Source: Bradyrhizobium diazoefficiens
Lineage (GTDB): Bacteria; Pseudomonadota; Alphaproteobacteria; Rhizobiales; Xanthobacteraceae
Reading direction: 5' to 3'
NCBI RefSeq assembly: GCF_018131015.1
Contig: NZ_JAFCJJ010000006.1
Span: 1-64,000 of the forward strand
DNA: 64,000 bases
Below, piece after piece: positions 1 through 64,000 of this stretch (its first letter is position 1; each line of letters opens with the position of its first letter). The notes below the pieces were generated by a model, which had not been told where the DNA came from, searched no databases, and saw nothing but the letters and a program-made list of their open reading frames with translations. Position numbers and translations under genes: made by a program.

Positions 1-108
1 CATCAATCGACTTGACCAATGACCAACCTGTCAGTGATGTGTCCGAACAGGTGTCAGCTATGTCTCCGGTCTAAACATTTCGCGGGTGATGACACCGAAT
101 TTGGAGCC

Positions 109-822
109 TCAGCCCCTCGCCACAAACTCCCGCCACCCCTTCGCGCGCAAACTGCACGCCGGGCATTCGCCGCAGCCATAACCCCAATCGTGGCACGCGC
201 CGCGTTCGCCGAGATAGCAGGTGTGCGACTGCTCGCGGATGAGGTCGACAAGCCCCTCTCCGCCGAGGTCCTGCGCGAGCTTCCAGGTCGCGGCCTTGTC
301 GATCCACATCAACGGCGTGTGCAGCTCGAACTTCCTCGCCATGCCGAGCGAGAGCGCGGCCTGCATGGCGCGGATGGTTTCGTCGCGGCAATCGGGATAG
401 CCGGAATAGTCGGTCTCGCACATGCCGCCGACGATGTCCTTGATGCCGCGGCGGTAGGCCAGCGCCGCGGCAAAGGTCAAAAACACCAGGTTGCGACCGG
501 GCACAAAGGTATTCGGCAGGCCATCGGCGCCCATCGCGATCGCAACATCGCGCGTCAGCGCCGTCTCGGAGACGGCCGCAAGCGTCGGGATCGACAGCGT
601 GTGGCTCTCACCGAGCCTTGCGGCCCAGTCCGCGTGCAAGCCTTTCACCCCGTCGAGCAGCCGGTCGCGGCAGGAAAGCTCGATGGCATGGCGCTGGCCG
701 TACTCGAACCCCAGCGTCTCGACGCGCGCGAAGCGGTCAAGCGCCCAGGCGAGGCAAGTGGTGGAATCCTGGCCGCCGGAAAACAGCACCAGCGCGGTTT
801 GAGATTGGAATGGGTGGGTCAT
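109..822 (-). CDS. queC: 7-cyano-7-deazaguanine synthase QueC
   Basis: QueC makes preQ0 from 7-carboxy-7-deazaguanine, ammonia and ATP in the queuosine pathway of tRNA modification; it is cytosolic. The 237-residue product has the PP-loop ATP-binding motif LFSGGQDST near residue 14 and, near the C-terminus, the zinc-binding cysteine cluster (SHTCYLGER, then [14 protein letters not shown]) followed by the conserved R-A-K-G-W region. Length matches the family. The start MTHPFQSQ is the only one giving a normal N-terminus before the PP-loop. It is monocistronic, with a divergent small membrane-protein gene upstream. The identification is secure. Confidence 0.95.
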
Positions 823-957
823 GGGCCTTAACTAGTTCACCTCGTCAATGGCATCAATGCGCCCCCTTCGATCGGCCGGTCGGCCATTTGCGCCCAAACG
901 CTCGCGAGGGTAGTGTGCTGTTTGGTTGCTACCAATATGTATTCGGCGGGATTCGGC

Positions 958-1356
958 ATGGGCTATTTCAAGACCACGCAAGACGGGCGCAAGCTATTGT
1001 TCCTGCGTGGCACGGCGTACGTCATTGCCTCTGAACAGGATTATCAGCGGCTGCGGCAGCATTTCAAAATCTACAACAGAGCCAATTTTATCGCCGCCCT
1101 TGCAGTGAGTCTCGCCGCTGGATACTTCGCCGAGCGGATGGACGTGGTCGCCTGCGTCCTCACTATCATCGCGGGATATCTCGTCGACCTGCTCTGCACG
1201 GTCTGGATGCGGCGCTTGCTGTCTGGCCTGGAGATCTCCAACGAACGGCTGTCGTTTCGGGAATGGTGGTCCGGCACGCTCAAGCAGCTCAAGCCGACAG
1301 GCCCCTGGACCGTACAGGACCCACCGGTCCCGAGTTCGGGAAAGGTCTCCGATTGA
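958..1356 (+). CDS. Small two-helix membrane protein, function unknown
   Basis: A 132-residue protein I do not recognise. It starts with a basic, soluble stretch (MGYFKTTQDGRKLLFLRG), then has two adjacent hydrophobic segments (about FIAALAVSLAAGYF and VVACVLTIIAGYLVDLLCTVW) and a charged C-terminal tail, so an inner-membrane hairpin with both ends in the cytoplasm is likely. The ATG at 958 is preceded by a GGCGGG ribosome site; in-frame ATG at 937 and GTG at 913 are alternatives. It lies between divergent queC and co-directional mazG and is probably its own transcription unit. The hydrophobic pattern and codon use support a real gene; no function can be assigned. Confidence 0.6.
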   Translation: MGYFKTTQDGRKLLFLRGTAYVIASEQDYQRLRQHFKIYNRANFIAALAVSLAAGYFAERMDVVACVLTIIAGYLVDLLCTVWMRRLLSGLEISNERLSFREWWSGTLKQLKPTGPWTVQDPPVPSSGKVSD

Positions 1357-1463
1357 GGACCCAGGGCAAGTGGTGGAAATCAGCACAGCTGCACCGCGTT
1401 CCACTGTAATCAATCCGCTGATTGCGGCATAAGGCCCGGACCTCGAACATCCCGGTGGCCGCA

Positions 1464-2318
1464 ATGACCCCTTCCCGCGACATTTCACGCCTGATCGAGA
1501 TCATGGCGGCGCTGCGCACGCCGGTGACCGGCTGCCCTTGGGACCTCGAGCAGGATTTTGCGACGATCGCGCCCTACACGATCGAAGAGGCCTATGAAGT
1601 CGCCGACGCGATCGCGCGCGGCGATTTCGACGACCTGCGCGACGAACTCGGCGATCTCCTGCTCCAGGTAGTTTATCACGCGCAGATGGCGGAAGAGCAG
1701 GATGCGTTCGCGTTCGGCGATGTGGTCGAGGCGATCACGAAGAAGATGATCCGCCGCCATCCGCATGTCTTTGCCGACAAGGACGGCAACATCAAGCCCG
1801 CGGGCGTGAAGAGCGCGTGGGAACGTATCAAGGCCGAGGAGAAGGCCGAGCGCGCCGCGCGACGGCCGCCGGGCGAAACACACAGCTCGCTGCTTGCAAG
1901 CGTCAAGGCCGGGCTGCCCGCGCTTTCACGTGCGATGGAGCTGCAGCGCAAAGCCTCCACCGTTGGCTTCGACTGGAACGACCCGCGCGCTGTCTTGCAA
2001 AAAATCCGCGAGGAAGCCGACGAGATCGAGGCCGCGCTCGATCGCAATGACAAGCAGGAGATTGCGGAGGAGACCGGCGATTTGATGTTTGCGCTGGTCA
2101 ACCTCGCCCGCCACGTCGACGCCGATCCGGAAAGCGCGCTGCGCGCAACGAACGCGAAATTCGAGCGACGCTTTGCCTATATCGAGCGGGCGCTGGAAGC
2201 GCGGGGGCGAACGCTGGAGCAAGCGTCGCTGGAAGAGATGGATACGTTGTGGAATGAGGCGAAGGACGTGGAGAAGAAGACCCCGGTTGCTCAAGACAAC
2301 AGTCCGATGCACCGCTAG
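1464..2318 (+). CDS. mazG: Nucleoside triphosphate pyrophosphohydrolase MazG
   Basis: MazG hydrolyses (d)NTPs to monophosphates and pyrophosphate, a house-cleaning and stress-modulating activity in the cytosol. The 284-residue product has the tandem MazG architecture: the first domain begins LRTPVTGCPWDLEQDF and carries the metal-binding EEAYEVADAI and ELGDLLLQVVYHAQ helices; the second contains KIREEADEIEAAL and EETGDLMFALVNLARH. The start at 1464 (MTPSRDISRLIEIMAALR) fits the family; the open frame extends 14 codons further upstream without support. It is convergent with hflX, separated by a perfect inverted-repeat element that overlaps the hflX stop. Confidence 0.93.
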   Translation: MTPSRDISRLIEIMAALRTPVTGCPWDLEQDFATIAPYTIEEAYEVADAIARGDFDDLRDELGDLLLQVVYHAQMAEEQDAFAFGDVVEAITKKMIRRHPHVFADKDGNIKPAGVKSAWERIKAEEKAERAARRPPGETHSSLLASVKAGLPALSRAMELQRKASTVGFDWNDPRAVLQKIREEADEIEAALDRNDKQEIAEETGDLMFALVNLARHVDADPESALRATNAKFERRFAYIERALEARGRTLEQASLEEMDTLWNEAKDVEKKTPVAQDNSPMHR

Positions 2319-2325
2319 CTCCGCC

Positions 2326-2446
2326 GTCGTCCTGGCGAAAGCCAGGACCCATTACCCCAGGGAAATGCCGTCGCGCGAGAAGGCAACCGCGAGTTTTCGC
2401 CAAACCAGGTTTAGTGGTTATGGGTCCTGGCTTTCGCCAGGACGAC
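2326..2446. repeat. MITE-like palindromic element between mazG and hflX
   Basis: Positions 2326-2352 and 2420-2446 are perfect 27-bp inverted repeats (left arm begins GTCGTCCTGG, right arm ends CCAGGACGAC). Each arm also contains its own 6-bp hairpin, CCTGGC-GAAA-GCCAGG, with a GAAA loop. The 67-bp centre codes for nothing visible. No transposase is present, so this is a non-autonomous or REP-like element. Its place between convergent mazG and hflX means either strand's transcript could fold into strong hairpins, so it may double as a bidirectional terminator. The right arm ends on the first base of the hflX stop codon. Confidence 0.85.
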
Positions 2447-3831
2447 TAGCTAACCGACAGATGCGGCACCGCGTCGAACCGGTTCACGACGATGTCGCGC
2501 TTGGTCTCGTCCACCCGCACCGTCATGTCGAAGCGGCCGTCGTGCAGCTCTTTTGCCAGCACCTCGGAATTGCGATGCAGCCAGGAAATGCCGGCGCCGT
2601 CGGCGGCGTCGATGGAGAGATCGAGCGTGGTGCGCTTTGCCGCGAGCCGTTCCTCGATAGCCGCAAGCAACGCATCGACGCCCTCGCCCGACACGGCCGA
2701 CACCAGCATCGCCGGATGATCCTCCGGGCGGCGCGCCGCGATGTTCAAGAGCTCCTCGCGCTGCTCGGCGTCGAAGCGGTCGATCTTGTTCCAGACCTCG
2801 ATGATACGGCCGCTGTCGTCGGGATTGATGCCGAGCTGGCGCAGCACCGCGTCGACGTCGCTCTGCTGGGCCTCGGCGTCCTCATGCGCGATGTCGCGCA
2901 CGTGCAGGATGACGTCGGCCTCCAGCACCTCCTCGAGCGTGGCGCGGAAGGCGGCGACGAGCTGGGTCGGCAGATTGGAGATGAAGCCGACGGTGTCAGA
3001 GAGCATCGCCTTGCCGCCATGCGGCAGGTTGAGCGCGCGCAAGGTCGGATCGAGCGTGGCGAACAGCATGTCGGCGGCCTGCACGTCGGCACGGGTCAGG
3101 CGGTTGAACAGCGTGGACTTGCCGGCATTGGTGTAGCCGACCAGCGCGACGACGCGATACGGCACGCGCTGGCGGCCGGCACGGTGCAGCCGCCGCGTCG
3201 CCTGGACCTTCTTCAGCTCGCCCTCGAGCTTTGAGATGCGCTCCTGGATCAGGCGGCGGTCGGCCTCGATCTGGGTCTCGCCGGGACCGCCCATGAAACC
3301 GAAGCCGCCACGCTGGCGTTCGAGATGGGTCCAGGAGCGGACGAGGCGCGAGCGCTGGTAGTTGAGATGGGCGAGCTCGACCTGGAGCGAGCCCTCCTTG
3401 GTCTTGGCGCGGCGCCCGAAGATTTCCAGGATCAGCCCAGTGCGGTCGAGCACCTTGGCGTGCAACTCCTTTTCGAGATTGCGCTGCTGGATCGGCGCCA
3501 GCGCGCAATCCATCACCACCAGCTCGACGTCAAGGCTCTTGGCGAGCGCGGCGATCTCCTCGACCTTGCCCTTGCCTATGTAAGTGGCGGGCCGGATCTG
3601 GCTGATCGGCGCGATGATCGCATCGGCGATGACGAGATCGATCGCGCGCGCAAGGCCGGCGGCTTCATCGAGCCGGGCCTCGGCGTCGCGCTGAACATGA
3701 CTCTCCGATTGCGCGTCGGCCTGTCCCGCGCGCAGCCGCAAATAGGGGCCGATGACAAGCACCCGCCCCGTCTGCCCTGCCCCTGCCGACCGCGGACGGT
3801 CGGCATCCCCGTCGAAATTCCGGGGTTCCAA
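2446..3831 (-). CDS. hflX: Ribosome-associated GTPase HflX
   Basis: HflX is a GTPase that binds 50S/70S ribosomes and splits stalled ribosomes under stress. The 461-residue product has the N-terminal HflX domain ([25 protein letters not shown]), the glycine-rich linker [19 protein letters not shown], and the GTPase domain with G1 [10 protein letters not shown]3 DTVGFI and G4 NKID. It starts 11 bp after hfq ends, so hfq-hflX are co-transcribed, as in many proteobacteria; the ntr operon lies upstream on the same strand. Its stop codon overlaps the end of the palindromic element. Confidence 0.95.
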
Positions 3832-3842
3832 TCAGATCACTC

Positions 3843-4091
3843 TCAAGCCGGCTGGTCCTCGCCGCCTTCGAACAACTGGATCGGCGCGCCCGGCATGATG
3901 GTCGAGATCGCATGCTTGTAGACGAGCTGCGAATGACCGTCGCGCCGAAGCAGCAAACAGAAATTGTCGAACCAGGTCACGATGCCCTGGAGCTTCACTC
4001 CGTTGACCAGAAAGATCGTCAGTGGCGTCTTGGTTTTTCGAACGTGATTAAGGAATGTGTCCTGAAGGTTTTGTGCGCGGTCTGCCGCCAT
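3843..4091 (-). CDS. hfq: RNA chaperone Hfq
   Basis: Hfq forms a hexameric ring that pairs small RNAs with mRNAs; in diazotrophic alphaproteobacteria it also affects nif gene regulation. The 82-residue product has the Sm1 region ([20 protein letters not shown], then VNGVKLQG) and the Sm2 motif (YKHAIST) typical of Hfq. Size is typical for alphaproteobacteria. It is followed after 11 bp by hflX. About 240 bp separate it from ntrX upstream, including a stem-loop next to the ntrX stop, so it probably also has its own promoter in that gap. Confidence 0.97.
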
Positions 4092-4315
4092 TGTTTTTTT
4101 CTCGCTGTTTCTTTTTATTGCGCCGGTCGCGGTCCTCTTTTGAAATCCTGGGCCCTCTCCCGGTTGCTATTCCTCATGAGATCCCCCTCGGAGGAACAGC
4201 GCGTCGATTAGAGGACAGGTCGAGATATTAGGCAAGCCGCTTCAAGCGGCATGCCCTGCCCCGACGCTCCGAAAATCTACGAAAATCGACGCTTTTCCTC
4301 GCCTGTCCCTGAGGT

Positions 4316-4332
4316 CCGCCGCGACGCGGCGG
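4316..4332 (-). terminator. GC-rich stem-loop downstream of ntrX
   Basis: CCGCCGCG and CGCGGCGG form a perfect hairpin only two bases beyond the ntrX stop codon. There is no T-run on the minus strand, so it is not a classical intrinsic terminator, but it may attenuate read-through into hfq or stabilise the ntr mRNA 3' end. A second short hairpin (GCCGCTT/AAGCGGC) lies about 70 bp further downstream on the minus strand. Confidence 0.4.
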
Positions 4333-4334
4333 TT

Positions 4335-5705
4335 TCAACCGACCCCCAGAGCCTTCAACTTCCGGTGTAGTGCCGATCGTTCCATGCCAACGAACTCCGC
4401 CGTGCGAGAAATATTTCCCGAGAATCGGCTGATCTGGGCAATCAAATAGTCGCGCTCGAACACTTCACGAGCCTCGCGCAGCGGCAAGCCCATGATGTGC
4501 TCGCCGTTGTTGCTGGTCGGCATCGCCGGTACCATCGAGCCGACGTCCTGCGGCAGCATGTCGGCGGTGATGATGACCTCCGGCCCGCCCGCGGCCAGGA
4601 TCATGACCCGCTCGACGTTGTTGCGGAGCTGCCGGACGTTGCCCGGCCAGACATGCGACTGCAGCACCGCCATCGCGTCCTGCCCGATCTGCCGCTTGGG
4701 CAGGCCGCTGCCGGCCGAGATCTGCTCCATGAAATAGTCGATCAGCTCCGGAATGTCCTCGCGCCGTTCCGACAGTGCGGGCACGCGGATCGGCACCACC
4801 GAGAGGCGGTGATAGAGATCCTCGCGGAAGTGGCCGGCCGCGATCTCCTCCTCGAGGTTGCGCGCGGTCGAGGAGATGATGCGCACGTCGACCTGCACCT
4901 TGCCCGTGCCGCCGACGCGCTGGAACGACTGCTCGACCAGCACGCGCAAGATCTTGTTCTGGGTCTCGCGCGGCATGTCCGCGATCTCGTCGATGAACAG
5001 CGTGCCGCCATGGGCTTCCTCGAGCGCCCCCGGCTTGCGCGCCTGCTCGCCGTTGGACTGCTCGATGCCGAACAGCTCGTGCTCCATGCGCTCGGGCGTG
5101 ATCGCGGCCGCGTTGATCACGACGAAGGGGCCGTCGGCGCGGCCCGACGCCGCATGCAGCGTCCGGGCGGTCAGCTCCTTGCCGGCGCCGGCAGGGCCGA
5201 CGATCAGGATGCGGCTGTTGGCCTTGGCCGCGCGCTCGATGGTCTGGCGCAGCTGGTTCATGCTCGGCGAGCGGCCGACGAGCTGGCTCGCGCTCGGCGC
5301 GAGCTGCTTCAGCTCCTTCACCTCGCGCTTCAGGCGCGAGTTCTCCAGCGCCCTCGTCGCGACCAGGATCAGCCGGTCGGCCTTGAACGGCTTCTCGATG
5401 AAGTCATAGGCGCCGCGCTTGATCGCGGCGACCGCGGTCTCGATGTTGCCGTGGCCGGAGATCATCACCACCGGAAGGTCGGCATTGTCCTTCTTGACCT
5501 GCTCCAGAAGCTGCAAGCCGTCGAGCTTGGAGCCCTGCAGCCAGATGTCGAGGAAGACCAGATGCGGCCGGCGGTTGGCGATTTCCGCCAGCGCCGTGTC
5601 GCTGTCGCGCGCGGTGCGGGTGACGAAGCCCTCGTCTTCGAGGATGCCCGCAACCAGATCCCGAATATCGGCCTCGTCATCGACAATCAGAATTTCACTT
5701 GCCAT
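4335..5705 (-). CDS. ntrX: Nitrogen-regulation response regulator NtrX
   Basis: NtrX is the response regulator partner of NtrY, linked to nitrogen, redox and envelope control in alphaproteobacteria. The 456-residue product has a receiver domain with the acidic pair D9/D10 and phospho-acceptor D53 (LVFLDIWL), a central AAA domain with Walker A GPAGAGKE and Walker B GGTLFIDEIADMP, and a Fis-type helix-turn-helix (GNISRTAEFVGMERSALHRKL). The sigma-54 contact loop GAFTGA is missing: the equivalent stretch after ELFGIEQ reads SNGEQARKPGALEE. That is usual for NtrX and argues against classic sigma-54 activation. It starts 17 bp after ntrY ends. Confidence 0.95.
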   Translation of the reverse strand: MASEILIVDDEADIRDLVAGILEDEGFVTRTARDSDTALAEIANRRPHLVFLDIWLQGSKLDGLQLLEQVKKDNADLPVVMISGHGNIETAVAAIKRGAYDFIEKPFKADRLILVATRALENSRLKREVKELKQLAPSASQLVGRSPSMNQLRQTIERAAKANSRILIVGPAGAGKELTARTLHAASGRADGPFVVINAAAITPERMEHELFGIEQSNGEQARKPGALEEAHGGTLFIDEIADMPRETQNKILRVLVEQSFQRVGGTGKVQVDVRIISSTARNLEEEIAAGHFREDLYHRLSVVPIRVPALSERREDIPELIDYFMEQISAGSGLPKRQIGQDAMAVLQSHVWPGNVRQLRNNVERVMILAAGGPEVIITADMLPQDVGSMVPAMPTSNNGEHIMGLPLREAREVFERDYLIAQISRFSGNISRTAEFVGMERSALHRKLKALGVG

Positions 5706-5722
5706 GGGTTGCGCCTGTCTTG

Positions 5723-8101
5723 TCAGCTGCCTGTTGAGGCTTCGATTTTCGTTGAATCATTAGTCATTTCAGCCGCCTCTTTGGTTTCGGCGGCCGCCTC
5801 TTTTGTTTCCTGGTCCTTGACCGCTTCCTTGCCGGCCACGTCAGTGGGCGATGTCGCCTCGCCTGCCCCAGCCTTGGCGGGGTGGCCCGAAATCGCAAAG
5901 CGCATCCGCATCCAGGCGCCGCGCTGGCCCTCCCGGAAGTCGGACGCGTCCTTCAGCTCTATGCGTCCTCCATGGTCTTCCAGCACGCGTCCGACGATCG
6001 CAAGGCCAAGGCCGGTGCCCTTGGCGCGCGTCGTGACGTAGGGCTCGAGCAGCCGCGAGCGAGCGACCTTGGGCAGGCCGATGCCGTTGTCGATGACGTC
6101 GATCAGCACGTCCTCGCCCTCGCGCGACACCACGACGTCGATGCGGCCCTTTCCGCCCAGCTCCTCCGGCGGGACCTGCTCGATCGCCTCGGTGGCGTTC
6201 TTGACGATGTTGGTGACCGCCTGCGAGATCAGCCGCCGGTCGAACTGGGCGCGCAGCGGGTCCTCCTTGAACTCGGCCTCGATATCGAGCTCGGGATGGG
6301 CGACCTTCATCAGGAACACCGCCTGACGCACGGTGTCGGCGACGTCCTCGCCCTCCATCACCGGCTTCGGCATCCGCGCAAAGCGCGAGAACTCGTCGAC
6401 CATGCGGCGGATGTCGTCGACCTGGCGCACGATGGTGTCGGTGCACTGGTCGAAGATCTGCTTGTCCTTGTCCTCGGTGATGGTCTTGCCGAACTTGCGG
6501 CGGATGCGCTCGGCGGAGAGCTGGATCGGCGTCAGCGGATTCTTGATCTCGTGGGCGATGCGGCGGGCGACGTCGCCCCAGGCCGAGGTGCGCTGCGCCG
6601 AGACCAGCTCGGTGATGTCGTCGAGCGTGATGATGTAGCTGTCGCGCGGCTGGCTGGTCTTCTCGGCGCTGACGCGGACCGACAGATTGCGCTCGGCGCC
6701 GTCGCGGGTGATCGTGATCTGGCCCTGCACCAGGCGCTGGGTCCCTTCCCGCGCCGCCTTCATCATCTCGTCGAGCTCCGGCAACACGTCGGAGAGCGGA
6801 TGGCCGAGGGTCTCGGCCTCGGAGTGCCCGATCAGCTTCTCGGCGGAACGGTTGAGGATGCCGACGCTGCCCGACGTGTCGACGCCGATGATGCCGGCGC
6901 TTGCCGACGACAGCACCGCCTCGATGAAGCGGCGGCGGCTGTCGATGAGGTCGCTGGCGCTGACGAGCTCGTCGCGCTGGCTGCGCAATTCCTGCGTCAT
7001 CTTGTTGAAGGTCTCGCCGAGCTGGGCGAGATCGCCCTCCGACTGGTGCACCGGCACCTTGACGTGGAGATCGCCGGTCGAGACGGTCTGGGCCGCGTTC
7101 ATCAGCCGCCGGATCGGCGCCACCAGCGAGTTGGCGAAGTTCAGCCCGAGCAGCACCGAAGCCATCAGGATGGTCAGCGCGATCACCGCGAACATCAGGG
7201 CAAACGCCACCTGGATCCCGAGCCGGCGCGACTCGATCTGGGCATATTCGGCGACGCTGATCTCCGTCTGGTTGACCTGACTGACGACGTTCGGGTCGAG
7301 CGGGCGGGCGACATAAAGGAACGTGTCGTTGAAGGCGCGCAGGCGGATCACCGCAGCGACGGAGCTCGCATCCGGAAGGATCGCGATTTCCGGCTCGGTC
7401 TCCTTGACGTTGCTGAGGAAGTCCGGCGCTGGCGGCGAATAGGCCAGCCGCACGCCGGTGGCGGCAGATTCCAGGATGTTGGTGCTCTTGTCGATGATCA
7501 TCGCGCCCGGCAAGTTGCGGGAGGCGGCGCTGGCCGTCAGCATTTCGCGAAACGACCGCCGATCCTGGTCGTAGAGCGGCCTCGCATGGGCGATGTCGTT
7601 GGCCATACCGAGAATGTCGCCCTGGATCAGCTGCGCATGGTCGTTCATGTAGGCGCGGGCGATCGTCAGCGAGTTCTGGATCACCTGCTTGGTCGGCCCG
7701 GAAAACAACCGGTCGAGGCCGCGCTCGATGGTGACGTTGGCGACAACCGCGACCAGCACCGCCGGCAGCACCGCCACGATCGAGAACAGGCTGACGATCT
7801 GGACGTGAAGACGTGCCGCCGCCCGGCCCCGTCGGCGCGCCAGGATGAGCTGCCAGAGCTCGCGGACGATGATCCCGACCAGCAGCAGGATCGTGGCGGC
7901 GTTGAGCAGGTAGAAGGAGCGGACCACTCCCGGCGTGGGATCGATCCCAGTCAGTCCGGTCAGGACCAGAAAGGTGAGCAGGGCCGACAACAGCGCCAGC
8001 GCCACGGCAAACGGCGCCAGCCAGCGCCGCACGGACCAGCGCCGGGGCTCTTCGGTTGAGGCCGTGTCAAAAGCTGCGGCCGAGGTATCTGCGCTGGTCA
8101 T
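5723..8101 (-). CDS. ntrY: Membrane sensor histidine kinase NtrY
   Basis: NtrY senses an envelope or redox signal and phosphorylates NtrX. From the ATG at 8101 the 792-residue protein has three N-terminal hydrophobic segments (about residues 28-50, 62-82, 99-122), a periplasmic sensor region up to about residue 300, a fourth membrane helix, a HAMP domain (SLVAPIRRLMNAAQTVSTGD), a PAS domain, the HisKA motif [15 protein letters not shown] with the phospho-histidine near residue 517, and a HATPase domain (NIVKNATEAI, GTGLGLAIV). The C-terminal 50 residues are Ala/Glu/Lys-rich and low complexity. The frame extends 32 codons upstream, but MTSADTSAAAF is the better start. Confidence 0.94.
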   Translation of the reverse strand: MTSADTSAAAFDTASTEEPRRWSVRRWLAPFAVALALLSALLTFLVLTGLTGIDPTPGVVRSFYLLNAATILLLVGIIVRELWQLILARRRGRAAARLHVQIVSLFSIVAVLPAVLVAVVANVTIERGLDRLFSGPTKQVIQNSLTIARAYMNDHAQLIQGDILGMANDIAHARPLYDQDRRSFREMLTASAASRNLPGAMIIDKSTNILESAATGVRLAYSPPAPDFLSNVKETEPEIAILPDASSVAAVIRLRAFNDTFLYVARPLDPNVVSQVNQTEISVAEYAQIESRRLGIQVAFALMFAVIALTILMASVLLGLNFANSLVAPIRRLMNAAQTVSTGDLHVKVPVHQSEGDLAQLGETFNKMTQELRSQRDELVSASDLIDSRRRFIEAVLSSASAGIIGVDTSGSVGILNRSAEKLIGHSEAETLGHPLSDVLPELDEMMKAAREGTQRLVQGQITITRDGAERNLSVRVSAEKTSQPRDSYIITLDDITELVSAQRTSAWGDVARRIAHEIKNPLTPIQLSAERIRRKFGKTITEDKDKQIFDQCTDTIVRQVDDIRRMVDEFSRFARMPKPVMEGEDVADTVRQAVFLMKVAHPELDIEAEFKEDPLRAQFDRRLISQAVTNIVKNATEAIEQVPPEELGGKGRIDVVVSREGEDVLIDVIDNGIGLPKVARSRLLEPYVTTRAKGTGLGLAIVGRVLEDHGGRIELKDASDFREGQRGAWMRMRFAISGHPAKAGAGEATSPTDVAGKEAVKDQETKEAAAETKEAAEMTNDSTKIEASTGS

Positions 8102-8284
8102 TCCGGCAATGGGTGATGAAAACGGGGGGCCGCGGACGGCGGCTACTGATGCATTCCTACCACAATGTGTTGCCGAATTGCGACAATTCCGCGGCACCCG
8201 GGTTGCGGCGGATTATCCACAGGTGCATGCAGGCCCGATGCACGTCAGGCGGAACGGAATCCGGCTCTCCCGGCTTGATGAGCC

Positions 8285-8431
8285 ATGGATAGGTTTTGTC
8301 TCGCAGTGATGGTTTCGGCGGTGCTGCTGCTGATCGTGGCCTCGGACCTCTTGGTCAATGGGCCCGGACTGCAGGAGCCGACAGCGCTCGCCGCCAACAT
8401 CCAGCCGGTCTCGGCCCGCCTGCTTCGGTGA
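8285..8431 (+). CDS. Possible 48-residue single-pass membrane peptide
   Basis: In the roughly 500-bp gap between ntrC and ntrY, the plus strand has an open frame from ATG 8285 that starts MDRFCLAVMVSAVLLL and runs as a hydrophobic N-terminal segment followed by a short polar tail ending at TGA 8431. It looks like a signal anchor or small exported peptide and is divergent from ntrY. No strong ribosome site is visible and I do not recognise the sequence, so it is a tentative call. Nothing else coding is seen in this gap. Confidence 0.3.
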   Translation: MDRFCLAVMVSAVLLLIVASDLLVNGPGLQEPTALAANIQPVSARLLR

Positions 8432-8597
8432 TCGCGGCGCCGCCCCCGCGCTCGATTGCCCCACCTGGAAATTCCCGAGGAACAATCCGGTCTGATTCGG
8501 ACTTCTGCTCACCGCGTCAGCCATCACGGCCAGCGCGATCCGGACAGGCTCGGCTCCGCCCTGGCGGGCGAAGCTGAGCCAGCGCCGGTGCCTCCAT

Positions 8598-10040
<1,443 letters not shown>

Positions 10041-10049
10041 TGTTGATCC

Positions 10050-11225
10050 TCATTTTGCCCCCTGTGACGCAGACGACGACTTCCCGGCAGAGCCGTCGCG
10101 ACTGCTGTGATCGGCATGTTTGGCCGATGTCGAGTACATCGGCATCAGCACGCGGAAGGTGGTCTTGCGCGGCTGAGATTCGCATTCGATGATGCCCCCG
10201 TGATCGCCGACGATCTTGGCGACCAGCGCAAGGCCAAGACCGGAGCCGGTCTGCTTGGTGGTCACGAAGGGATCGAACAGGTTGGGCAGAAGATCGTCCG
10301 GCACGCCCGGTCCGTTGTCCCTGACGCAGAATTCGAGCGGCAGGGAGACACGGGATTTTTGACCGGGCACTGACAGCCGCACGCCGGGACGGAAGGCGGT
10401 GGTGAGATGGATCTCGGCGTCGGGGACGTCGATCAGGGCTTCGGCGGCGTTCTTCACCAGATTGAGGAACACCTGGATGAGCTGGTCCTGGTTGGCCAGC
10501 ACCGGCGGCAGCGAGGGATCGTAGTCCTCGACGAAGCGGATGTTGCGGGCGAAGCCGGACTGCGCCAGCCGCTTCACATGGTCGAGCACCGAATGGATGT
10601 TGACGGGCCCGCGCACCACGGGCCGTTCGTCGCCGAACACCTCCATGCGGTCGACCAGCGTGACGATGCGGTCGGCCTCGTCGCAGATCAGCCGGGTCAG
10701 CATGCGGTCCTCGGAGGACGCCTGCTGCTCCAGCAGCTGCGCCGCACCGCGGATGCCGGACAGCGGGTTCTTGATCTCGTGCGCCAGCATCGCGGCGAGC
10801 GCGATCACCGAGCGCGCCGCGCTGCGATGGGTGAGCTGGCGGTCCATCTTGTCGGCGATGGTGCGCTCCTGCAGCATCACCACGATGTGGCCGGGCCGCT
10901 CCGTGACCGGGGCGACATGCAGGTCGACCTGGCGATCGCCGCCCATGCGCGGCGTGCCGAGATCGACCTTGTATTCGTTGACCGGCGAGTTCAGCGAGCG
11001 CACCTGGTCGATCAGCGCCAGCAAGGGGCTGCCGAACGGCACCAGCTCCTTCAGCGGCTGCCGCTTCAGGAACTGCGTCGACATCTCGAAGAAGGCTTCG
11101 CTTGCGATGTTGGCCCCGACGATCTTGCCGTCCGGCCCGATCAGCAGCACGGGATTGGGAAGTGCGTCGAGGATCGCTTCGCTGTCGGACAAGACCGGGC
11201 GGCGATGGTCAGCGGCTGAGCTCAT
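10050..11225 (-). CDS. ntrB: Nitrogen-regulation histidine kinase NtrB
   Basis: NtrB is the cytoplasmic kinase/phosphatase of NtrC and is controlled by PII proteins. The 391-residue product has an N-terminal PAS domain ([22 protein letters not shown]), the HisKA motif [16 protein letters not shown] (phospho-His near residue 147) and a HATPase domain ([39 protein letters not shown]). There are no membrane segments. The ATG at 11225 overlaps the dusB stop as ATGA, indicating translational coupling; the frame extends five codons further but the overlap decides the start. The C-terminus is a Ser/Lys-rich tail. Confidence 0.96.
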
Positions 11226-12286
11226 GCAGCAGCGCTCCATGCAAAGTCGTCGAAAGCATCCTGCAGCGCGCCGTGAACCAGGCGCGGGTCTTCCGAGGTG
11301 AGAATCGTCTGGCGCCAGGCCTTCAGCTTTTCGGCCGGCGCGCGGCTCGCTTGCGCCGCGACGTCGAGGGCCCAGCCCAGGTGCTTGCGCGCGTGCCTGA
11401 GGCCGATGCGCAAGCCGTAGAGCGCACAGATGCCCTCATAGAGCGTGCGGACGTAGTGGAGCTGCAACTCCAGAGAGGGCACAGCTTCCGCAGCCCCGCC
11501 TTTGAGGCGGCGGCCGATCTGCCCCGGCAGCCATGGCTGGCCCTGCGCGCCGCGGCCGATCATCACGGCATCGGCGCCGGAGGCCTCGAGCGCGGCGAGC
11601 GCTTTCTCGTAGGTCGTGATGTCGCCATTGACGACCAGCGGAATGGCGATGGCCTCGCGCACCGCGCGCACCGCGTCCCAATCGGCCTCGCCCTTGTAGA
11701 ACTGGCAGCGGGTGCGGCCGTGCACGGTGACGAGCTTGACGCCGGCAGCTTCCGCACGCCGCGCCAGTTCCGGCGCGTTGCGGTTGCGGTCGTCCCAGCC
11801 GAGGCGCATCTTCAGCGTCACCGGAACTTTCACGGCCGCGATGGTCGCCTCGATCAGGCTGACGGCGTGGTCGAGGTCGCGCATCAGGGCCGAGCCGGAC
11901 TGGCCGCCGGTGACGTGGCGGGCCGGACAGCCCATGTTGATGTCGATGATGTCGGCGCCGTCGGCTTCGGCAATCCGGGCGCCCTCCGCCATCCAGTGCG
12001 CCTCGCAGCCGGCGAGCTGGACCACATGCGGGCCGATGCCGGTTGCTTCGCAGCGCAACCGCGACATCCGGTGGCCATTGGCAAGCTCATCGCTGGCGGT
12101 CATTTCGGACACCACCAGGCCGGCTCCGAGCTCGGCCGCGAGCCGCCGGACGGGCGAGTCGGTGACCCCCGACATGGGCGCCAGGAGAACCGGGGTGGCG
12201 ACTTCAATTTCGCCTATTGTCAACGGCTTAACGCCTGATCCTACCGGTCCGGTCACAGAGGTCTCATTCACGGGACAGGGCTTCAT
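11222..12286 (-). CDS. dusB: tRNA-dihydrouridine synthase DusB (NifR3 type)
   Basis: DusB reduces uridine to dihydrouridine in the tRNA D-loop, using FMN and NADPH. The 354-residue product has a TIM-barrel fold with the family's [20 protein letters not shown] start, the GCPA active-site region ([20 protein letters not shown], catalytic Cys) and the FMN phosphate-binding VNGDITT and [12 protein letters not shown] motifs. It is first in the dusB(nifR3)-ntrB-ntrC operon, an arrangement shared by many alphaproteobacteria. The start at 12286 ([10 protein letters not shown]) fits the predicted promoter and palindrome just upstream; the frame itself runs 15 codons further. Confidence 0.95.
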
Positions 12287-12310
12287 CGCACCTGCTAAGG
12301 CCAATCTTGC

Positions 12311-12325
12311 GCACAATTCTTGTGC
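12311..12325 (-). promoter_or_regulatory. NtrC-like palindrome in the dusB-ntrBC leader
   Basis: GCACAA-TTC-TTGTGC is a perfect 6-bp inverted repeat with the GCAC-N7-GTGC core of NtrC sites. It lies 25-39 bp upstream of the dusB start and just downstream of a plausible -10 element, a position suited to repression. Autorepression of nifR3(orf1)-ntrBC by NtrC is established in some rhizobia. That this site acts so here is inference. Confidence 0.5.
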
Positions 12326-12344
12326 AGTCAAGCTTCATGCCTAC

Positions 12345-12372
12345 AGTTTAGACAGTTCTTCCCATTTTTCAA
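12345..12372 (-). promoter_or_regulatory. Predicted sigma-70-type promoter of dusB-ntrBC
   Basis: Reading the minus strand, TTGAAA (12372-12367) and TAAACT (12350-12345) are separated by 16 bp, close to the vegetative consensus. Transcription would start near 12337, giving a leader of about 50 nt that carries the NtrC-like palindrome. No sigma-54 -24/-12 element was seen nearby. Confidence 0.45.
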
Positions 12373-12499
12373 GTGCAGTGCAGCAAATTGTCCTCTGCCG
12401 CAATGCTGGGAAACCCCCTTTTTTTGCGGGCCCGCCGTGCTAGAGGCATGCCGGCAATCCAGCGCACCCCGATCCCCTCCCTCTGAGTATTCGAGTCCT

Positions 12500-13696
12500 A
12501 TGGCGAAATCACAACGCACCGCAGTCGTTCTCGTCGCGGCCGGACGGGGCCTGCGCGCCGGTGCCGGCGGACCGAAGCAGTACCGCACGATTGGCGGCGT
12601 GCCGGTGATCTTCCGCGCCATGGAAGCCTTCAGCCGCCATGCCGACGTGGCGGTGGTGCAGCCGGTCGTGAACCCCGACGACAGCGCCATGTTCGCAAGC
12701 GCGGTCGCGGGCTTGCCGCACGCGCCGCCGACCAATGGCGGGGCGACGCGCCAGGCCTCGGTGCTCGCCGGTCTCGAAGCGCTTGCGGCGCATGCGCCGG
12801 ATATCGTCCTGATCCACGACGCGGCGCGCCCCTTCGTCTCGGAAGCCCTGATCTCGCGCGCGATCGAAGCGGCAAGCCGCACGGGCGCCGCGATCCCCGC
12901 GATTGCCGTCACCGACACCATCAAGCTCACCGGCGAAGCCGGCAATGTCGAGGGCACGCCGGACCGCTCGCGCTTGCGAATCGCGCAGACGCCGCAATCC
13001 TTTCGCTTCGATGTCATCCTGGAGGCGCATCGTCGCGCGGCCCGGGATGGACGCAGCGATTTCACCGATGATGCCGCGATCGCCGAATGGGCGGGATTGA
13101 CGGTTGCGACCTTTGAGGGCGATGTTGCCAATATGAAGCTCACCACTCCCGAGGATTTCGTGCGCGAGGAAGCGCGCCTGGCCAGCCTGCTCGGCGACAT
13201 CAGGACAGGCACCGGCTACGACGTGCATGCCTTCGGCGAAGGCGATCACGTCATGATCTGCGGCGTGCGCGTGCCGCACACGAAGGGTTTTCTCGCCCAT
13301 TCCGACGGCGATGTCGGCCTGCATGCGCTGGTCGACGCCATCCTCGGCGCGCTGGCCGACGGCGACATCGGCTCGCACTTCCCGCCGAGCGATGCGAAGT
13401 GGAAGGGCGCCTCCTCCGACCAGTTCCTCAGATACGCCATTGACCGCGTCACGCAGCGCGGCGGGCGCGTCGCCAATCTCGAGGTCACGCTGATCTGCGA
13501 GCGGCCGAAGATCGGCCCCTTGCGCGATACCATGCGCGCCCGCATCGCCGAGATCTCCGGCGTCGACATCTCGCGCGTGGCGGTGAAGGCGACGACCAGC
13601 GAGCGGCTCGGCTTCACCGGTCGCGAGGAAGGCATCGCGGCGACCGCGAGCGCCACCATCCGCCTGCCGTTTACCGACAAGATCTGGAGCGTGTAG
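12500..13696 (+). CDS. ispDF: Bifunctional IspD/IspF isoprenoid enzyme
   Basis: This fusion carries out two steps of the MEP isoprenoid pathway: IspD joins MEP to CTP, and IspF cyclises the later intermediate to MEcPP. The 398-residue product has the IspD nucleotidyltransferase motif [21 protein letters not shown] at the N-terminus and HDAARPFV in the middle, then from about residue 234 the IspF domain [13 protein letters not shown] with the metal-binding DVH and the [11 protein letters not shown] motif. Fused IspDF is typical of alphaproteobacteria. The ATG at 12500 ([10 protein letters not shown]) is right; the frame runs open upstream without protein-like content. It diverges from dusB and is followed by the cinA-type gene after 4 bp. 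Confidence 0.96.
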
Positions 13697-13700
13697 GATC

Positions 13701-14306
13701 ATGGGCGGCAGCGACGCACGCGCCCTCTCCCGCTCGCTGCTCGATCTGTGCCGCATGCGCAAGCTGACGATTGCGACCGCCGAGTCCTGCACCGGCGGTC
13801 TCGTCGCCGGCGCGCTGACCGACATCCCCGGCTCCTCCGACGTGATCGACCGCGGCTTCGTCACCTATTCCAACGACGCCAAGCGCGCGATGCTCGGGGT
13901 CGAGGCGGGCACGCTCACCAATTTCGGCGCCGTCAGCAAGGAGACCGCAACCGCCATGGCGGTCGGCGCGCTGGAGCGCGCCGGCGTCGATCTCGCGGTC
14001 GCCATCACCGGGATTGCCGGCCCCGGCGGCGCCACGCCGGGCAAGCCGGTCGGGCTCGTGCATTTCGCCGCCGCCGCGCGCGACGGCCGCATCATCCATC
14101 GCGAGCAGCGTTTTGGCGCGATCGGCCGCAGCGCCGTGCGCGCCCGCTCCGTGGTCGAGGCCCTGCGCATGCTGATGGAGCTCGCGCGCGGCCCGCAGGT
14201 TCAGGCCAAGCCACAACGCGCCGCCGCAGGCCGCTTGCGCCCGCGCGTGACGCGGACGCCGCGCCGGCACGCGGTGAAACGCAGGCCGCCGCGCTCGCCG
14301 CGGTGA
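13701..14306 (+). CDS. CinA C-terminal domain protein (PncC-type amidase)
   Basis: The protein belongs to the CinA C-terminal/PncC family, which deamidates nicotinamide mononucleotide in NAD recycling. The 201-residue product has the family's TAESCTGGLVAGALTDIPGSS, the FVTYSNDAKRAMLGV segment and AITGIAGPGGATPGKPVGLV. The N-terminal MoaB-like domain of full CinA is absent, which is normal for stand-alone PncC. The last 35 residues form an Arg/Pro-rich basic tail beyond the family core, possibly disordered. It sits 4 bp after ispDF and is probably translated from the same mRNA. Confidence 0.9.
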   Translation: MGGSDARALSRSLLDLCRMRKLTIATAESCTGGLVAGALTDIPGSSDVIDRGFVTYSNDAKRAMLGVEAGTLTNFGAVSKETATAMAVGALERAGVDLAVAITGIAGPGGATPGKPVGLVHFAAAARDGRIIHREQRFGAIGRSAVRARSVVEALRMLMELARGPQVQAKPQRAAAGRLRPRVTRTPRRHAVKRRPPRSPR

Positions 14307-14554
14307 AAGGGCCCGCTCACATCGGTAAGCGGGATGCCGGAACTCACGCCCACCCCATTTCGATGCTTTGCGACCTTGGCAATGCTCGGACGCTTTGCGC
14401 GTCGCGATGAACGTTGCCATGGCATTTCGCTGGCTGCTCGAATTGCAACCTGAGCGCGAGGGATCCTCGCGCCCCCAACGCATCGCAAATCGTTCAGAAA
14501 TGCGTCACTGGAGAATGCGCTGAACTGTCACGGAGCGCTGGTAGCGGTACCGAT

Positions 14555-14570
14555 TGCGCAATTTTGCGCA
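14555..14570. promoter_or_regulatory. Palindrome upstream of the PhoX-like gene
   Basis: TGCGCAA-TT-TTGCGCA is a perfect 16-bp dyad, 18 bp before the ATG at 14589. It is short but exact and sits in the 5' leader, so it could be an operator or a small leader hairpin. The rest of the 280-bp gap after the cinA-type gene shows a weak CCCGCT/AGCGGG hairpin and nothing coding. Confidence 0.35.
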
Positions 14571-14588
14571 GGCAAGAGGAACCGTTCC

Positions 14589-16193
14589 ATGCGTCGGACA
14601 GCGAAGATCGGACTTGTATCATTCCTGGCGCTCAGCGCAGCGCCCGCTTTTGCAGACAATGACGGTGTTGGCCGGATCGAGGACGGCGTCCCGGCTGCGA
14701 ACGCCGCAACCGGTTCGCCGGCCACGCTGATCGATCCGGACTTCAAGACGCGCGTGATCGCCAGGGGCAACGATCCCTTGGAGAATCCGGCCGGCATTTT
14801 TATCAAGTTCGGCATTCTGAGCGACACCACCCGCACGGAACCCGATCAGAACACGTATCTCGTGCTCGAGCAAAATCCCGGCGGGCCCAGCCCGGGCTTC
14901 GACTATGGCAGGCACTTCCTCTTCCAGGGACACGAGAACGGCGGCGGACAAGCCTACATCACCCGCGTCAATCTCGATGTGAACGATCCGAACCATCGCA
15001 TCACGCTGCTCACCCCCGGCAACGGTGCAAGCACCGGATTCAGCTCCATTGATGGCAGCACATTCAACCCGTTCACGAAGACGCTGCTGTTCACCCAGGA
15101 GACCAGCTCCGCAGGAAATGGCACGGGCAAGGTGATCCAGGTGACGCTGGGCTGGCCGCCCGTCGTCAACACGTTGGAAAACTTCCTCGGCCTTGGCGGC
15201 TATGAAGGGATCCGCATCGACGACGAGGGCAACCTCTATCTGGTCGAAGACATCAGCGGAAAGCGGCCCGGCGGTCTCGGTGCCAACAACGTCCCGCTCA
15301 ACGCCGCGGCGCAGCCGAATTCATTCGTCTACCGATACATTCCGAACAACAAGAGGCGGATCGAGGACGGCGGCAAGCTGCAGGCGCTGCAGGTGATCAT
15401 CGATGGCGCTCCGGTCAAGTTCAACGAAGCGGACCCAAAGGGCGACATCCTGTCCCCGGCACAGTTGAAGCTGCATACGCCGGGAAGCTCCTATCCGATC
15501 AAATGGGTGACGATCGCGACACCGGCGAAGGACAGCCCGACAAGCGTGGGATCCGCCACCGCGCTGGCCAAGGCGGCTGGAGCGACCCCGTTCAAGCGTC
15601 CGGAGAACATGGCATGGCTGCCGGGCTCCAACTTCCGGACCTTCTTCTTCACGCCGACCGGCGACACCGATGCGCCCACAAGCCAGTTGCCCGAGCTTGC
15701 CGCGCGCGGCTCGTGGGGCTCGATCTTTCGGGTCGACCTCCGCAATGACGGCGACGGCGATCGCGACGATCGTTTCAAGAAGAACGACGGAACGATCTCG
15801 CTCTTCTTCCTGGGTGACCAGGTACACAACTCCTTCGACAACATCAATTTCGCCAGCCACCGTCAGATGCTCGTGGCCGAGGACCGGGGCGACACGCTGC
15901 ACGACCAGTTGAATACGCTCGACAGTGTCTGGGCATTCGACGTGCACGACAAGACTCCGAAGCCTCTGCGTTTCATTGCACTCGGTCGCGACGCGTCGGC
16001 CTCGGCAATCGGCCAGGAGGACAACGAGCCCACCGGCGTCCTCGTTTCGAAGGGCAGCACGAGGAAAGACGGCCAACTCGGCACCAGCGAAGCACTCGAA
16101 GAGCATGCGCGCGGGTTCTTTACCCAGCAGCATGGCGACAACGTCGTCTTTGAATTCTTCCGCGTGCGCGACGAGCGCCGCGCTGGCCGATAG
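14589..16193 (+). CDS. Secreted PhoX-like (DUF839) protein
   Basis: A 534-residue exported protein of the DUF839/PhoX type. The Sec signal peptide is clear (MRRTAKIGLVSFLALSAAPAFA, then DNDG). The mature part has PhoX-like segments such as GYEGIRIDDEGNLYLVEDISG, FKRPENMAWLPGS and HNSFDNINFASHRQMLVAEDRGDTLHDQ, expected from a beta-propeller. Characterised PhoX enzymes are Ca/Fe-dependent phosphatases and usually use a Tat signal; no twin-arginine motif is seen here, so phosphatase activity is uncertain. A GGAACC-type region and a palindrome precede the start. It is the first gene of the block between cinA and ratA. Confidence 0.8.
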   Translation: MRRTAKIGLVSFLALSAAPAFADNDGVGRIEDGVPAANAATGSPATLIDPDFKTRVIARGNDPLENPAGIFIKFGILSDTTRTEPDQNTYLVLEQNPGGPSPGFDYGRHFLFQGHENGGGQAYITRVNLDVNDPNHRITLLTPGNGASTGFSSIDGSTFNPFTKTLLFTQETSSAGNGTGKVIQVTLGWPPVVNTLENFLGLGGYEGIRIDDEGNLYLVEDISGKRPGGLGANNVPLNAAAQPNSFVYRYIPNNKRRIEDGGKLQALQVIIDGAPVKFNEADPKGDILSPAQLKLHTPGSSYPIKWVTIATPAKDSPTSVGSATALAKAAGATPFKRPENMAWLPGSNFRTFFFTPTGDTDAPTSQLPELAARGSWGSIFRVDLRNDGDGDRDDRFKKNDGTISLFFLGDQVHNSFDNINFASHRQMLVAEDRGDTLHDQLNTLDSVWAFDVHDKTPKPLRFIALGRDASASAIGQEDNEPTGVLVSKGSTRKDGQLGTSEALEEHARGFFTQQHGDNVVFEFFRVRDERRAGR

Positions 16194-16236
16194 CACTGCC
16201 GGCCGGAACGGGGCGGGTTCGACCGCTTTACCGAGA

Positions 16237-16300
16237 CCTGGCGAGCCTCGCCCGCCAAGCCAGGTTGTCTGCCATGCCCGGGCCGAGGTCCGGGTATGGC
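16237..16300. terminator. Paired hairpins between convergent genes
   Basis: Two inverted repeats lie between the PhoX-like gene (plus) and the LuxR-type gene (minus). CCTGGC (16237-16242) pairs with GCCAGG (16259-16264). GCCATGCCCGG (16271-16281) pairs with CCGGGTATGGC (16290-16300) with one G-T pair. The second resembles Bradyrhizobium intergenic palindromes. Neither has a T-run, so termination is an inference from position. Confidence 0.45.
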
Positions 16301-16329
16301 GGATCGTGCTGTGCGAACTCGACGGAGCT

Positions 16330-16360
16330 ACAATCCCTTGCGCTACCCGTCGGGCAAGAC
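16330..16360 (+). repeat. Short copy of the interspersed repeat's left end
   Basis: The segment starting ACAATCCCTTGCG and ending GTCGGGCAAGAC matches the start of the longer repeat at 18644 with only a few differences, in the same orientation. It ends about 45 bp before the stop codon of the LuxR-type gene, so the two copies flank that gene. Beyond about 31 bp the two copies diverge. Confidence 0.6.
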
Positions 16361-16403
16361 ATCCAACCGGTGGAGCAAATCTCGTCGGCAGGCACAAAAT
16401 TCG

Positions 16404-18476
16404 CTATACAAGCAGGTCGTGCATCGGATGATGCGTAGCGCTTTGTCCGTGCGCAATGGCGCACTGCTCCGCGGACGAAGGGTCCAATAGCTCCGCATCG
16501 TGGACCGCTATCAGATCGCTATTTGCGCCTGCGTGCGGACCATGTTCATTGGAATCCGGTCCGTGGCCACCATGGACCCCGGAACTATGCGAAGCTTGGG
16601 GCGGCGCAATTTCATTCTTGAAATGAAAGGAATCTCCGGGCTCTGACGCAGCCGCCTTTTGTGCCTGACCTGAGTGTTCAGTAGCCCGGTCCTTGCCTCC
16701 AGCGTGCTGACTCGGGCCCGCAGGCAGGGAATCCTTTGCAGGCTTGTCGTGCAGTTCCTGTTGAGACTGACCGGAATGGTCTTCGCTCGCCTTCCCGGCG
16801 TCCTTCTTGGCATGCTGGTCGGCCGCGCTTGGATGGCCTTGCGAAGCGTGAAGATCGTGCTGGGATTGCGCATGATCGGCGTCGCCTGCCGGCACGTCCT
16901 GCTTGGAATGCTGCTTGGCGTCGTCCTTCGAATGAGCCAAATCACGCTGTAATTGCCGGTGATTGGAATCGTCTTTCGGTGCGCCGGAGTTGTCCTGCTG
17001 CTTGTCAGGCGGGCCGTCGCCCTCGGCGGCTTTCAAATCACGTTGCGATTGACCATGATTGGAGCCGTCTCCCGCGGCCTCATGGAGGCTGTCACGTCCG
17101 GCATGTCCCGGCGCGCCGGTTGCAGCCCCCTGCTCGGCGCCGCCCTGATCGAGCACGGCGTCGATGGCTCCGGATCCGACGTGAGGGTTGCCGTTGCTGC
17201 CTGCGCCATCCTCACGCGTATACGCAGCGATGATCTGAGCACCGTCGCTATCTCTCGCGAAAGTTTCGCTTCCGGCAGCGACGAAGGCAAATGATTGATC
17301 GTATGTTTCAGGATGCAGCCAAGCCAGGTTGTCGAAGGTGACGAGATGCCCATCGCCGCTGCCAGGAGAATTGGGGGCTGCCGAACCGCCAGGTCCGTTT
17401 GCTGTGGCTGCCGCATCGACGGTTGCACGATCGCCGAGATTGGACGCTTGCGCGACGCTGTTGAGCAGTTCGTAAAACCAGATCCCGACCGCCGTCATCA
17501 TGAACGTCGAGAAACTCCCGGAGGCCGGCCTTGCCGAGCTGAACGCCGGCAAGTTGATCGAGCCGGCACCGATATCGATACCGGATTGGATGGGTTTTTC
17601 GGCCCGTCCCGACGCCTCATTTATGGGATTCTCCTCACGACCGGCTTTGAACAGGGCTTTGACCGTCTTGCCTGAAGCAGCGGCGGTCTTCTTGGCGTTG
17701 ATCCTGATGGTTATGACCTCGCCGGCGCCGTCTGCGGTCATGACCGCGAAAGTGTCGGGGGTCTCGTGGCCGGATGCGCTCGCGCGGGCGGCCTTGACGT
17801 CGTCCAGGGCGGCGTAGATCAGAGCTGCAAGCGCGCCGAGCCCGCCGTAGAGGCGCGACAGGGCGAATGCTGCGACCTCGCGCCGGCCTTTGATCTCAAG
17901 CTGTGTCGAGATGTGATCGAGCCGCGCCTTGATGGTGCCTGTGGAGACCTTGAGTTGGCGTGCAATCTGCTTGTTCGACATGCCGTAAGCGACCAGGCGC
18001 ATGATCTTGCGCTCCTGGCCCGTCAGTGCCAGTCCATTTTCGCCCAACGCGCCATTTTCTTCCTTGCCGGCAGTTGCGCGGTCGTGGGCGGGGGCCACTA
18101 GCTTCAGGGTCTGCATCAATCTTTCGGGTTTCTCGCGCATCGAAACCGCGCAGCATGCACCCGCTGCGATTGCGGCGGCGAGATCGCCATGTGCGGCGGA
18201 GGCAGTGTAGAAGACCAACCGTGTGGGAATGTTTTCGGCCCTGATGACGGCGAGCATTTGAGATGCCGTCACGTCGGCAAATCCGTCCTCGACAAGCACG
18301 ACGTCTGGCGTCAACTTCCGGATCGCCTTGAGGCAACCGGCACCATCAAGGCAGGACGCGACGATCGCAAAGTCACGCTCCGCCGCAAACAACGTCGCAA
18401 AGCCCTGCAGAACGATCGGACGGCGATCCGCTATCACCAGTCGGATGGGACGCATGCGCGCTTCCGTCGGGAACAT
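16404..18476 (-). CDS. LuxR-type regulator with degenerate receiver and repetitive tail
   Basis: A 690-residue protein. Residues 11-130 form a NarL/LuxR-type receiver in which key residues are changed: the usual DD pair is D17-R18 (VIADRRP), the phospho-acceptor Asp position is E63 (PDVVLVEDG), and the switch Lys near residue 115 is Met. Residues about 148-205 are a good LuxR helix-turn-helix (LTGQERKIMRLVAYGMSNKQ, STGTIKARLDHI). After a weakly hydrophobic stretch and a stronger segment (FSTFMMTAVGIWFYELLN), residues about 470-605 carry at least four degenerate repeats of 30-35 residues with core HxQSQxxL and are rich in His, Gln, Asp and Lys. An alternative start is 18455 (MRPIRLV). Function is unknown; phosphorylation-independent regulation is inferred. 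Confidence 0.8.
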   Translation of the reverse strand: MFPTEARMRPIRLVIADRRPIVLQGFATLFAAERDFAIVASCLDGAGCLKAIRKLTPDVVLVEDGFADVTASQMLAVIRAENIPTRLVFYTASAAHGDLAAAIAAGACCAVSMREKPERLMQTLKLVAPAHDRATAGKEENGALGENGLALTGQERKIMRLVAYGMSNKQIARQLKVSTGTIKARLDHISTQLEIKGRREVAAFALSRLYGGLGALAALIYAALDDVKAARASASGHETPDTFAVMTADGAGEVITIRINAKKTAAASGKTVKALFKAGREENPINEASGRAEKPIQSGIDIGAGSINLPAFSSARPASGSFSTFMMTAVGIWFYELLNSVAQASNLGDRATVDAAATANGPGGSAAPNSPGSGDGHLVTFDNLAWLHPETYDQSFAFVAAGSETFARDSDGAQIIAAYTREDGAGSNGNPHVGSGAIDAVLDQGGAEQGAATGAPGHAGRDSLHEAAGDGSNHGQSQRDLKAAEGDGPPDKQQDNSGAPKDDSNHRQLQRDLAHSKDDAKQHSKQDVPAGDADHAQSQHDLHASQGHPSAADQHAKKDAGKASEDHSGQSQQELHDKPAKDSLPAGPSQHAGGKDRATEHSGQAQKAAASEPGDSFHFKNEIAPPQASHSSGVHGGHGPDSNEHGPHAGANSDLIAVHDAELLDPSSAEQCAIAHGQSATHHPMHDLLV

Positions 18477-18643
18477 AATAATACAACCTCACTCAATGAA
18501 ATGCGTCCGAGTTTCAGCGGCCGCCACTTTTAAGAACCAGCGCGGCAACGCGTGATGTCTCTCTGGGTTCCCAAACGGCTGGGCGATCAGAGGGCGCCCA
18601 TCCCTGCGACTAAGTCACCAACAGAGTGACACCTGCACGCTCC

Positions 18644-19250
18644 ACAATCCCTTGCGTTGCCCGTCGGCAAAACAGACAAGAGGCCGGTCAATCCACACGT
18701 GCGAAAATATTCCACTTTACCGAACTTCTGATTTTGCGTAGAAGTGCGCCACCTCATCCCGGTCAGAGGGGCGTATCGCGATCGTCACGACACGCGGGGT
18801 GAGCGGCGGTGGACGCAAGTCGCGTCGGCGCGGAAAGCTTCGCAGGGCGGGCAACCGTGAGCGAAGCCGGACGCGCATACGACCGGCGAGGCTTGCGTAC
18901 GGCGAAACCGTGTCGTCCTGGCGCCCGGAGCCTGTGCGCCAAGTCCCGTGGTGATGTTGCGGCCCAACCGGGCTCCGTGCATCAGCCATCCGCGGGGCGA
19001 CGGGGGCAATAGTGCATCGCTCCCCGGGGAGAGCTCGGCATAAGCCGTCAAACCACTGCGCAGGGAAGGCCGGTTGTTCGGCTTCACCTGTATGCCGCTG
19101 TGCAACTATCTTTCGCGCAAGTCTCGCACAGTGGACCGTGGGTGCCCGGCCGGCACCCGGCCTTCCCTGCGTCCTCTGACCTGAGGGCGACACGCCGACG
19201 CAAGACTCGGGCAGGAACTGTCGCGAGGCCGCAGCGTTATGTCTGGTTCT
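18644..19250 (+). repeat. Long interspersed repeat of Bradyrhizobium type
   Basis: About 600 bp starting ACAATCCCTTGCG and including a motif near 18770 (GGGGCGTATCGCGATCGTCA) and one near 19016 (CATCGCTCCCCGGGGAGAGC). From memory, this is a repeat found many times in Bradyrhizobium and related genomes. Long frames cross it on both strands (for example 18717-19253 minus), but they are Arg/Pro/Ala-rich with no domain and no clean start, so I regard them as non-coding. Its first 30 bp recur at 16330-16360. Limits are approximate. The rest of the gap 18477-19420 holds no gene that I can support. Confidence 0.6.
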
Positions 19251-19420
19251 CAAAACAGCACGAAATAACTTGCCGAACGCGATCGGGATCGCAAATGCAG
19301 GCGAGGCGACCGAACCTCATCGCGCGTGTCCGATCTTGCGCGGGAAAATATTGTCGCAATAATGCTGCTCTACGCTGTGATCCGGAATCAACCGGACCAG
19401 CATTGCGGAGGGCGACGAAA

Positions 19421-20146
19421 GTGTTCGCTCGCGTCGCGGCCTCGGCCGCGGTCATAACCACCTTGGCCGCCATTGCAGCCTTGGCCGCCCTTGAAGGTGC
19501 GGCCGCCCAGACTGCCAGCCAGCCGCCCGACACAATGGGGGCGCGGGTCGCGGCGTGCACGCCGTGCCACGGCAACCAGGGCGAAGGCACCAGTGACGTT
19601 TATTTCCCGCGCCTGGCGGGCAAGCCGGCCGGCTATCTCTACAACCAGCTCGTCGCCTTCAAGAATGGCCGGCGGAAGTACCCGCCGATGAACTATCTGC
19701 TCGAATTCCTCCCCGATCCCTACCTGCAGCAGATGGCGGACTATTTTGCGGATCAGCATCCGCCTCTGCCGCCGGTGGCGCCCAGCGATGCAGGTGAGCA
19801 GGTGCTGAAGCATGGCCAGTCGCTGGTGACCCGCGGCGACCCGCAGCGCCAGATCCCGGCTTGTGGAAGCTGCCATGGCCCGGCCCTGACCGGGATGGAG
19901 CCTGGCGTTCCGGGTCTCCTCGGATTGCGTCCGAACTACATCAGCGCGCAGCTGGGGGCATGGCGTTACGGCACCCGCACTGCAAAGTCGCCGGACTGCA
20001 TGCAGCAGGTCGCCGCGCGGCTCACGGAGGAGGACGTCACCGCAGTTGCGGCATGGCTGGCGAGCCGGCCGGCGCCCGTGAACCTCGCGCCGGCTCCGAA
20101 GGGCACGTACGTGCTGCCCTTCGCCTGCGGCAGTGAACCGGACTGA
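19421..20146 (+). CDS. Diheme cytochrome c (c4-like)
   Basis: A 241-residue exported electron carrier with two class I haem-binding motifs, CTPCH (about residue 46) and CGSCH (about residue 148), each in its own domain, so a c4-like tandem cytochrome. The GTG at 19421 is preceded by GGAGGG eight bases away and opens directly into a signal peptide ([20 protein letters not shown], cleavage after AAAQ). The frame is open for 107 more codons upstream, but that part lies in the repeat and is not protein-like. It heads the oxidase cluster and ends 11 bp before the next cytochrome. It probably feeds electrons to the ba3-type oxidase downstream. Confidence 0.87.
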   Translation: MFARVAASAAVITTLAAIAALAALEGAAAQTASQPPDTMGARVAACTPCHGNQGEGTSDVYFPRLAGKPAGYLYNQLVAFKNGRRKYPPMNYLLEFLPDPYLQQMADYFADQHPPLPPVAPSDAGEQVLKHGQSLVTRGDPQRQIPACGSCHGPALTGMEPGVPGLLGLRPNYISAQLGAWRYGTRTAKSPDCMQQVAARLTEEDVTAVAAWLASRPAPVNLAPAPKGTYVLPFACGSEPD

Positions 20147-20157
20147 GGAGACGGGGG

Positions 20158-21411
20158 ATGCGATCCTGCTCACGAATCCTTGCCGCAGCACTGTTCCTCG
20201 TCGCCGGCACGGCCGCCGAGGCGCAGCAGAGCCCTGCCCCCGCCGCGAATAGTCTCGTCGCGCGCGGCGAGTATCTGGCGCGCGCGGGAGACTGTGTCGC
20301 CTGCCACACCGCGCCGGAGGGCCGGACATTCGCCGGCGGACGCGCCATGCCGACGCCGTTCGGCACCTTGTACTCCTCCAACATCACACCCGATCGCGAC
20401 ACCGGGATCGGCAAATGGACCTCCGAGGACTTCTACAAGGCGATGCACAACGGCCGCTTCCCGGACGGCGGACTGATGTATCCGGCCATGCCGTTCGCGT
20501 CCTACACCAAGGTCACGAGAGCCGACACGGAGGCGATCTTCGCCTATCTGAAGTCGATCTCGCCCGTGGCCCAGCGCAATCGCGAGCACGATCTCCGCTT
20601 CCCCTACTCCAACCGCCAGCTCATTCTCGGCTGGCGCACGCTGTACTTCAGGGAGGGCGAATTCAAGCCGGACCCGAACAAATCGGCGGAATGGAATCGC
20701 GGCGCCTATCTGGTCGAGGGCCTCGGCCATTGCGGCATGTGCCATTCGCCGATCAACGCGCTCGGCGGCACCTCGCAGGCGGACGCCTTCAAGGGCGGCC
20801 TGATCCCGATGCAGAACTGGTACGCGCCCTCGCTCACCTCGAACCGCGAGGCCGGGCTCGGCGACTGGAGCATCAAGGACATCACCGACCTCTTGCAGAC
20901 CGGCGTTTCGGCCCGCGGCGTCGTCTACGGGCCGATGGCCGAGGTCGTGCACAACAGCCTGCAATATCTGAGCAACGAGGACACCAAGGCGATGGCGGTG
21001 TACCTCAAGGGCATCTCGGAGCCCTCGCCGCCTCCGCCGGCAAGCTCGGCGCTTCCGACCACCGAGAGCAGCCTGCTGATCAGCCTCGGCAAGACCGTCT
21101 ACGACAAGAGCTGCGCGAGCTGTCATGGCGCGCAGGGCGAAGGCAAGCCGCCGCACTGGCCGCCGCTTGCCAACAACCAGTCGATCGAGATGCAGTCCGC
21201 GGTCAATCCGATCCGCATGGTGCTCAATGGCGGCTATCCGCCGGGCACCAAGGGCAATCCGATGCCCTACGGCATGCCGCCCTTCGCGGGCTTGCTGTCG
21301 GACAACGAGGTCGCTGCCGTCGTCACCTATATCCGCACCGCCTGGGGCAATCGCGGCACGCCGGTCTCGGCGCGCGAGGCCAACGAGCTGCGCTCCGCAC
21401 CGCTGAACTGA
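20158..21411 (+). CDS. Triheme cytochrome c (dehydrogenase-type subunit)
   Basis: A 417-residue exported protein with three haem c motifs: CVACH (about residue 45), CGMCH (about residue 195) and CASCH (about residue 320). A signal peptide (ILAAALFLVAGTAAEA) precedes them. This is the arrangement of the membrane-bound cytochrome subunit of alcohol, aldehyde or gluconate dehydrogenases (AdhB/GndC type), with features such as YSSNITPDRDTGIGKW and GKTVYDKSCASCHGAQGEGK. No dehydrogenase partner gene is nearby; instead it lies between another cytochrome c and oxidase subunits, so here it may pass electrons to the oxidase or serve an unlinked dehydrogenase. Confidence 0.88.
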   Translation: MRSCSRILAAALFLVAGTAAEAQQSPAPAANSLVARGEYLARAGDCVACHTAPEGRTFAGGRAMPTPFGTLYSSNITPDRDTGIGKWTSEDFYKAMHNGRFPDGGLMYPAMPFASYTKVTRADTEAIFAYLKSISPVAQRNREHDLRFPYSNRQLILGWRTLYFREGEFKPDPNKSAEWNRGAYLVEGLGHCGMCHSPINALGGTSQADAFKGGLIPMQNWYAPSLTSNREAGLGDWSIKDITDLLQTGVSARGVVYGPMAEVVHNSLQYLSNEDTKAMAVYLKGISEPSPPPPASSALPTTESSLLISLGKTVYDKSCASCHGAQGEGKPPHWPPLANNQSIEMQSAVNPIRMVLNGGYPPGTKGNPMPYGMPPFAGLLSDNEVAAVVTYIRTAWGNRGTPVSAREANELRSAPLN

Positions 21412-21430
21412 GATCGACCGGAGATCCGTC

Positions 21431-21607
21431 ATGATCAATTCCGATCCGCCAACCAGTCCAGCCGCCGCCGACCAGGCCGTCGAGGAGGTCGTCGCGCAAG
21501 GCCCAAGCGGCGCCATCATGCTCGCCGGCATCGCAACCGCCTGCGTGGTCGCGATGTGGCTCGCTTTCTACTTGTTCGTCTTCCTGCCGCGCGGATCGCT
21601 GCAATGA
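21431..21607 (+). CDS. 58-residue membrane subunit of the ba3-type oxidase (putative)
   Basis: Between the triheme cytochrome and CoxII, ATG 21431 opens a 58-residue frame: a soluble Pro/Ala/Glu N-terminus followed by one membrane helix (AIMLAGIATACVVAMWLAFY) and a short LPRG tail. Its TGA overlaps the ATG of the next gene (ATGA, 21604-21607), so it is translationally coupled to subunit II. Size, topology and position match the small single-helix IIa-type subunit of B-family oxidases. The sequence is too short for a firm family call. Confidence 0.7.
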   Translation: MINSDPPTSPAAADQAVEEVVAQGPSGAIMLAGIATACVVAMWLAFYLFVFLPRGSLQ

Positions 21608-22164
21608 GCGCGGAAGACACCCATGGCAGCGCCGGGGTCGCGGCCCGCGTCGAGCGGCGCTGGGCGACCATCGCCGTGATCATCATCGTCGTGATGGCGC
21701 TGCTGGCCGCATTCGCCGGCATCCATCGCGCCACCATGCCGCAGCCGCGGGTCGAGACCACCGATCCGTCCAGGATCCATCTGTCCGGCGAGTTCGTCGA
21801 GGCCAATCTCGGCAGCGTGCTGGAAGCCAATGGCGTGACCGTGCGGGCGATCGGCCAGCAATATTCCTTCACGCCGGCCTGCATTTTGGTGCCCGTCGAT
21901 ACGCCGATCACGCTGCGCGCCACCAGCGCCGACGTCGTCCACGGCATCCTGATCCAGGGCACCAACGTCAACACCATGCTGGTGCCGGGCTACATTTCCG
22001 AGCAGTTGATGCGCTTCGCCCGGATCGGCGACTATCTGATGCCCTGCCAGGAGTTCTGCAGCTTTGGCCATGAAGGCATGTGGGGCAAGGTCAGGGTGAT
22101 CGACAAGGCCGACTTCGCGGCTCGCGCGAAGGACGGCGGGAGGCTGAGCTGTGTTGGCCAATAG
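21604..22164 (+). CDS. ba3-type cytochrome c oxidase subunit II (CuA)
   Basis: Subunit II carries the binuclear CuA centre that receives electrons from cytochrome c. The 186-residue product has one N-terminal membrane anchor (TIAVIIIVVMALLAAFAGI) and a periplasmic cupredoxin domain with the ligand His in ATSADVVHG and the CuA loop CQEFCSFGHEGM (C-x3-C-x3-H-x2-M). It is shorter than A-type CoxB (one helix instead of two), as in B-type oxidases. The start is fixed by the ATGA overlap with the small upstream gene. It overlaps CoxI by 14 bp. Confidence 0.92.
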   Translation: MSAEDTHGSAGVAARVERRWATIAVIIIVVMALLAAFAGIHRATMPQPRVETTDPSRIHLSGEFVEANLGSVLEANGVTVRAIGQQYSFTPACILVPVDTPITLRATSADVVHGILIQGTNVNTMLVPGYISEQLMRFARIGDYLMPCQEFCSFGHEGMWGKVRVIDKADFAARAKDGGRLSCVGQ

Positions 22165-23773
22165 GAAGCTCATCCTCGCCCATTTCTGGCTGGCCTTCGC
22201 CGTGTTCGGCGTCGCGCTGACGCTCGGCGCCTGGCAGATGTTCATCCGCAGCCCGATCGGCACGTGGCTGTCCAATCCGGAGCTCTATTACCGCTCGCTG
22301 ACCGCGCATGGCACGGTGATGGGATACGTCTTCCCGACGCTGGTCGCGATGGGATTCGGCTATGCCATCAGCGAGTCCGCGCTGGAGCAGCGCCTGGTCG
22401 GCGTGCGCTGGGCCTGGGCCGGTTTCTGGCTGATCGTCGCAGGCAGCGTCATGGCAGTGATCCCGGTCGCGCTGGGCCGCGCCTCGGTGCTCTACACCTT
22501 CTACCCGCCGCTGATCGGCAGCCCGTTCTACTATATCGGCGTCGTGCTGGTCGTGGTCGGCTCGTGGATTTGGGTCGCGCTGATGTCGATCAATCTGCGC
22601 GTCTGGAGAAAGGCGCATCCCGGCGCGCCGGTGCCGCTCGCGATGTTCGCCAATGTGGCGGGCTCCTATCTCTGGGCCTGGACCGCGGTCGGCGCCGCGC
22701 TCGAGCTGCTGCTGCAGATCATTCCGGTCGCGGTCGGCCTGAAGGCCACCATTGATGCCGGCCTCGCCCGCGTGTTCTTCTCCTGGACGCTGCACGCCAT
22801 CGTCTATTTCTGGCTGATGCCGACCTACATCGCCTATTACACCATCGTGCCGCGCGCGATCGGCGGCCGCGTCTATTCCGACACCATGGCGCGCATCTCC
22901 TTCATCCTGTTCCTGGTGGTGGCGATGCCGATCGGCATGCATCACACCTTCGCCGATCCGCAAGTCGGCGCCGGCTTCAAGTTCATCCATTCGGCGTTCA
23001 CGGCGCTGGTCGCTCTCCCGACCCTGCTGACCGTGTTCACGATCTGCGCTTCGGTCGAGATCGCGGCACGCTTGCGCGGCGGGCGCGGGATGTTCGGCTG
23101 GATCGGGGCCCTGCCCTGGGACAACCCGATGATGCTGGCGCTCGCCTTCTCCTTCGTCATGCTCGGCTTCGGCGGCGCCGGCGGCCTCATCAACATGAGC
23201 TATCAGCTCGATACGTCGATCCACAACACGCAATGGATTACCGGCCACTTCCACCTGATTTTCGGCGGCGCCATCGTGATCATGTATTTCGCCATCGCCT
23301 ATGATCTGTGGCCGCATCTGACCGGCCGCGAGCTGATCGACGTCCGCATGATCCGCATCCAGCTCTGGCTGTGGTTCGCCGGCATGATCGTCACCACCTT
23401 CCCCTGGCACTGGGTCGGCATCCTGGGCATGCCGCGCCGGATGGCCTATTTCGACTTCGCCGACTCCGCGATCGCGCCACAGGCGCTGTCGGTGACGTTC
23501 TCGGCCATCGGCGGCTTCATCCTGCTGATCTCGGGGCTTCTGTTCCTGCTCATCCTGGCCCGTGGCATGAGATCGCCCGCGACCGAAGCCGGTCCCTATC
23601 GCTTCAGCCTCGCGGTGCATCAGCCGGTGACCGTCCCGCTTGCGCTCAACACGCATGCGCTCTGGGTGACGCTGATGATCGCCCTCACCGTCACCAATTA
23701 CGGCTACCCGATCCTGACCCTGGCGCTGAGCCAGGGCACGTCGGTTCCGGCGGTCTATGTGGGGGCGCAGTGA
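22151..23773 (+). CDS. ba3-type cytochrome c oxidase subunit I
   Basis: Catalytic subunit of a B-family haem-copper oxidase that reduces O2 to water and pumps protons. The 540-residue product has about 13 hydrophobic segments. Ligands visible: low-spin haem His in SLTAHGTVMGY, CuB His with the cross-linked Tyr in LHAIVYFWLMPTYIAYY (H-x3-Y), the HH pair in IGMHHTFADP, and the haem a3/haem His pair in TGHFHLIFGG. The H-x3-Y spacing and overall divergence fit ba3 rather than aa3. The start is GTG, inside the end of subunit II. No subunit III or Cu/haem assembly gene follows, so assembly factors must be elsewhere. Confidence 0.93.
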   Translation: MLANRKLILAHFWLAFAVFGVALTLGAWQMFIRSPIGTWLSNPELYYRSLTAHGTVMGYVFPTLVAMGFGYAISESALEQRLVGVRWAWAGFWLIVAGSVMAVIPVALGRASVLYTFYPPLIGSPFYYIGVVLVVVGSWIWVALMSINLRVWRKAHPGAPVPLAMFANVAGSYLWAWTAVGAALELLLQIIPVAVGLKATIDAGLARVFFSWTLHAIVYFWLMPTYIAYYTIVPRAIGGRVYSDTMARISFILFLVVAMPIGMHHTFADPQVGAGFKFIHSAFTALVALPTLLTVFTICASVEIAARLRGGRGMFGWIGALPWDNPMMLALAFSFVMLGFGGAGGLINMSYQLDTSIHNTQWITGHFHLIFGGAIVIMYFAIAYDLWPHLTGRELIDVRMIRIQLWLWFAGMIVTTFPWHWVGILGMPRRMAYFDFADSAIAPQALSVTFSAIGGFILLISGLLFLLILARGMRSPATEAGPYRFSLAVHQPVTVPLALNTHALWVTLMIALTVTNYGYPILTLALSQGTSVPAVYVGAQ

Positions 23774-24585
23774 TGAGCGCGCGCGACCTCTTCACCTTCC
23801 GTAACCGCCATTTCAGCCTTGGCGTCGGCCTCACCGCCGCGATCCTGGTCGTGACCGCGATTGCCGGATTCATCGTGCTTCCCTTCGCGCAGCCCTGGGT
23901 TCAGTTCGCCAATGTCTGGGACGCCATCTGCAGCGCTGCGGGCGTGCCGCAACGCGCCCCGAGTGTCGATTTGACGCCCGACAAGCGCCTGTCGGCGGTC
24001 GTGCTGACCTCGCGCACGCTGCCGCGCCCGAACCAGGAGGCGATCGGACGTGGCGCCACGCTGGCGCAGCGCTGCGCAATCTGCCACGGCCCGACCGGCA
24101 TCAGTCGCGCGGATTCGCCCAATCTCGCCGGCCAGTATTCGGCTGTGATCTACAAGGAGCTGCACGATTTTCGCTCCGGCGCGCGCACCAACGCGGTGAT
24201 GACGCCGTTCGCCGTGAACCTGACCGACCAGGAGATCGCCGACCTCTCGAACTACTACGCCTATCTGCCGCGGCTTCCGGCCTATCATCCGACGCCGCAA
24301 CTGCCAAAACCCAATATCGTCATCTACGGCGCGCCGATGCGCGGGATCGCGCCCTGCGGCTCCTGCCACGGCAGCCTCGACAACAAGACCGGCAGCCCCT
24401 GGCTGGAGGGACAGTCGGAGACCTATCTGAAAGCCCAGCTCCAGGCCTTCGCGACCAGTGAGCGCCGCAACGACATCAGCCAGCAGATGCGCAACATCGC
24501 GCGCGCGATGACACCGCAGGAGATCGACGAGGCAGCGGCCTACTACGCCTCGCAGCCGCCCGACGTCGTCAAGGCGGTGGACTGA
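23773..24585 (+). CDS. Membrane-anchored diheme cytochrome c
   Basis: A 270-residue cytochrome with an uncleaved-looking N-terminal anchor (GVGLTAAILVVTAIAGFIVL) and two haem motifs, CAICH (about residue 102) and CGSCH (about residue 200). The ATG overlaps the CoxI stop (TGATG), so it is co-translated with the oxidase and is probably its dedicated electron donor or a covalently anchored subunit. Conserved AQRCAICHGPTGISRADSPN and APCGSCHG are typical of c4-like diheme domains. The next gene is convergent, 5 bp away. Confidence 0.88.
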   Translation: MSARDLFTFRNRHFSLGVGLTAAILVVTAIAGFIVLPFAQPWVQFANVWDAICSAAGVPQRAPSVDLTPDKRLSAVVLTSRTLPRPNQEAIGRGATLAQRCAICHGPTGISRADSPNLAGQYSAVIYKELHDFRSGARTNAVMTPFAVNLTDQEIADLSNYYAYLPRLPAYHPTPQLPKPNIVIYGAPMRGIAPCGSCHGSLDNKTGSPWLEGQSETYLKAQLQAFATSERRNDISQQMRNIARAMTPQEIDEAAAYYASQPPDVVKAVD

Positions 24586-24589
24586 TTGG

Positions 24590-25069
24590 CTAGATGATCT
24601 CGTCGTCCGGCACGCGCCCGATCACGACGCCCGGATTGCCTGCGACAATGCTGCGGTCTGGCACGTCACGCGTGACGACGGAGCCGGCGCCGACGAAGGC
24701 ATTTTCGCCGATGGTCACGCCCGGGCAGATCACGCTGCCGCCGCCGATCCGGGCCGCGCGCAGGATGCGCGGCGCGGCGCGCAGGAACTGAAGCGAGGGC
24801 CGCCGGTGCACGATGCGCTTGTCGTTCATGGTGACAACGCCGGGGCCGCAAAACACCTCGTCCTCGATGATCACGCCGCGCGTGATGTAGCATCGGCTCT
24901 GAAGGGAGACATGGTCGCCGATGCGGACCTCGCCTTCGATGTCGAGATAGGATCCGATCACGCAGCCGCGGCCTATGATCGTCCTGTCGCGAATGAAGAC
25001 GAAATTGCCGATGCGAGTACCCTCGCCGATCTCCGCGTCATCGGCAATCACGCAATGCTGTCGTTGCAT
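24590..25069 (-). CDS. Hexapeptide-repeat acyltransferase
   Basis: A 159-residue protein of the left-handed beta-helix acyltransferase family (WbbJ/NeuD/LpxA-like), built from hexapeptide repeats such as IGEGTRIGNFVFIRDR, IGRGCVIGSYLDI, ICPGVTIGENAFVGAGSVV and the terminal RSIVAGNPGVVIGR. Such enzymes O- or N-acetylate sugars in polysaccharide or nucleotide-sugar pathways, using acetyl-CoA. A conserved catalytic His is not certain. It lies about 40 bp after the glycosyltransferase gene on the same strand and is probably co-transcribed, supporting a role in modifying a glycan. The substrate is unknown. Confidence 0.85.
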   Translation of the reverse strand: MQRQHCVIADDAEIGEGTRIGNFVFIRDRTIIGRGCVIGSYLDIEGEVRIGDHVSLQSRCYITRGVIIEDEVFCGPGVVTMNDKRIVHRRPSLQFLRAAPRILRAARIGGGSVICPGVTIGENAFVGAGSVVTRDVPDRSIVAGNPGVVIGRVPDDEII

Positions 25070-25111
25070 CGAGAGGGTCTCTCCTACAGGCGGTGTCGCG
25101 GCGCGGGGCGC

Positions 25112-26380
25112 CTATTTAGGGCCAAACCGACGCCTGCGCCAAGCCTCGGCCTGGTGCCTCAATGCGCCCAGGGGTGAGGCCAGGATCCTGGCAAGATCGA
25201 TTTTTTCCTGAACGGCCTTGGCGAATTCGACCTCCACGGTCGCAAGCCGGGCGGCCGAGCCCGCGAGCCGGCGCGACATTTCGTCCCTCTCGTCGCGAAG
25301 CGAGGCGTTCTCATCGACGACGGCGCGATGCTCCGCCGCGAACGCGTTGGCCGCCTGCAGATGGTCGAAGTTTTCGGGAATCATGCCTTCACCGAGCCGA
25401 CGCAGCCATTCCGCGATGAAGAGGCCGGCGGCGCGGAGATCCTCCACGGGATCGACCTCATGTGGCGCGGCGGCAACCTCCCGGTGCAGGGCCTCGACCT
25501 GATCGAGATAGGCCGAGAGCGGCGCCACATCGCGGATGTGCGCCGAGACCGCCGCCGCGTCCAGCGCATCGTAACGCCCGATCTCGGCCGCGACGGCCTC
25601 CGCAGTCACGGCGCGCGTGAGCACGCTGATGCCGAAATTCCTGATGCGCCACGCCTCCATCGTGGCCGTGGTCGCGAGCCCGGCAAGTCCCCGGCCGTCC
25701 ACGACGACGACGGCACAGCCGACGGCCATCGCCTCGATCGCCATTCGCGCGGTCGCGAACACGATGTCATAGTTCCTGAGCTGCTCATGGAGGTCGTCGA
25801 CCTCGCGCCCGAACGCGCTACCGATCTCGTCGAGCGCGAGGCCCGACGCACGCGCCGCATCGCGAACCGCGGGGACATGGGCGTTGTTCTTGGCGAGCAG
25901 CAGCGCGCGCGCCGGCGTTGCGGGGAGCGGCGCACGCGGCGCGAACTGATCCAGGTCGACAGCGTTCATCAGCAGCACGATGTCATCGCGGGAAGCGCCG
26001 GTTTCCGCAACCAGGCGCGCACGGCAGGCTTCGTCCACCGCGCAGAGCCGCTTGACGCGCGGCAGTCGCGGCGCGCCATCGAACCAGTAGGCCGTGGAAT
26101 GACAGACGAACAGGCCGGGGCTGTTCGCGAAATAGGCCAGGGCGCTGGCGAGGACATGATTGTGGTGGCCATGGACCACGTCCGGCGACCAAGGCACATC
26201 TTCGAGCCGGTCCGTCACGATGATGCCGCGGCGCCGAAGGATGTCAGCGCTTGGGCCCAGCAGCGGGGCGAACACCGCGACCTCGTGGCCGCGCTGCCGA
26301 AGCCCCGAGGCCAGATCGATGGTGACGATCTCCGAGCCGGACCGCCCGCGGAGAGCGCAGTTCGTCGTCAGGACGCGCAT
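25112..26380 (-). CDS. GT4-like glycosyltransferase with C-terminal coiled coil
   Basis: A 422-residue GT-B-type protein. The N-terminal half begins MRVLTTNCALRGRSGSEIVT with a glycine-rich loop and contains DVVHGHHNHV; the C-terminal half has the nucleotide-sugar region DIVFATARMAIEAMAVGCAVVVVDG, close to the GT4 E-x7-E/EAMAxG pattern. Residues after about 340 are rich in Glu, Ala and Arg and predict a coiled coil (ENASLRDERDEMSRRL), an unusual addition. The ATG at 26380 starts exactly at the first Rossmann strand, with a GGGGGAG ribosome site; the frame extends 27 codons upstream. It is divergent from the methyltransferase gene. Confidence 0.82.
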   Translation of the reverse strand: MRVLTTNCALRGRSGSEIVTIDLASGLRQRGHEVAVFAPLLGPSADILRRRGIIVTDRLEDVPWSPDVVHGHHNHVLASALAYFANSPGLFVCHSTAYWFDGAPRLPRVKRLCAVDEACRARLVAETGASRDDIVLLMNAVDLDQFAPRAPLPATPARALLLAKNNAHVPAVRDAARASGLALDEIGSAFGREVDDLHEQLRNYDIVFATARMAIEAMAVGCAVVVVDGRGLAGLATTATMEAWRIRNFGISVLTRAVTAEAVAAEIGRYDALDAAAVSAHIRDVAPLSAYLDQVEALHREVAAAPHEVDPVEDLRAAGLFIAEWLRRLGEGMIPENFDHLQAANAFAAEHRAVVDENASLRDERDEMSRRLAGSAARLATVEVEFAKAVQEKIDLARILASPLGALRHQAEAWRRRRFGPK

Positions 26381-26509
26381 TCCAGAACTGCTCCCCCGAG
26401 CCGCATCGACCGGCATTATAGCGGCCATGCGCCGGCACGAAAGCGTCTGGCGGCGTTGCACGTTTCAGGACGTGACGTTAGCCTTGCGCAACTGCCGAAA
26501 GCGCGGCCA

Positions 26510-27130
26510 ATGCGGGATATCTTCGTCCAGGTCTATCGCACCAATCTGTGGGGCGACCCCGAATCCGCATCAGGTCACGGATCCGGGCTCGCGCGCACCG
26601 CCGCATTTCGCCACGAGATCGTCGATCTGCTCGACAGGCTCGGCGCGCGGACATTGCTCGACGCTGGCTGCGGCGACTTCAACTGGATGAAGGAGCTCGC
26701 GCTTTCACAACGCTATATCGGCTGGGACGTGGTACCCGAGCTCATTGCGGCAAATGGGAAATACGCAACGGAGAGGCGCAGCTTCGTTCTCGGCGACCTG
26801 ACCTCGGATGCCCTGCCCAAGGCCGACGTCATCCTGTGCCGCGACTGTCTTGTTCATTTCGGCCTCTCCGACGTGTGGCGCGCCTTGCTTAATTTCAGGC
26901 GCAGCGGGTCGCGCTACCTCCTGACCACCACGTTCAGGTCCCATCCCGAGAATGCCGATATTGCCTGCGGAGACTGGCGCCCTCTCAATCTCGAGCGCCC
27001 ACCCTTCGATTTCCCGCCGCCGCTGCAGGAGATCGACGAGCAATGCCTGCATACGGGAGGGATCTATCGCGACAAACGGCTGGCGCTGTGGCGAATAGAG
27101 GACATTCCGGAGCCACCGGCTCCGAGGTGA
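26510..27130 (+). CDS. Class I SAM-dependent methyltransferase
   Basis: A 206-residue methyltransferase. The SAM-binding motif I is TLLDAGCGDFNWMKEL (about residues 47-62), with acidic residues following in IGWDVVPELI, and motif IV-like DVILCRDCLVHF. I cannot identify the substrate; its position opposite a glycosyltransferase and acetyltransferase suggests glycan or small-molecule methylation. A long open frame continues upstream into the antisense of the glycosyltransferase, but coding character starts at MRDIFVQVYRTNLWGD. There is only a weak GAAAG ribosome site. It is convergent with ratA with almost no gap. Confidence 0.8.
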   Translation: MRDIFVQVYRTNLWGDPESASGHGSGLARTAAFRHEIVDLLDRLGARTLLDAGCGDFNWMKELALSQRYIGWDVVPELIAANGKYATERRSFVLGDLTSDALPKADVILCRDCLVHFGLSDVWRALLNFRRSGSRYLLTTTFRSHPENADIACGDWRPLNLERPPFDFPPPLQEIDEQCLHTGGIYRDKRLALWRIEDIPEPPAPR

Positions 27131-27613
27131 TCAGGACGGCGCGAGCTTCGGCCGCCCGTAGATCGCATCCGCCCGCTTCTCGAACGCGGCCGAAAAGCGC
27201 GCGAACGCAGCGTCGAACATCGAGCCCATCAGCATCGCCAGCATGCGGCTCTTGAACTCGTAGGCGAGGAAGAAGCCGACGTCGCAGACGCCCTCGCCCT
27301 CCTGCGCCCCCCTGGGCTCGAAGGTCCAGCGATTTTCGAGCTTGCTGAACGGGCCTTGCAGATATTCGACCAGGATTTTCCGGTTGGCGCGGTCGAGCGT
27401 CACGCGGCTGGTGAAGGATTCCTTGACCAGCTTGAACGACACCGTCATGTCGGCGACCAGGACCTCGGTGCCGTCGGGCTTGGTCATCCGCTGCCGAACC
27501 TTCAGCGCGCTGCAGAGCGGCACGAATTCCGGGTAGCGCTCGACGTCGGCGACCAGATCAAACATCTCGGATGCGCTGTGATTGACACGGCGCTTGCTCG
27601 AAAATTGGGGCAT
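27131..27613 (-). CDS. RatA/Coq10-type START-domain protein
   Basis: A 160-residue polyketide cyclase/START-domain protein of the RatA/Coq10 family. It starts MPQFSSKRRVNHSASEMFDL and has the family's VADVERYPEFVPLCSALKVR and FLAYEFKSRMLAMLMGSMFD segments. Coq10 homologues bind ubiquinone and support respiration; the E. coli member was also described as the toxin RatA, which inhibits 70S formation. The alphaproteobacterial gene next to lipA is usually regarded as Coq10-like. It starts 6 bp after lipA ends and is co-transcribed with it. Confidence 0.87.
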   Translation of the reverse strand: MPQFSSKRRVNHSASEMFDLVADVERYPEFVPLCSALKVRQRMTKPDGTEVLVADMTVSFKLVKESFTSRVTLDRANRKILVEYLQGPFSKLENRWTFEPRGAQEGEGVCDVGFFLAYEFKSRMLAMLMGSMFDAAFARFSAAFEKRADAIYGRPKLAPS

Positions 27614-27619
27614 GGCGGT

Positions 27620-28576
27620 TCAGCGCGCGTGCGCGGCGCGCGCGGCCTTCAGTCTCGCAAAGTCCTCACCGGCATGGTGCGAGGAGCGGGTGAGCGGGCT
27701 CGCGGACACCATCAGGAAGCCCTTGGTGTAGGCGACCTTCTCGTAGGACGCGAACTCGTCCGGCGGCACGTAGCGCATGACGGCATGGTGCTTGCGGGTC
27801 GGCTGGAGGTATTGGCCGATGGTCAGGAAGTCGACATCCGCGGAGCGCAAATCGTCCATCACCTGGAGCACCTCGTGGCGCTCCTCGCCGAGGCCGGCCA
27901 TGATGCCGGACTTGGTGAAGATGGCGGGATCGAGCTCCTTGACCCGCTGCAGCAGCCGGATCGAATGGAAGTAGCGCGCGCCCGGCCGTACCGTCAGATA
28001 GCGCGACGGCACCGTCTCGAGATTGTGGTTGAAAACGTCAGGCTTTGCCGCGACCACGACCTCCAGCGCCCCCTCCTTGCGCAGGAAGTCCGGCGTCAGG
28101 ATCTCGATCGTGGTCGAGGGGCACGCCGCCCGAATCGCGCGAATCGTTCGGGCGAAATGCTCGGCGCCGCCGTCGGCGAGATCGTCGCGGTCGACCGAGG
28201 TGACGACGACGTGGGCGAGGCCGAGCTTGGCCGTGGCCTCTGCGACATGCTCCGGCTCGCCCGCGTCCAGCGCATTGGGCAGGCCGGTCTTGACGTTGCA
28301 GAAGGCGCAGGCCCGGGTGCAGGTGTCACCCATGATCATGAAGGTCGCGTGCTTCTTGTCCCAGCACTCGCCGATATTCGGGCAGCCCGCCTCCTCGCAT
28401 ACCGTGTGCAGGCCGTTGGCGCGCACGATGTTGCGAGTGTCGGCGTAGCCGCGGGTGCTGGGCGCGCGCACGCGGATCCAGTCCGGCTTCGGCGGCGAAG
28501 CGGAATCGGGGCGATTCACCTTCTCGGGGTGACGCGGGCGCAGCGGATTCGAGATGGTATCGACAATAACGACCAT
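27620..28576 (-). CDS. lipA: Lipoyl synthase LipA
   Basis: LipA is a radical-SAM enzyme that inserts two sulfurs into octanoyl-carrier protein to make lipoyl groups for 2-oxoacid dehydrogenases. The 318-residue product has both iron-sulfur clusters: the auxiliary cluster [12 protein letters not shown] (C-x4-C-x5-C) and the radical-SAM cluster CTRACAFC (C-x3-C-x2-C), plus the terminal [18 protein letters not shown]. It is divergent from the DNA glycosylase gene and leads the lipA-ratA unit. Confidence 0.96.
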
Positions 28577-28706
28577 GGGATGTCCGGTCTGTTCAGGTCC
28601 TACCTAGTCGGTCTGGCTCCCTGCCGCAACCCGGCTCGCCCCGGTTCAGGGAACATGGCAGAAATGGGCAATATCCTGCTCTGTCCTCAGACGATTCTCA
28701 CCTCGA

Positions 28707-29309
28707 ATGGCTCCAGCATCGACGACCTCCACACCGCGGCTCGGCAAACGCCTCAGACGTGCCTTTTTCGCCCGCAGCGTCCACGAGGTCGCCCCCGACC
28801 TGATCGGCGCGACCCTGCTGGTCGACGGTGTCGGCGGCACCATCGTCGAGGTCGAGGCCTATCATCATACCGACCCGGCGGCGCACTCCTACAACGGTCC
28901 GACGCCGCGGAACCAGGTGATGTTCGGCCCGCCCGGCTATGTCTATGTCTACCGCTCCTACGGCATCCACTGGTGCGTGAACTTCGTCTGCGAGGAGGAA
29001 GGCTCGGCCAGCGCCGTGCTGATCCGTGCGCTGGAACCGACCCACGGCATCGCCGCGATGCGCCGCCGCCGGCATCTCCAGGATCTGCATGCGCTGTGCT
29101 CGGGCCCCGGCAAGCTCACCGAGGCGCTCGGCATCACCATCGTCCACAACACTCTGCCGCTGGACCGTCCGCCGATCGCGCTGCATGCGCGGACGGCGGA
29201 TGTCGAGGTGGCCAAGGGCGTCCGGATCGGCATCACCAAGGCCGTCGAGCTACCCTGGCGCTATGGCGTCAGGGGCTCGAAATTTTTGAGCAAGCCGTTT
29301 CCGAAGTAG
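28707..29309 (+). CDS. 3-methyladenine DNA glycosylase (Mpg/AAG family)
   Basis: Base-excision repair enzyme that removes alkylated purines such as 3-methyladenine. The 200-residue product has the AAG fold signatures [20 protein letters not shown] (catalytic Glu), [37 protein letters not shown] and the late [11 protein letters not shown] motif. Length is typical of bacterial members. It lies between divergent lipA and convergent valS and is probably monocistronic. Confidence 0.93.
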
Positions 29310-29311
29310 AC

Positions 29312-32188
29312 CTACGACGCCTGCTTCAGCCGCTCCAGCGCGTCGAGCAGCTTGGCCTTGCGCGCCAGCGCGGCCTCGCGCTTCTCGCGCTCCTCCTCGA
29401 CGACCTCCTCGGCTGCGTTGGCGACGAATTTCTCGTTCGCCAGCTTGGATTCAGCGCGCTTGATGTCGGCGTCGGCCTTACCGATCTCCTTGTCGAGACG
29501 GCCGCGTTCGGCTGCGAAATCGACCACGCCCTTCAGCGGCAGCGCGGCGACCTCGCCGCGCACGAGAAGCTGAACCGCGCCGTCGGGCGCACGGTCGGCG
29601 AAGGAGATCTCGGACAGCCGGGCCATGCGCTTGATCACGTTGGTCCAGCGCGGCACGCGCTCCTTCGTCTCGGCCGAGGCGCCGGCGAGCACCAGCGCCG
29701 TCAGCGTTGCGGGCGCGATGTTCATCTCGGCGCGCACCGAGCGGATCTGGGTGACGAGGTCGATGACCCAGCCGATCTCGGCTTCCGCCACAGGATCGGT
29801 GAAGTCGGCATGATCGAAGATCGGCATGATCAATGCCGGCGAAATCAGCGGATCGGTCGGTCCCGCCGCAGCGGCAAGCATTGCGAGCTGCTCCGGCGTC
29901 GGCCCGGCCGGCTGCAGCGGCCACTGCGCCAGCGCGAGCAGGCCGTCGCGTTTGGCCGTCACCTCCCACAGCTCTTCGGTGATGAAGGGCATGAAAGGGT
30001 GCAGCAGTTTCAGGATCTCGTCGCGCGCCCATGCGACCATGGCGCGGGTTTCGTCCTTGGCAGGGCTGTCGGGACCGAGCAGCAGGGGCTTGGCGAGCTC
30101 GACATACCAGTCGCAATAGACGTTCCAGACGAAGCGATAGATGCTGCCTGCGGCATCATTGAAGCGGTAGGCCTCGATCGCTTCCGTCACCTCGCGCGTG
30201 GTGTGCGCGGTCTCGTGCGCGATCCAGCGGTTCAGCGTCTCCCTGGCCTTGGCCGGCTCGAAACCGGCGGGCACGGCGCAGTGGTTCATCTCGGCGAAGC
30301 GGGACGCGTTCCAGAGCTTGGTCGCGAAATTGCGATAGCCCTCGACGCGGCTGGTGGCGAGCTTGATGTCGCGCCCCTGCGCCGCCATCGCGGCCAGCGT
30401 AAAGCGTAGCGCGTCCGCGCCGTACTCGTCGATCAGGTTGAGCGGATCGATGACGTTGCCCTTCGACTTCGACATCTTGGCGCCCTTCTCGTCGCGGACG
30501 AGCGCGTGGATGTAGATCGTCGAGAACGGCACCTCCTTCATGAAGTGCAGGCCCATCATCATCATGCGGGCGACCCAGAAGAAGATGATGTCGAAGCCGG
30601 TGACCAGTGCATTGGTCGGGTAATAGCGCTTCACCTCGGGGGTGTCTTCGGGCCAGCCGAGCGTCGAGAACGGCCACAGCGCTGAGGAGAACCAGGTGTC
30701 GAGCACGTCCTCGTCACGCGTGATGAAACCCTCGCGCTTGTTGCGGTCGAGCGCCATCTCGCGGCCCTGTTCGACCGTGATGACTTCCTGCTCGACGTAA
30801 TAGCCGAGCGCGTGGCTGACGGCCTCCTCCTCGGTCTCGGCGACGAACACCTTGCCGTCCGGGCCGTACCAGGCCGGGATCTGGTGGCCCCACCAGAGCT
30901 GGCGCGAGATGCACCAGGGCTGGATGTTCTCCATCCACTCGAAATAGGTCTTTTCCCAGTTCTTCGGCACGAAGGTGGTTTCGCCCGAACGCACCGCCGC
31001 GATCGCGGGCTTGGCCAGCGTCTTGGCGTCGACATACCACTGGTCGGTCAAATACGGTTCGATCACCGTGCCGGAGCGGTCGCCATGCGGCACCATGTGG
31101 GTGTGCGGCTCGATCCGCTCGACGAAGCCGAACGATTCCAGCCGCTCAACGAGGCGCTTGCGCGCGGCGAAGCGGTCGACCTTGTGGAATTCTTCGGCGA
31201 AATGCACGGCGCCTTCCGGCAGGGCGCGCAGGTAATCCTCGTTGTCGAGGAGGTCCAGGCAACCTTCCCTGTCGATGACGCTGATCCGGCCGAGGCCGTG
31301 GCGATTGCCGACCTCGAAGTCGTTAAAGTCGTGCGCCGGCGTTACCTTCACCGCGCCCGAGCCCTTCTCCGGATCGGAATATTCGTCGGCGACGATCCTG
31401 ATCTTGCGGCCGACCAGCGGCAGGATCACGTTCTTGCCGACCAGCTTCTGGTAGCGCTCGTCCTCGGGATGTACGGCGACGCCGGTGTCGCCGAGCATGG
31501 TCTCGGGCCGCGTGGTGGCGACGACGATGAAGCTCGAGGGATCCTCGGGGCTGAAGCTCTTGCCCTCGATCGGATAGCGCAGGTACCACAGGCTGCCCTT
31601 GACCTCGGTCTGCTGCACCTCAAGGTCGGAAATCGCAGTGAGCAGCTTGGTGTCCCAGTTCACCAGCCGCTTGTCCTTGTAGATCAGCCCGTCGCGGTGC
31701 AGCTCGACGAAGACCTTGACCACGGCCTTGGACAGGCCCTCGTCCATGGTGAAGCGTTCGCGCGACCAGTCGCAGGAGGCGCCGAGCCGCTTGAGCTGGT
31801 TGATGATGGTGTCGCCGCTCTCGGCCTTCCACTCCCAGACCCGCTCCAGAAACTTCTCGCGCCCCATCTCGCGGCGGCCGGGCTGCTGGCGCTCCAGCAG
31901 TTGCCGCTCGACCACCATCTGGGTAGCGATGCCGGCATGGTCGGTACCCGGTTGCCACAGCACGTCGCGGCCGCGCATCCGCTCGAACCGACACAGGATG
32001 TCCTGGAGCGTGTTGTTGAGGGCGTGGCCCATGTGCAGCGAGCCCGTCACGTTCGGCGGCGGGATCACGATGGTGAAGGGCACCGCATCGCGGCGGTCGG
32101 GGCGGCCCGCCTTGAAGGCGAGGCTGTCCTCCCACACGACGGACATGCGGGCTTCGATATCGGCGGGCTGGTAATTTTTTTCGATCAT
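29312..32188 (-). CDS. valS: Valyl-tRNA synthetase
   Basis: ValS charges tRNA-Val with valine and edits threonine. The 958-residue product has the class I HIGH-type motif HMGH (residues 52-55, within PPPNVTGSLHMGHALNNT) and the KMSKS motif near residue 570 (GAKMSKSKGNVIDP). In between lies the CP1 editing domain (TTRPETMLGDTGVAVHPED), and the C-terminus has the ValS coiled-coil arm (RGRLDKEIGKADADIKRAES). Its stop lies 2 bp from that of the DNA glycosylase gene. Confidence 0.97.
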   Translation of the reverse strand: MIEKNYQPADIEARMSVVWEDSLAFKAGRPDRRDAVPFTIVIPPPNVTGSLHMGHALNNTLQDILCRFERMRGRDVLWQPGTDHAGIATQMVVERQLLERQQPGRREMGREKFLERVWEWKAESGDTIINQLKRLGASCDWSRERFTMDEGLSKAVVKVFVELHRDGLIYKDKRLVNWDTKLLTAISDLEVQQTEVKGSLWYLRYPIEGKSFSPEDPSSFIVVATTRPETMLGDTGVAVHPEDERYQKLVGKNVILPLVGRKIRIVADEYSDPEKGSGAVKVTPAHDFNDFEVGNRHGLGRISVIDREGCLDLLDNEDYLRALPEGAVHFAEEFHKVDRFAARKRLVERLESFGFVERIEPHTHMVPHGDRSGTVIEPYLTDQWYVDAKTLAKPAIAAVRSGETTFVPKNWEKTYFEWMENIQPWCISRQLWWGHQIPAWYGPDGKVFVAETEEEAVSHALGYYVEQEVITVEQGREMALDRNKREGFITRDEDVLDTWFSSALWPFSTLGWPEDTPEVKRYYPTNALVTGFDIIFFWVARMMMMGLHFMKEVPFSTIYIHALVRDEKGAKMSKSKGNVIDPLNLIDEYGADALRFTLAAMAAQGRDIKLATSRVEGYRNFATKLWNASRFAEMNHCAVPAGFEPAKARETLNRWIAHETAHTTREVTEAIEAYRFNDAAGSIYRFVWNVYCDWYVELAKPLLLGPDSPAKDETRAMVAWARDEILKLLHPFMPFITEELWEVTAKRDGLLALAQWPLQPAGPTPEQLAMLAAAAGPTDPLISPALIMPIFDHADFTDPVAEAEIGWVIDLVTQIRSVRAEMNIAPATLTALVLAGASAETKERVPRWTNVIKRMARLSEISFADRAPDGAVQLLVRGEVAALPLKGVVDFAAERGRLDKEIGKADADIKRAESKLANEKFVANAAEEVVEEEREKREAALARKAKLLDALERLKQAS

Positions 32189-32317
32189 GGGGCTGCTAGA
32201 AAGCCGCGCGGGGGGCTCAAGTCAACGGAAAGCTCGGCGGCAAGCGGGCTTTCCGGCCCGACCGCAGGTCGAATATGACGCAGGAGCAGGGCTTCATCGG
32301 GGCCGCGCGAGCGTGGC

Positions 32318-33031
32318 TCAGCGGCCGCCGCGCGAGACCCGCTCGATTTCCGCCTTCACGATGCGTTCAACCAGGCCCGGCAGGTTGTCGTCGAGCCAGG
32401 ACTTCAGCATCGGGCGCAGCATCTCCTTGACCAGATCCTCCAAGGTCCGCGCATTGCTGCTGAGCACCGTGTGGGCCAGGGAGTTGAACGCCGATTCGAC
32501 GGCCGAGACGGTCGATTGCGCCAGGATCGGCTGCTGCGGCGGCAAAGGCGGCGCATCGAAGTCCACCGGCGCATAGGACGGCGGCAGCGGCGAACGCGGC
32601 GCTTCGGCGAATTCGAGATCGTCGCGCGGCTCAACCTTGCGGAAGCTCGGCGGCGGAGCCGGCACCGGGTCCATCGCCATGTCGTCGGTCAGCTCGAGCA
32701 CGTCCGGTTCGGGTTCAGGGCTCCGCACCTCGGGCGCAGCCGTTGCCTCGTCGAGCCCGGCGAGGAGAGCGTCAATATCATCCTGGCTGTTCGGCTCAAC
32801 GGCCGCGGGCGGCGGCGCCGGCTTTGCCGCCGGTGCAGGCACCGGCTTTTCTGCGGCAGGCTTTGCGGGCGGGGCCTTGGGCGGGGGAGCGTCGTTCACC
32901 GCCTGCGGTTTCGGCGCAGGCTTCGCGGCCTCGGCCGGCGGAGGCTTTGCCTCGTCGTCGGCAATGATGCGCCGGATCGAAGCCAGAATCTCCTCCATCG
33001 AGGGCTCTGTAACCTTTGCAGGCTGCGTCAT
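32318..33031 (-). CDS. PopZ-like polar organising protein (DUF2497)
   Basis: A 237-residue protein with the DUF2497/PopZ layout: a short conserved N-terminal helix (PSMEEILASIRRIIADDE), a long Pro/Ala/Lys/Glu disordered linker, and a conserved C-terminal helical region (ARTLEDLVKEMLRPMLKSWL, then DDNLPGLVERIVKAEIERVS). PopZ self-assembles at cell poles and anchors chromosome and signalling proteins in alphaproteobacteria. The start MTQPAKVTEPS (33031) is favoured over an ATG four codons upstream. It sits between valS and the tolC-like gene, as in other rhizobia. Confidence 0.88.
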   Translation of the reverse strand: MTQPAKVTEPSMEEILASIRRIIADDEAKPPPAEAAKPAPKPQAVNDAPPPKAPPAKPAAEKPVPAPAAKPAPPPAAVEPNSQDDIDALLAGLDEATAAPEVRSPEPEPDVLELTDDMAMDPVPAPPPSFRKVEPRDDLEFAEAPRSPLPPSYAPVDFDAPPLPPQQPILAQSTVSAVESAFNSLAHTVLSSNARTLEDLVKEMLRPMLKSWLDDNLPGLVERIVKAEIERVSRGGR

Positions 33032-33316
33032 CTCCGACTCCAAATCATCAACGCTGTTCTACACCAAGCACAGCAGGATTGGCCGGTTCCGGACAGGCAG
33101 CCCGACATTTTCGTCGCCACGGCCTGACTTGTCCCCAGATCACGGCTGCGTGCGGCGTGTGTCCCTGCCCCAGGCAGACAGGCTCAAAGCACACAGCTGC
33201 GCGCGGGGCGAATCGACCCGCACCTTCTTGACAAGGCTATGTCAGGGATTCTGACGATTGCAAGCAAGCCGCCGATCCGGCCCCGGCTGTTCGCGAGGCC
33301 AACCTGTTCGCGGCGA

Positions 33317-34702
33317 TCAGCGGCCGTCAGGCGTGCGCACGCCGGCCCAACTGTCACGAACCTGATGGTAGTGCACACTGGGATCGTAGACCGTGGTCGA
33401 AAGACCAAGCACCTGCGGGGCGAGACGGCCAACGGCGGCCAGCACGGCATAGGACGCGACGACGCGGTCGTGCTGCGCGGTGACCAACGCGACGCGCGCG
33501 TTGACGAGGGCCTGCTGCGCATTGAGGACGTCGAGCGTGGTGCGTTGTCCGGCCTTGGCCTCTTCACGCACACCGTTCAGCGCGATCTCTGACGCGGTGA
33601 CCTGGGCCTGCGCGGACTGCACCTGCGCCTTGCCGGCCTGCAACTGTCCCCAGGACTGCACGACGGTCGCGCGGGTCTGGTCCCGGGTCGTCTCGAGATT
33701 GAGACGCTGCTGCGCCAGGTTTTCCTTGGACTGGCGGATCAGCGAATAATTTTTGCCGCCATCATAGAGCTGCCACGTGGCCGACGCGATCGCGGAGGCG
33801 CTGGTCGCTCTGAATGAAACCAGGGACTGTTCGTCTAGCCGCTGGGCGCCGACTGCCAGCGACACCGCTGGCAGGAGCGCGCCCTCGGCGATCTTGACCT
33901 GCAGGAAATTGACGTCGATGCCGAACATTGCAGCCAGGACGTTGGGATGCTCGATCAGGCTGAGGTCGATGGCGGCCGGGAGCGTTGGCGGCAGGAACCG
34001 GTCGACGGGCGAGCCGGGCGCGAGGTTCACCGGCTCGCTGCCGATGATACGGCGGAAGTTCGCGCGCGTCGTGGTGAGATTCGATTCGGCGGTGAGCGCC
34101 TGCGTCTTGCCGGCAGCCAATTGCGCCTCGGATTGCGCGACGTCGGTGCGGGTTACTTCGCCGACATTGAAGCGATCGCGGGTCTGCTTCAGCGTCTGCT
34201 CGAGCACGCGCACGTTGCTGCGCTGGACCTCGAGCGTGGCAGAATCGCGCAGATAGTCCATGTAGGTGGTGGCGGCCTGGAGCAATACGGTCTGGTCGAG
34301 GCTGCGCAGGGCTTCGCGAGAGCCGGACACCTGGCTCTCCGCTGCGCGCGTCCTGTTGCCAGTGATGTTGCCGTTATAGAGCGTCTGCGTAACATTCACG
34401 CCGACGCTGCGGGGCTTCGTGACCCCGAAGAAAGGCTGCGTGTTAATTCCGCTTTGCTGATCCGAGTATTGAACGCCACCACTGGCCGACAGCGCGACGG
34501 TGGGACGGTAGCCCGACAACGCCTGCGGCACGTTCTCGTCAGTCGAGCGCACCTGGGCGCGCTGTGCGTTGAGCTGCGGATTGGTCTGGTAGGCGCGCAC
34601 GAGCGCTGCCTCGATCGTGTCCGCCAATGCCGGCGCCGGACCCGCAAGCGCCATCAGCAGAACCGAAAGCACAACTCCGGTGAAGAGCTTCACCCCATGC
34701 AT
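33317..34702 (-). CDS. tolC: TolC-family outer membrane channel
   Basis: Outer membrane export channel for type I secretion or efflux. The 461-residue product has a Sec signal peptide (LFTGVVLSVLLMALAGPAPALA, then DTIEAAL) and the duplicated TolC helical repeats, e.g. DTIEAALVRAYQTNPQLNAQ and the C-terminal GQRTTLDVLNAQQALVNARV. A second, unrelated NodT-type channel occurs at 59.1-60.6 kb with its own efflux pump. This one stands alone next to pcm and the PopZ-like gene, so it probably serves several inner-membrane partners. Confidence 0.92.
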   Translation of the reverse strand: MHGVKLFTGVVLSVLLMALAGPAPALADTIEAALVRAYQTNPQLNAQRAQVRSTDENVPQALSGYRPTVALSASGGVQYSDQQSGINTQPFFGVTKPRSVGVNVTQTLYNGNITGNRTRAAESQVSGSREALRSLDQTVLLQAATTYMDYLRDSATLEVQRSNVRVLEQTLKQTRDRFNVGEVTRTDVAQSEAQLAAGKTQALTAESNLTTTRANFRRIIGSEPVNLAPGSPVDRFLPPTLPAAIDLSLIEHPNVLAAMFGIDVNFLQVKIAEGALLPAVSLAVGAQRLDEQSLVSFRATSASAIASATWQLYDGGKNYSLIRQSKENLAQQRLNLETTRDQTRATVVQSWGQLQAGKAQVQSAQAQVTASEIALNGVREEAKAGQRTTLDVLNAQQALVNARVALVTAQHDRVVASYAVLAAVGRLAPQVLGLSTTVYDPSVHYHQVRDSWAGVRTPDGR

Positions 34703-34906
34703 CCCTGAAATTCCGTTTCATTCTCACGCCAAGCTCGTGCCCGCGAGCCTGGTTACCGTCCCGAGTGGAGTCGTTGCCCCGCCGCAACATAGGACGCGGC
34801 CGAGCGCGACGGAACTACCCAGGGGGAGTTAGCGGTGGAAACTCTTCACCTGCAGCATCCCGGCCACACTTCTGATTCAGAACGGGATTTTAACGGCCTG
34901 CGGAGG

Positions 34907-35569
34907 TCAAAAGACGAAGGCGGCGGCCCGTTCCAGCCCTGGAAGCACGGGGGCTGCGGCATCGAACAGCGCGCGATGGCCGAATTCGCCGTGGGTCCGG
35001 GTCACGATCACGGCCCGCGACGGCTTGGTTTGAGCGGAGACGCCCACCAGGCGTCCCCCCTCCTTGAGCTGCCCAAGCAGCCGGTCGGGCGTCATTTCGA
35101 CCGCGCCATTGAGGACGATGACATCATAGGGACCAGCTGCCGGATCGCCCTCGGCGCAGGCCGCGGACTTGGCGGCCACCTTGAGCCCGAGGCCGGCGCA
35201 AGCGTCGCGAGCCTTCGCGGCCAGAGCCGAATCGCATTCGGTCGCAGTGACCTGGCTCGCGAGCTTCGCAACCAGGGCCGCGAGGTAGCCCGTGGCGCAG
35301 CCGACCACCAGGACATTGTCGCCCTCACCGATCTCGGCGGCCTGGAGCAGCTTGCCGGTCAGGGCCGGCTTGATCAAGAACCGTTTCGCAGCCCCACCCT
35401 CGCTGACGTCGAGGTCGAGGTCGAGATAGGCCAGAGCCTGCCGGCTGGCCGGCACGAACACCTCACGGGGAACCGTGAGCATGGCATCGAGGACGCGGCG
35501 ATCGGTGACGTCATTGGTGCGCACCTGGCCATCGACCATTTTTTGGCGCGCGGTCGAAAAACCGGACAT
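34907..35569 (-). CDS. pcm: Protein-L-isoaspartate O-methyltransferase
   Basis: PCMT repairs isoaspartyl residues in damaged proteins using SAM. The 220-residue product has the family N-terminus (MVDGQVRTNDVTDRRVLDAM), the SAM-binding motif NVLVVGCATGYLAALVAKL and the YDVIVLNGAVEMTPDRLLGQ segment. The usual Gly-rich VGTGSG is VGCATG here, as in other rhizobial tolC-linked members, so activity may differ from E. coli Pcm. About 200 bp separate it from the tolC-like gene on the same strand. Confidence 0.88.
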   Translation of the reverse strand: MSGFSTARQKMVDGQVRTNDVTDRRVLDAMLTVPREVFVPASRQALAYLDLDLDVSEGGAAKRFLIKPALTGKLLQAAEIGEGDNVLVVGCATGYLAALVAKLASQVTATECDSALAAKARDACAGLGLKVAAKSAACAEGDPAAGPYDVIVLNGAVEMTPDRLLGQLKEGGRLVGVSAQTKPSRAVIVTRTHGEFGHRALFDAAAPVLPGLERAAAFVF

Positions 35570-35707
35570 TGGCGGACCCTGGAATGCGGACGATGCCGCG
35601 GACGAAGTTGGCGGGCATCTTTGGAACAGGCTCCGCCAAAACGCAACACGTCCGTTGGCCCGGGCGGGCAGCGGCGGCGCAGCTCAGGGATCGTTGGTCG
35701 AGAAGGC

Positions 35708-35893
35708 CTATTCGATCGTGACCGCGAGGCGGCCGATCAGTGCCGCGACTTCGTTCAGCCGCGCCGAATCATGCGCCTGGATCGCAAGGGCAAGCCGCGC
35801 CACGCACTCGTCGTCGCTGAGTTCGGGAATATCGGCCGGCAGAATCGAAATCGGGGGACTCGTCCGGGCATGATCGACCTGGATGTCGGGCAT
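35708..35893 (-). CDS. Small conserved-looking protein, function unknown
   Basis: A 61-residue acidic protein that begins MPDIQVDHARTSPP and ends RLNEVAALIGRLAVTIE. It looks mostly helical in its C-terminal half (DDECVARLALAIQAHDSARL) and has no membrane segment. The frame is open far upstream through the tRNA-Asn gene, so the start was placed at the ATG 35893 where protein-like composition begins. I do not recognise it. Confidence 0.5.
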   Translation of the reverse strand: MPDIQVDHARTSPPISILPADIPELSDDECVARLALAIQAHDSARLNEVAALIGRLAVTIE

Positions 35894-36108
35894 TGGAATC
35901 AGCTCCGCAAAAATCCGGCGTGGCCAAGCTCGATGTGAATTAAGTCGATTTGGTGCCGTCCGGACGGCCGGCGATGGCGCCCGGGCACACATCTGCTTGA
36001 AGATGATTCTGCATCGAACCGGGCGGACGCTGTCCTGAGAAATAGCGCGAGCGACATCGCGCGCCACATGAGGGCGTCGCCGCAAGTCACTCACATTCAA
36101 CGGAAATT

Positions 36109-36183
36109 TGGCTCCCCGGGCTGGATTCGAACCAGCGACCATCCGATTAACAGTCGGATGCTCTACCGCTGAGCTACCGAGGA
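36109..36183 (-). tRNA. tRNA-Asn (GTT)
   Basis: A 75-nt cloverleaf on the minus strand. The acceptor 5' strand TCCTCGG pairs with CCGGGGA, followed by G73 and an encoded CCA. The D-arm has AGCTCAGCGGTAGAGC, the anticodon loop CTGTTAA gives anticodon GTT, and the T-arm contains GGTTCGAATCC. All stems close. It lies between a small hypothetical gene and an exported protein gene. Confidence 0.97.
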
Positions 36184-36316
36184 AAAGGGCGAACCAGTCG
36201 TCCGCGCGCGGCTGCGTATAACAAAGCCGCTTGCGCTTGCAAAGGACGAATTCGTCATCCTCCGCAAGCCGCACGAGGAGGGTTCGAAGGCCCTCCTCCC
36301 GGCCATCCGGGGCGAG

Positions 36317-36685
36317 CTACTCGGCAAGGAAGGACGTGGTCTTGGTGCCGTGGTCGTAGCGCAGCCTCAGCACGTTGAACTTGCAGAGGTTGACGTTCTT
36401 CCACAACACCGACTCGTCGTAATTCTGCCAGTCCACGCGGATGTTCCAGACGCATCCCTCGTCGTCCTCGTCGAACTCGACATAGGTGCTCGCCTGGTTC
36501 TGCAGGACCTTGTCGAGCTCATTCTCCCACTCGTCGATACCGTCTTCCGGTGCGTTGAAGCCCAGGAACTTGATGGCATAGCCGGTCTCGTTGACGACGG
36601 AAACGTTGCGGGCATCGGCGGCAATGGCCGGCGCCGCGGCGATCGCAAGACCAATCGCGATCAGGCCGGACAAAAAATACTTCAT
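36317..36685 (-). CDS. Small exported protein, function unknown
   Basis: A 122-residue protein with a strong signal peptide (MKYFLSGLIAIGLAIAAAPA, cleavage near IAADA) and an acidic mature part with two cysteines (EGCVWNIRV and NLCKFNVLRL) that could form a disulfide. It is periplasmic or secreted. The start at 36685 is preceded by GGGAG; the open frame extends 23 codons upstream. The mature sequence (NVSVVNETGYAIKFLGFNAP) resembles small beta-rich extracellular proteins, but I cannot assign a family. Confidence 0.65.
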   Translation of the reverse strand: MKYFLSGLIAIGLAIAAAPAIAADARNVSVVNETGYAIKFLGFNAPEDGIDEWENELDKVLQNQASTYVEFDEDDEGCVWNIRVDWQNYDESVLWKNVNLCKFNVLRLRYDHGTKTTSFLAE

Positions 36686-36891
36686 GTGAAATCTCCCGAT
36701 CCAGACAAGGCAGCGGCGCCTGACGTCGATCGACGCAGGCACCGCGGCAACCAATGCGTCGCCTTAAACTTGTCCGGAGCGTGATCGAAGCGCGCGGTAT
36801 GCAAGCGACCCGCGCTCCGGAGCCGTGCGCGACGCCAGACGCGCACCGCCCGTTCTTAACAAGCCCGTCCCCTGCAGCAATGGACGGGCGT

Positions 36892-38598
36892 TCATAAATC
36901 GGCGGTGTTTGTTTTCTCCGGCGCAGGCGCAGCGACCGGCACCGCGGCGCCGTTGCTCTTGCCGGCCACGGCGTTCACCAGCGTCTTCACGGGATCTTCG
37001 CCCGGCGCAAAGCCGCTCTGGCGCAGGATCTCGTCGATCATCGGCCGCAATGCGTGCACCTTGAGCAGCTCACCCGCGAGCCCCTCACCGAAGCCGACAC
37101 CGCCGCCCGCAGCGCCGTTTCCGTTGCCGCCGAAGGCGCCTCCGGTGTGCAGGATGCGGACGTCCTTGAGGTTGGCGATCGGCCGCACCATCTCGGCCAG
37201 CGCCGAGGGCATGGTCTCGATCCGCTTCTTGGCGATCTCGAAATCGATCACGTTGCTCCCGAGCCTGTTCTGGGCCTCGTTCTTCATGGTGATGACGGCG
37301 GCCTCGGCCTCGCCGATGTTGCGCACGCCGACCGCCTTGATCTTGTTGGACTCGGCTTCCGCCGTCGCCAGCGTCTTGACGGCTTCGGCGCGGTCGAGCG
37401 ATGCCTTCTTCTCGGCTTCGGCGGCAACGATCAGCTCGGTTGACTTGCGTTCGGCCTCGGTGCGCGCGGCCAGCACCTGTGTGAGACGGGCGCGGTCGGC
37501 GACCTCGACGGCGCGCGCGGTGACAACTTTTTCCTCCGCGGAGACGGCGATCGCCTCGGCGGTCTTGGCTTCGGCCACGGCTTCCGAGGTCTGCTTGCTC
37601 TTGGCGGCGATCTGGATCTCGTTTTCCTGGGTGGCGATCTGGATTTCGCGCTGGGCGTCGGTCTTGCGCTTGTTGATCGCCAGATCCGACTCGATCACCG
37701 CGGTTTCCTTGATCTGCTTGGCGCCGGCCTCCTTCTCGGCAACGGCACGGTCGGTGTCGATGCGGGCGTTCTCCTCGGTCAGGCGCGCGGTCTGCGTCGC
37801 GCTCGCAACCTCGGCCCGGGTGCTCGCGGTCTTGTTGGCGATGTCACGCTCCTGCGACAGCTCGGCCTCCTTCTTGGTCCGCTCGATGCCGAGGGTCTGC
37901 TGCCGCGCCTCCAGGTCTTTCTGCGCGATCGCGACCTCGTTGTCGCGAACGATGGCGTTGCGGTCGCGCCGGCGGGTCTCGGTGACGGTCTTGAGCTGGG
38001 TCAGGCCTTCAGCGTCGAAGAAGTTCTCAGGGTTGAAGAATTTCACGTCGGTCTGGTCGAGTTTCGTCAACGACACCGATTCCAGCTCGAGCCCGTTCGA
38101 CTTCACGTCCGATTCGACCGTGGACTGCACGTGCTTGACGAAGTCCGAGCGCTTCTCCTGGAGCTCGAGGATGGTCATGGTGGCGGCGACCGAGCGCAGG
38201 CCGTCGACGAACTTGGCCTCGACCTGGTTGCGCAGGGCCTCCGCATCATTGGTCAGCGCGCCGAGCGTCTGGCTCGCAAGGGCAATGCTCTCCTCGTCGG
38301 GGCGGACCCGCACGTAGAACTCGGCGACGATGTCGACGCGGAGGCGGTCCTTGGTGATGAGCGATTCCCGCTCCTTGCGCTCGACGGTGAGCCGCAGCGT
38401 CTTGAGGTTGACGCTGGCATAGGAGTGGAAGATCGGCAGGATCATGGCGCCCCCGTCGAGCACGACCTTCTTGCCGCCGAGGCCGGTGCGCACGAAGGCT
38501 TCGTCGCGGGTGGCGCGTTTGTAAAGAATGGTGAAGACGATCCCCAGGACGACGATCAGCGCGACGCCGATCATGGCCGGGACTGCGATGTCGAACAT
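36892..38598 (-). CDS. Flotillin-like SPFH-domain protein (YqiK type)
   Basis: A 568-residue membrane-scaffold protein. It has one N-terminal membrane helix (IAVPAMIGVALIVVLGIVFT), an SPFH domain (residues about 30-220, with GLELESVSLTKLDQTDVKFF), a long Ala/Glu-rich coiled coil with the flotillin AEAE repeats, and a C-terminal region containing IANLKDVRILHTGG and a Gly-rich segment. Flotillins organise membrane microdomains. It follows the YqiJ-like gene after 23 bp; yqiJ-yqiK is a recognised pair in enterobacteria, so these are co-functional. Confidence 0.9.
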   Translation of the reverse strand: MFDIAVPAMIGVALIVVLGIVFTILYKRATRDEAFVRTGLGGKKVVLDGGAMILPIFHSYASVNLKTLRLTVERKERESLITKDRLRVDIVAEFYVRVRPDEESIALASQTLGALTNDAEALRNQVEAKFVDGLRSVAATMTILELQEKRSDFVKHVQSTVESDVKSNGLELESVSLTKLDQTDVKFFNPENFFDAEGLTQLKTVTETRRRDRNAIVRDNEVAIAQKDLEARQQTLGIERTKKEAELSQERDIANKTASTRAEVASATQTARLTEENARIDTDRAVAEKEAGAKQIKETAVIESDLAINKRKTDAQREIQIATQENEIQIAAKSKQTSEAVAEAKTAEAIAVSAEEKVVTARAVEVADRARLTQVLAARTEAERKSTELIVAAEAEKKASLDRAEAVKTLATAEAESNKIKAVGVRNIGEAEAAVITMKNEAQNRLGSNVIDFEIAKKRIETMPSALAEMVRPIANLKDVRILHTGGAFGGNGNGAAGGGVGFGEGLAGELLKVHALRPMIDEILRQSGFAPGEDPVKTLVNAVAGKSNGAAVPVAAPAPEKTNTADL

Positions 38599-38621
38599 GA
38601 CTTTCTCCGCTATTGAGCTGG

Positions 38622-39281
38622 CTAATTGCTTAGAGTGGGATTCGACGGCTTGAGTTCATCGCCGGCCTTGACCGCCACGAAGCGGGTGTCGACGCGATCG
38701 ACCAGGAGAACCAGGGTTCCCTGGGGCAGAGGCGACGACGATGGCGCCGCAACGGCGAGGACGAAGTGCCTGTTGCCGTGGACGTCGGCGACGCTGACGC
38801 GGCCGGGCGGCCCCTGGTCGAGCGGACCGATCACGACCTCGCCGACGCGGCCGACGAGGTCGCCGAGACCGACGGCGTAGCTTTCATCCTTCGGAATGGC
38901 CCGCGCGATCGTGCGGCTTGCGGCCCGGACCAGCGGGACCGAGACGGCGACCGCCCCGACCGAGGCGAGCGTCGCCGGCAACGGACCGGCGACCATCCGG
39001 GCGACGTCCTGGATCAGGAATCCGGTGATGGAGAAGGCGCCGAGCAGCAGCAGCAGGAAGATCAGAAGCGGCACGCCGCCGACATTGACCCAGGAGATGG
39101 CGTTGACGACGCCGTTGTTGCTGGGGTGAGCGAAGTCGATGTTGGTGCCGAGCATCTCGCTCAGCGAGGCCCCGACCAGCATCGAGACCACCTCGATCGA
39201 GCCGACGATGAGGATCATGGCCGCCGCGATCGCGAACGGCCTGACCTCTGGCGCCATGACGTGTTCGAGCAATGCGCTCAT
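38622..39281 (-). CDS. NfeD/YqiJ-like membrane protein with OB fold
   Basis: A 219-residue inner-membrane protein with three or four hydrophobic segments (RPFAIAAAMILIVGSIEVVS, VPLLIFLLLLLGAFSITGFL, and ATLASVGAVAVSVPLVRAA) followed by a C-terminal OB-fold domain of the NfeD type (GLGDLVGRVGEVVIGPLDQG, VSVADVHGNRHFVLA). NfeD-like proteins partner with SPFH/flotillin proteins, consistent with the next gene. It follows the PspA-like gene after 10 bp. Confidence 0.87.
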   Translation of the reverse strand: MSALLEHVMAPEVRPFAIAAAMILIVGSIEVVSMLVGASLSEMLGTNIDFAHPSNNGVVNAISWVNVGGVPLLIFLLLLLGAFSITGFLIQDVARMVAGPLPATLASVGAVAVSVPLVRAASRTIARAIPKDESYAVGLGDLVGRVGEVVIGPLDQGPPGRVSVADVHGNRHFVLAVAAPSSSPLPQGTLVLLVDRVDTRFVAVKAGDELKPSNPTLSN

Positions 39282-39291
39282 GACGCTGCAC

Positions 39292-40446
39292 TCAGGAGCG
39301 CGACTTCAACCGCGCGAGCCTCGCAGCAATTTCCTTGTCGCGATGCAACGCGCTGAGCTCGTCGATGTCGCTCGAGTACGGGATGCCCGCCGGCACGCCG
39401 GTGGCGCGCGCCACCGCCCGGCCCGCGCGCAACGCCTTCGCCGCGGCCGACCCGCCGCCGGCCTTCCGGGACGAATTTGGCGCCTGGCGGCTTGCGAGAG
39501 CCTCGCTCTTTTCGAGATCGGCGCGGCGCTGCTCGGCATCCTGGAGCGCCGAGAGCACGGCGCGCAGCGAGGTCACGCATTGCTCGATCTTCCCGTTGTT
39601 CTCGTCGATGGCGCGGGAGAGCACCTCGAACTGCGCCTCCAGGTCCATCTGCCGCGCGAGGCCAGCCCGCGCGAGATCGTCGCGCCCGTCGGTGACCGCG
39701 CCCTCGATCTTGGCGGCGAGATCGGTCATCTCGCGCTCGATTTCGGCGCGCCTGGCGTTGAGGCGATATTCCTCGGCCCGCGCGGCCGCGAGCGCGTCGC
39801 GCGCCTCGCTTTCCGCACGCTCGATCTCGCGGATGGCCTGTCCGACCACCTTGATCTTGTTCTTGCCTTCCGCCTGCTCGATCGCGTCATAGGCGATCCC
39901 GGCGATCAGGCGCCCGACCCGTGACAGGAAGTTGTCGGGGGCGGCAGCGATGGTATCCATGGCATTCTCCTCCTCTGGCAGACTGTTCGGCGTGACGCCG
40001 TAGTGAACTTCGAACCCCTCGTCGGTGCGAATGAGGTGCGCGGGCACGCTCTGCCCCCAGCCCTCGGCATAACCGGCATAGTCGAAGGGCACGCTGAAGC
40101 GGCCTTGCACGGTCGCGATCGAAATGGTCGCCGGGCCCTTGATCTTGGCGAGCTTGTCATCGAGCGGCAGGCGGCGGCCGGCCGCCGCCCGATAGTCGGC
40201 GCGGTCACGCAGGCCGAGCGTCACCAGCCGCGACGGCAGCGCGGTCTGCCTGCGGATCGGCTCATAGGCATGGGCATGGAGCAGGACCAGGTTGGAGCCG
40301 ACATTATGGCTCCGCGCGACCTCGTTCAGGATCGCCATCATCTGGTCATAGGCCTGAAATGTCGCCTCTAGCGCGGCCTGGGCGGCCGGATCAGGGGCAA
40401 GCCTGTAACGCAGCGCAGACGGCGCGTTTCGGGGCGTCGGGCTCAT
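39292..40446 (-). CDS. TnpB-N-like segment continuous with a PspA/IM30-like protein
   Basis: The 384-residue open frame has two parts. Residues 1-162 resemble the helix-turn-helix plus wedge region of IS605-type TnpB proteins: ALRYRLAPDPAAQAALEATF, then LPLDDKLAKIKGPATISIAT, then GRFSVPFDYAGYAEG and HLIRTDEGFEVHYGV. No RuvC nuclease motif or zinc ribbon follows. From MDTIAAAPDN (ATG 39960) to the end, 222 residues form a PspA/IM30-like coiled coil (GKNKIKVVGQAIREIERAES, ARQMDLEAQFEVLSRAID), the length of E. coli PspA. A strong ribosome site precedes 39960, so the PspA part may be made alone as well as in a fusion. It leads the operon with the YqiJ-like and flotillin genes. ATG 40446 has no clear ribosome site; GTG 40497 is an alternative. 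Confidence 0.75.
   Translation of the reverse strand: MSPTPRNAPSALRYRLAPDPAAQAALEATFQAYDQMMAILNEVARSHNVGSNLVLLHAHAYEPIRRQTALPSRLVTLGLRDRADYRAAAGRRLPLDDKLAKIKGPATISIATVQGRFSVPFDYAGYAEGWGQSVPAHLIRTDEGFEVHYGVTPNSLPEEENAMDTIAAAPDNFLSRVGRLIAGIAYDAIEQAEGKNKIKVVGQAIREIERAESEARDALAAARAEEYRLNARRAEIEREMTDLAAKIEGAVTDGRDDLARAGLARQMDLEAQFEVLSRAIDENNGKIEQCVTSLRAVLSALQDAEQRRADLEKSEALASRQAPNSSRKAGGGSAAAKALRAGRAVARATGVPAGIPYSSDIDELSALHRDKEIAARLARLKSRS
39967..39975 (-). promoter_or_regulatory. Internal ribosome binding site for the PspA-like part
   Basis: On the minus strand GAGGAGGAG lies six bases before ATG 39960, inside the continuous 384-codon frame. It is much stronger than anything at the upstream starts and supports internal initiation of a 222-residue PspA-like protein. 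Confidence 0.6.
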
Positions 40447-40455
40447 GGAAAGCAC

Positions 40456-40478
40456 TAAAGCACCATTTTGGTGCTTTA
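40456..40478 (-). promoter_or_regulatory. 23-bp palindrome with NtrC-site core
   Basis: Perfect 10-bp arms TAAAGCACCA and TGGTGCTTTA with a 3-bp spacer. The centre reads GCACC-N5-GGTGC, the NtrC half-site arrangement. It lies 10 bp upstream of ATG 40446. On the minus strand TTGTAA overlaps its start, so it could lie between promoter elements and act as an operator. No sigma-54 element was found beside it. Regulator identity is inference. Confidence 0.6.
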
Positions 40479-40710
40479 CAAGAGGGGGCTGGATCACGTT
40501 CCGCTGATTAGTCGCGGCCCACGCAGCCGGCGTTCAAGGCGGCTGACCGCCGTCCCCGGAATGATCCGGATTCAACAACGGCGAGACGAATGCAATCAAC
40601 CGCGTGCACGGGACAATCAGACCGGGCAGCACGAAGGGGATCAATCACGATGCGGAACTTGGAAGGCCATCCGGCGAGAACGTCGCTGCACGTCGCTAGG
40701 CAGAGCTGAC

Positions 40711-40824
40711 ATGACGTTGATCTCCGCCCTTCTGCAGATTGGCATCGGAATCGGCTCCGTTTCGGCTGGCTATTATCTGTTCGGATATCTGCAGGACGTG
40801 TTGAGCAACCGGCGCGCAAGCTGA
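40711..40824 (+). CDS. Possible 37-residue membrane peptide
   Basis: The 570-bp gap between the PspA-like operon and the small Cys-rich gene contains a plus-strand frame starting MTLISALLQIGIGIGSVSAG and ending YLFGYLQDVLSNRRAS: one membrane helix with a positively charged end, the look of a small membrane protein. The ribosome site (GGCAGAG) is weak and there is no family recognition. Nothing else coding is seen in this gap. Confidence 0.35.
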   Translation: MTLISALLQIGIGIGSVSAGYYLFGYLQDVLSNRRAS

Positions 40825-41013
40825 GTTCGCTGGCTGCGGCTTCGTCTGCGCAAATGTGTGCGCCCCTCGAATCAGATGATCGTTCCGACCGCGCATACCG
40901 CGTCCGGAAATCCGCCAATCAACACCTTATCCGCAGCATATCCACAGCCGTCCCCCGGCGCATTTATGCTGGTCGCACAAAGTACTTGCTGCGCACAAAA
41001 CCACAATTCGCGC

Positions 41014-41274
41014 TCAGTTGCCGGCTTGCTCGAACTGGATCCGGCAGGCCTCGCTCAGACCGGCCCGGTTGCGCCGCAGGCAGGCCGTGATCGCGCGGAC
41101 ATTGGGGATCTCGCCGGCGCACAGACGGTAGACGTCCGGCGAGCAGGCCCGTCGCTTCTCCGGGGTTCCCTGAGCATGGGCGGCGGACGTGAACAGCGCC
41201 AGGAACAGCCCGACCGCCGAAGCCCGGTGCGCCCGGCTCCTCACGCCCGCAAACCGCAAGAACCTCGCCTTCAT
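41014..41274 (-). CDS. Small exported Cys-rich-repeat protein
   Basis: An 86-residue exported protein. The N-terminus is a long signal peptide (RASAVGLFLALFTSAAHAQG). The 47-residue mature part has four cysteines in the pattern ACSPDVYRLCAGEIPNVRAI then ACLRRNRAGLSEACR, which matches the cysteine-rich repeat also seen in eukaryotic Golgi/FGFR proteins and in many Bradyrhizobium hypothetical proteins. Periplasmic, disulfide-bonded; function unknown. It is monocistronic. Confidence 0.7.
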   Translation of the reverse strand: MKARFLRFAGVRSRAHRASAVGLFLALFTSAAHAQGTPEKRRACSPDVYRLCAGEIPNVRAITACLRRNRAGLSEACRIQFEQAGN

Positions 41275-41535
41275 GACCGGTCTCCCGTCTGCCAGCCCGC
41301 CCCGGCCGCCTTCGGCCGGTGTCGCGCCAAGGGCTACGGGAAATAAACTTCAGGGAATGTGATTTCTTTCACACGGGCCGACGCCCGGTGGGGCCTAGGG
41401 TCCGGGGCGGGATTTTTTAGACATTGCTAACCAAACGCGGCCCAGGCCGCCGGATCGTTAAAATGCGAACGATCGGCTCAATCGGGCAACAAACCAGCTC
41501 TGCGACATTGCGCCATCCGTGCTCCGGAGGGTGTG

Positions 41536-41730
41536 ATGAGCGAAGCCGAATTCAACTTGCTGCTGGATACCGTCCGGAACGCCATGGTCCTTGACGAATT
41601 GATGCCCACGCCGGAGGAGGAATTCGTGCCCCGCTCGTGGAGCTATGACGCTGCGCCCAAGGCGGCCAATGACAATGACGGTGCCTGGCCGCTCGTGCCC
41701 TTTCCGGACACCTGGTACGCCGCCTGCTGA
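41536..41730 (+). CDS. Small acidic protein, function unknown
   Basis: A 64-residue soluble protein (MSEAEFNLLLDTVRNAMVLD, then ELMPTPEEEF, ending FPDTWYAAC). A good GGAGG ribosome site lies five bases upstream of ATG 41536. The composition is protein-like, with a helical N-terminus and a Trp/Pro-rich end. I do not recognise it. It is convergent with the next small gene. The 260 bp before it show no gene. Confidence 0.5.
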   Translation: MSEAEFNLLLDTVRNAMVLDELMPTPEEEFVPRSWSYDAAPKAANDNDGAWPLVPFPDTWYAAC

Positions 41731-41823
41731 CGCCACCTGCGTACCTGATCGCGCATCGATTTCGCGCTCGCATCGTGAACCTCGCGAGATCGACCGCACG
41801 CGCGGGTTGCGGCTCGGCCGCGA

Positions 41824-41976
41824 TCACTTGTTGACGACAGGCAGGTCCTCGCCCTCTTGCGATTGCCGGTCGGTATCGGCCGGCGGAAAAATGCTGTCGT
41901 AGATCGCGCGCGCCTCGCGAATGAGCCGCGCCCGCTCCAGTTCGGACTTCGAGACAAATCGAACGACGTCGCCCAC
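41824..41976 (-). CDS. 50-residue hypothetical protein
   Basis: A GTG-started minus-strand frame (GTG 41976, GGAGAG just upstream) encoding GDVVRFVSKSELERARLIRE, then ARAIYDSIFPPADTDRQSQ and a short tail ending VVNK. The charged, helical composition is protein-like and similar small proteins are, as I recall, common in Bradyrhizobium. There is no in-frame ATG. Function unknown. The 280 bp between it and the protease gene show no further gene. Confidence 0.5.
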   Translation of the reverse strand: MGDVVRFVSKSELERARLIREARAIYDSIFPPADTDRQSQEGEDLPVVNK

Positions 41977-42259
41977 GTGCTCTCCATATCCAGGGTTGAT
42001 CGGGCCGCATCAGCCGGATGATGCGAACTCTATGCCAAGCGACATGAATCGAAGGTTTCCGGCAATCCCCGGGCGATTCCGGTGACCGGGGTCGTGGCGC
42101 CGCCGCCAGCGGATGCCGCGCAGTCTGGAATCGGTCGCCAGACGCGCGCGCTTGACCCGCTAAGGTTGTTCTTGCCAGCGAGCCGACGTAGGATGTCGAT
42201 GCCCGCGATATTACGGCCGAAGTTATTGAGCGCAGGAATTTTAAGCAAAGACAACGGCA

Positions 42260-43792
42260 ATGCCGCTCGAAGACTATTGGTTCGACCGCGCCGCTGAAAT
42301 CAGGGTTGTGGCGGCGGATGGCAAGCCCATTCGACGGGGCTCCGGATTCATGATCGCGCCCGGCGTGATCCTGACGGCGCTGCATGTCGTCGTGGGAGAA
42401 CACGCGGTGCCGCGGACGCCGTTGTCCTGCGACGTTAGAATTCTCGCCGACATCAATGCCCACGGCCTCGACGATGCGAAGTACTGCAAGGCCGAGCTCA
42501 AATGGCCGGCTCCCGGCACCTCGATCGACGAGGCCGCCGACGCCGCACTGATCGTGGTCAGCGAGCAGGATCGCACACCGGGCATGATCGATTGCGCCGC
42601 CCTTCCCGTGCTCGACAGCCGCAACGCCTGCATCGTGGCCGGCGTCGGCATGCCCGCCTATGCGCAGGCGCTCGATCGCGTGCGCAACCGGGCCGGATTT
42701 CGCGAGATCAACGGCCGGATCGGCATCCGCCTAGAAACCGATGCACTGCTCGAGCTGACGCTGGACGATCAAAAGCATCCGGAGCCTGCCGAGTGGAAGG
42801 GTGCATCCGGTGCCGTGCTCCTCAACGCCAAGGGCGAGGCCCTGGTCGGAATTCTCGTCCACGCCGATCACACCGGCTATGACGCGATCAAGAGCGATCC
42901 GTCGCGCCCCTTCATGGTCGAGATGCTGGCCGATTTCGCCGAGACCGACGGCTTCCGGAACGTCGTCGATCTCGAGATCATGCACGAGGTCGCGGGCGCA
43001 CCGACCGCGGACATCCCGCAGAAGTACCTGCAGAAGGCTCGCGTTCTCCTGCACCGGCTCGACCGCACGAGCCAGGTCAGGCAACTCGCCAAGGTGCTGA
43101 AGAACGCAACGACGGACGCCTACCGGCCCGTCGTGCTGGTGTCGCACATGAAGGAGCAGGACTGTCCGGACGTTTTCATCGAGACCCTCTCGGCGCGATT
43201 GATGGAGGCGTTCAAGGAGCGCCAGCAGTGCTACTGGAAGCCGAGTGACCTGAGCTGGCGGCTCGCCGCCTCGCCGCGGCGGGCCGTCGCGGCACTGAAA
43301 TCCGATATCATCGACGATGTCGCGGCGGCCGACGACGCCGGCCTCGATGCCGCTCTTGAGGCCGGCCAAAGCAAGCGTTTCTTCGCGGTGCGGATCGATT
43401 CCGAGGCAGAAGCTCCGACCGAGGAGGCGCTGCGGGACTTGCTGCAATGGTGGTTCGCCCGGTCACATTGCAAGGACGGTCCGCCGATCCTGCTGATCCG
43501 GGTCATCGATTCCCTGAGCGACGGCGAGCAATGCCCGAAGGCGAAGGTCATCTACGGGCTCGTCGAGTCCCTGTTCACCGGCTCGCCTCCGTTTGTCGAT
43601 ATCGACCAGATCCTGGAGCCGTTGACGCGATGCCGGGTCAAGGATCTCGAGGAGTGGACCGACCTCAACCTGAAGGCTCATATCGGCAATCATTGCGATG
43701 CGCTGCTGAAGCGCTTCAACACGCGCATCGAAAGCAAGGTTGGTTCGGGGAATCCGTTCCGCCTGCGCATCATCCAGGAAGCACTCTATTGA
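42260..43792 (+). CDS. Trypsin-like serine protease with iSTAND-like region
   Basis: A 510-residue cytosolic protein, with no signal peptide. Residues 10-215 are a trypsin-like domain: RGSGFMIAPGVILTALHVV with His42, the Asp in EAADAALIVV (D94) and the nucleophile Ser183 in WKGASGAVLL, so the triad appears complete. Around residues 262-315, LLHRLDRTSQVRQLAKVLKN followed by PVVLVSHMKEQDCPDVFIE resembles the inactive-STAND domain linked to trypsin domains in predicted conflict systems. The C-terminal 190 residues are unassigned and may be the VMAP-type partner domain. It is the first gene of a four-gene cassette, 18 bp before the AAA gene. The lack of export signal separates it from DegP-type proteases. 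Confidence 0.8.
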   Translation: MPLEDYWFDRAAEIRVVAADGKPIRRGSGFMIAPGVILTALHVVVGEHAVPRTPLSCDVRILADINAHGLDDAKYCKAELKWPAPGTSIDEAADAALIVVSEQDRTPGMIDCAALPVLDSRNACIVAGVGMPAYAQALDRVRNRAGFREINGRIGIRLETDALLELTLDDQKHPEPAEWKGASGAVLLNAKGEALVGILVHADHTGYDAIKSDPSRPFMVEMLADFAETDGFRNVVDLEIMHEVAGAPTADIPQKYLQKARVLLHRLDRTSQVRQLAKVLKNATTDAYRPVVLVSHMKEQDCPDVFIETLSARLMEAFKERQQCYWKPSDLSWRLAASPRRAVAALKSDIIDDVAAADDAGLDAALEAGQSKRFFAVRIDSEAEAPTEEALRDLLQWWFARSHCKDGPPILLIRVIDSLSDGEQCPKAKVIYGLVESLFTGSPPFVDIDQILEPLTRCRVKDLEEWTDLNLKAHIGNHCDALLKRFNTRIESKVGSGNPFRLRIIQEALY

Positions 43793-43810
43793 ATTGATGG
43801 GGCCGCTGTC

Positions 43811-44941
43811 ATGGCAGACGATCGCATCGCTGATTTGCGCAAGCTGTTGGCCGAGGCCGGCGAGCCGGGTGAGCACGAGCCCTGGTTCTCGCCGCGGGTC
43901 ATGCCGCTCCTGCCCCGCCCGATCGGCGCCAAGAACTCCAGGAAGAAGTCGGACAGGACGGAGCCGACCTACAGCTTTTCTCCCGCGCACAAGCGCGCCA
44001 TTCAGGTCGCGCTGCTGCTCCGGCAGCCTCTGCTGCTGACGGGTGAGCCCGGCGTCGGCAAGACACAGTCGGCCCGCGCCCTCGCCCATGCTTTGGGGCT
44101 CCGCTATGACCGTTTCGACGTCAAGTCGACCACGACCGGCCGCGACCTGCTCTACAGCTTCGATGACGTGGCGCGCTTTCGCGATGCCGCGATGGCCCGC
44201 CTGGAGGGTGCATCGGCCAGAAGCGGCGGACTGGCCAGATATGTCGAGCTGTCGGCGCTCGGCCGCGCCATCGTGCTGTCAGCCGGAGCGGACAAGGAGG
44301 TGCCGAGCCATCTCTCGCGCAAGGCGCTGCTGGGCGAGGATGCGCCAGAGGACGGCGCGCTGACGCTCGGGAAATTGTTTCCCGGCGTCTTCAGGGAGCA
44401 GGCCGAGGCGCAAAGCCTGGTTCTCGTGGACGAGCTCGACAAGGCGCCACGGGACACGCCGAACGACCTGCTGGTCGAGTTCGAAGAAATGAGGTTGCGT
44501 ATTCCGGAGCTCGGCGACGTGCAGGTTGAGGCGGAGGAGAGCCGCTGGCCCGTTCTGATCGTGACGTCGAATTCGGAACGCAGTCTTCCCGACCCCTTCC
44601 TGCGGCGCTGCGTGTTCCATCATCTGACGCTCAGTCCGGACTCGCTGCCTGGAATCGTGCTGCTGCAGTTGCCCGACATGGCGGGGGATCCGGCCGTGGC
44701 GGAGCTGATCAAGGTCTTCAACGGCATCCGCGCCGACCTTACCGGCCTGCAAAAGCCGCCGAGCACGGCGGAGCTGATCGGTGCGGCCGCGCTGCTGCGG
44801 GCCTGGCCGCGCCAGGACGGCAACCCCGTCGACCTGAAGAATATGGAGCTGCAAAGGGCGCTCGCCGGCGTGCTCGGCAAGATCAAGGTCGATATTGATC
44901 TCATCGAGCAATATCTGGCCCGGCGCGCCTCACCGCCATGA
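43811..44941 (+). CDS. MoxR-type AAA+ ATPase
   Basis: A 376-residue AAA+ ATPase of the MoxR group. Walker A is GEPGVGKT (78-85), Walker B LVLVDELDKAP (203-213, D207/E208), sensor 1 TSNSE (252-256), followed by LPDPFLRRCVFHHL with the likely Arg finger. The insert region after Walker A (FDVKSTTTGRDLLYSFDDV) is the MoxR type. MoxR proteins work with vWA-domain partners to remodel targets. Here it lies between the protease gene and the vWA-like membrane protein gene, whose start overlaps its stop by 4 bp, so the three are very likely one complex. Confidence 0.9.
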   Translation: MADDRIADLRKLLAEAGEPGEHEPWFSPRVMPLLPRPIGAKNSRKKSDRTEPTYSFSPAHKRAIQVALLLRQPLLLTGEPGVGKTQSARALAHALGLRYDRFDVKSTTTGRDLLYSFDDVARFRDAAMARLEGASARSGGLARYVELSALGRAIVLSAGADKEVPSHLSRKALLGEDAPEDGALTLGKLFPGVFREQAEAQSLVLVDELDKAPRDTPNDLLVEFEEMRLRIPELGDVQVEAEESRWPVLIVTSNSERSLPDPFLRRCVFHHLTLSPDSLPGIVLLQLPDMAGDPAVAELIKVFNGIRADLTGLQKPPSTAELIGAAALLRAWPRQDGNPVDLKNMELQRALAGVLGKIKVDIDLIEQYLARRASPP

Positions 44942-47900
44942 TGGCCACAGCCAGCGAGATCGACGACGTCCGCCCGGCACTGGAGCGCCTGCTCGAGCCG
45001 CTGAACGGCACGCTCGACGATCTCCTGGACGCTGCCGCCGACGCCGGCATGCTCATCACGCAAGACCGGCGCCAGCGGCTCTATCTGCTCGCCTGGCGCC
45101 TCGCCGAGGCCGATATCACCTTTCGCGATGCGCACGATGCCGCAGTCACCCTCGGCTCGGTGCTGTGCGCGACCGCAGAGGATCAGGTGTCGTTCGCGCG
45201 CGAGCTTAACCGGATCTGGCGGGAGCCGGTGCCGGCAGGCTTCCTGGACCTTCTCAGAGGCAGGCGGGGCGAGGAAAGAAGCCGCCCCGCCGACCGACCT
45301 GCACCACGATTGGCACCGGCGCTGGCGCGGCTCGCCGCGCGGCCTCTGTTGATTGCAATCTTGATCCTGACCGTCGTCGTCATCGTGTTGGGCCTGCTCG
45401 TCTGGTCAGTTGCGATGTTCCCGGGCGACCAGCCGTCCGCACTTCCGACCCTGCCGAACCTGCCTGTGCGCAAGGAGGGCGACCTGCTGCTCGCCGCAGC
45501 GCTCGACGTCGCCCAGCGCATGCTGCTTGCCCTGCCCGCAGCGATAGCTGCCTGGTTGGCGTGGACGTGGTGGAAACCGGCGACAAGGTCCCTCATTTCA
45601 AGGGAGCAAGGGGCGGCCGAGCAACTTGAGAGATTCACGCGTCCGGATTTCAACGCGCTGTTTCGGGGGACCACGGTCCGTCTTGCCTTCGATACCCTGC
45701 GGCGCGCCGTGCGGACGGAATCGTCGCGGGTCGACGTGCCGTCCTCGCTGCGCGCGACCGTGCGTGCCGCTGGCTGGCCGACCATTCGACGGGCCACCCA
45801 GCGCAACAGCCTTGAAGTGGTGCTGTTCGTCGACCGCGAAGGCGTGGCCGACCATCTCGCGTTCCTCGCTCAATTGCTCGAGGACCGTCTGCGCGCCGCC
45901 GGCGCAACGGTGACGCGCTACGATTTCCGCCTGATCCCGACCCGCCTGACCCAGGTCAGCGGACGGCCTGAGGGCACCCTCGTGGAGGACGTCGAACGCG
46001 TGGTGTCGCGCCATGTCGGCCAGCGCCTGATCCTGGTCGGCGATGGTCACGGTCTGGTTCAGGGTAACGATCTCGATGGCGAGTTGCGGCTGCGCCGCCT
46101 GCTCGGCGAGTTCGCCCAGGTTCATGTCCTGACCCCAACGCCTGAGGAGTGCTGGGAAGACCACGAGCGGCGCCTGCTCCAGGCCGGCTTCAACGTCGCC
46201 TTCTGCGACCGCCAGGGTCTCGAGGACACCGCACGCATCTCCACGCTGGTGGATTGGACCGAGCCCCTCGCGGCCCTGATCAGGACTATCCGCGGCGACG
46301 GCGATCCATTCCTGTCGCATCTGGAAGCCGAATATCACCGCTATGCCGCCGACTATCCGCTCATTCAGCCCAGGGAAGGCGCGCCGGACGGACCGATTGC
46401 CACGACCGGCTTGAGTGCGCTCCAGATCCGCGCGCTGGTGTCCTCGCTGCAGGCCTGGATGGGCTCGCGCCCCGCGCTCCGGCTGTTGGTCGCGATCGCC
46501 GTTTTTCCGAGCGTGAAGCCCGCCTATACCTTTGCGATCGCCGACGCGCTGCGACAGGACCCGGACGCACCGGGCGCCGAGCTCGGCGAGGAGCTCTATG
46601 CGCGGCTTGCCCGGCTGCCGTGGCTGCGTGACGGCCGCTTCCCCGACTGGCTCCGCCTCGCGCTGGTCAGGCGGTTGACCGACACCGAGCGCGAGGCCAT
46701 GGCGCGCGCGCATGTCAAGCTGCTGGCGCCGATGGCGGTCGCGCACGGCGAGGTCCTTGCGCAGGCAAGCCTGGAGATCGCCAGGCGCAGCCTCCGCGCC
46801 AACATGAACCCCGATCATCCGATGGCGGAGCGTCTGTTCCTGGCCACGCTGTTCGGCCAGCCTCCAAAATCCGACCTGCTGCGTCCGCAAGCCAGTGCGG
46901 CCATGACCGAGCGGCTGGGCGAGCAATTGAAGCTGGCATCCCGGATCGTCGGCTCCGGATTTTTTGCCGTCGCGATCCTCTGCTTCCTGTTCAAGGACAG
47001 CATCGTGCTGCCGCTGCTGGCTGCAGCCGAGCAAGGGATTCGGACTTCCATATCCCCGCTCCTCCCCGAAATCCCGCCTGCCATCGCCGCGGCGTCGGTC
47101 GTCTGCTCGCTGCTGGCGTTTTTCTGGCCCGGACGCCGGGCCGGGACCACGGCGGAAGCGCCGGCGGAATCGATCTGGGACCGGTTGCGCCGCGAGCCAT
47201 GGTGGCTTCGCCCGTCGCTGGGCGCGACCAGCCTCATCTTGTCCGCGTTGAGCTTCAAGGCGGACTTTGGCCGCTCGTCCGAACTCCCGCTCGCGACGAT
47301 GCTGCTGTCCCTGGCAACGCTCGCAAACGTCGTGCTGGAGCGGCATCCGCGCTGGAACAGCGATCTCCGGGTGTTGCCGGACGTCGACGAAGCGGGCGTC
47401 TCGGGCGCGGCGTCGAGCTACCGGCTTGGAGACATCATCGCGTCTCAGGCCATGCTGGGACCGTCCCTTGCCGCCGTGGGCCTGCTGTTTCTCGGCGGCT
47501 CCGTCATCTTTGCGATGTTTGCGGCGATCGTCATTCTGTCCAATTCCTGGATGGGATCATTCGTGACGGTGCCGATCGCATCCCTTGCATGGATGGCTTA
47601 TGCCGTAGTCCTGCGCCGGAGCGTGCTGGGGTCATGGTTGTTGACCGCTCCCGACGGGACGCAACGGCACATCTTGACCGATTTTTGCGCGGCTGCGGTG
47701 GCGCTTTCGATCGGGCTTGTCGGCAGCCACGCCGCCGAGCTCAGGTCCAATTGGACCAGCTTCGGTCCCGTAGTCCTGCTGTTGTTTACGCTCCTGACGA
47801 TGTTTTTGCCGTTCGATGCGCTCGGGCTCCGCCCATTCGCGACGCCGGCACCGCAGGGCGGCCGCGTGCGCGCCAATATCGCGATCTCGTTTCTGACCTC

Positions 47901-49704
47901 GGCGCTGGCCGTTGCGGCCGGAGGCATTCTGGCCGCCTTGGGCCAGGCGCTTGCCATTTTCCTGGGAGTGCTCGCCGCCACCATCATCGTGCATTTCGTC
48001 GCCTCGACAGCGCTGGTTCGAATCTCCGGCCCCTCGATCTCGCAACGTGAGAGATTTGTTCTCTCGCTGCGTCAAATCGGCTTGGCAAAAGGCCTGTCGG
48101 TCCATGCGGCAATGACGGTGCTGCTGCCGCCCATCGCATTGGAAGCCCTGCTCTGGTTCGAGAACAGGCCGTCAGTCGATCGCGTGTTTCTGGGCTGGTT
48201 CATGCTCCTGGCGTTCTGGCCGCTGGTGCGGGTGTTCGGCGCCGTTCCGCTGGTCGAGGCTCTCAAGGCGCGGCAATCCGGCAAGGTGCCGGTTGCCCTC
48301 CCGATCTTCCAGAAATCCTACCTGGACTCGCCGTGGCCGATGGCGCTGGTGCTACTGGCCGTCTGTCTGTGGCCTTGGTATGCGCTCGCTACCGGGCGCT
48401 TCAGCCCCTGGCTGCAATACGTGATGCTCTTGGCGCCATGGATTTGCGTGCCCGCCGGCTATCGCTATGGACGCGCCGCATTCGGGCCGATGATGTTCGG
48501 GCTGCTTCCCTTTGTGATCGGCGTGCAAACCAAGCACGGCACGCTCCTCGCCGAGCCGGCGTTCGTGGTGGCGATGTTGTTCTGGGTGCGCTTCGCAGGC
48601 GATCCGGCGCTGCGCCAGGCCCTGCTTGCGCGGGAGACGTTGCCGCTATCCGATCTGGTGATGCTGGCGGTCGCGTTCGCCTTCACGTTGACCATCCAGG
48701 GGCCGCCCGGCGAAGGTCTGGTTCTGAACTATGAGGGGGACTGGCTCGTTCTCACCGCGGCCTTCCTCATAGGTCTGTCGCGGATGCCGGTCCGCGGGTT
48801 CCTGTTGATGCTGGGCTGCCTCGCCCTGCTCCGGATCGGGATCGACTGGACGACACTCACGTCGAAGGAGTTTGGCAGCGCGTTGTGGGCGCGTGGCATC
48901 ATTCCATCCGAAGTCAAGGCCAACGGACTGGTCCTGCTCTACGGGTTGCCTTGGGTGACTGCCGTGTGCGCATTCGCGGCGACGTTGCTGGCGCGCCTGG
49001 GGCTGCGAGCGGCCATGCTGGCGGACGGCTCGAAAGCGACGCAGCGCGGCTCGGAGCCATTTGCATCGATCATTTCGCGCAATGTCCTCTCGGAGCGAAC
49101 TCCGTTCATCTTGTTCTTTTGGGGCCAGGTCACGTGGCTGGCCGGACTCGTCCTGTTCAACAGCGAAATTGAGCTCGACGCGTTGTCCAACGCGCTCGAT
49201 CGCAACCCGATCGTTGTCTGTGCCGGCCTGATGATCGGCCTCAGCGCATCACGCCTGCGCGATCTGGGGAATAACTTCCTCGTGATTGTCCCTCTCGGAG
49301 CACTATCCTGGTTCACGCTGCATCTTGGCGCGCCACCCGAAACGGCCAGCATCCCGTTTGTGAAATTTTTCGGAGCGTTCGTCTGGCCCTATCTGCTGCC
49401 TTGCCTGTTTGGTTTTGCGCTACGCGCCTGCGCCGAGGGACGCTGGCGGTTGTGGACGGGCGCCGACGTTCTGTCGGCTGCGCAGGCCTTCTGGGCGACG
49501 CTCTCGCGGCGCCTGCCGGGACGCGCGCCGGAGCCTGAGCTGGAATCCGAAGCGCCGACCGTCGATGGTGCCAGCGCCGCGGGCCCGGCCTCCGCCGCGT
49601 CAGAGGAGCAAAGTGAAGCTTCGGACGTGGATCCAGTCTCATCACCTGACGGGGAGGTGGCGCGAAAGCCGAGCAAGAAGCCGACGATGGAGACAAGGAA
49701 ATGA
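44938..49704 (+). CDS. Giant membrane protein with vWA-like domain (1588 aa)
   Basis: Residues 1-115 are soluble and helical (EIDDVRPALERLLEPLNGTL); two membrane helices follow (about 137-160 and 190-208). Residues about 285-440 resemble a vWA Rossmann domain: LEVVLFVDREGVADH at 292, RLILVGDGHGLVQ near 363, VHVLTPTPEECWEDHERRL near 396. The metal-site DxSxS is degenerate (DREG). A helical region runs to about 665, then roughly 20 hydrophobic segments to about 1500, and a polar acidic tail. vWA-MoxR gene pairs are a recognised theme, but the large polytopic domain is unusual and I cannot name it. It overlaps the genes on both sides by 4 bp. Confidence 0.75.
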   Translation: MMATASEIDDVRPALERLLEPLNGTLDDLLDAAADAGMLITQDRRQRLYLLAWRLAEADITFRDAHDAAVTLGSVLCATAEDQVSFARELNRIWREPVPAGFLDLLRGRRGEERSRPADRPAPRLAPALARLAARPLLIAILILTVVVIVLGLLVWSVAMFPGDQPSALPTLPNLPVRKEGDLLLAAALDVAQRMLLALPAAIAAWLAWTWWKPATRSLISREQGAAEQLERFTRPDFNALFRGTTVRLAFDTLRRAVRTESSRVDVPSSLRATVRAAGWPTIRRATQRNSLEVVLFVDREGVADHLAFLAQLLEDRLRAAGATVTRYDFRLIPTRLTQVSGRPEGTLVEDVERVVSRHVGQRLILVGDGHGLVQGNDLDGELRLRRLLGEFAQVHVLTPTPEECWEDHERRLLQAGFNVAFCDRQGLEDTARISTLVDWTEPLAALIRTIRGDGDPFLSHLEAEYHRYAADYPLIQPREGAPDGPIATTGLSALQIRALVSSLQAWMGSRPALRLLVAIAVFPSVKPAYTFAIADALRQDPDAPGAELGEELYARLARLPWLRDGRFPDWLRLALVRRLTDTEREAMARAHVKLLAPMAVAHGEVLAQASLEIARRSLRANMNPDHPMAERLFLATLFGQPPKSDLLRPQASAAMTERLGEQLKLASRIVGSGFFAVAILCFLFKDSIVLPLLAAAEQGIRTSISPLLPEIPPAIAAASVVCSLLAFFWPGRRAGTTAEAPAESIWDRLRREPWWLRPSLGATSLILSALSFKADFGRSSELPLATMLLSLATLANVVLERHPRWNSDLRVLPDVDEAGVSGAASSYRLGDIIASQAMLGPSLAAVGLLFLGGSVIFAMFAAIVILSNSWMGSFVTVPIASLAWMAYAVVLRRSVLGSWLLTAPDGTQRHILTDFCAAAVALSIGLVGSHAAELRSNWTSFGPVVLLLFTLLTMFLPFDALGLRPFATPAPQGGRVRANIAISFLTSALAVAAGGILAALGQALAIFLGVLAATIIVHFVASTALVRISGPSISQRERFVLSLRQIGLAKGLSVHAAMTVLLPPIALEALLWFENRPSVDRVFLGWFMLLAFWPLVRVFGAVPLVEALKARQSGKVPVALPIFQKSYLDSPWPMALVLLAVCLWPWYALATGRFSPWLQYVMLLAPWICVPAGYRYGRAAFGPMMFGLLPFVIGVQTKHGTLLAEPAFVVAMLFWVRFAGDPALRQALLARETLPLSDLVMLAVAFAFTLTIQGPPGEGLVLNYEGDWLVLTAAFLIGLSRMPVRGFLLMLGCLALLRIGIDWTTLTSKEFGSALWARGIIPSEVKANGLVLLYGLPWVTAVCAFAATLLARLGLRAAMLADGSKATQRGSEPFASIISRNVLSERTPFILFFWGQVTWLAGLVLFNSEIELDALSNALDRNPIVVCAGLMIGLSASRLRDLGNNFLVIVPLGALSWFTLHLGAPPETASIPFVKFFGAFVWPYLLPCLFGFALRACAEGRWRLWTGADVLSAAQAFWATLSRRLPGRAPEPELESEAPTVDGASAAGPASAASEEQSEASDVDPVSSPDGEVARKPSKKPTMETRK

Positions 49705-50300
49705 AGTCCGCCAACCGCATTCCCATCATCCAGCGCCTCTTCGATGTTCCTGCCATCCGGCGCCTCCATGATTTCATCGCCACGCGCGTTGCTGACACGA
49801 GCAACGGCGGCGGCACGCTGGGGTACGATGCGTTGGTTCGCCAGACCTTCGGGACCAGGCGCGAGGCAGAATTCGCTGGTCTATCCAGGGCGGAGGTGCG
49901 CCTGCGCGCGCCGGTCCCCTTTGGCGAAGCGTTCGAGGATGTTTCACCCGAGGCGACGCGCGGCAGCGTGGCTGCGACGATCTTGGGTGCCCCCGGCATC
50001 GTCCTGGTGGTGGCCATGATCGTCGCCGTTGGCATCTGCATCGATGTCCAGCTCATGCAATCCAGCGATGCGGCCAAGGGCGCGACCAATGCGCCCGCGA
50101 CAACGAAGCCGGCCGGCACCCCAGCCTTGGCTCCCGCGCCATTGTCGAAGGGTATCACCCTCCCCGACCTGGACCCGCTTTCGAAACTCCGTCCCAATTC
50201 TGCCAATCAGGCAGCGCCAAGGCCGCCCCAGCCGTCCGGCAACGCGTCGTCCTCTGACGCGCAACCTCAGCAACTGCAGCAGCTCGATCCGCGCAAGTAA
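49701..50300 (+). CDS. Single-pass membrane protein of the protease-AAA cassette
   Basis: A 199-residue protein whose ATG overlaps the stop of the giant membrane protein gene (ATGA). The N-terminal 95 residues are soluble and basic (MKSANRIPIIQRLFDVPAIR), followed by one membrane helix (APGIVLVVAMIVAVGICIDV) and a Pro/Ala/Gln-rich, probably periplasmic tail. I do not recognise it; strict coupling suggests a subunit of the same complex. It ends about 90 bp before the 3' end of the opposite-strand tRNA-Cys. Confidence 0.7.
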   Translation: MKSANRIPIIQRLFDVPAIRRLHDFIATRVADTSNGGGTLGYDALVRQTFGTRREAEFAGLSRAEVRLRAPVPFGEAFEDVSPEATRGSVAATILGAPGIVLVVAMIVAVGICIDVQLMQSSDAAKGATNAPATTKPAGTPALAPAPLSKGITLPDLDPLSKLRPNSANQAAPRPPQPSGNASSSDAQPQQLQQLDPRK

Positions 50301-50391
50301 GTCCGAAGGAAGCTGGCGCAGGAACCGACGCGCGGCCGATCCCGTGCGGGCGGGACCTATCGAAAATAGCCATGAAATTTCAATTGATTAA

Positions 50392-50465
50392 TGGAGGCCA
50401 CGACCAGAATTGAACTGGTGTACACGGTTTTGCAGACCGTTGCGTAACCACTCCGCCACGTGGCC
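50392..50465 (-). tRNA. tRNA-Cys (GCA)
   Basis: A 74-nt cloverleaf on the minus strand. The acceptor GGCCACG pairs with CGTGGCC, followed by T73 (usual for tRNA-Cys) and an encoded CCA. The anticodon loop TCTGCAAA gives anticodon GCA, and the T-loop contains GTTCAATTC. It is the only RNA gene near the cassette. No direct repeat of its 3' end was noticed on the far side of the cassette. Confidence 0.97.
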
Positions 50466-50597
50466 CCATCGGGGCGGAGCAATATAAGGGATCAAGGGTT
50501 TAGGCAACCCCGGCCGGCGGTGCTGTCCCCTCCGCCATTCCATCAGGATGACGTTCCGAAATCGCGTCGGTCATGCCCCTCAATGGCTGTTCCGGGC

Positions 50598-51341
50598 TCA
50601 GGACCGCCTGCCCCGCGAGGCACCGCGCCGGCGGTCCTTGGCCGCAGGTTTTGGAGCAAGCTCCGGCATCTCGGCCTGCACCTCGCGATAGCGCGCGAGC
50701 ATCCGCTCAAAGCTCGCATGCAGCGTCGCGGCGATGTCGGGACGCCGCTCCAGCCCGGCCAGGATCGTGGCAGTCGCCTCGATGGTCGAGAGCCCGTCGC
50801 GGCGCGGCTCGCGGCGCAGCCGTCCGTAGCGGGAGGGATGCGCCGGGTTGAGGATCACGCGCTGGCACTTCAGCATCCAGGGATTGCGCCACCATAGCGC
50901 CTTGGCCTGGCTCCAGGTGCCGTCGAGCAGCACCACGCCTTCGAGCTTGCCGAGGATCGCGCGTTGGTTCTCGGCGACCTCGCCCTTGCGGTTCAGCGCC
51001 ACGATCTCGCCTTCGGTATCGAGATCGGCGGCCCGGGCCGAGCCGAGATAGAGCACGGCCCAGCGCGCTGCATTTTCGACCGGCCGGCCCAGCGCCTTGG
51101 AAAGGCTCGGCCAGGACAGGCCGACGCGTACGGTCGCATCCGTGAAATGCCGCGCGGTCAGGCGCGCGGTGCCGAGCGCCCTGTCCTGCTCCTGCGGATG
51201 CTGCAGGATGAGCAGGCCGAGCCGATGCTCGATGGGCGTGACGCTGTCGCAGATGCACAGCGGCATCGGCTTCTGGCAGTGCGGGCACTCGGCGATCGGC
51301 TCGGGCGCCGTGGTGACGGTGGTTTCGGGCGGATTCGACAT
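50598..51341 (-). CDS. DTW-domain protein (tRNA acp-uridine synthase family)
   Basis: A 247-residue protein of the DTW family, whose members add the aminocarboxypropyl group to uridine in tRNA (TapT/YfiP, DTWD). It has the N-terminal zinc-like CPHCQKPMPLCIC motif, the DGTW motif (GVVLLDGTWSQAKALWWRNP), and NPAHPSRYGRLRREPRRDGL with STIEATA. Start MSNPPETT at 51341; the frame runs 32 codons upstream without support. The C-terminus is basic. It is downstream of, and on the same strand as, the RND efflux genes. Confidence 0.88.
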   Translation of the reverse strand: MSNPPETTVTTAPEPIAECPHCQKPMPLCICDSVTPIEHRLGLLILQHPQEQDRALGTARLTARHFTDATVRVGLSWPSLSKALGRPVENAARWAVLYLGSARAADLDTEGEIVALNRKGEVAENQRAILGKLEGVVLLDGTWSQAKALWWRNPWMLKCQRVILNPAHPSRYGRLRREPRRDGLSTIEATATILAGLERRPDIAATLHASFERMLARYREVQAEMPELAPKPAAKDRRRGASRGRRS

Positions 51342-51378
51342 GGCCGCCGCTATACGCTGCGCGAAGCGCTTCAACAAC

Positions 51379-54300
51379 CTATTCCGCGGGCGCAGGCAGC
51401 TGACGCGGCGCGGAGCGGCGGCGCCGGATGCGATCAATCAGGAGATAGATTACCGGCGTGGTGTAGAGCGTCAGGATCTGGGAGACGAACAGGCCGCCGA
51501 TGATGGTGATGCCGAGCGGACGCCGCAACTCGGTGCCGGGGCCAGTTGCGATCACCAGCGGAATGCCGGCGAACAGGGCCGCCATCGTCGTCATCAGAAT
51601 CGGACGGAAGCGCGCCTGGCACGCCTCGAAGATCGCCTCCGCCGAGGACAGGCCGCGCTGCCGTTCGGCATCGAGCGCGAAATCCACCATCATGATCCCG
51701 TTCTTCTTGACGATGCCGATCAACAGGATGATGCCGATGAAGGCGATCACCGTCAGCGGCGTGTTGGTGATCTGCAGGGCCAGCAGCGCGCCGAGGCCTG
51801 CCGAGGGCAGCGTCGAGATGATGGTCAGCGGATGGGCGAGGCTCTCATAGAGCACGCCGAGGACGATATACATCGCCACCAGCGCGCCAAGGATCAGGAG
51901 CGGCTGGCGGCCGCTGGTCCGGGCGAAATCGCCGGCATTGCCGTCGAAGCTGCCGCGGATGCCCTCGGGCATGTGCAATTCCTCGACCGCGCGCTGGATG
52001 TTCTGCGTCGCGGTCTGCAGCGGCACGTCGGGCAACGTGTTGAACGAGACCGTCGTCGAGGGAAAGCCTTGCGAGTGGAACACGGCGAGCGCCGCCAGTC
52101 CGCGCTGCGCCCGCACCACGGCCGACAGCGGCACCTGCACGCCGCCCGCCCCCCCAACGAAGATGCGATCGAGGTTGGACGGGTCCACCTGGAATTTCGG
52201 GTCGGTCTCCAGCACGACCATGTACTGGTTGCGCTGGGTGTAGACGATCGAGATCTGCCGCTGCGAGAACGCGTTGTTGAGCGCGTTGTTGATGGCCTGC
52301 ACGCTGACACCGAGCCGCGAGGCGGCCTGCCGGTCGATCGACAGCGTGAGCTGAAGCCCGCCCGGATCCCGATCAGCGGAAACGTCGGTGATGCCCTCGA
52401 CCGTCTCCATGCGCTTGGCGACGATCGGCGCCCATTTCTGCAAGAGATCGAGATCGGTGCTGGTCAGCGTATACTGGTAGCTGGAATCGCTCTGCCGTCC
52501 GCCGGCGCGAACGTCCTGGGCCGCGAACATGAACAGGCGGATGCCGGCGACGCGATAGAGGTTGCGGCGCAGCCGGTCGATCACCGCCTCGGTCGAAGTG
52601 TAGCTGCGCTCGGCCGGCGGCTTCAGGTTGATGAACATGGTGCCGCGGTTCGAGGCCGCCCCGCCCGGCCCGCCTCCGCTCGGCAGGACGGAGCCGATGC
52701 CCGCGACCGCCGGATCCGCCATCACGATGTCGGCGAGCTGCTGCTGCAGCCCCAGCATGGACTGGAACGAGATGTCGGCCGAGGCGCGCGTCGCGCCGAT
52801 GACGAACCCGGAATCGTCGGTCGGGAAATAGCCCTTCGGCACCTTGATGTAGAGCGTGACCGTGAGCGCGATGGTGGCGAAGAACACCAGCAGCGTCAGC
52901 AGAGGAAAGTCTAGCACGGCGCGCAGGGTGCGGGTATAGAAGGCGACGATGCGCGACAGCGAGCCCTCGATCACGCGGTCGAACAGCGTCGCGGTGCTGG
53001 ACGTGGTTCCCCGGATGTAGTGGGCGCAGATCATCGGGGTGACCGTCAGCGAGACCAGCGTCGACACCAGAATCGCGAAGGTCAGCGTCAGCGAGAATTC
53101 CCGCAGCAGCCGCCCCGGAATGCCATCCATGAAGACCAGCGGCGTGAACGCCGCGATCAGCGACAGCGAGATCGACACCACGGTGAAGCCGATCTGCCGG
53201 GCGCCCTCCTGCGCGGCGCGCAGCGGCGGCATGCCGTGCTCGAGATTGCGGTACATGTTCTCGATCATCACGATGGCGTCGTCGACGACGAATCCGACCG
53301 AGATTGCGAGCGCCATCAGCGACAGATTGTCGATCGAGTAACCCGCCAGCCACATGCCGGTGCAGGTGCCGGCGAGCGCGAGCGGAACCGAGATGCCGGC
53401 CGCGATCGTCGGCGTGATGCGGCGCAGGAACACGAACACCACGACCATGACCAGGAACGCGGTCGCCAGCAGCGTCCATTCCATATCCTCGACGCTGGCC
53501 CGGATCGTGCCGGTGCGATCGACCAGCGTCGAGATCTCCACCCCCGCCGGAATCCACTGCTTCAGCTCCGGGATCAGCGCCTTGACCCGGTCGACGGTCT
53601 CGATGACGTTGGCGTCGCCCTGCTTGGTGATCTGAATGATCACCGCCGGCTGCTTGTTGAACCAGGCGATGGAGCGGACGTTCTTGACGGAATCCTCGAT
53701 GTCGGCGACGTCGGAGAGCCGCACGAAACTGCCGTTCGCACTCTTGATGACAATGTCGCGGAATTCCTTGGCCGTGCGCATCTGCCGGTTGAGCGCCAGC
53801 GTCTCGCTCTGCCGCTCGCCGTTGAAGATGCCGACGGGACCCAAGGGATTGGCATTGATGATGGCGGTGCGGACATCATCGGTGGCGATGCCGGCGTTGG
53901 AGAGCGCGACCGGATTGAGCTGAATCCGCACCGCCGGCTGGTCGGCGCCGGAGATCGTTACATTGCCCACACCCGGCACCTGCGAGATCCGCTGCGCCAG
54001 GACAGAGTCGGCGACGTCGTAGATGGCCGCGGTGTTGATCGTCTTCGAGGTCAGCGCCAGCACGAATACTGGGGCCGCCGCGGTATTGGCCTTGCGAAAG
54101 CGCGGCAGCGACGGCAGGTCGCTCGGCAGGTCGGACAGCGCCGCGTTGATCGCGGCCTGGACGTCGCGCGCGGCGCGGTCGGTATCGCGGCCGATATTGA
54201 ACTGGAGCTGGATCGAGGTGAGGCCGATCGAGCTCGTCGAGGTGATCTGATTGACCCCGGCGATCTCGCCGAGCCGCCGCTCCAGCGGCGAGGCAACCGT

Positions 54301-54486
54301 TGCCGCCATCACCGACGGATCGGCGCCCGGCCGGGTCGCGAACACGAAGATCGCCGGGAAATCGACGTTTGGAACCGAGGCCACCGGCAGGAAGCGATAG
54401 GCCACGAGGCCGAGCAGGATCAGCCCGATCGACAGCAGCGTGGTGGCGACCGGCCTGCGGATGAAGGGCTCCGAGATCGAGACCAT
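51379..54486 (-). CDS. RND efflux transporter, second subunit (MdtC-like)
   Basis: A 1035-residue inner-membrane proton-driven exporter of the HAE1/RND family. The N-terminus is ISEPFIRRPVATTLLSIGLI; the proton-relay acidic pair is in TM4 (GFVVDDAIVMIENM), and a late TM10-12 region includes GIVKKNGIMMVDFALDAERQ. It forms a pair with the RND gene 3 bp upstream; paired RND subunits that co-assemble are the hallmark of MdtBC-type pumps. The substrate is unknown. It is the last gene of the four-gene efflux operon. Confidence 0.92.
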   Translation of the reverse strand: MVSISEPFIRRPVATTLLSIGLILLGLVAYRFLPVASVPNVDFPAIFVFATRPGADPSVMAATVASPLERRLGEIAGVNQITSTSSIGLTSIQLQFNIGRDTDRAARDVQAAINAALSDLPSDLPSLPRFRKANTAAAPVFVLALTSKTINTAAIYDVADSVLAQRISQVPGVGNVTISGADQPAVRIQLNPVALSNAGIATDDVRTAIINANPLGPVGIFNGERQSETLALNRQMRTAKEFRDIVIKSANGSFVRLSDVADIEDSVKNVRSIAWFNKQPAVIIQITKQGDANVIETVDRVKALIPELKQWIPAGVEISTLVDRTGTIRASVEDMEWTLLATAFLVMVVVFVFLRRITPTIAAGISVPLALAGTCTGMWLAGYSIDNLSLMALAISVGFVVDDAIVMIENMYRNLEHGMPPLRAAQEGARQIGFTVVSISLSLIAAFTPLVFMDGIPGRLLREFSLTLTFAILVSTLVSLTVTPMICAHYIRGTTSSTATLFDRVIEGSLSRIVAFYTRTLRAVLDFPLLTLLVFFATIALTVTLYIKVPKGYFPTDDSGFVIGATRASADISFQSMLGLQQQLADIVMADPAVAGIGSVLPSGGGPGGAASNRGTMFINLKPPAERSYTSTEAVIDRLRRNLYRVAGIRLFMFAAQDVRAGGRQSDSSYQYTLTSTDLDLLQKWAPIVAKRMETVEGITDVSADRDPGGLQLTLSIDRQAASRLGVSVQAINNALNNAFSQRQISIVYTQRNQYMVVLETDPKFQVDPSNLDRIFVGGAGGVQVPLSAVVRAQRGLAALAVFHSQGFPSTTVSFNTLPDVPLQTATQNIQRAVEELHMPEGIRGSFDGNAGDFARTSGRQPLLILGALVAMYIVLGVLYESLAHPLTIISTLPSAGLGALLALQITNTPLTVIAFIGIILLIGIVKKNGIMMVDFALDAERQRGLSSAEAIFEACQARFRPILMTTMAALFAGIPLVIATGPGTELRRPLGITIIGGLFVSQILTLYTTPVIYLLIDRIRRRRSAPRQLPAPAE

Positions 54487-54489
54487 CGC

Positions 54490-57400
54490 TCACATCCCCT
54501 CGGTCGCGCCGGCGACCGGCGGGTCGCCCGGCTCGGGCGGCGGCAGGGAATGCTCCAGCCGCCGGTTGATGCGGTCGAGCGCGAGGTAGATCACCGGCGT
54601 GGTGTAGAGCGTGAGCAGCTGGCTCAGCAGCAGGCCGCCGATGATGGAGATGCCGAGCGGAAAGCGCAGCTCGGCGCCGGTGCCGCTTTCGATCGCGAGC
54701 GGCAGCGCGCCGAACAGGGCGGCCAGCGTCGTCATCATGATGGGACGGAAGCGCAGCAGGCAGGCCTGCACGATCGCCTCGTTGGCCGGCATCCCCTGCC
54801 CGCGCTCGGCCTCGAGCGCGAAGTCGATCATCATGATCGCGTTCTTCTTGACGATGCCCATCAAGAGGATGATGCCGATCAGGCCGATGACCGAGAGATC
54901 CTGCCCGCACAGGACCAGCGCCAGGATCGCGCCGACGCCGGCCGACGGCAGCGTCGACAGGATGGTGATGGGGTGGATGTAGCTCTCGTAGAGCACTCCT
55001 AGCACGATGTAGATCGTGATCACGGCAGCCAGCAGCAGCCAGGGCTGGCCCGCGAGCGCCTTGGAGAATTCGGCGGCATCGCCGGCGTAGACGCCGACGA
55101 TGCTGCCGGGCATGCCGATTCGGGTCTCGATCGCCTTCACCGCCTCGACGGCATCGCCAAGCGCGGCGCCCGGGGCGAGGTTGAAGCTGAGCGAGATCGC
55201 CGGAAACTGCGCCTGGTGCGAGATCGCGAGCGGTGCCGTGGTGCGCTTCAGCGTCGCCACCGTGGACAGCGGCACCTGGGCGCCGGCGGCGCCCGGCAGA
55301 TACAGCTTCGACAGGATCGATGGATCGCGCTGGTACATCGGCAGCGCCTCCAGCACCACGCGGTACTGGTTGGCCTGGCCGTAGATGGTGGAGATCTGGC
55401 GCTGCGCGAAGGCGTCGTTCAGCGTGTCGGTGATGCCCTGCAGGCTGACACCGAGCTGGCCGGCGCGGGTGCGGTCGACGTCGAGCTGAGCCCGCAGGCC
55501 GCCCTCCTGGGCTTCCGAGGAGGCGTCCCGGAACAGGGGATTACGCCGCATCTCGGCGACCAGCTTGCGGGCCCATTCCGACACCAGCTCCGCGTCCGTG
55601 CCGGTCAGCGTGTACTGGTATTGCGAACGGCTCGACTGGGTCGAGATCTGCACATCCTGGACCGGCTGGAAATAGACCATCATGCCGGGGATGCCGGCGA
55701 CCCGCTCCTTCAGCCGGGACACGACGACGCCGACATCGTCGCGCCGTTCGCCGCGGGGTTTTAGCGTCATGACGAGGCGCCCGACATTGGTGGTCGGGTT
55801 GACCGAGCCGGCGCCGATCACCGAGACCACGCCGACGACGTCGGGGTCGGCCTTGATGGCGGCGGCGGCCTGCGCCTGCCGTTTCTGCATCTCCGCGAAG
55901 GACACGTCCGGCCCGGCCTCCGTTACCGCCGTGATTGAGGCGGTGTCCTGCAGCGGCAGGAAGCCTTTTGGCGCGACGACGTAGAGGACGAGCGTCGCAA
56001 TCAGCGTGGCGAAGGTCACGAGAAGCGTGGCGCGCTGACGCTCCAGAACCCAGAGCAGCGTGCGGTGGTAGAACTCGACGGTACGATCGATGAAGCGGCT
56101 GATGGCGGCGAGCCCAGGCACCGCGAATTCCTCATGCGCATGCTTCAGCAGCCGTGAGCACATCATCGGCGTCAGCGTCAGCGAGACCACGGCCGAGGTC
56201 ACGACCGCGATAGTCAGGGTCAGCGCGAATTCGCGGAACATGCGTCCGACGAGGCCGGACATGAACAACAGCGGGATGAACACCGCGATCAGCGACACCG
56301 TCAGCGAGATCACGGTGAAGCCGATCTCGCTCGCGCCCTTCAGCGAGGCCTCCATCGCGCTCTCGCCATTCTCCATGTGACGGACGATGTTCTCGATCAT
56401 CACGATGGCGTCGTCGACGACGAAGCCCGTGCCGATCGTGAGCGCCATCAGCGACAGATTATCGAGGCTGAAGCCGGCCATGTACATGATGCCGAAGCTC
56501 GTGATTAGCGACAGCGGCAGCGCCACGCCGGCGATCAGCGTGGCCCGCAGCGAGCGCAGGAACAGGAGCACCACCAGCGTCACCAGCACCACGCTTAGCA
56601 CCAGCGTGAACTGCACGTCGCGGACCGAGGCGCGGATCGTGACCGTGCGGTCGGAGACCACGGTGAGCGTGACGCCGGCCGGGATCGCGCGCTGGACTTT
56701 TGGGATCTCCGCGCGGATCTGGCTCACCACGTCGATGACGTTGGCGCCCGGCTGGCGCTGGATGTCGATGACGACGGCCGGCGTGCCCTGGTACCAGCCG
56801 CCGGTGCGGTCGTTCTCCAGGCCGTCGACGATCTGGGCGACGTCGCCGATCGTGACGGGCGAGCCGTTGCGGTAGGCGACGATGATCGGGCGGTAGGAAT
56901 CGGCGGCGGCGATCTGGTCGTTGGCGGCGATCAGGTAGGATTGCTGGGCGCCGTCGAGCGATCCTTTCGGCCCCGAGACGTTGGCGTTGCTGATCGCGCT
57001 GCGCAGGTCCTCCATCGCGATGCCGTAGGCGGCGAGCCGCGCCAGATCGGCCTGGATCCGCACCGCCGGCTTCAATCCGCCGAGCACCGTGACGCGGCCG
57101 ACGCCCGAGATCTGGCTCAGGCGTTGCGCCAGGATCGTGTCGGCGATGTCGCTCATCGCCCGCAGCGATATCGTCTCCGAACGCAGCGCGAGCGTCAGGA
57201 CCGGCGCGTCCGCGGGGTTCACCTTCGCATAGGTCGGCGGGTAAGGAAGGGTCCTCGGCAGCACGCCAGCGGCCGCGTTGATAGCGGCCTGGACGTCCTG
57301 GGTCGCGCCGTCGATGTCGCGGTTGAGATCGAACTGCAGCGAGATCTGGCTGACGCCGAACGAGCTCGTCGAGTTCATCGCCGACAGCGACGGGATCTGT

Positions 57401-57615
57401 CCGAGCTGCCGCTCCAGCGGCGCGGTGATCAGCGAGGCGATGACGTCGGGGCTGGCGCCCGGAAGCTGCGTCGTCACCTGCACGGTCGGAAAGTCCACCT
57501 GCGGCAACGCCGAGACCGGCAGCGAGAAATAGCCCAGCAGCCCGCCGATCAGGAGCGCGACGCCGAGCAGCGAGGTCGCGATCGGTCGGCGGATGAAGGG
57601 TTCGGAGACACCCAT
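54490..57615 (-). CDS. RND efflux transporter, first subunit (MdtB-like)
   Basis: A 1041-residue HAE1/RND pump starting MGVSEPFIRRPIATSLLGVA. The TM4 acidic pair is in GFVVDDAIVMIENIVRHMEN, and GIVKKNAIMMIDFALEAERG lies near TM11. It differs from the next subunit in the docking and porter domains, consistent with a heteromeric MdtB2C-like trimer. It follows the membrane-fusion gene after about 36 bp and precedes the second RND gene by 3 bp. Confidence 0.92.
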   Translation of the reverse strand: MGVSEPFIRRPIATSLLGVALLIGGLLGYFSLPVSALPQVDFPTVQVTTQLPGASPDVIASLITAPLERQLGQIPSLSAMNSTSSFGVSQISLQFDLNRDIDGATQDVQAAINAAAGVLPRTLPYPPTYAKVNPADAPVLTLALRSETISLRAMSDIADTILAQRLSQISGVGRVTVLGGLKPAVRIQADLARLAAYGIAMEDLRSAISNANVSGPKGSLDGAQQSYLIAANDQIAAADSYRPIIVAYRNGSPVTIGDVAQIVDGLENDRTGGWYQGTPAVVIDIQRQPGANVIDVVSQIRAEIPKVQRAIPAGVTLTVVSDRTVTIRASVRDVQFTLVLSVVLVTLVVLLFLRSLRATLIAGVALPLSLITSFGIMYMAGFSLDNLSLMALTIGTGFVVDDAIVMIENIVRHMENGESAMEASLKGASEIGFTVISLTVSLIAVFIPLLFMSGLVGRMFREFALTLTIAVVTSAVVSLTLTPMMCSRLLKHAHEEFAVPGLAAISRFIDRTVEFYHRTLLWVLERQRATLLVTFATLIATLVLYVVAPKGFLPLQDTASITAVTEAGPDVSFAEMQKRQAQAAAAIKADPDVVGVVSVIGAGSVNPTTNVGRLVMTLKPRGERRDDVGVVVSRLKERVAGIPGMMVYFQPVQDVQISTQSSRSQYQYTLTGTDAELVSEWARKLVAEMRRNPLFRDASSEAQEGGLRAQLDVDRTRAGQLGVSLQGITDTLNDAFAQRQISTIYGQANQYRVVLEALPMYQRDPSILSKLYLPGAAGAQVPLSTVATLKRTTAPLAISHQAQFPAISLSFNLAPGAALGDAVEAVKAIETRIGMPGSIVGVYAGDAAEFSKALAGQPWLLLAAVITIYIVLGVLYESYIHPITILSTLPSAGVGAILALVLCGQDLSVIGLIGIILLMGIVKKNAIMMIDFALEAERGQGMPANEAIVQACLLRFRPIMMTTLAALFGALPLAIESGTGAELRFPLGISIIGGLLLSQLLTLYTTPVIYLALDRINRRLEHSLPPPEPGDPPVAGATEGM

Positions 57616-57651
57616 GGGACGCGCCTGCCGTTTAGGCTGGTGTTGTCGGGG

Positions 57652-59067
57652 TCATGGCTGCTTGGCCCCGCTGCCCGATGCGCCAGGCGTTGACGGCGGA
57701 CCCGGCGCCGGACCGGTCTGCCCCTTCTGGTCGCCTTCGCTGCTCTTCCGCTTGGCGCGGAATTCGTCGTCCTTGCCCTGCCCTTCCCTCTTCCCTTCCT
57801 TCTGACCTTCCCTGGCGCCGTCCTTCTTCTGGGCGTCGGGCGCGCGCGTGCGCTTGCGCGGGGCGAGATCGGCGGCCGGGGTCTGGTCGTCGCGGCCGAT
57901 GATCACCTTGGCGCCGTCGGACAAATTGGCAAAACCGGTGGTCACGACCCGGTCGTTCGGCGAAAGGCCGCTGGCGATCACGGCGTCATGCTCGTTCTGC
58001 TGCGTCACCGTCACCGGCCTCGCCGAAGCGACATTGTCCTCGCCGATGACATAGCTGAAGGTGCCGATCGGACCGCGCTGCACGGCCGATGTCGGCACCA
58101 CCAGCGCTTGATGCAAGGTCTCGACCTTGAGGCGGACATTGACGAACTGGCCCGGCCAGAGCTGGTAATTGGCGTTGGGGAATTCCGCCTTGAGCTTGAG
58201 CGTGCCGGTGGTCTGGTCGACCTGGTTGTCGATGCCGGTCAGCTTGCCGGTGTCGATCACGGTGACGCCGTCATTGCCGAACACGTCGACCGCGAGCGCG
58301 CCCTTCGCGGCAGCCGCATTGACGCGCATGATCTGCTGCTGCGGCAGGCTGAACCACACCGCGATCGGCTGCAATTGCGTGATCACCACCAGGCCGGTGG
58401 TGTCGGAAGCATGGATGATGTTGCCCTGGTCGACCTGGCGGAGGCCCGCCCGGCCTGACAGGGGCGCCACGATCTTGGTGTAGCTGAGCGTCGCCGCCGC
58501 ATTGTCGATCGCGGCCTGGTCGGCCTTCACCAGCGCCTCGGTCTGCGCGACTGCGGCCCGCTGGGTGTCGGCCTGCTGCTTGGAGCCGGCATTGGAGGCG
58601 GCGAGCTGCTCGTAGCGCGTCAGGTCGATGCGCTGGTTGGCAAGCTGGGCCTGGTCCTGAGCCTTCTTGGCGACGGCCTGGTCATATTGCGCCTGGTAGA
58701 TTGCCGGATCGATTTCGCCAAGCACGTCGCCCTTCCTGACGTCCTGGCCCTCGGTGAAGTTGACGGCGATCAGCTTGCCGTCGACTTGCGAGCGCACCGT
58801 GACCAGGTTGAGCGCGCGGATCGCGCCGACGCCGTCGAGATAGACCGGAACGTCCTGGATGCGCGGCGTGGCCGCCAGCACCGGCACCGGCAAGTCCGGA
58901 CGCTGGTTGCGGTTGGCCGCCGGCTGCTGGTGCATGACGATCCAGCCGACATAGCCGAGCCCGCCGAGGATCGCGAGCGTGACCAGGGTCATGACGAAGC
59001 CGCGGCCGCGCGACTTTTTCGTCGTCCCCTCTTGCTTCGCGCCTTTCGTATCCGGCTTAAAGAGCAT
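57652..59067 (-). CDS. RND periplasmic adaptor (MdtA-like)
   Basis: A 471-residue membrane-fusion protein. It has an N-terminal membrane anchor (GFVMTLVTLAILGGLGYVGW), the lipoyl half-motif VRSQVDGKLIAVNFTEGQDV, a helical hairpin (ANQRIDLTRYEQLAASNAGS) and beta-barrel and membrane-proximal domains. The C-terminal 80 residues are a charged Lys/Arg/Glu/Pro tail, longer than in E. coli MdtA. The ATG at 59067 overlaps the end of the upstream NodT gene, so it is translationally coupled. Confidence 0.92.
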   Translation of the reverse strand: MLFKPDTKGAKQEGTTKKSRGRGFVMTLVTLAILGGLGYVGWIVMHQQPAANRNQRPDLPVPVLAATPRIQDVPVYLDGVGAIRALNLVTVRSQVDGKLIAVNFTEGQDVRKGDVLGEIDPAIYQAQYDQAVAKKAQDQAQLANQRIDLTRYEQLAASNAGSKQQADTQRAAVAQTEALVKADQAAIDNAAATLSYTKIVAPLSGRAGLRQVDQGNIIHASDTTGLVVITQLQPIAVWFSLPQQQIMRVNAAAAKGALAVDVFGNDGVTVIDTGKLTGIDNQVDQTTGTLKLKAEFPNANYQLWPGQFVNVRLKVETLHQALVVPTSAVQRGPIGTFSYVIGEDNVASARPVTVTQQNEHDAVIASGLSPNDRVVTTGFANLSDGAKVIIGRDDQTPAADLAPRKRTRAPDAQKKDGAREGQKEGKREGQGKDDEFRAKRKSSEGDQKGQTGPAPGPPSTPGASGSGAKQP

Positions 59068-60562
59068 TGACCGGTTTCTCCATCCGCGGCTCCCAGCCGC
59101 CGCCGAGCGCCTGATACAGGCTGACGATGGCAAGAAGTCGTGCGAGTTGGGCCTGCGACAGCGCGTCTTCCGCCTGAAACAGGGTCAGTTGGGTGTTGAG
59201 CACGGTCACGATGTCGGCCGTGCCTGCGCGCAATTGCTGCTCGGCGAGATCGAAGGCGCGCCGCGAGGCGGCGACGACATCGCGCTGCAATTGAAGCTTG
59301 ATCGTGGTCTGTCTGATCGAGAACAGCGCATTGTCCACGTCGGTGAAAGCTTGGACGATGGTCTTGCGGTAGGTCTGGAGCAGTTCGTCCTGCCGGGCCT
59401 TGGCGAATTCGAAATTGCCAAGGATCTTGCCGCCGTCGAAGATCGGCTGGGTCGCGCTGCCAACGAGTTGGAAAAAGGCCGCATGCGGCTGGAACAGCGA
59501 CACCAGCGCCGAGCTCTGATAGCCGCCATTGCCGGTGAGCTGGATGGTCGGAAAGAATTGCGCGCGGGCATTGCCGACGTTCGCGGTCGCCGAGGCGAGC
59601 TGCGCCTCCTGCCGCCGGATGTCGGGCCGCTGCGTCAGAATCTCCGATGGCAGACCGGGTGTGACGCGCGGGATCGCAATGCTGTTCAGGGAGCCACCGG
59701 CGATGCGTACGCTTTCCGGTGGCCGGGACACCAGCACGGCGAGCGCATTTCGGTTCTGGTCGAGCGTCTGGCGCAGCGGCGGCACCAGCGCCTTCTGGTT
59801 GGCGAGCACACTCTCCTGCTGGGCGACGTCGAGATCGGTGCCGGTGCCGGCCTTGCGGCGCTCGCGGATGGCATCGAGAATGCGCTGGGCGCTGGCGATG
59901 TTGTTCTGGGCAGTGCGAAGCCGGTCTTGCGAGGCCAGCACCTGGAAATAGGCATTGGCAACGCCGGCAAGCGTCGTCAGCGCGACCACGTCGCGATCGA
60001 AGCGGTTGGCGTTCGCCGTTTCCTCCGCCGATTGCAGCGCGTCGCGGTTCTGGCCCCAGAAGTCGAGCTGGTAGCTCGCGCTCAGCGAGGCCGAATAGTT
60101 GACGACCTCACGGCCGCCATTGGTGAGGCCGGAGGCCGACGAGCCCGAAGTGCGCGAATAGGTCTCGTTGCCGCCGCCCGACAGGCTCGGCAGCAACGCC
60201 GCACCCGCCTGCCGCGCCTGCGCGTCCGCCTGGACGATGCGCGCGACGGCAGCGGCGATGTCGAGATTGACGGTGTGCGCCTCCTCCATCAGCTGTGTCA
60301 GCTCGGAGGAACGGAAGCCGCGCCACCAATCCAAGGACGGCGGCGCGTCCCCCTTGCTGGCGTATTTGTACTGGGTGGGAACGTCGAGCGCGGGGTCCGG
60401 GATATCCTGCGTCAGGATGCAGGCCCCTGAACTGGCGGCAAGGCCGAGCGCCGCGAGCCAGCGCGCCGCGCGCCGCGTCCGGGACGCAGAACCAGGGGAC
60501 CGCCGCGTGGCGATCGCAGGACCGTCCAGTGTCACATCCACCCCCCGCCGGGCAGATCGCAC
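59057..60562 (-). CDS. NodT-family outer membrane efflux lipoprotein
   Basis: A 501-residue outer-membrane channel of the NodT/OprM type and the first gene of the efflux operon. The N-terminus has a lipobox (LAALGLAASSGAC), with the lipid-modified Cys near residue 48. The TolC-type duplicated domain includes TVNLDIAAAVARIVQADAQA and the late GTADIVTVLNTQLTLFQAED. The annotated start gives a long basic leader; the GTG at VTLDGPAIA ten codons later is an alternative. Upstream is a 585-bp gap. Confidence 0.9.
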   Translation of the reverse strand: MRSARRGVDVTLDGPAIATRRSPGSASRTRRAARWLAALGLAASSGACILTQDIPDPALDVPTQYKYASKGDAPPSLDWWRGFRSSELTQLMEEAHTVNLDIAAAVARIVQADAQARQAGAALLPSLSGGGNETYSRTSGSSASGLTNGGREVVNYSASLSASYQLDFWGQNRDALQSAEETANANRFDRDVVALTTLAGVANAYFQVLASQDRLRTAQNNIASAQRILDAIRERRKAGTGTDLDVAQQESVLANQKALVPPLRQTLDQNRNALAVLVSRPPESVRIAGGSLNSIAIPRVTPGLPSEILTQRPDIRRQEAQLASATANVGNARAQFFPTIQLTGNGGYQSSALVSLFQPHAAFFQLVGSATQPIFDGGKILGNFEFAKARQDELLQTYRKTIVQAFTDVDNALFSIRQTTIKLQLQRDVVAASRRAFDLAEQQLRAGTADIVTVLNTQLTLFQAEDALSQAQLARLLAIVSLYQALGGGWEPRMEKPVNAL

Positions 60563-61147
60563 CGCCGCCGCCCCGCCGGATTAACCGATTCGCGGCGGAA
60601 CAGTCGGGAGACAATTTGCAACTCGTTCACAGGTGATGCTTTCTGAGGAACCTTACAGGCATACTAGCCGGACGCGGAACCCCGGGACAGTCCCGCACCC
60701 GCGAAGCGCACACCAAATCGCCTCCGCGCCGAGATCGTGGAAGTGCAAGATGTAGCTGTGTTGCAGGGACTTTCGTCATTCTCCGACCGGCGCTTGGCGC
60801 GCTCAAGCTTACCAAGATTTCATGTGATATCGCCGCCACACCCTGCGCCAGGACCATGCGATCCGCAGACGGGTCTTCCGCTTTTCGTGTCCAGCCACCT
60901 TGTCGCGCGGAAATTGACCATCGAAGCCGCTCATGATGCGTTTCTTCCACGCCATGACCGCGCTTGACGATATCCTGCTCCCAACATCCGGCGTCGCAGT
61001 CCTGCCAGTCTCTTCTTCCGGAATATCGTTGCTTCTATGGGAGTTTCGACGAGTTTCGCCGCAGCGCAAAAGCCTTCCCCTTTGGCCTCCCAGGCACTAG
61101 GTTCTGGCCAGCCTGATCAACCCCTTTTGCCAGTGATTTCCCCCGAC
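60563..61147. other. Gap without recognisable gene
   Basis: This interval separates the divergent efflux operon and the cysteine synthase gene, so it must hold both promoters. I saw no strong sigma-70 pair, no palindrome worth naming and no RNA gene. Short frames here, including the upstream extension of the cysteine synthase frame from 61037, lack protein-like composition. Confidence 0.5.
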
Positions 61148-62182
61148 ATGACCATTCGAAACGACGTTGTCGAAGCGATCGGCAACACCCCGCTCATCAA
61201 GCTCAAGCGCGCCTCCGAACTGACCGGCTGCACCATTCTGGGCAAGGCCGAGTTCATGAATCCCGGCCAGTCGGTGAAGGACCGCGCGGGCAAATGGATG
61301 ATCCTGGAGGCGGAGAAGCGCAGTGAGCTGAGGCCGGGCGGGCTCGTGGTGGAATCGACCGCCGGCAACACCGGCATCGGGCTCGCCGTGGTCGCCAGCG
61401 CCCGTGGCTATCGCACGCTGATCGTGATCCCGGAGACGCAGAGCCAGGAGAAGAAGGATTTTCTGAAGCTGTGCGGCGCCGAGCTGATCGAGGTGCCGGC
61501 CCTGCCCTACGCCAATCCCAACAACTACCAGCATGTCGGCCGCCGCCTCGCCGACGAGCTGCGCAAGACCGAGCCGAACGGCGTGCTGTTCGCCGACCAG
61601 TGGAACAACCTCGACAATGCCAAGGCGCATTACGAGTCCACGGGACCGGAGATCTGGGAGCAGACCGGCGGCAAGGTCGACGGCTTCGTCTGCTCGGTCG
61701 GCAGCGGCGGCACGCTCGCCGGCGTCAGCCGCTATCTGAAGGAAAAGAACAAGAATATCCGCATCGCCTGCGCCGATCCGCATGGCGCCGGCATGTACGA
61801 ATATTTCAGGACGGGCGATGCCACGGCGACCCCGGGCGGCTCGATCACGGAAGGAATCGGCCTCAACCGCGCAACCGCGATCGTCGAGACGGCGAAGGTC
61901 GATGACGCCTATCTAGTCCCCGACGCGGAAGCCGTCAGTGTGATCTACGAACTGCTCCAGCATGAAGGCCTCTGCCTCGGCGGGTCCACCGGCATCAACA
62001 TCGTCGGCGCCATGCGCCTCGCCAGGCAGCTTGGACCCGGCAAGACGATTGTCACCGTGCTCTGCGATTCCGGCAGCCGCTACCAGTCAAAACTGTTCAA
62101 TGCCGACTTCATGCGCGCCAAGAACCTGCCGGTGCCGGAGTGGCTGGAGAAGCGCAGCAACATCAAGCCGCCGTTCGTCTAG
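61148..62182 (+). CDS. Cysteine synthase (CysK-type)
   Basis: A 344-residue PLP enzyme that makes cysteine from O-acetylserine and sulfide. The PLP lysine is in NPGQSVKDRAGKWMI, the substrate loop is ESTAGNTGIGLA, the phosphate-binding loop is CSVGSGGTLAGVSRYL, and the late CDSGSRYQSKLFN is typical. The start is ATG 61148 (MTIRNDVVEAIGNTPLIKLK); the frame runs 37 codons upstream. It is convergent with the DUF805 gene, overlapping by 4 bp. It is slightly longer than E. coli CysK and belongs to the A-type rhizobial form. Confidence 0.93.
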   Translation: MTIRNDVVEAIGNTPLIKLKRASELTGCTILGKAEFMNPGQSVKDRAGKWMILEAEKRSELRPGGLVVESTAGNTGIGLAVVASARGYRTLIVIPETQSQEKKDFLKLCGAELIEVPALPYANPNNYQHVGRRLADELRKTEPNGVLFADQWNNLDNAKAHYESTGPEIWEQTGGKVDGFVCSVGSGGTLAGVSRYLKEKNKNIRIACADPHGAGMYEYFRTGDATATPGGSITEGIGLNRATAIVETAKVDDAYLVPDAEAVSVIYELLQHEGLCLGGSTGINIVGAMRLARQLGPGKTIVTVLCDSGSRYQSKLFNADFMRAKNLPVPEWLEKRSNIKPPFV

Positions 62183-62709
62183 CGCCAGGTCGGCCGTGCG
62201 CCCTGCGAGATGCGTGTGAGCCGTTCGCTCGACGGCGACGGCTTGGGCGCGGCGGTGCGCGGCTGGAAGGGATTTTGGACGGCGCCTTCACTGTCGGCAC
62301 TCGGCCAGCACGTGAGCGCGAGCAGCAATCCGAGATTGATTAGCCCGCCAACAATCGTGCTTTGGTGCTCCTGTCCGATGGCCCAGGCCGGAAACCGCGC
62401 CGCGACCAGATGATCGACGACCATGAGCGCGACCCAGCCCGGGATCACGCAGACCGGATCCCAGCCGATGTCGCGGATGCGCATCGATTGCAGCGCGAAG
62501 GTCGCCAGTCCGAAGAACACCATTGCGGCGATGATCGCCCAGTTCTTCACGAGCTCTTCAGGCCGGATCATGCCCGGCGAGGCGGTTCCGATCACTGCCA
62601 TCGCAATCGCCAGGCAGATCACGGTCATCACGATCGCGAGCGCAATCGTGGCCAGGAAAAAAAGCAGGCGCCCGAGGCGGGCGTTGAAGCCGAACAGGAA
62701 ACCGAGCAT
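62179..62709 (-). CDS. DUF805 family membrane protein
   Basis: A 176-residue inner-membrane protein starting MLGFLFGFNARLGRLLFFLA, which matches the DUF805 opening pattern. It has three or four membrane helices, the conserved RDIGWDP segment in the middle (SMRIRDIGWDPVCVIPGWVA) and a polar Pro/Ser tail. Function is unknown in the family. The start at 62709 is preferred over seven extra upstream codons. Confidence 0.85.
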   Translation of the reverse strand: MLGFLFGFNARLGRLLFFLATIALAIVMTVICLAIAMAVIGTASPGMIRPEELVKNWAIIAAMVFFGLATFALQSMRIRDIGWDPVCVIPGWVALMVVDHLVAARFPAWAIGQEHQSTIVGGLINLGLLLALTCWPSADSEGAVQNPFQPRTAAPKPSPSSERLTRISQGARPTWR

Positions 62710-62854
62710 TGACGCACCCCTTTCTCCCACCTGTGCAGAAAGAAGCTTTCCGGCGCGTGAAGCAGCACCATGTCACAAGCGGCATGGTTTTCGGCTTGGG
62801 TGCACGATCGTTAAAAGTTTAGCTTCGATGGGCGGGGTAAGGCGGCTCACCCCA

Positions 62855-63595
62855 TCACCGCAGGATCTGGCTCAGGAACAGCTTGGTGCGCGCGTGCTGC
62901 GGACTGGCAAAGAACTCGTTGGGGGTATTGGCCTCGATGATCTGGCCCGCGTCCATGAACACCACGCGGTTGGCGACCTCGCGGGCAAAGCCCATCTCGT
63001 GGGTGACGACCAGCATGGTCATGCCCTCGCCGGCGAGGTCCACCATGGTGTCGAGCACTTCCTTGACCATCTCGGGGTCGAGCGCCGAGGTCGGCTCGTC
63101 GAACAGCATCACCTTGGGGTTCATCGTCAGCGCGCGCGCGATCGCAACGCGCTGCTGCTGGCCGCCCGACATCTGCCCCGGAAACTTGTTGGCCTGATGC
63201 GGGATCTTGACCCGCTCCAGGAATTTCATCGCGGTCGCTTCCGCGTCCCTCTTGGGGATGTTGCGCACCCAGATCGGTGCCAGCGTGCAATTGTCCAGCA
63301 CCGTCAGATGGGGAAACAGGTTGAAGCTCTGGAACACCATGCCGACCTCGCGCCGCACCGCGTCGACATGCTTCAGGTTGGGCCCGAGCTCGATGCCGTC
63401 GACGACGATCTCGCCTTCCTGGAACTCCTCGAGCGCGTTGATGCAGCGGATCAGCGTCGACTTGCCCGAGCCCGACGGGCCGCAGATCACGATCCGCTCG
63501 CCTTTCCTGACCGAAAGGTCGATGTCGCGCAGCACGTGAAACTCGCCGTACCATTTGTTGAGGCCGGAAATCTTGACGATGGGGGCGTCGGACAT
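62855..63595 (-). CDS. aapP: Amino-acid ABC transporter ATP-binding protein (AapP-like)
   Basis: A 246-residue ATPase of the general amino-acid (Aap/Bzt) importer. Walker A is GPSGSGKST, the signature is [16 protein letters not shown], Walker B is [13 protein letters not shown], and the switch His is VVTHEMG. It starts 11 bp after the permease ends, so it is the last gene of an aapJQMP operon in the rhizobial order. In Rhizobium the Aap system imports a broad range of amino acids and is needed in symbiosis and nitrogen regulation. Confidence 0.93.
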
Positions 63596-63606
63596 GGTGA
63601 GCTCGA

Positions 63607-64000
63607 TCAGTTGCGGCGATGGGCGTTGAGGCGGCGCTCGACGAACAGAGAGTAACGCGACATCCCGAAGCAGAACAGGAAATAGATGATGCCGGCGAAC
63701 GCGAAGCCGGTGAACAGAGTCGAGGGTGTCGCCCATTTCGGATCCGAGAACGACGCCCGCAGCGATCCAAGCAGATCGAACAGCGCGACGATGGAGACCA
63801 GCGAGGTATCCTTGAACAGCGAGATGAAGCTGTTGACGAGGTTTGGAATGACGTGGCGCAGCGCCTGCGGCAGCACGATCAGCGAGGTCGTCTTCCACCA
63901 GGACAGCCCTAGCGCCGCCGCCGCCTCGCTCTGTCCCCGCGGGATCGCAGCCAGGCCGCCGCGAATGTTCTCGGCCTGATAAGCGCCGGTAAATAGCGCG
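63607..64000 (-). CDS. aapM: Amino-acid ABC transporter permease (AapM-like), partial
   Basis: The C-terminal 131 residues of an inner-membrane permease, cut by the window end. The EAA loop is visible ([20 protein letters not shown], then [14 protein letters not shown]) followed by [20 protein letters not shown] and a last membrane helix ([20 protein letters not shown]). The position before the AapP-like ATPase and this motif set identify AapM/BztC. The start lies outside the window. Confidence 0.88.

Follow-up and report, generated by a model that had tools for sequence, protein, structure and literature searches.

The stretch of DNA analyzed here (64,000 nucleotides of Bradyrhizobium diazoefficiens, hereafter the window) carries a compact four-gene cassette that, judged from its sequence, is very probably a ternary conflict system of the predicted iSTAND-class MoxR-vWA type, and the vWA component of this iSTAND-class system carries a polytopic membrane module. 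Systems of this class were named by Kaur et al. 2020 and, in the text of that paper that deals with them (PMC7159879), they combine a trypsin-iSTAND protein and a MoxR ATPase with a third partner, a vWA protein of CoxE-like type that has a membrane anchor, a helical linker and a variable C-terminus. The cassette and its relatives share with them the MoxR ATPase, the CoxE-like vWA protein with an N-terminal transmembrane segment, a third protein that joins an N-terminal peptidase or TIR domain to iSTAND, and a variable vWA C-terminus, for which FGS-type and Sel1 modules recur among the relatives compared here; the cassette differs from the systems of that text (PMC7159879) in a C-terminus of about 18 segments and in a fourth gene that encodes a single-pass, proline-rich protein. 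It is this polytopic and single-pass membrane module that is new relative to the described ternary systems: no description of a polytopic C-terminus or of a fourth single-pass proline-rich gene was found in the open-licence literature, including the accessible portions of PMC7159879, PMC8195603, PMC12839542 and PMC10907252, whose supplementary tables may list one.

A preliminary description of the window had already placed the cassette among the predicted NTP-dependent MoxR-vWA ternary conflict systems, and the sequence comparisons reported below support that placement. It had also read the cassette as a membrane-anchored version; N-terminal transmembrane segments occur in about 28% of iSTAND systems according to the relevant text of PMC7159879, and membrane anchoring is therefore not new in itself.

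Composition of the cassette

Table 1. Features of the cassette and its site; positions are those of the window, and residue numbers refer to the protein named.
Feature	Position	Strand	Basis or remark
Insertion, approximate limits against empty-site relatives	42080-50390	.	comparison with relatives
Protease gene P0001	42260-43792	+	ORF, 510 aa; trypsin-like serine protease fused to divergent iSTAND
Trypsin-like domain of P0001	residues ~27-198	+	Trypsin_2 match, triad H42/D94/S183
iSTAND domain of P0001	residues ~263-469	+	profile-profile comparison
ATPase gene P0002	43811-44941	+	ORF, 376 aa; MoxR-type AAA+ ATPase
vWA component gene P0003	44938-49704	+	ORF, 1588 aa
N-terminal helical domain of P0003, residues 5-94	44950-45219	+	AlphaFold2 helices; CoxE N-terminus in multiple alignment
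N-terminal hydrophobic segment (membrane anchor) of P0003, residues 137-155	45346-45402	+	hydropathy count
vWA (CoxE-like) domain of P0003, residues ~290-440	45805-46257	+	hhalign, AlphaFold2 model, alignment
Helical linker of P0003 with LPWLRDGRFPDWLR motif, residues ~494-622	46417-46803	+	model, alignment
Polytopic C-terminal module of P0003, residues 676-1495	46963-49422	+	~18 hydrophobic segments, hydropathy count
Single-pass membrane protein gene P0004	49701-50300	+	ORF, 199 aa; proline-rich C-terminal tail
tRNA-Cys(gca)	50392-50465	-	insertion at its 3' end

The four genes follow one another as the preliminary description had them: their ORF coordinates (Table 1), the 18-bp gap between P0001 and P0002 and the 4-bp overlaps of P0002 with P0003 and of P0003 with P0004 were all reproduced, and a second ATG at 44941 is a possible alternative start of P0003. 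The identical four-gene order recurs in a second genome of the genus (G027, locus L006) and on an Azospirillum plasmid, and dN/dS between the window and G027 stays below 0.5 for all four genes (NG86; one genome pair); on the strength of this shared order and of these ratios, the arrangement represents more than chance. The Azospirillum counterpart, operon AZOLI_RS19150-RS32635 of plasmid p2 of Azospirillum lipoferum 4B, presents the trypsin-iSTAND, MoxR, vWA-polytopic and small single-pass genes in the same order, and differs from the cassette by a Trypco2 gene upstream and by a polytopic part that is weakly alike (hhalign E 0.003).

The protease P0001 possesses the residues that had been proposed as its catalytic triad, namely H42 (in LTALH), D94 (in DEAADAALI) and S183 (in WKGASGAVL), and it matches Pfam Trypsin_2 at E 5e-5, though the 24.4 bits of this match lie under the cut-off of 27.6; the third component of one relative, P0006, passes the cut-off of Pfam Trypsin. 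The protease domain also matches the PADLOC model of LmuA, the protease effector of Lamassu (E 1.1e-6, residues 25-203); the likeness to Lamassu is, however, confined to this domain, and P0002, P0003 and P0004 match no Lamassu model. An AlphaFold2 model of P0001 (pLDDT 41) was too poor for use.

The Pfam iSTAND profile scores E 0.17 on P0001, far under its cut-off. An hhalign comparison of the iSTAND region, taken from P0001 and from the corresponding G027 protein, against five Pfam-positive relatives (P0005, P0007, L010, L011 and Azospirillum P0016) reached prob 96.2 and E 2e-9 over 196 columns, and prob 96.6 and E 5e-10 with a sixth row, L063 (no Pfam iSTAND match at E 1e-4), included; the same region compared with CoxE proteins as a control gave prob 1. 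The iSTAND-like stretch noticed at the outset is thus borne out. The third component of G017, in which the Pfam iSTAND profile detects nothing at E 1, matches the same five proteins at prob 92.3 and E 5e-7, so that these hhalign matches, together with the Pfam pass of Azospirillum P0016, provide iSTAND support in all four systems with a polytopic C-terminus.

VMAP ternary systems, to which the iSTAND systems form a sister class, resemble the cassette in their MoxR-vWA pair, their trypsin and, as regards the relatives, their Trypco partners, but differ in the third component, which here matches iSTAND. A VMAP reading, to which the preliminary description had pointed, was dropped in favor of iSTAND, considering that five relatives pass the Pfam iSTAND cut-off and that P0001 joins them by hhalign; a Pfam scan of P0001 at E ≤1 brought up no VMAP family, in a library that may hold no VMAP profile. 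Azospirillum and G017 each have a Trypco2 gene ahead of their trypsin gene, whereas none turned up in the window's own genome or in G027.

The second gene encodes, as proposed, an AAA ATPase of MoxR type: P0002 matches Pfam AAA_5 (E 6e-11), has midasin as its best relative in the PDB, and carries the motifs GEPGVGKT at residue 78 and DELDK at residue 207, residues 1-72 preceding the AAA match. For iSTAND-class systems a MoxR that lacks the N- and C-terminal extensions of the VMAP type would be expected. Two narrower identities were discarded, namely a MadB ATPase (NCBIfam MadB family AAA ATPase NF047784, E 4.5e-19, 68.7 bits against a curated cut-off of 475), for which a literature search gave nothing relevant among the matches listed, and the bpMoxR of the beta-propeller ternary system (PF20030, for which the score of 14.6 bits falls short of the cut-off of 27).

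The vWA component and its membrane module

The vWA domain claimed for P0003 is upheld by two lines of comparison, in that the region of residues ~290-440 is Rossmann-like in an AlphaFold2 model and hhalign pairs a profile built from the N-termini of five giant proteins with CoxE-type vWA proteins (PF05762) at prob 96.6 and E 6e-10 over residues 233-409. The model covers residues 1-640 (mean pLDDT 58) and displays, besides the Rossmann-like region, helices at the N-terminus and a further helical stretch at 494-622. The vWA chain 8ft6 superimposes on it with Z 10.2 and rmsd 2.8 over 127 aligned residues, in a tie with other Rossmannoid folds, so that this match supports the fold class only; Foldseek returned no match for the model at E 0.001 or better, and a PDB sequence search with a 12-row vWA alignment returned two weak matches (E 0.006 and 0.08), neither of them named vWA. 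The metal site retains the aspartates D299 and D369 but not the serine, the GGS of CoxE being replaced, and this loss of MIDAS serines makes peptide capture by the domain uncertain.

Ahead of the vWA domain, residues 5-94 form five helices in the AlphaFold2 model (block pLDDT 54, then 62-80); they align with the CoxE N-terminus only in the MAFFT alignment, and the hhalign match to CoxE stops short of them. In iSTAND-class systems a four-helical domain of CoxE type would be expected at this end of the vWA component. All segment counts given here come from simple hydropathy and not from a dedicated predictor. By this measure P0003 has, in addition to the anchor listed in Table 1, a possible second hydrophobic segment near 183-201, and a peak at 516 that falls within the helical linker and is probably no membrane segment. 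The linker itself may correspond to the region that Kaur et al. 2021 call vWA-L.

The same hydropathy count gives 18 hydrophobic segments beyond residue 670 of P0003 and a single membrane segment, 100-118, in P0004, which also has the proline-rich tail. Searches of P0003 against Pfam, PADLOC and NCBIfam at E ≤1 yielded no family above cut-off, Ost4 alone appearing at E 0.37, and the Azospirillum relative P0014 likewise matched no Pfam family at E ≤1; the record name of the Azospirillum vWA-polytopic protein (L047 7332-11567) is 'O-antigen polymerase', a name without Pfam support.

The polytopic domain and the last gene, singled out as new in the preliminary description, did turn out to be the unusual parts. 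A polytopic C-terminus is found in four of the 17 systems compared, each with a trypsin-type iSTAND partner (the trypsin systems that are not polytopic number three, and these are small numbers), and three of those four (window, G027 and Azospirillum) have a small gene for a single-pass proline-rich protein that overlaps the giant gene at its end. G017, the remaining one, has a membrane segment and a proline-rich tail at the end of the giant protein. Compared with a profile of the window and G027, the polytopic parts of P0009 (G017) and P0014 (Azospirillum) match weakly by hhalign, at E 4e-4 and 0.003 and with scores of 40.9 and 33.8 against 19.7 or less for six controls, the same region being matched in both; a HMMER profile of the window and G027 polytopic rows left P0009 and P0014 undetected. 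A stretch resembling EPAxxVAxxxxxRFxxDxxLR can be recognized by eye in all four polytopic parts, and on these sequence comparisons the four are likely, not proven, to be one family. The C-terminus of a Nostoc relative did not match the window/G027 polytopic profile (hhalign score 18.9).

Relatives of the vWA component

Seventeen vWA components were compared, that of the window included. Four relatives came from a search of 149 genomes with P0003 (five matches, including its own), four from a scan of genome contigs (five loci, the remaining one being the G124 contig), one from a plasmid search (two records) and seven from surveys with the linker segment, which is present in 7 of the 397 genomes surveyed from the order and in 6 of the 398 surveyed from the phylum (the own genome and G970 in both); these surveys also re-found L007, L011 and L013. 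L066, in which the linker motif is absent by pattern, was included on its match in the phylum survey; the relative L048 on a Nostoc plasmid and the Cylindrospermopsis relatives were left out of the 17, and L013, L060 and L065 are contig-end loci.

A lack of protease and ATPase genes beside homologues of the giant protein, which would have refuted the preliminary description, is not what the comparison showed. A MoxR-type gene directly precedes the vWA gene in 15 of the 17 systems, the other two contigs (L060 and L065) ending there; in 14 of the 16 relatives a frame with a MoxR-type Walker A ends no more than ~60 bases from where the vWA gene starts, and Pfam confirmed the neighboring MoxR in three of them (L008, L010 and L047). 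Twelve third-component enzymes could be assigned (seven trypsin, two of which, those of the window and G027, lie under the Pfam cut-off; four TIR; and one neighboring caspase), and a trypsin- or TIR-type gene accordingly stands alongside the giant-protein homologue in 11 of these 12 systems; the third component of L012 had no Pfam N-terminal match.

Among the 13 third components scanned with Pfam iSTAND, five pass the cut-off and L012 (E 0.01) is, like P0001, weak. No match was obtained at E 1 for L006 and P0006, and none at limits stricter than E 1 for L061-L064, of which L061, L062 and L064 are trypsin members scanned at E 1e-4 or 0.01; since these three are without a Pfam iSTAND match, iSTAND is not proven for every member. 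A survey of 297 order genomes with the Pfam iSTAND profile detected none, a result that shows little, given that in a check on five chosen genomes it detected only two, and G124, with a protein to which hmmscan gives 6e-6, was not one of them. A class-wide search with the vWA alignment gave matches in 101 of 385 genomes, most listed frames being ~400 aa long, and the three matches checked among the 30 loci given are CoxE-like proteins of PF05762.

The C-termini of the 17 vWA components comprise five with WD40, four polytopic, three with FGE-sulfatase, one with Sel1, one in Nostoc with eight segments, and three without a named module at the limits used; two of the five with WD40 also have a periplasmic-binding domain and two also have a caspase, the caspase domains lying within the vWA C-termini of L011 and L060. 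The vWA component of L007 (6098-10471, minus strand) combines WD40 with Peripla_BP_6 (E 6e-40), and that of L060 (476-5587, plus strand) combines WD40, Peripla_BP_6 (E 4e-14) and caspase; both thus have a ligand-binding fold on a switch protein of conflict type.

On the Nostoc edaphicum plasmid pNe_1, which is 44.5 kb long and typed mobilizable, a relative of the vWA component that carries no annotation comes after caspase and MoxR genes (L048 1972-5043). P0001 had no match in plasmids. The reading of the cassette as phage-borne was set aside, no relative of it having been found among viral contigs (searched with two short patterns) or phage records.

Genomic site and divergence

The site of the cassette beside tRNA-Cys is empty in two of the three relatives examined, G017 and G021, in which the sequence found to the left of the cassette (to ~42080) is followed by tRNA-Cys within ~90 bases, and is filled in the third, G027, in which the cassette occupies the same place and tRNA-Cys is reversed relative to the window (L077 19464-19537). 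Between the G027 cassette and its tRNA-Cys lies a gene for a 1117-aa DUF7379 and CHAT protein (L077 15767-19120, minus strand) that had no match in PADLOC, and the succession of empty sites, cassette and CHAT gene indicates that accessory genes are taken up here. A search for att-like repeats at tRNA-Cys gave none. In G021 a block of ~7 kb (L075 ~2689-9952), with a solute-binding protein, an FmdA-type amidase and a RidA-type protein, is situated on the left side of the empty site, ~1 kb away from it.

Of 265 genomes of the genus, 2, one of them the own genome, have close relatives of the polytopic part, a count that sees close relatives only and from whose list the divergent polytopic part of G017 is absent. 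Rarity in the genus and the site being empty in two of three relatives led us to reject a core housekeeping operon, the outcome that would have spoken against the preliminary description. Between the window and G027 (one genome pair), identity amounts to 86% for MoxR, 77% for the vWA part, 63% for the protease, 48-49% for the polytopic part and 43-46% for P0004 (43% over 182 columns), so that the polytopic part and the single-pass protein are the most changed.

Discussion

On sequence grounds we regard it as possible, verging on an even chance, that an envelope sensor acts through a vWA-MoxR switch to release a cytosolic protease, with growth arrest or death as the outcome, and we infer that the cassette serves defense or cell suicide. 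In such a mechanism the polytopic module and the single-pass protein, whose proline-rich tail is probably periplasmic on the predicted topology of P0004, would monitor the envelope, and an envelope event, e.g. phage entry or membrane damage, would act as the trigger. The vWA domain, docked to the MoxR ring, would be remodeled through ATP hydrolysis; once remodeled, it would release the iSTAND part, whereby the cytosolic trypsin domain would be freed or activated, and the freed protease would then cleave host or invader proteins until growth stops or the cell dies. With its sensor on the vWA side, this mechanism runs in the direction that PMC10907252 proposes for related systems. The fall in identity to G027 from the MoxR and vWA parts to the polytopic part and the single-pass protein was counted in favor of this mechanism, and so was mobility, given that G017 and G021 lack an insertion at the tRNA-Cys site and that the Azospirillum relative is carried on a plasmid typed conjugative. 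A tentative extension is that the polytopic part and the single-pass proline-rich protein might constitute a distinct, fast-evolving and envelope-spanning unit of input (or of killing), that is, a transmembrane immune receptor complex with an AAA+ ratchet. Against the envelope-sensor mechanism, the polytopic part could be a pore.

Signaling in the opposite direction seems to us somewhat unlikely: iSTAND would sense an invader in the cytosol, and cleavage of the vWA protein by trypsin would free the polytopic module to disrupt the inner membrane. This direction is that of the proposal of Kaur et al. 2020/2021, which in the pertinent text of PMC7159879 assigns sensing to the third component and the effector role to the C-terminus of the vWA protein, whereas a sensor on the vWA C-terminus is proposed for related systems in PMC10907252 and is stated in that part of it to await test. 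The caspases on two vWA C-termini of the present set (L011 and L060) in part favor an effector at that end; against this, most other vWA C-terminal modules are binding folds and enzymes are found on the third components, which favors a sensor on the vWA side. A module of ~18 segments is, furthermore, far above the size of known small pore effectors.

A role outside biological conflict, which we consider improbable, would make the cassette a chaperone for envelope protein quality or complex assembly in the manner of CoxD/CoxE or RavA-ViaA, with the protease dealing with failed substrates. CoxD/CoxE, RavA/ViaA and NorQ/NorD are indeed MoxR-vWA chaperone pairs and the vWA domain of P0003 matches proteins of CoxE type; none of them is known to include a protease, an iSTAND or a polytopic module. 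NorQD, which we take to be a MoxR-vWA pair, appears in the Foldseek list, but at E 0.05. A chaperone role would agree with the action of MoxR-vWA pairs in assembly mentioned in the text of PMC7159879, but it accords poorly with the patchy presence of the linker segment among order and phylum genomes, with the swapping of C-termini, with the replacement of trypsin by TIR and with insertion at a tRNA. Finally, that the polytopic module is an active transporter or a polysaccharide enzyme, the cassette regulating surface polysaccharide (e.g., a phage-receptor change), is very improbable, for the product name of P0014 and the many segments that suggest it stand against the lack of any family above cut-off for P0003 and of any Pfam family for P0014.

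Ternary MoxR-vWA systems are predicted to act as switches for immunity or cell suicide, and their signaling direction is disputed between Kaur et al. and PMC10907252, as far as the relevant parts of these sources go. If the envelope-sensor mechanism is true, an event at the inner membrane or in the periplasm would be coupled via the MoxR-vWA switch to a cytosolic protease. The compact four-gene version with a membrane module in Bradyrhizobium and Azospirillum would make the direction of signaling directly testable.
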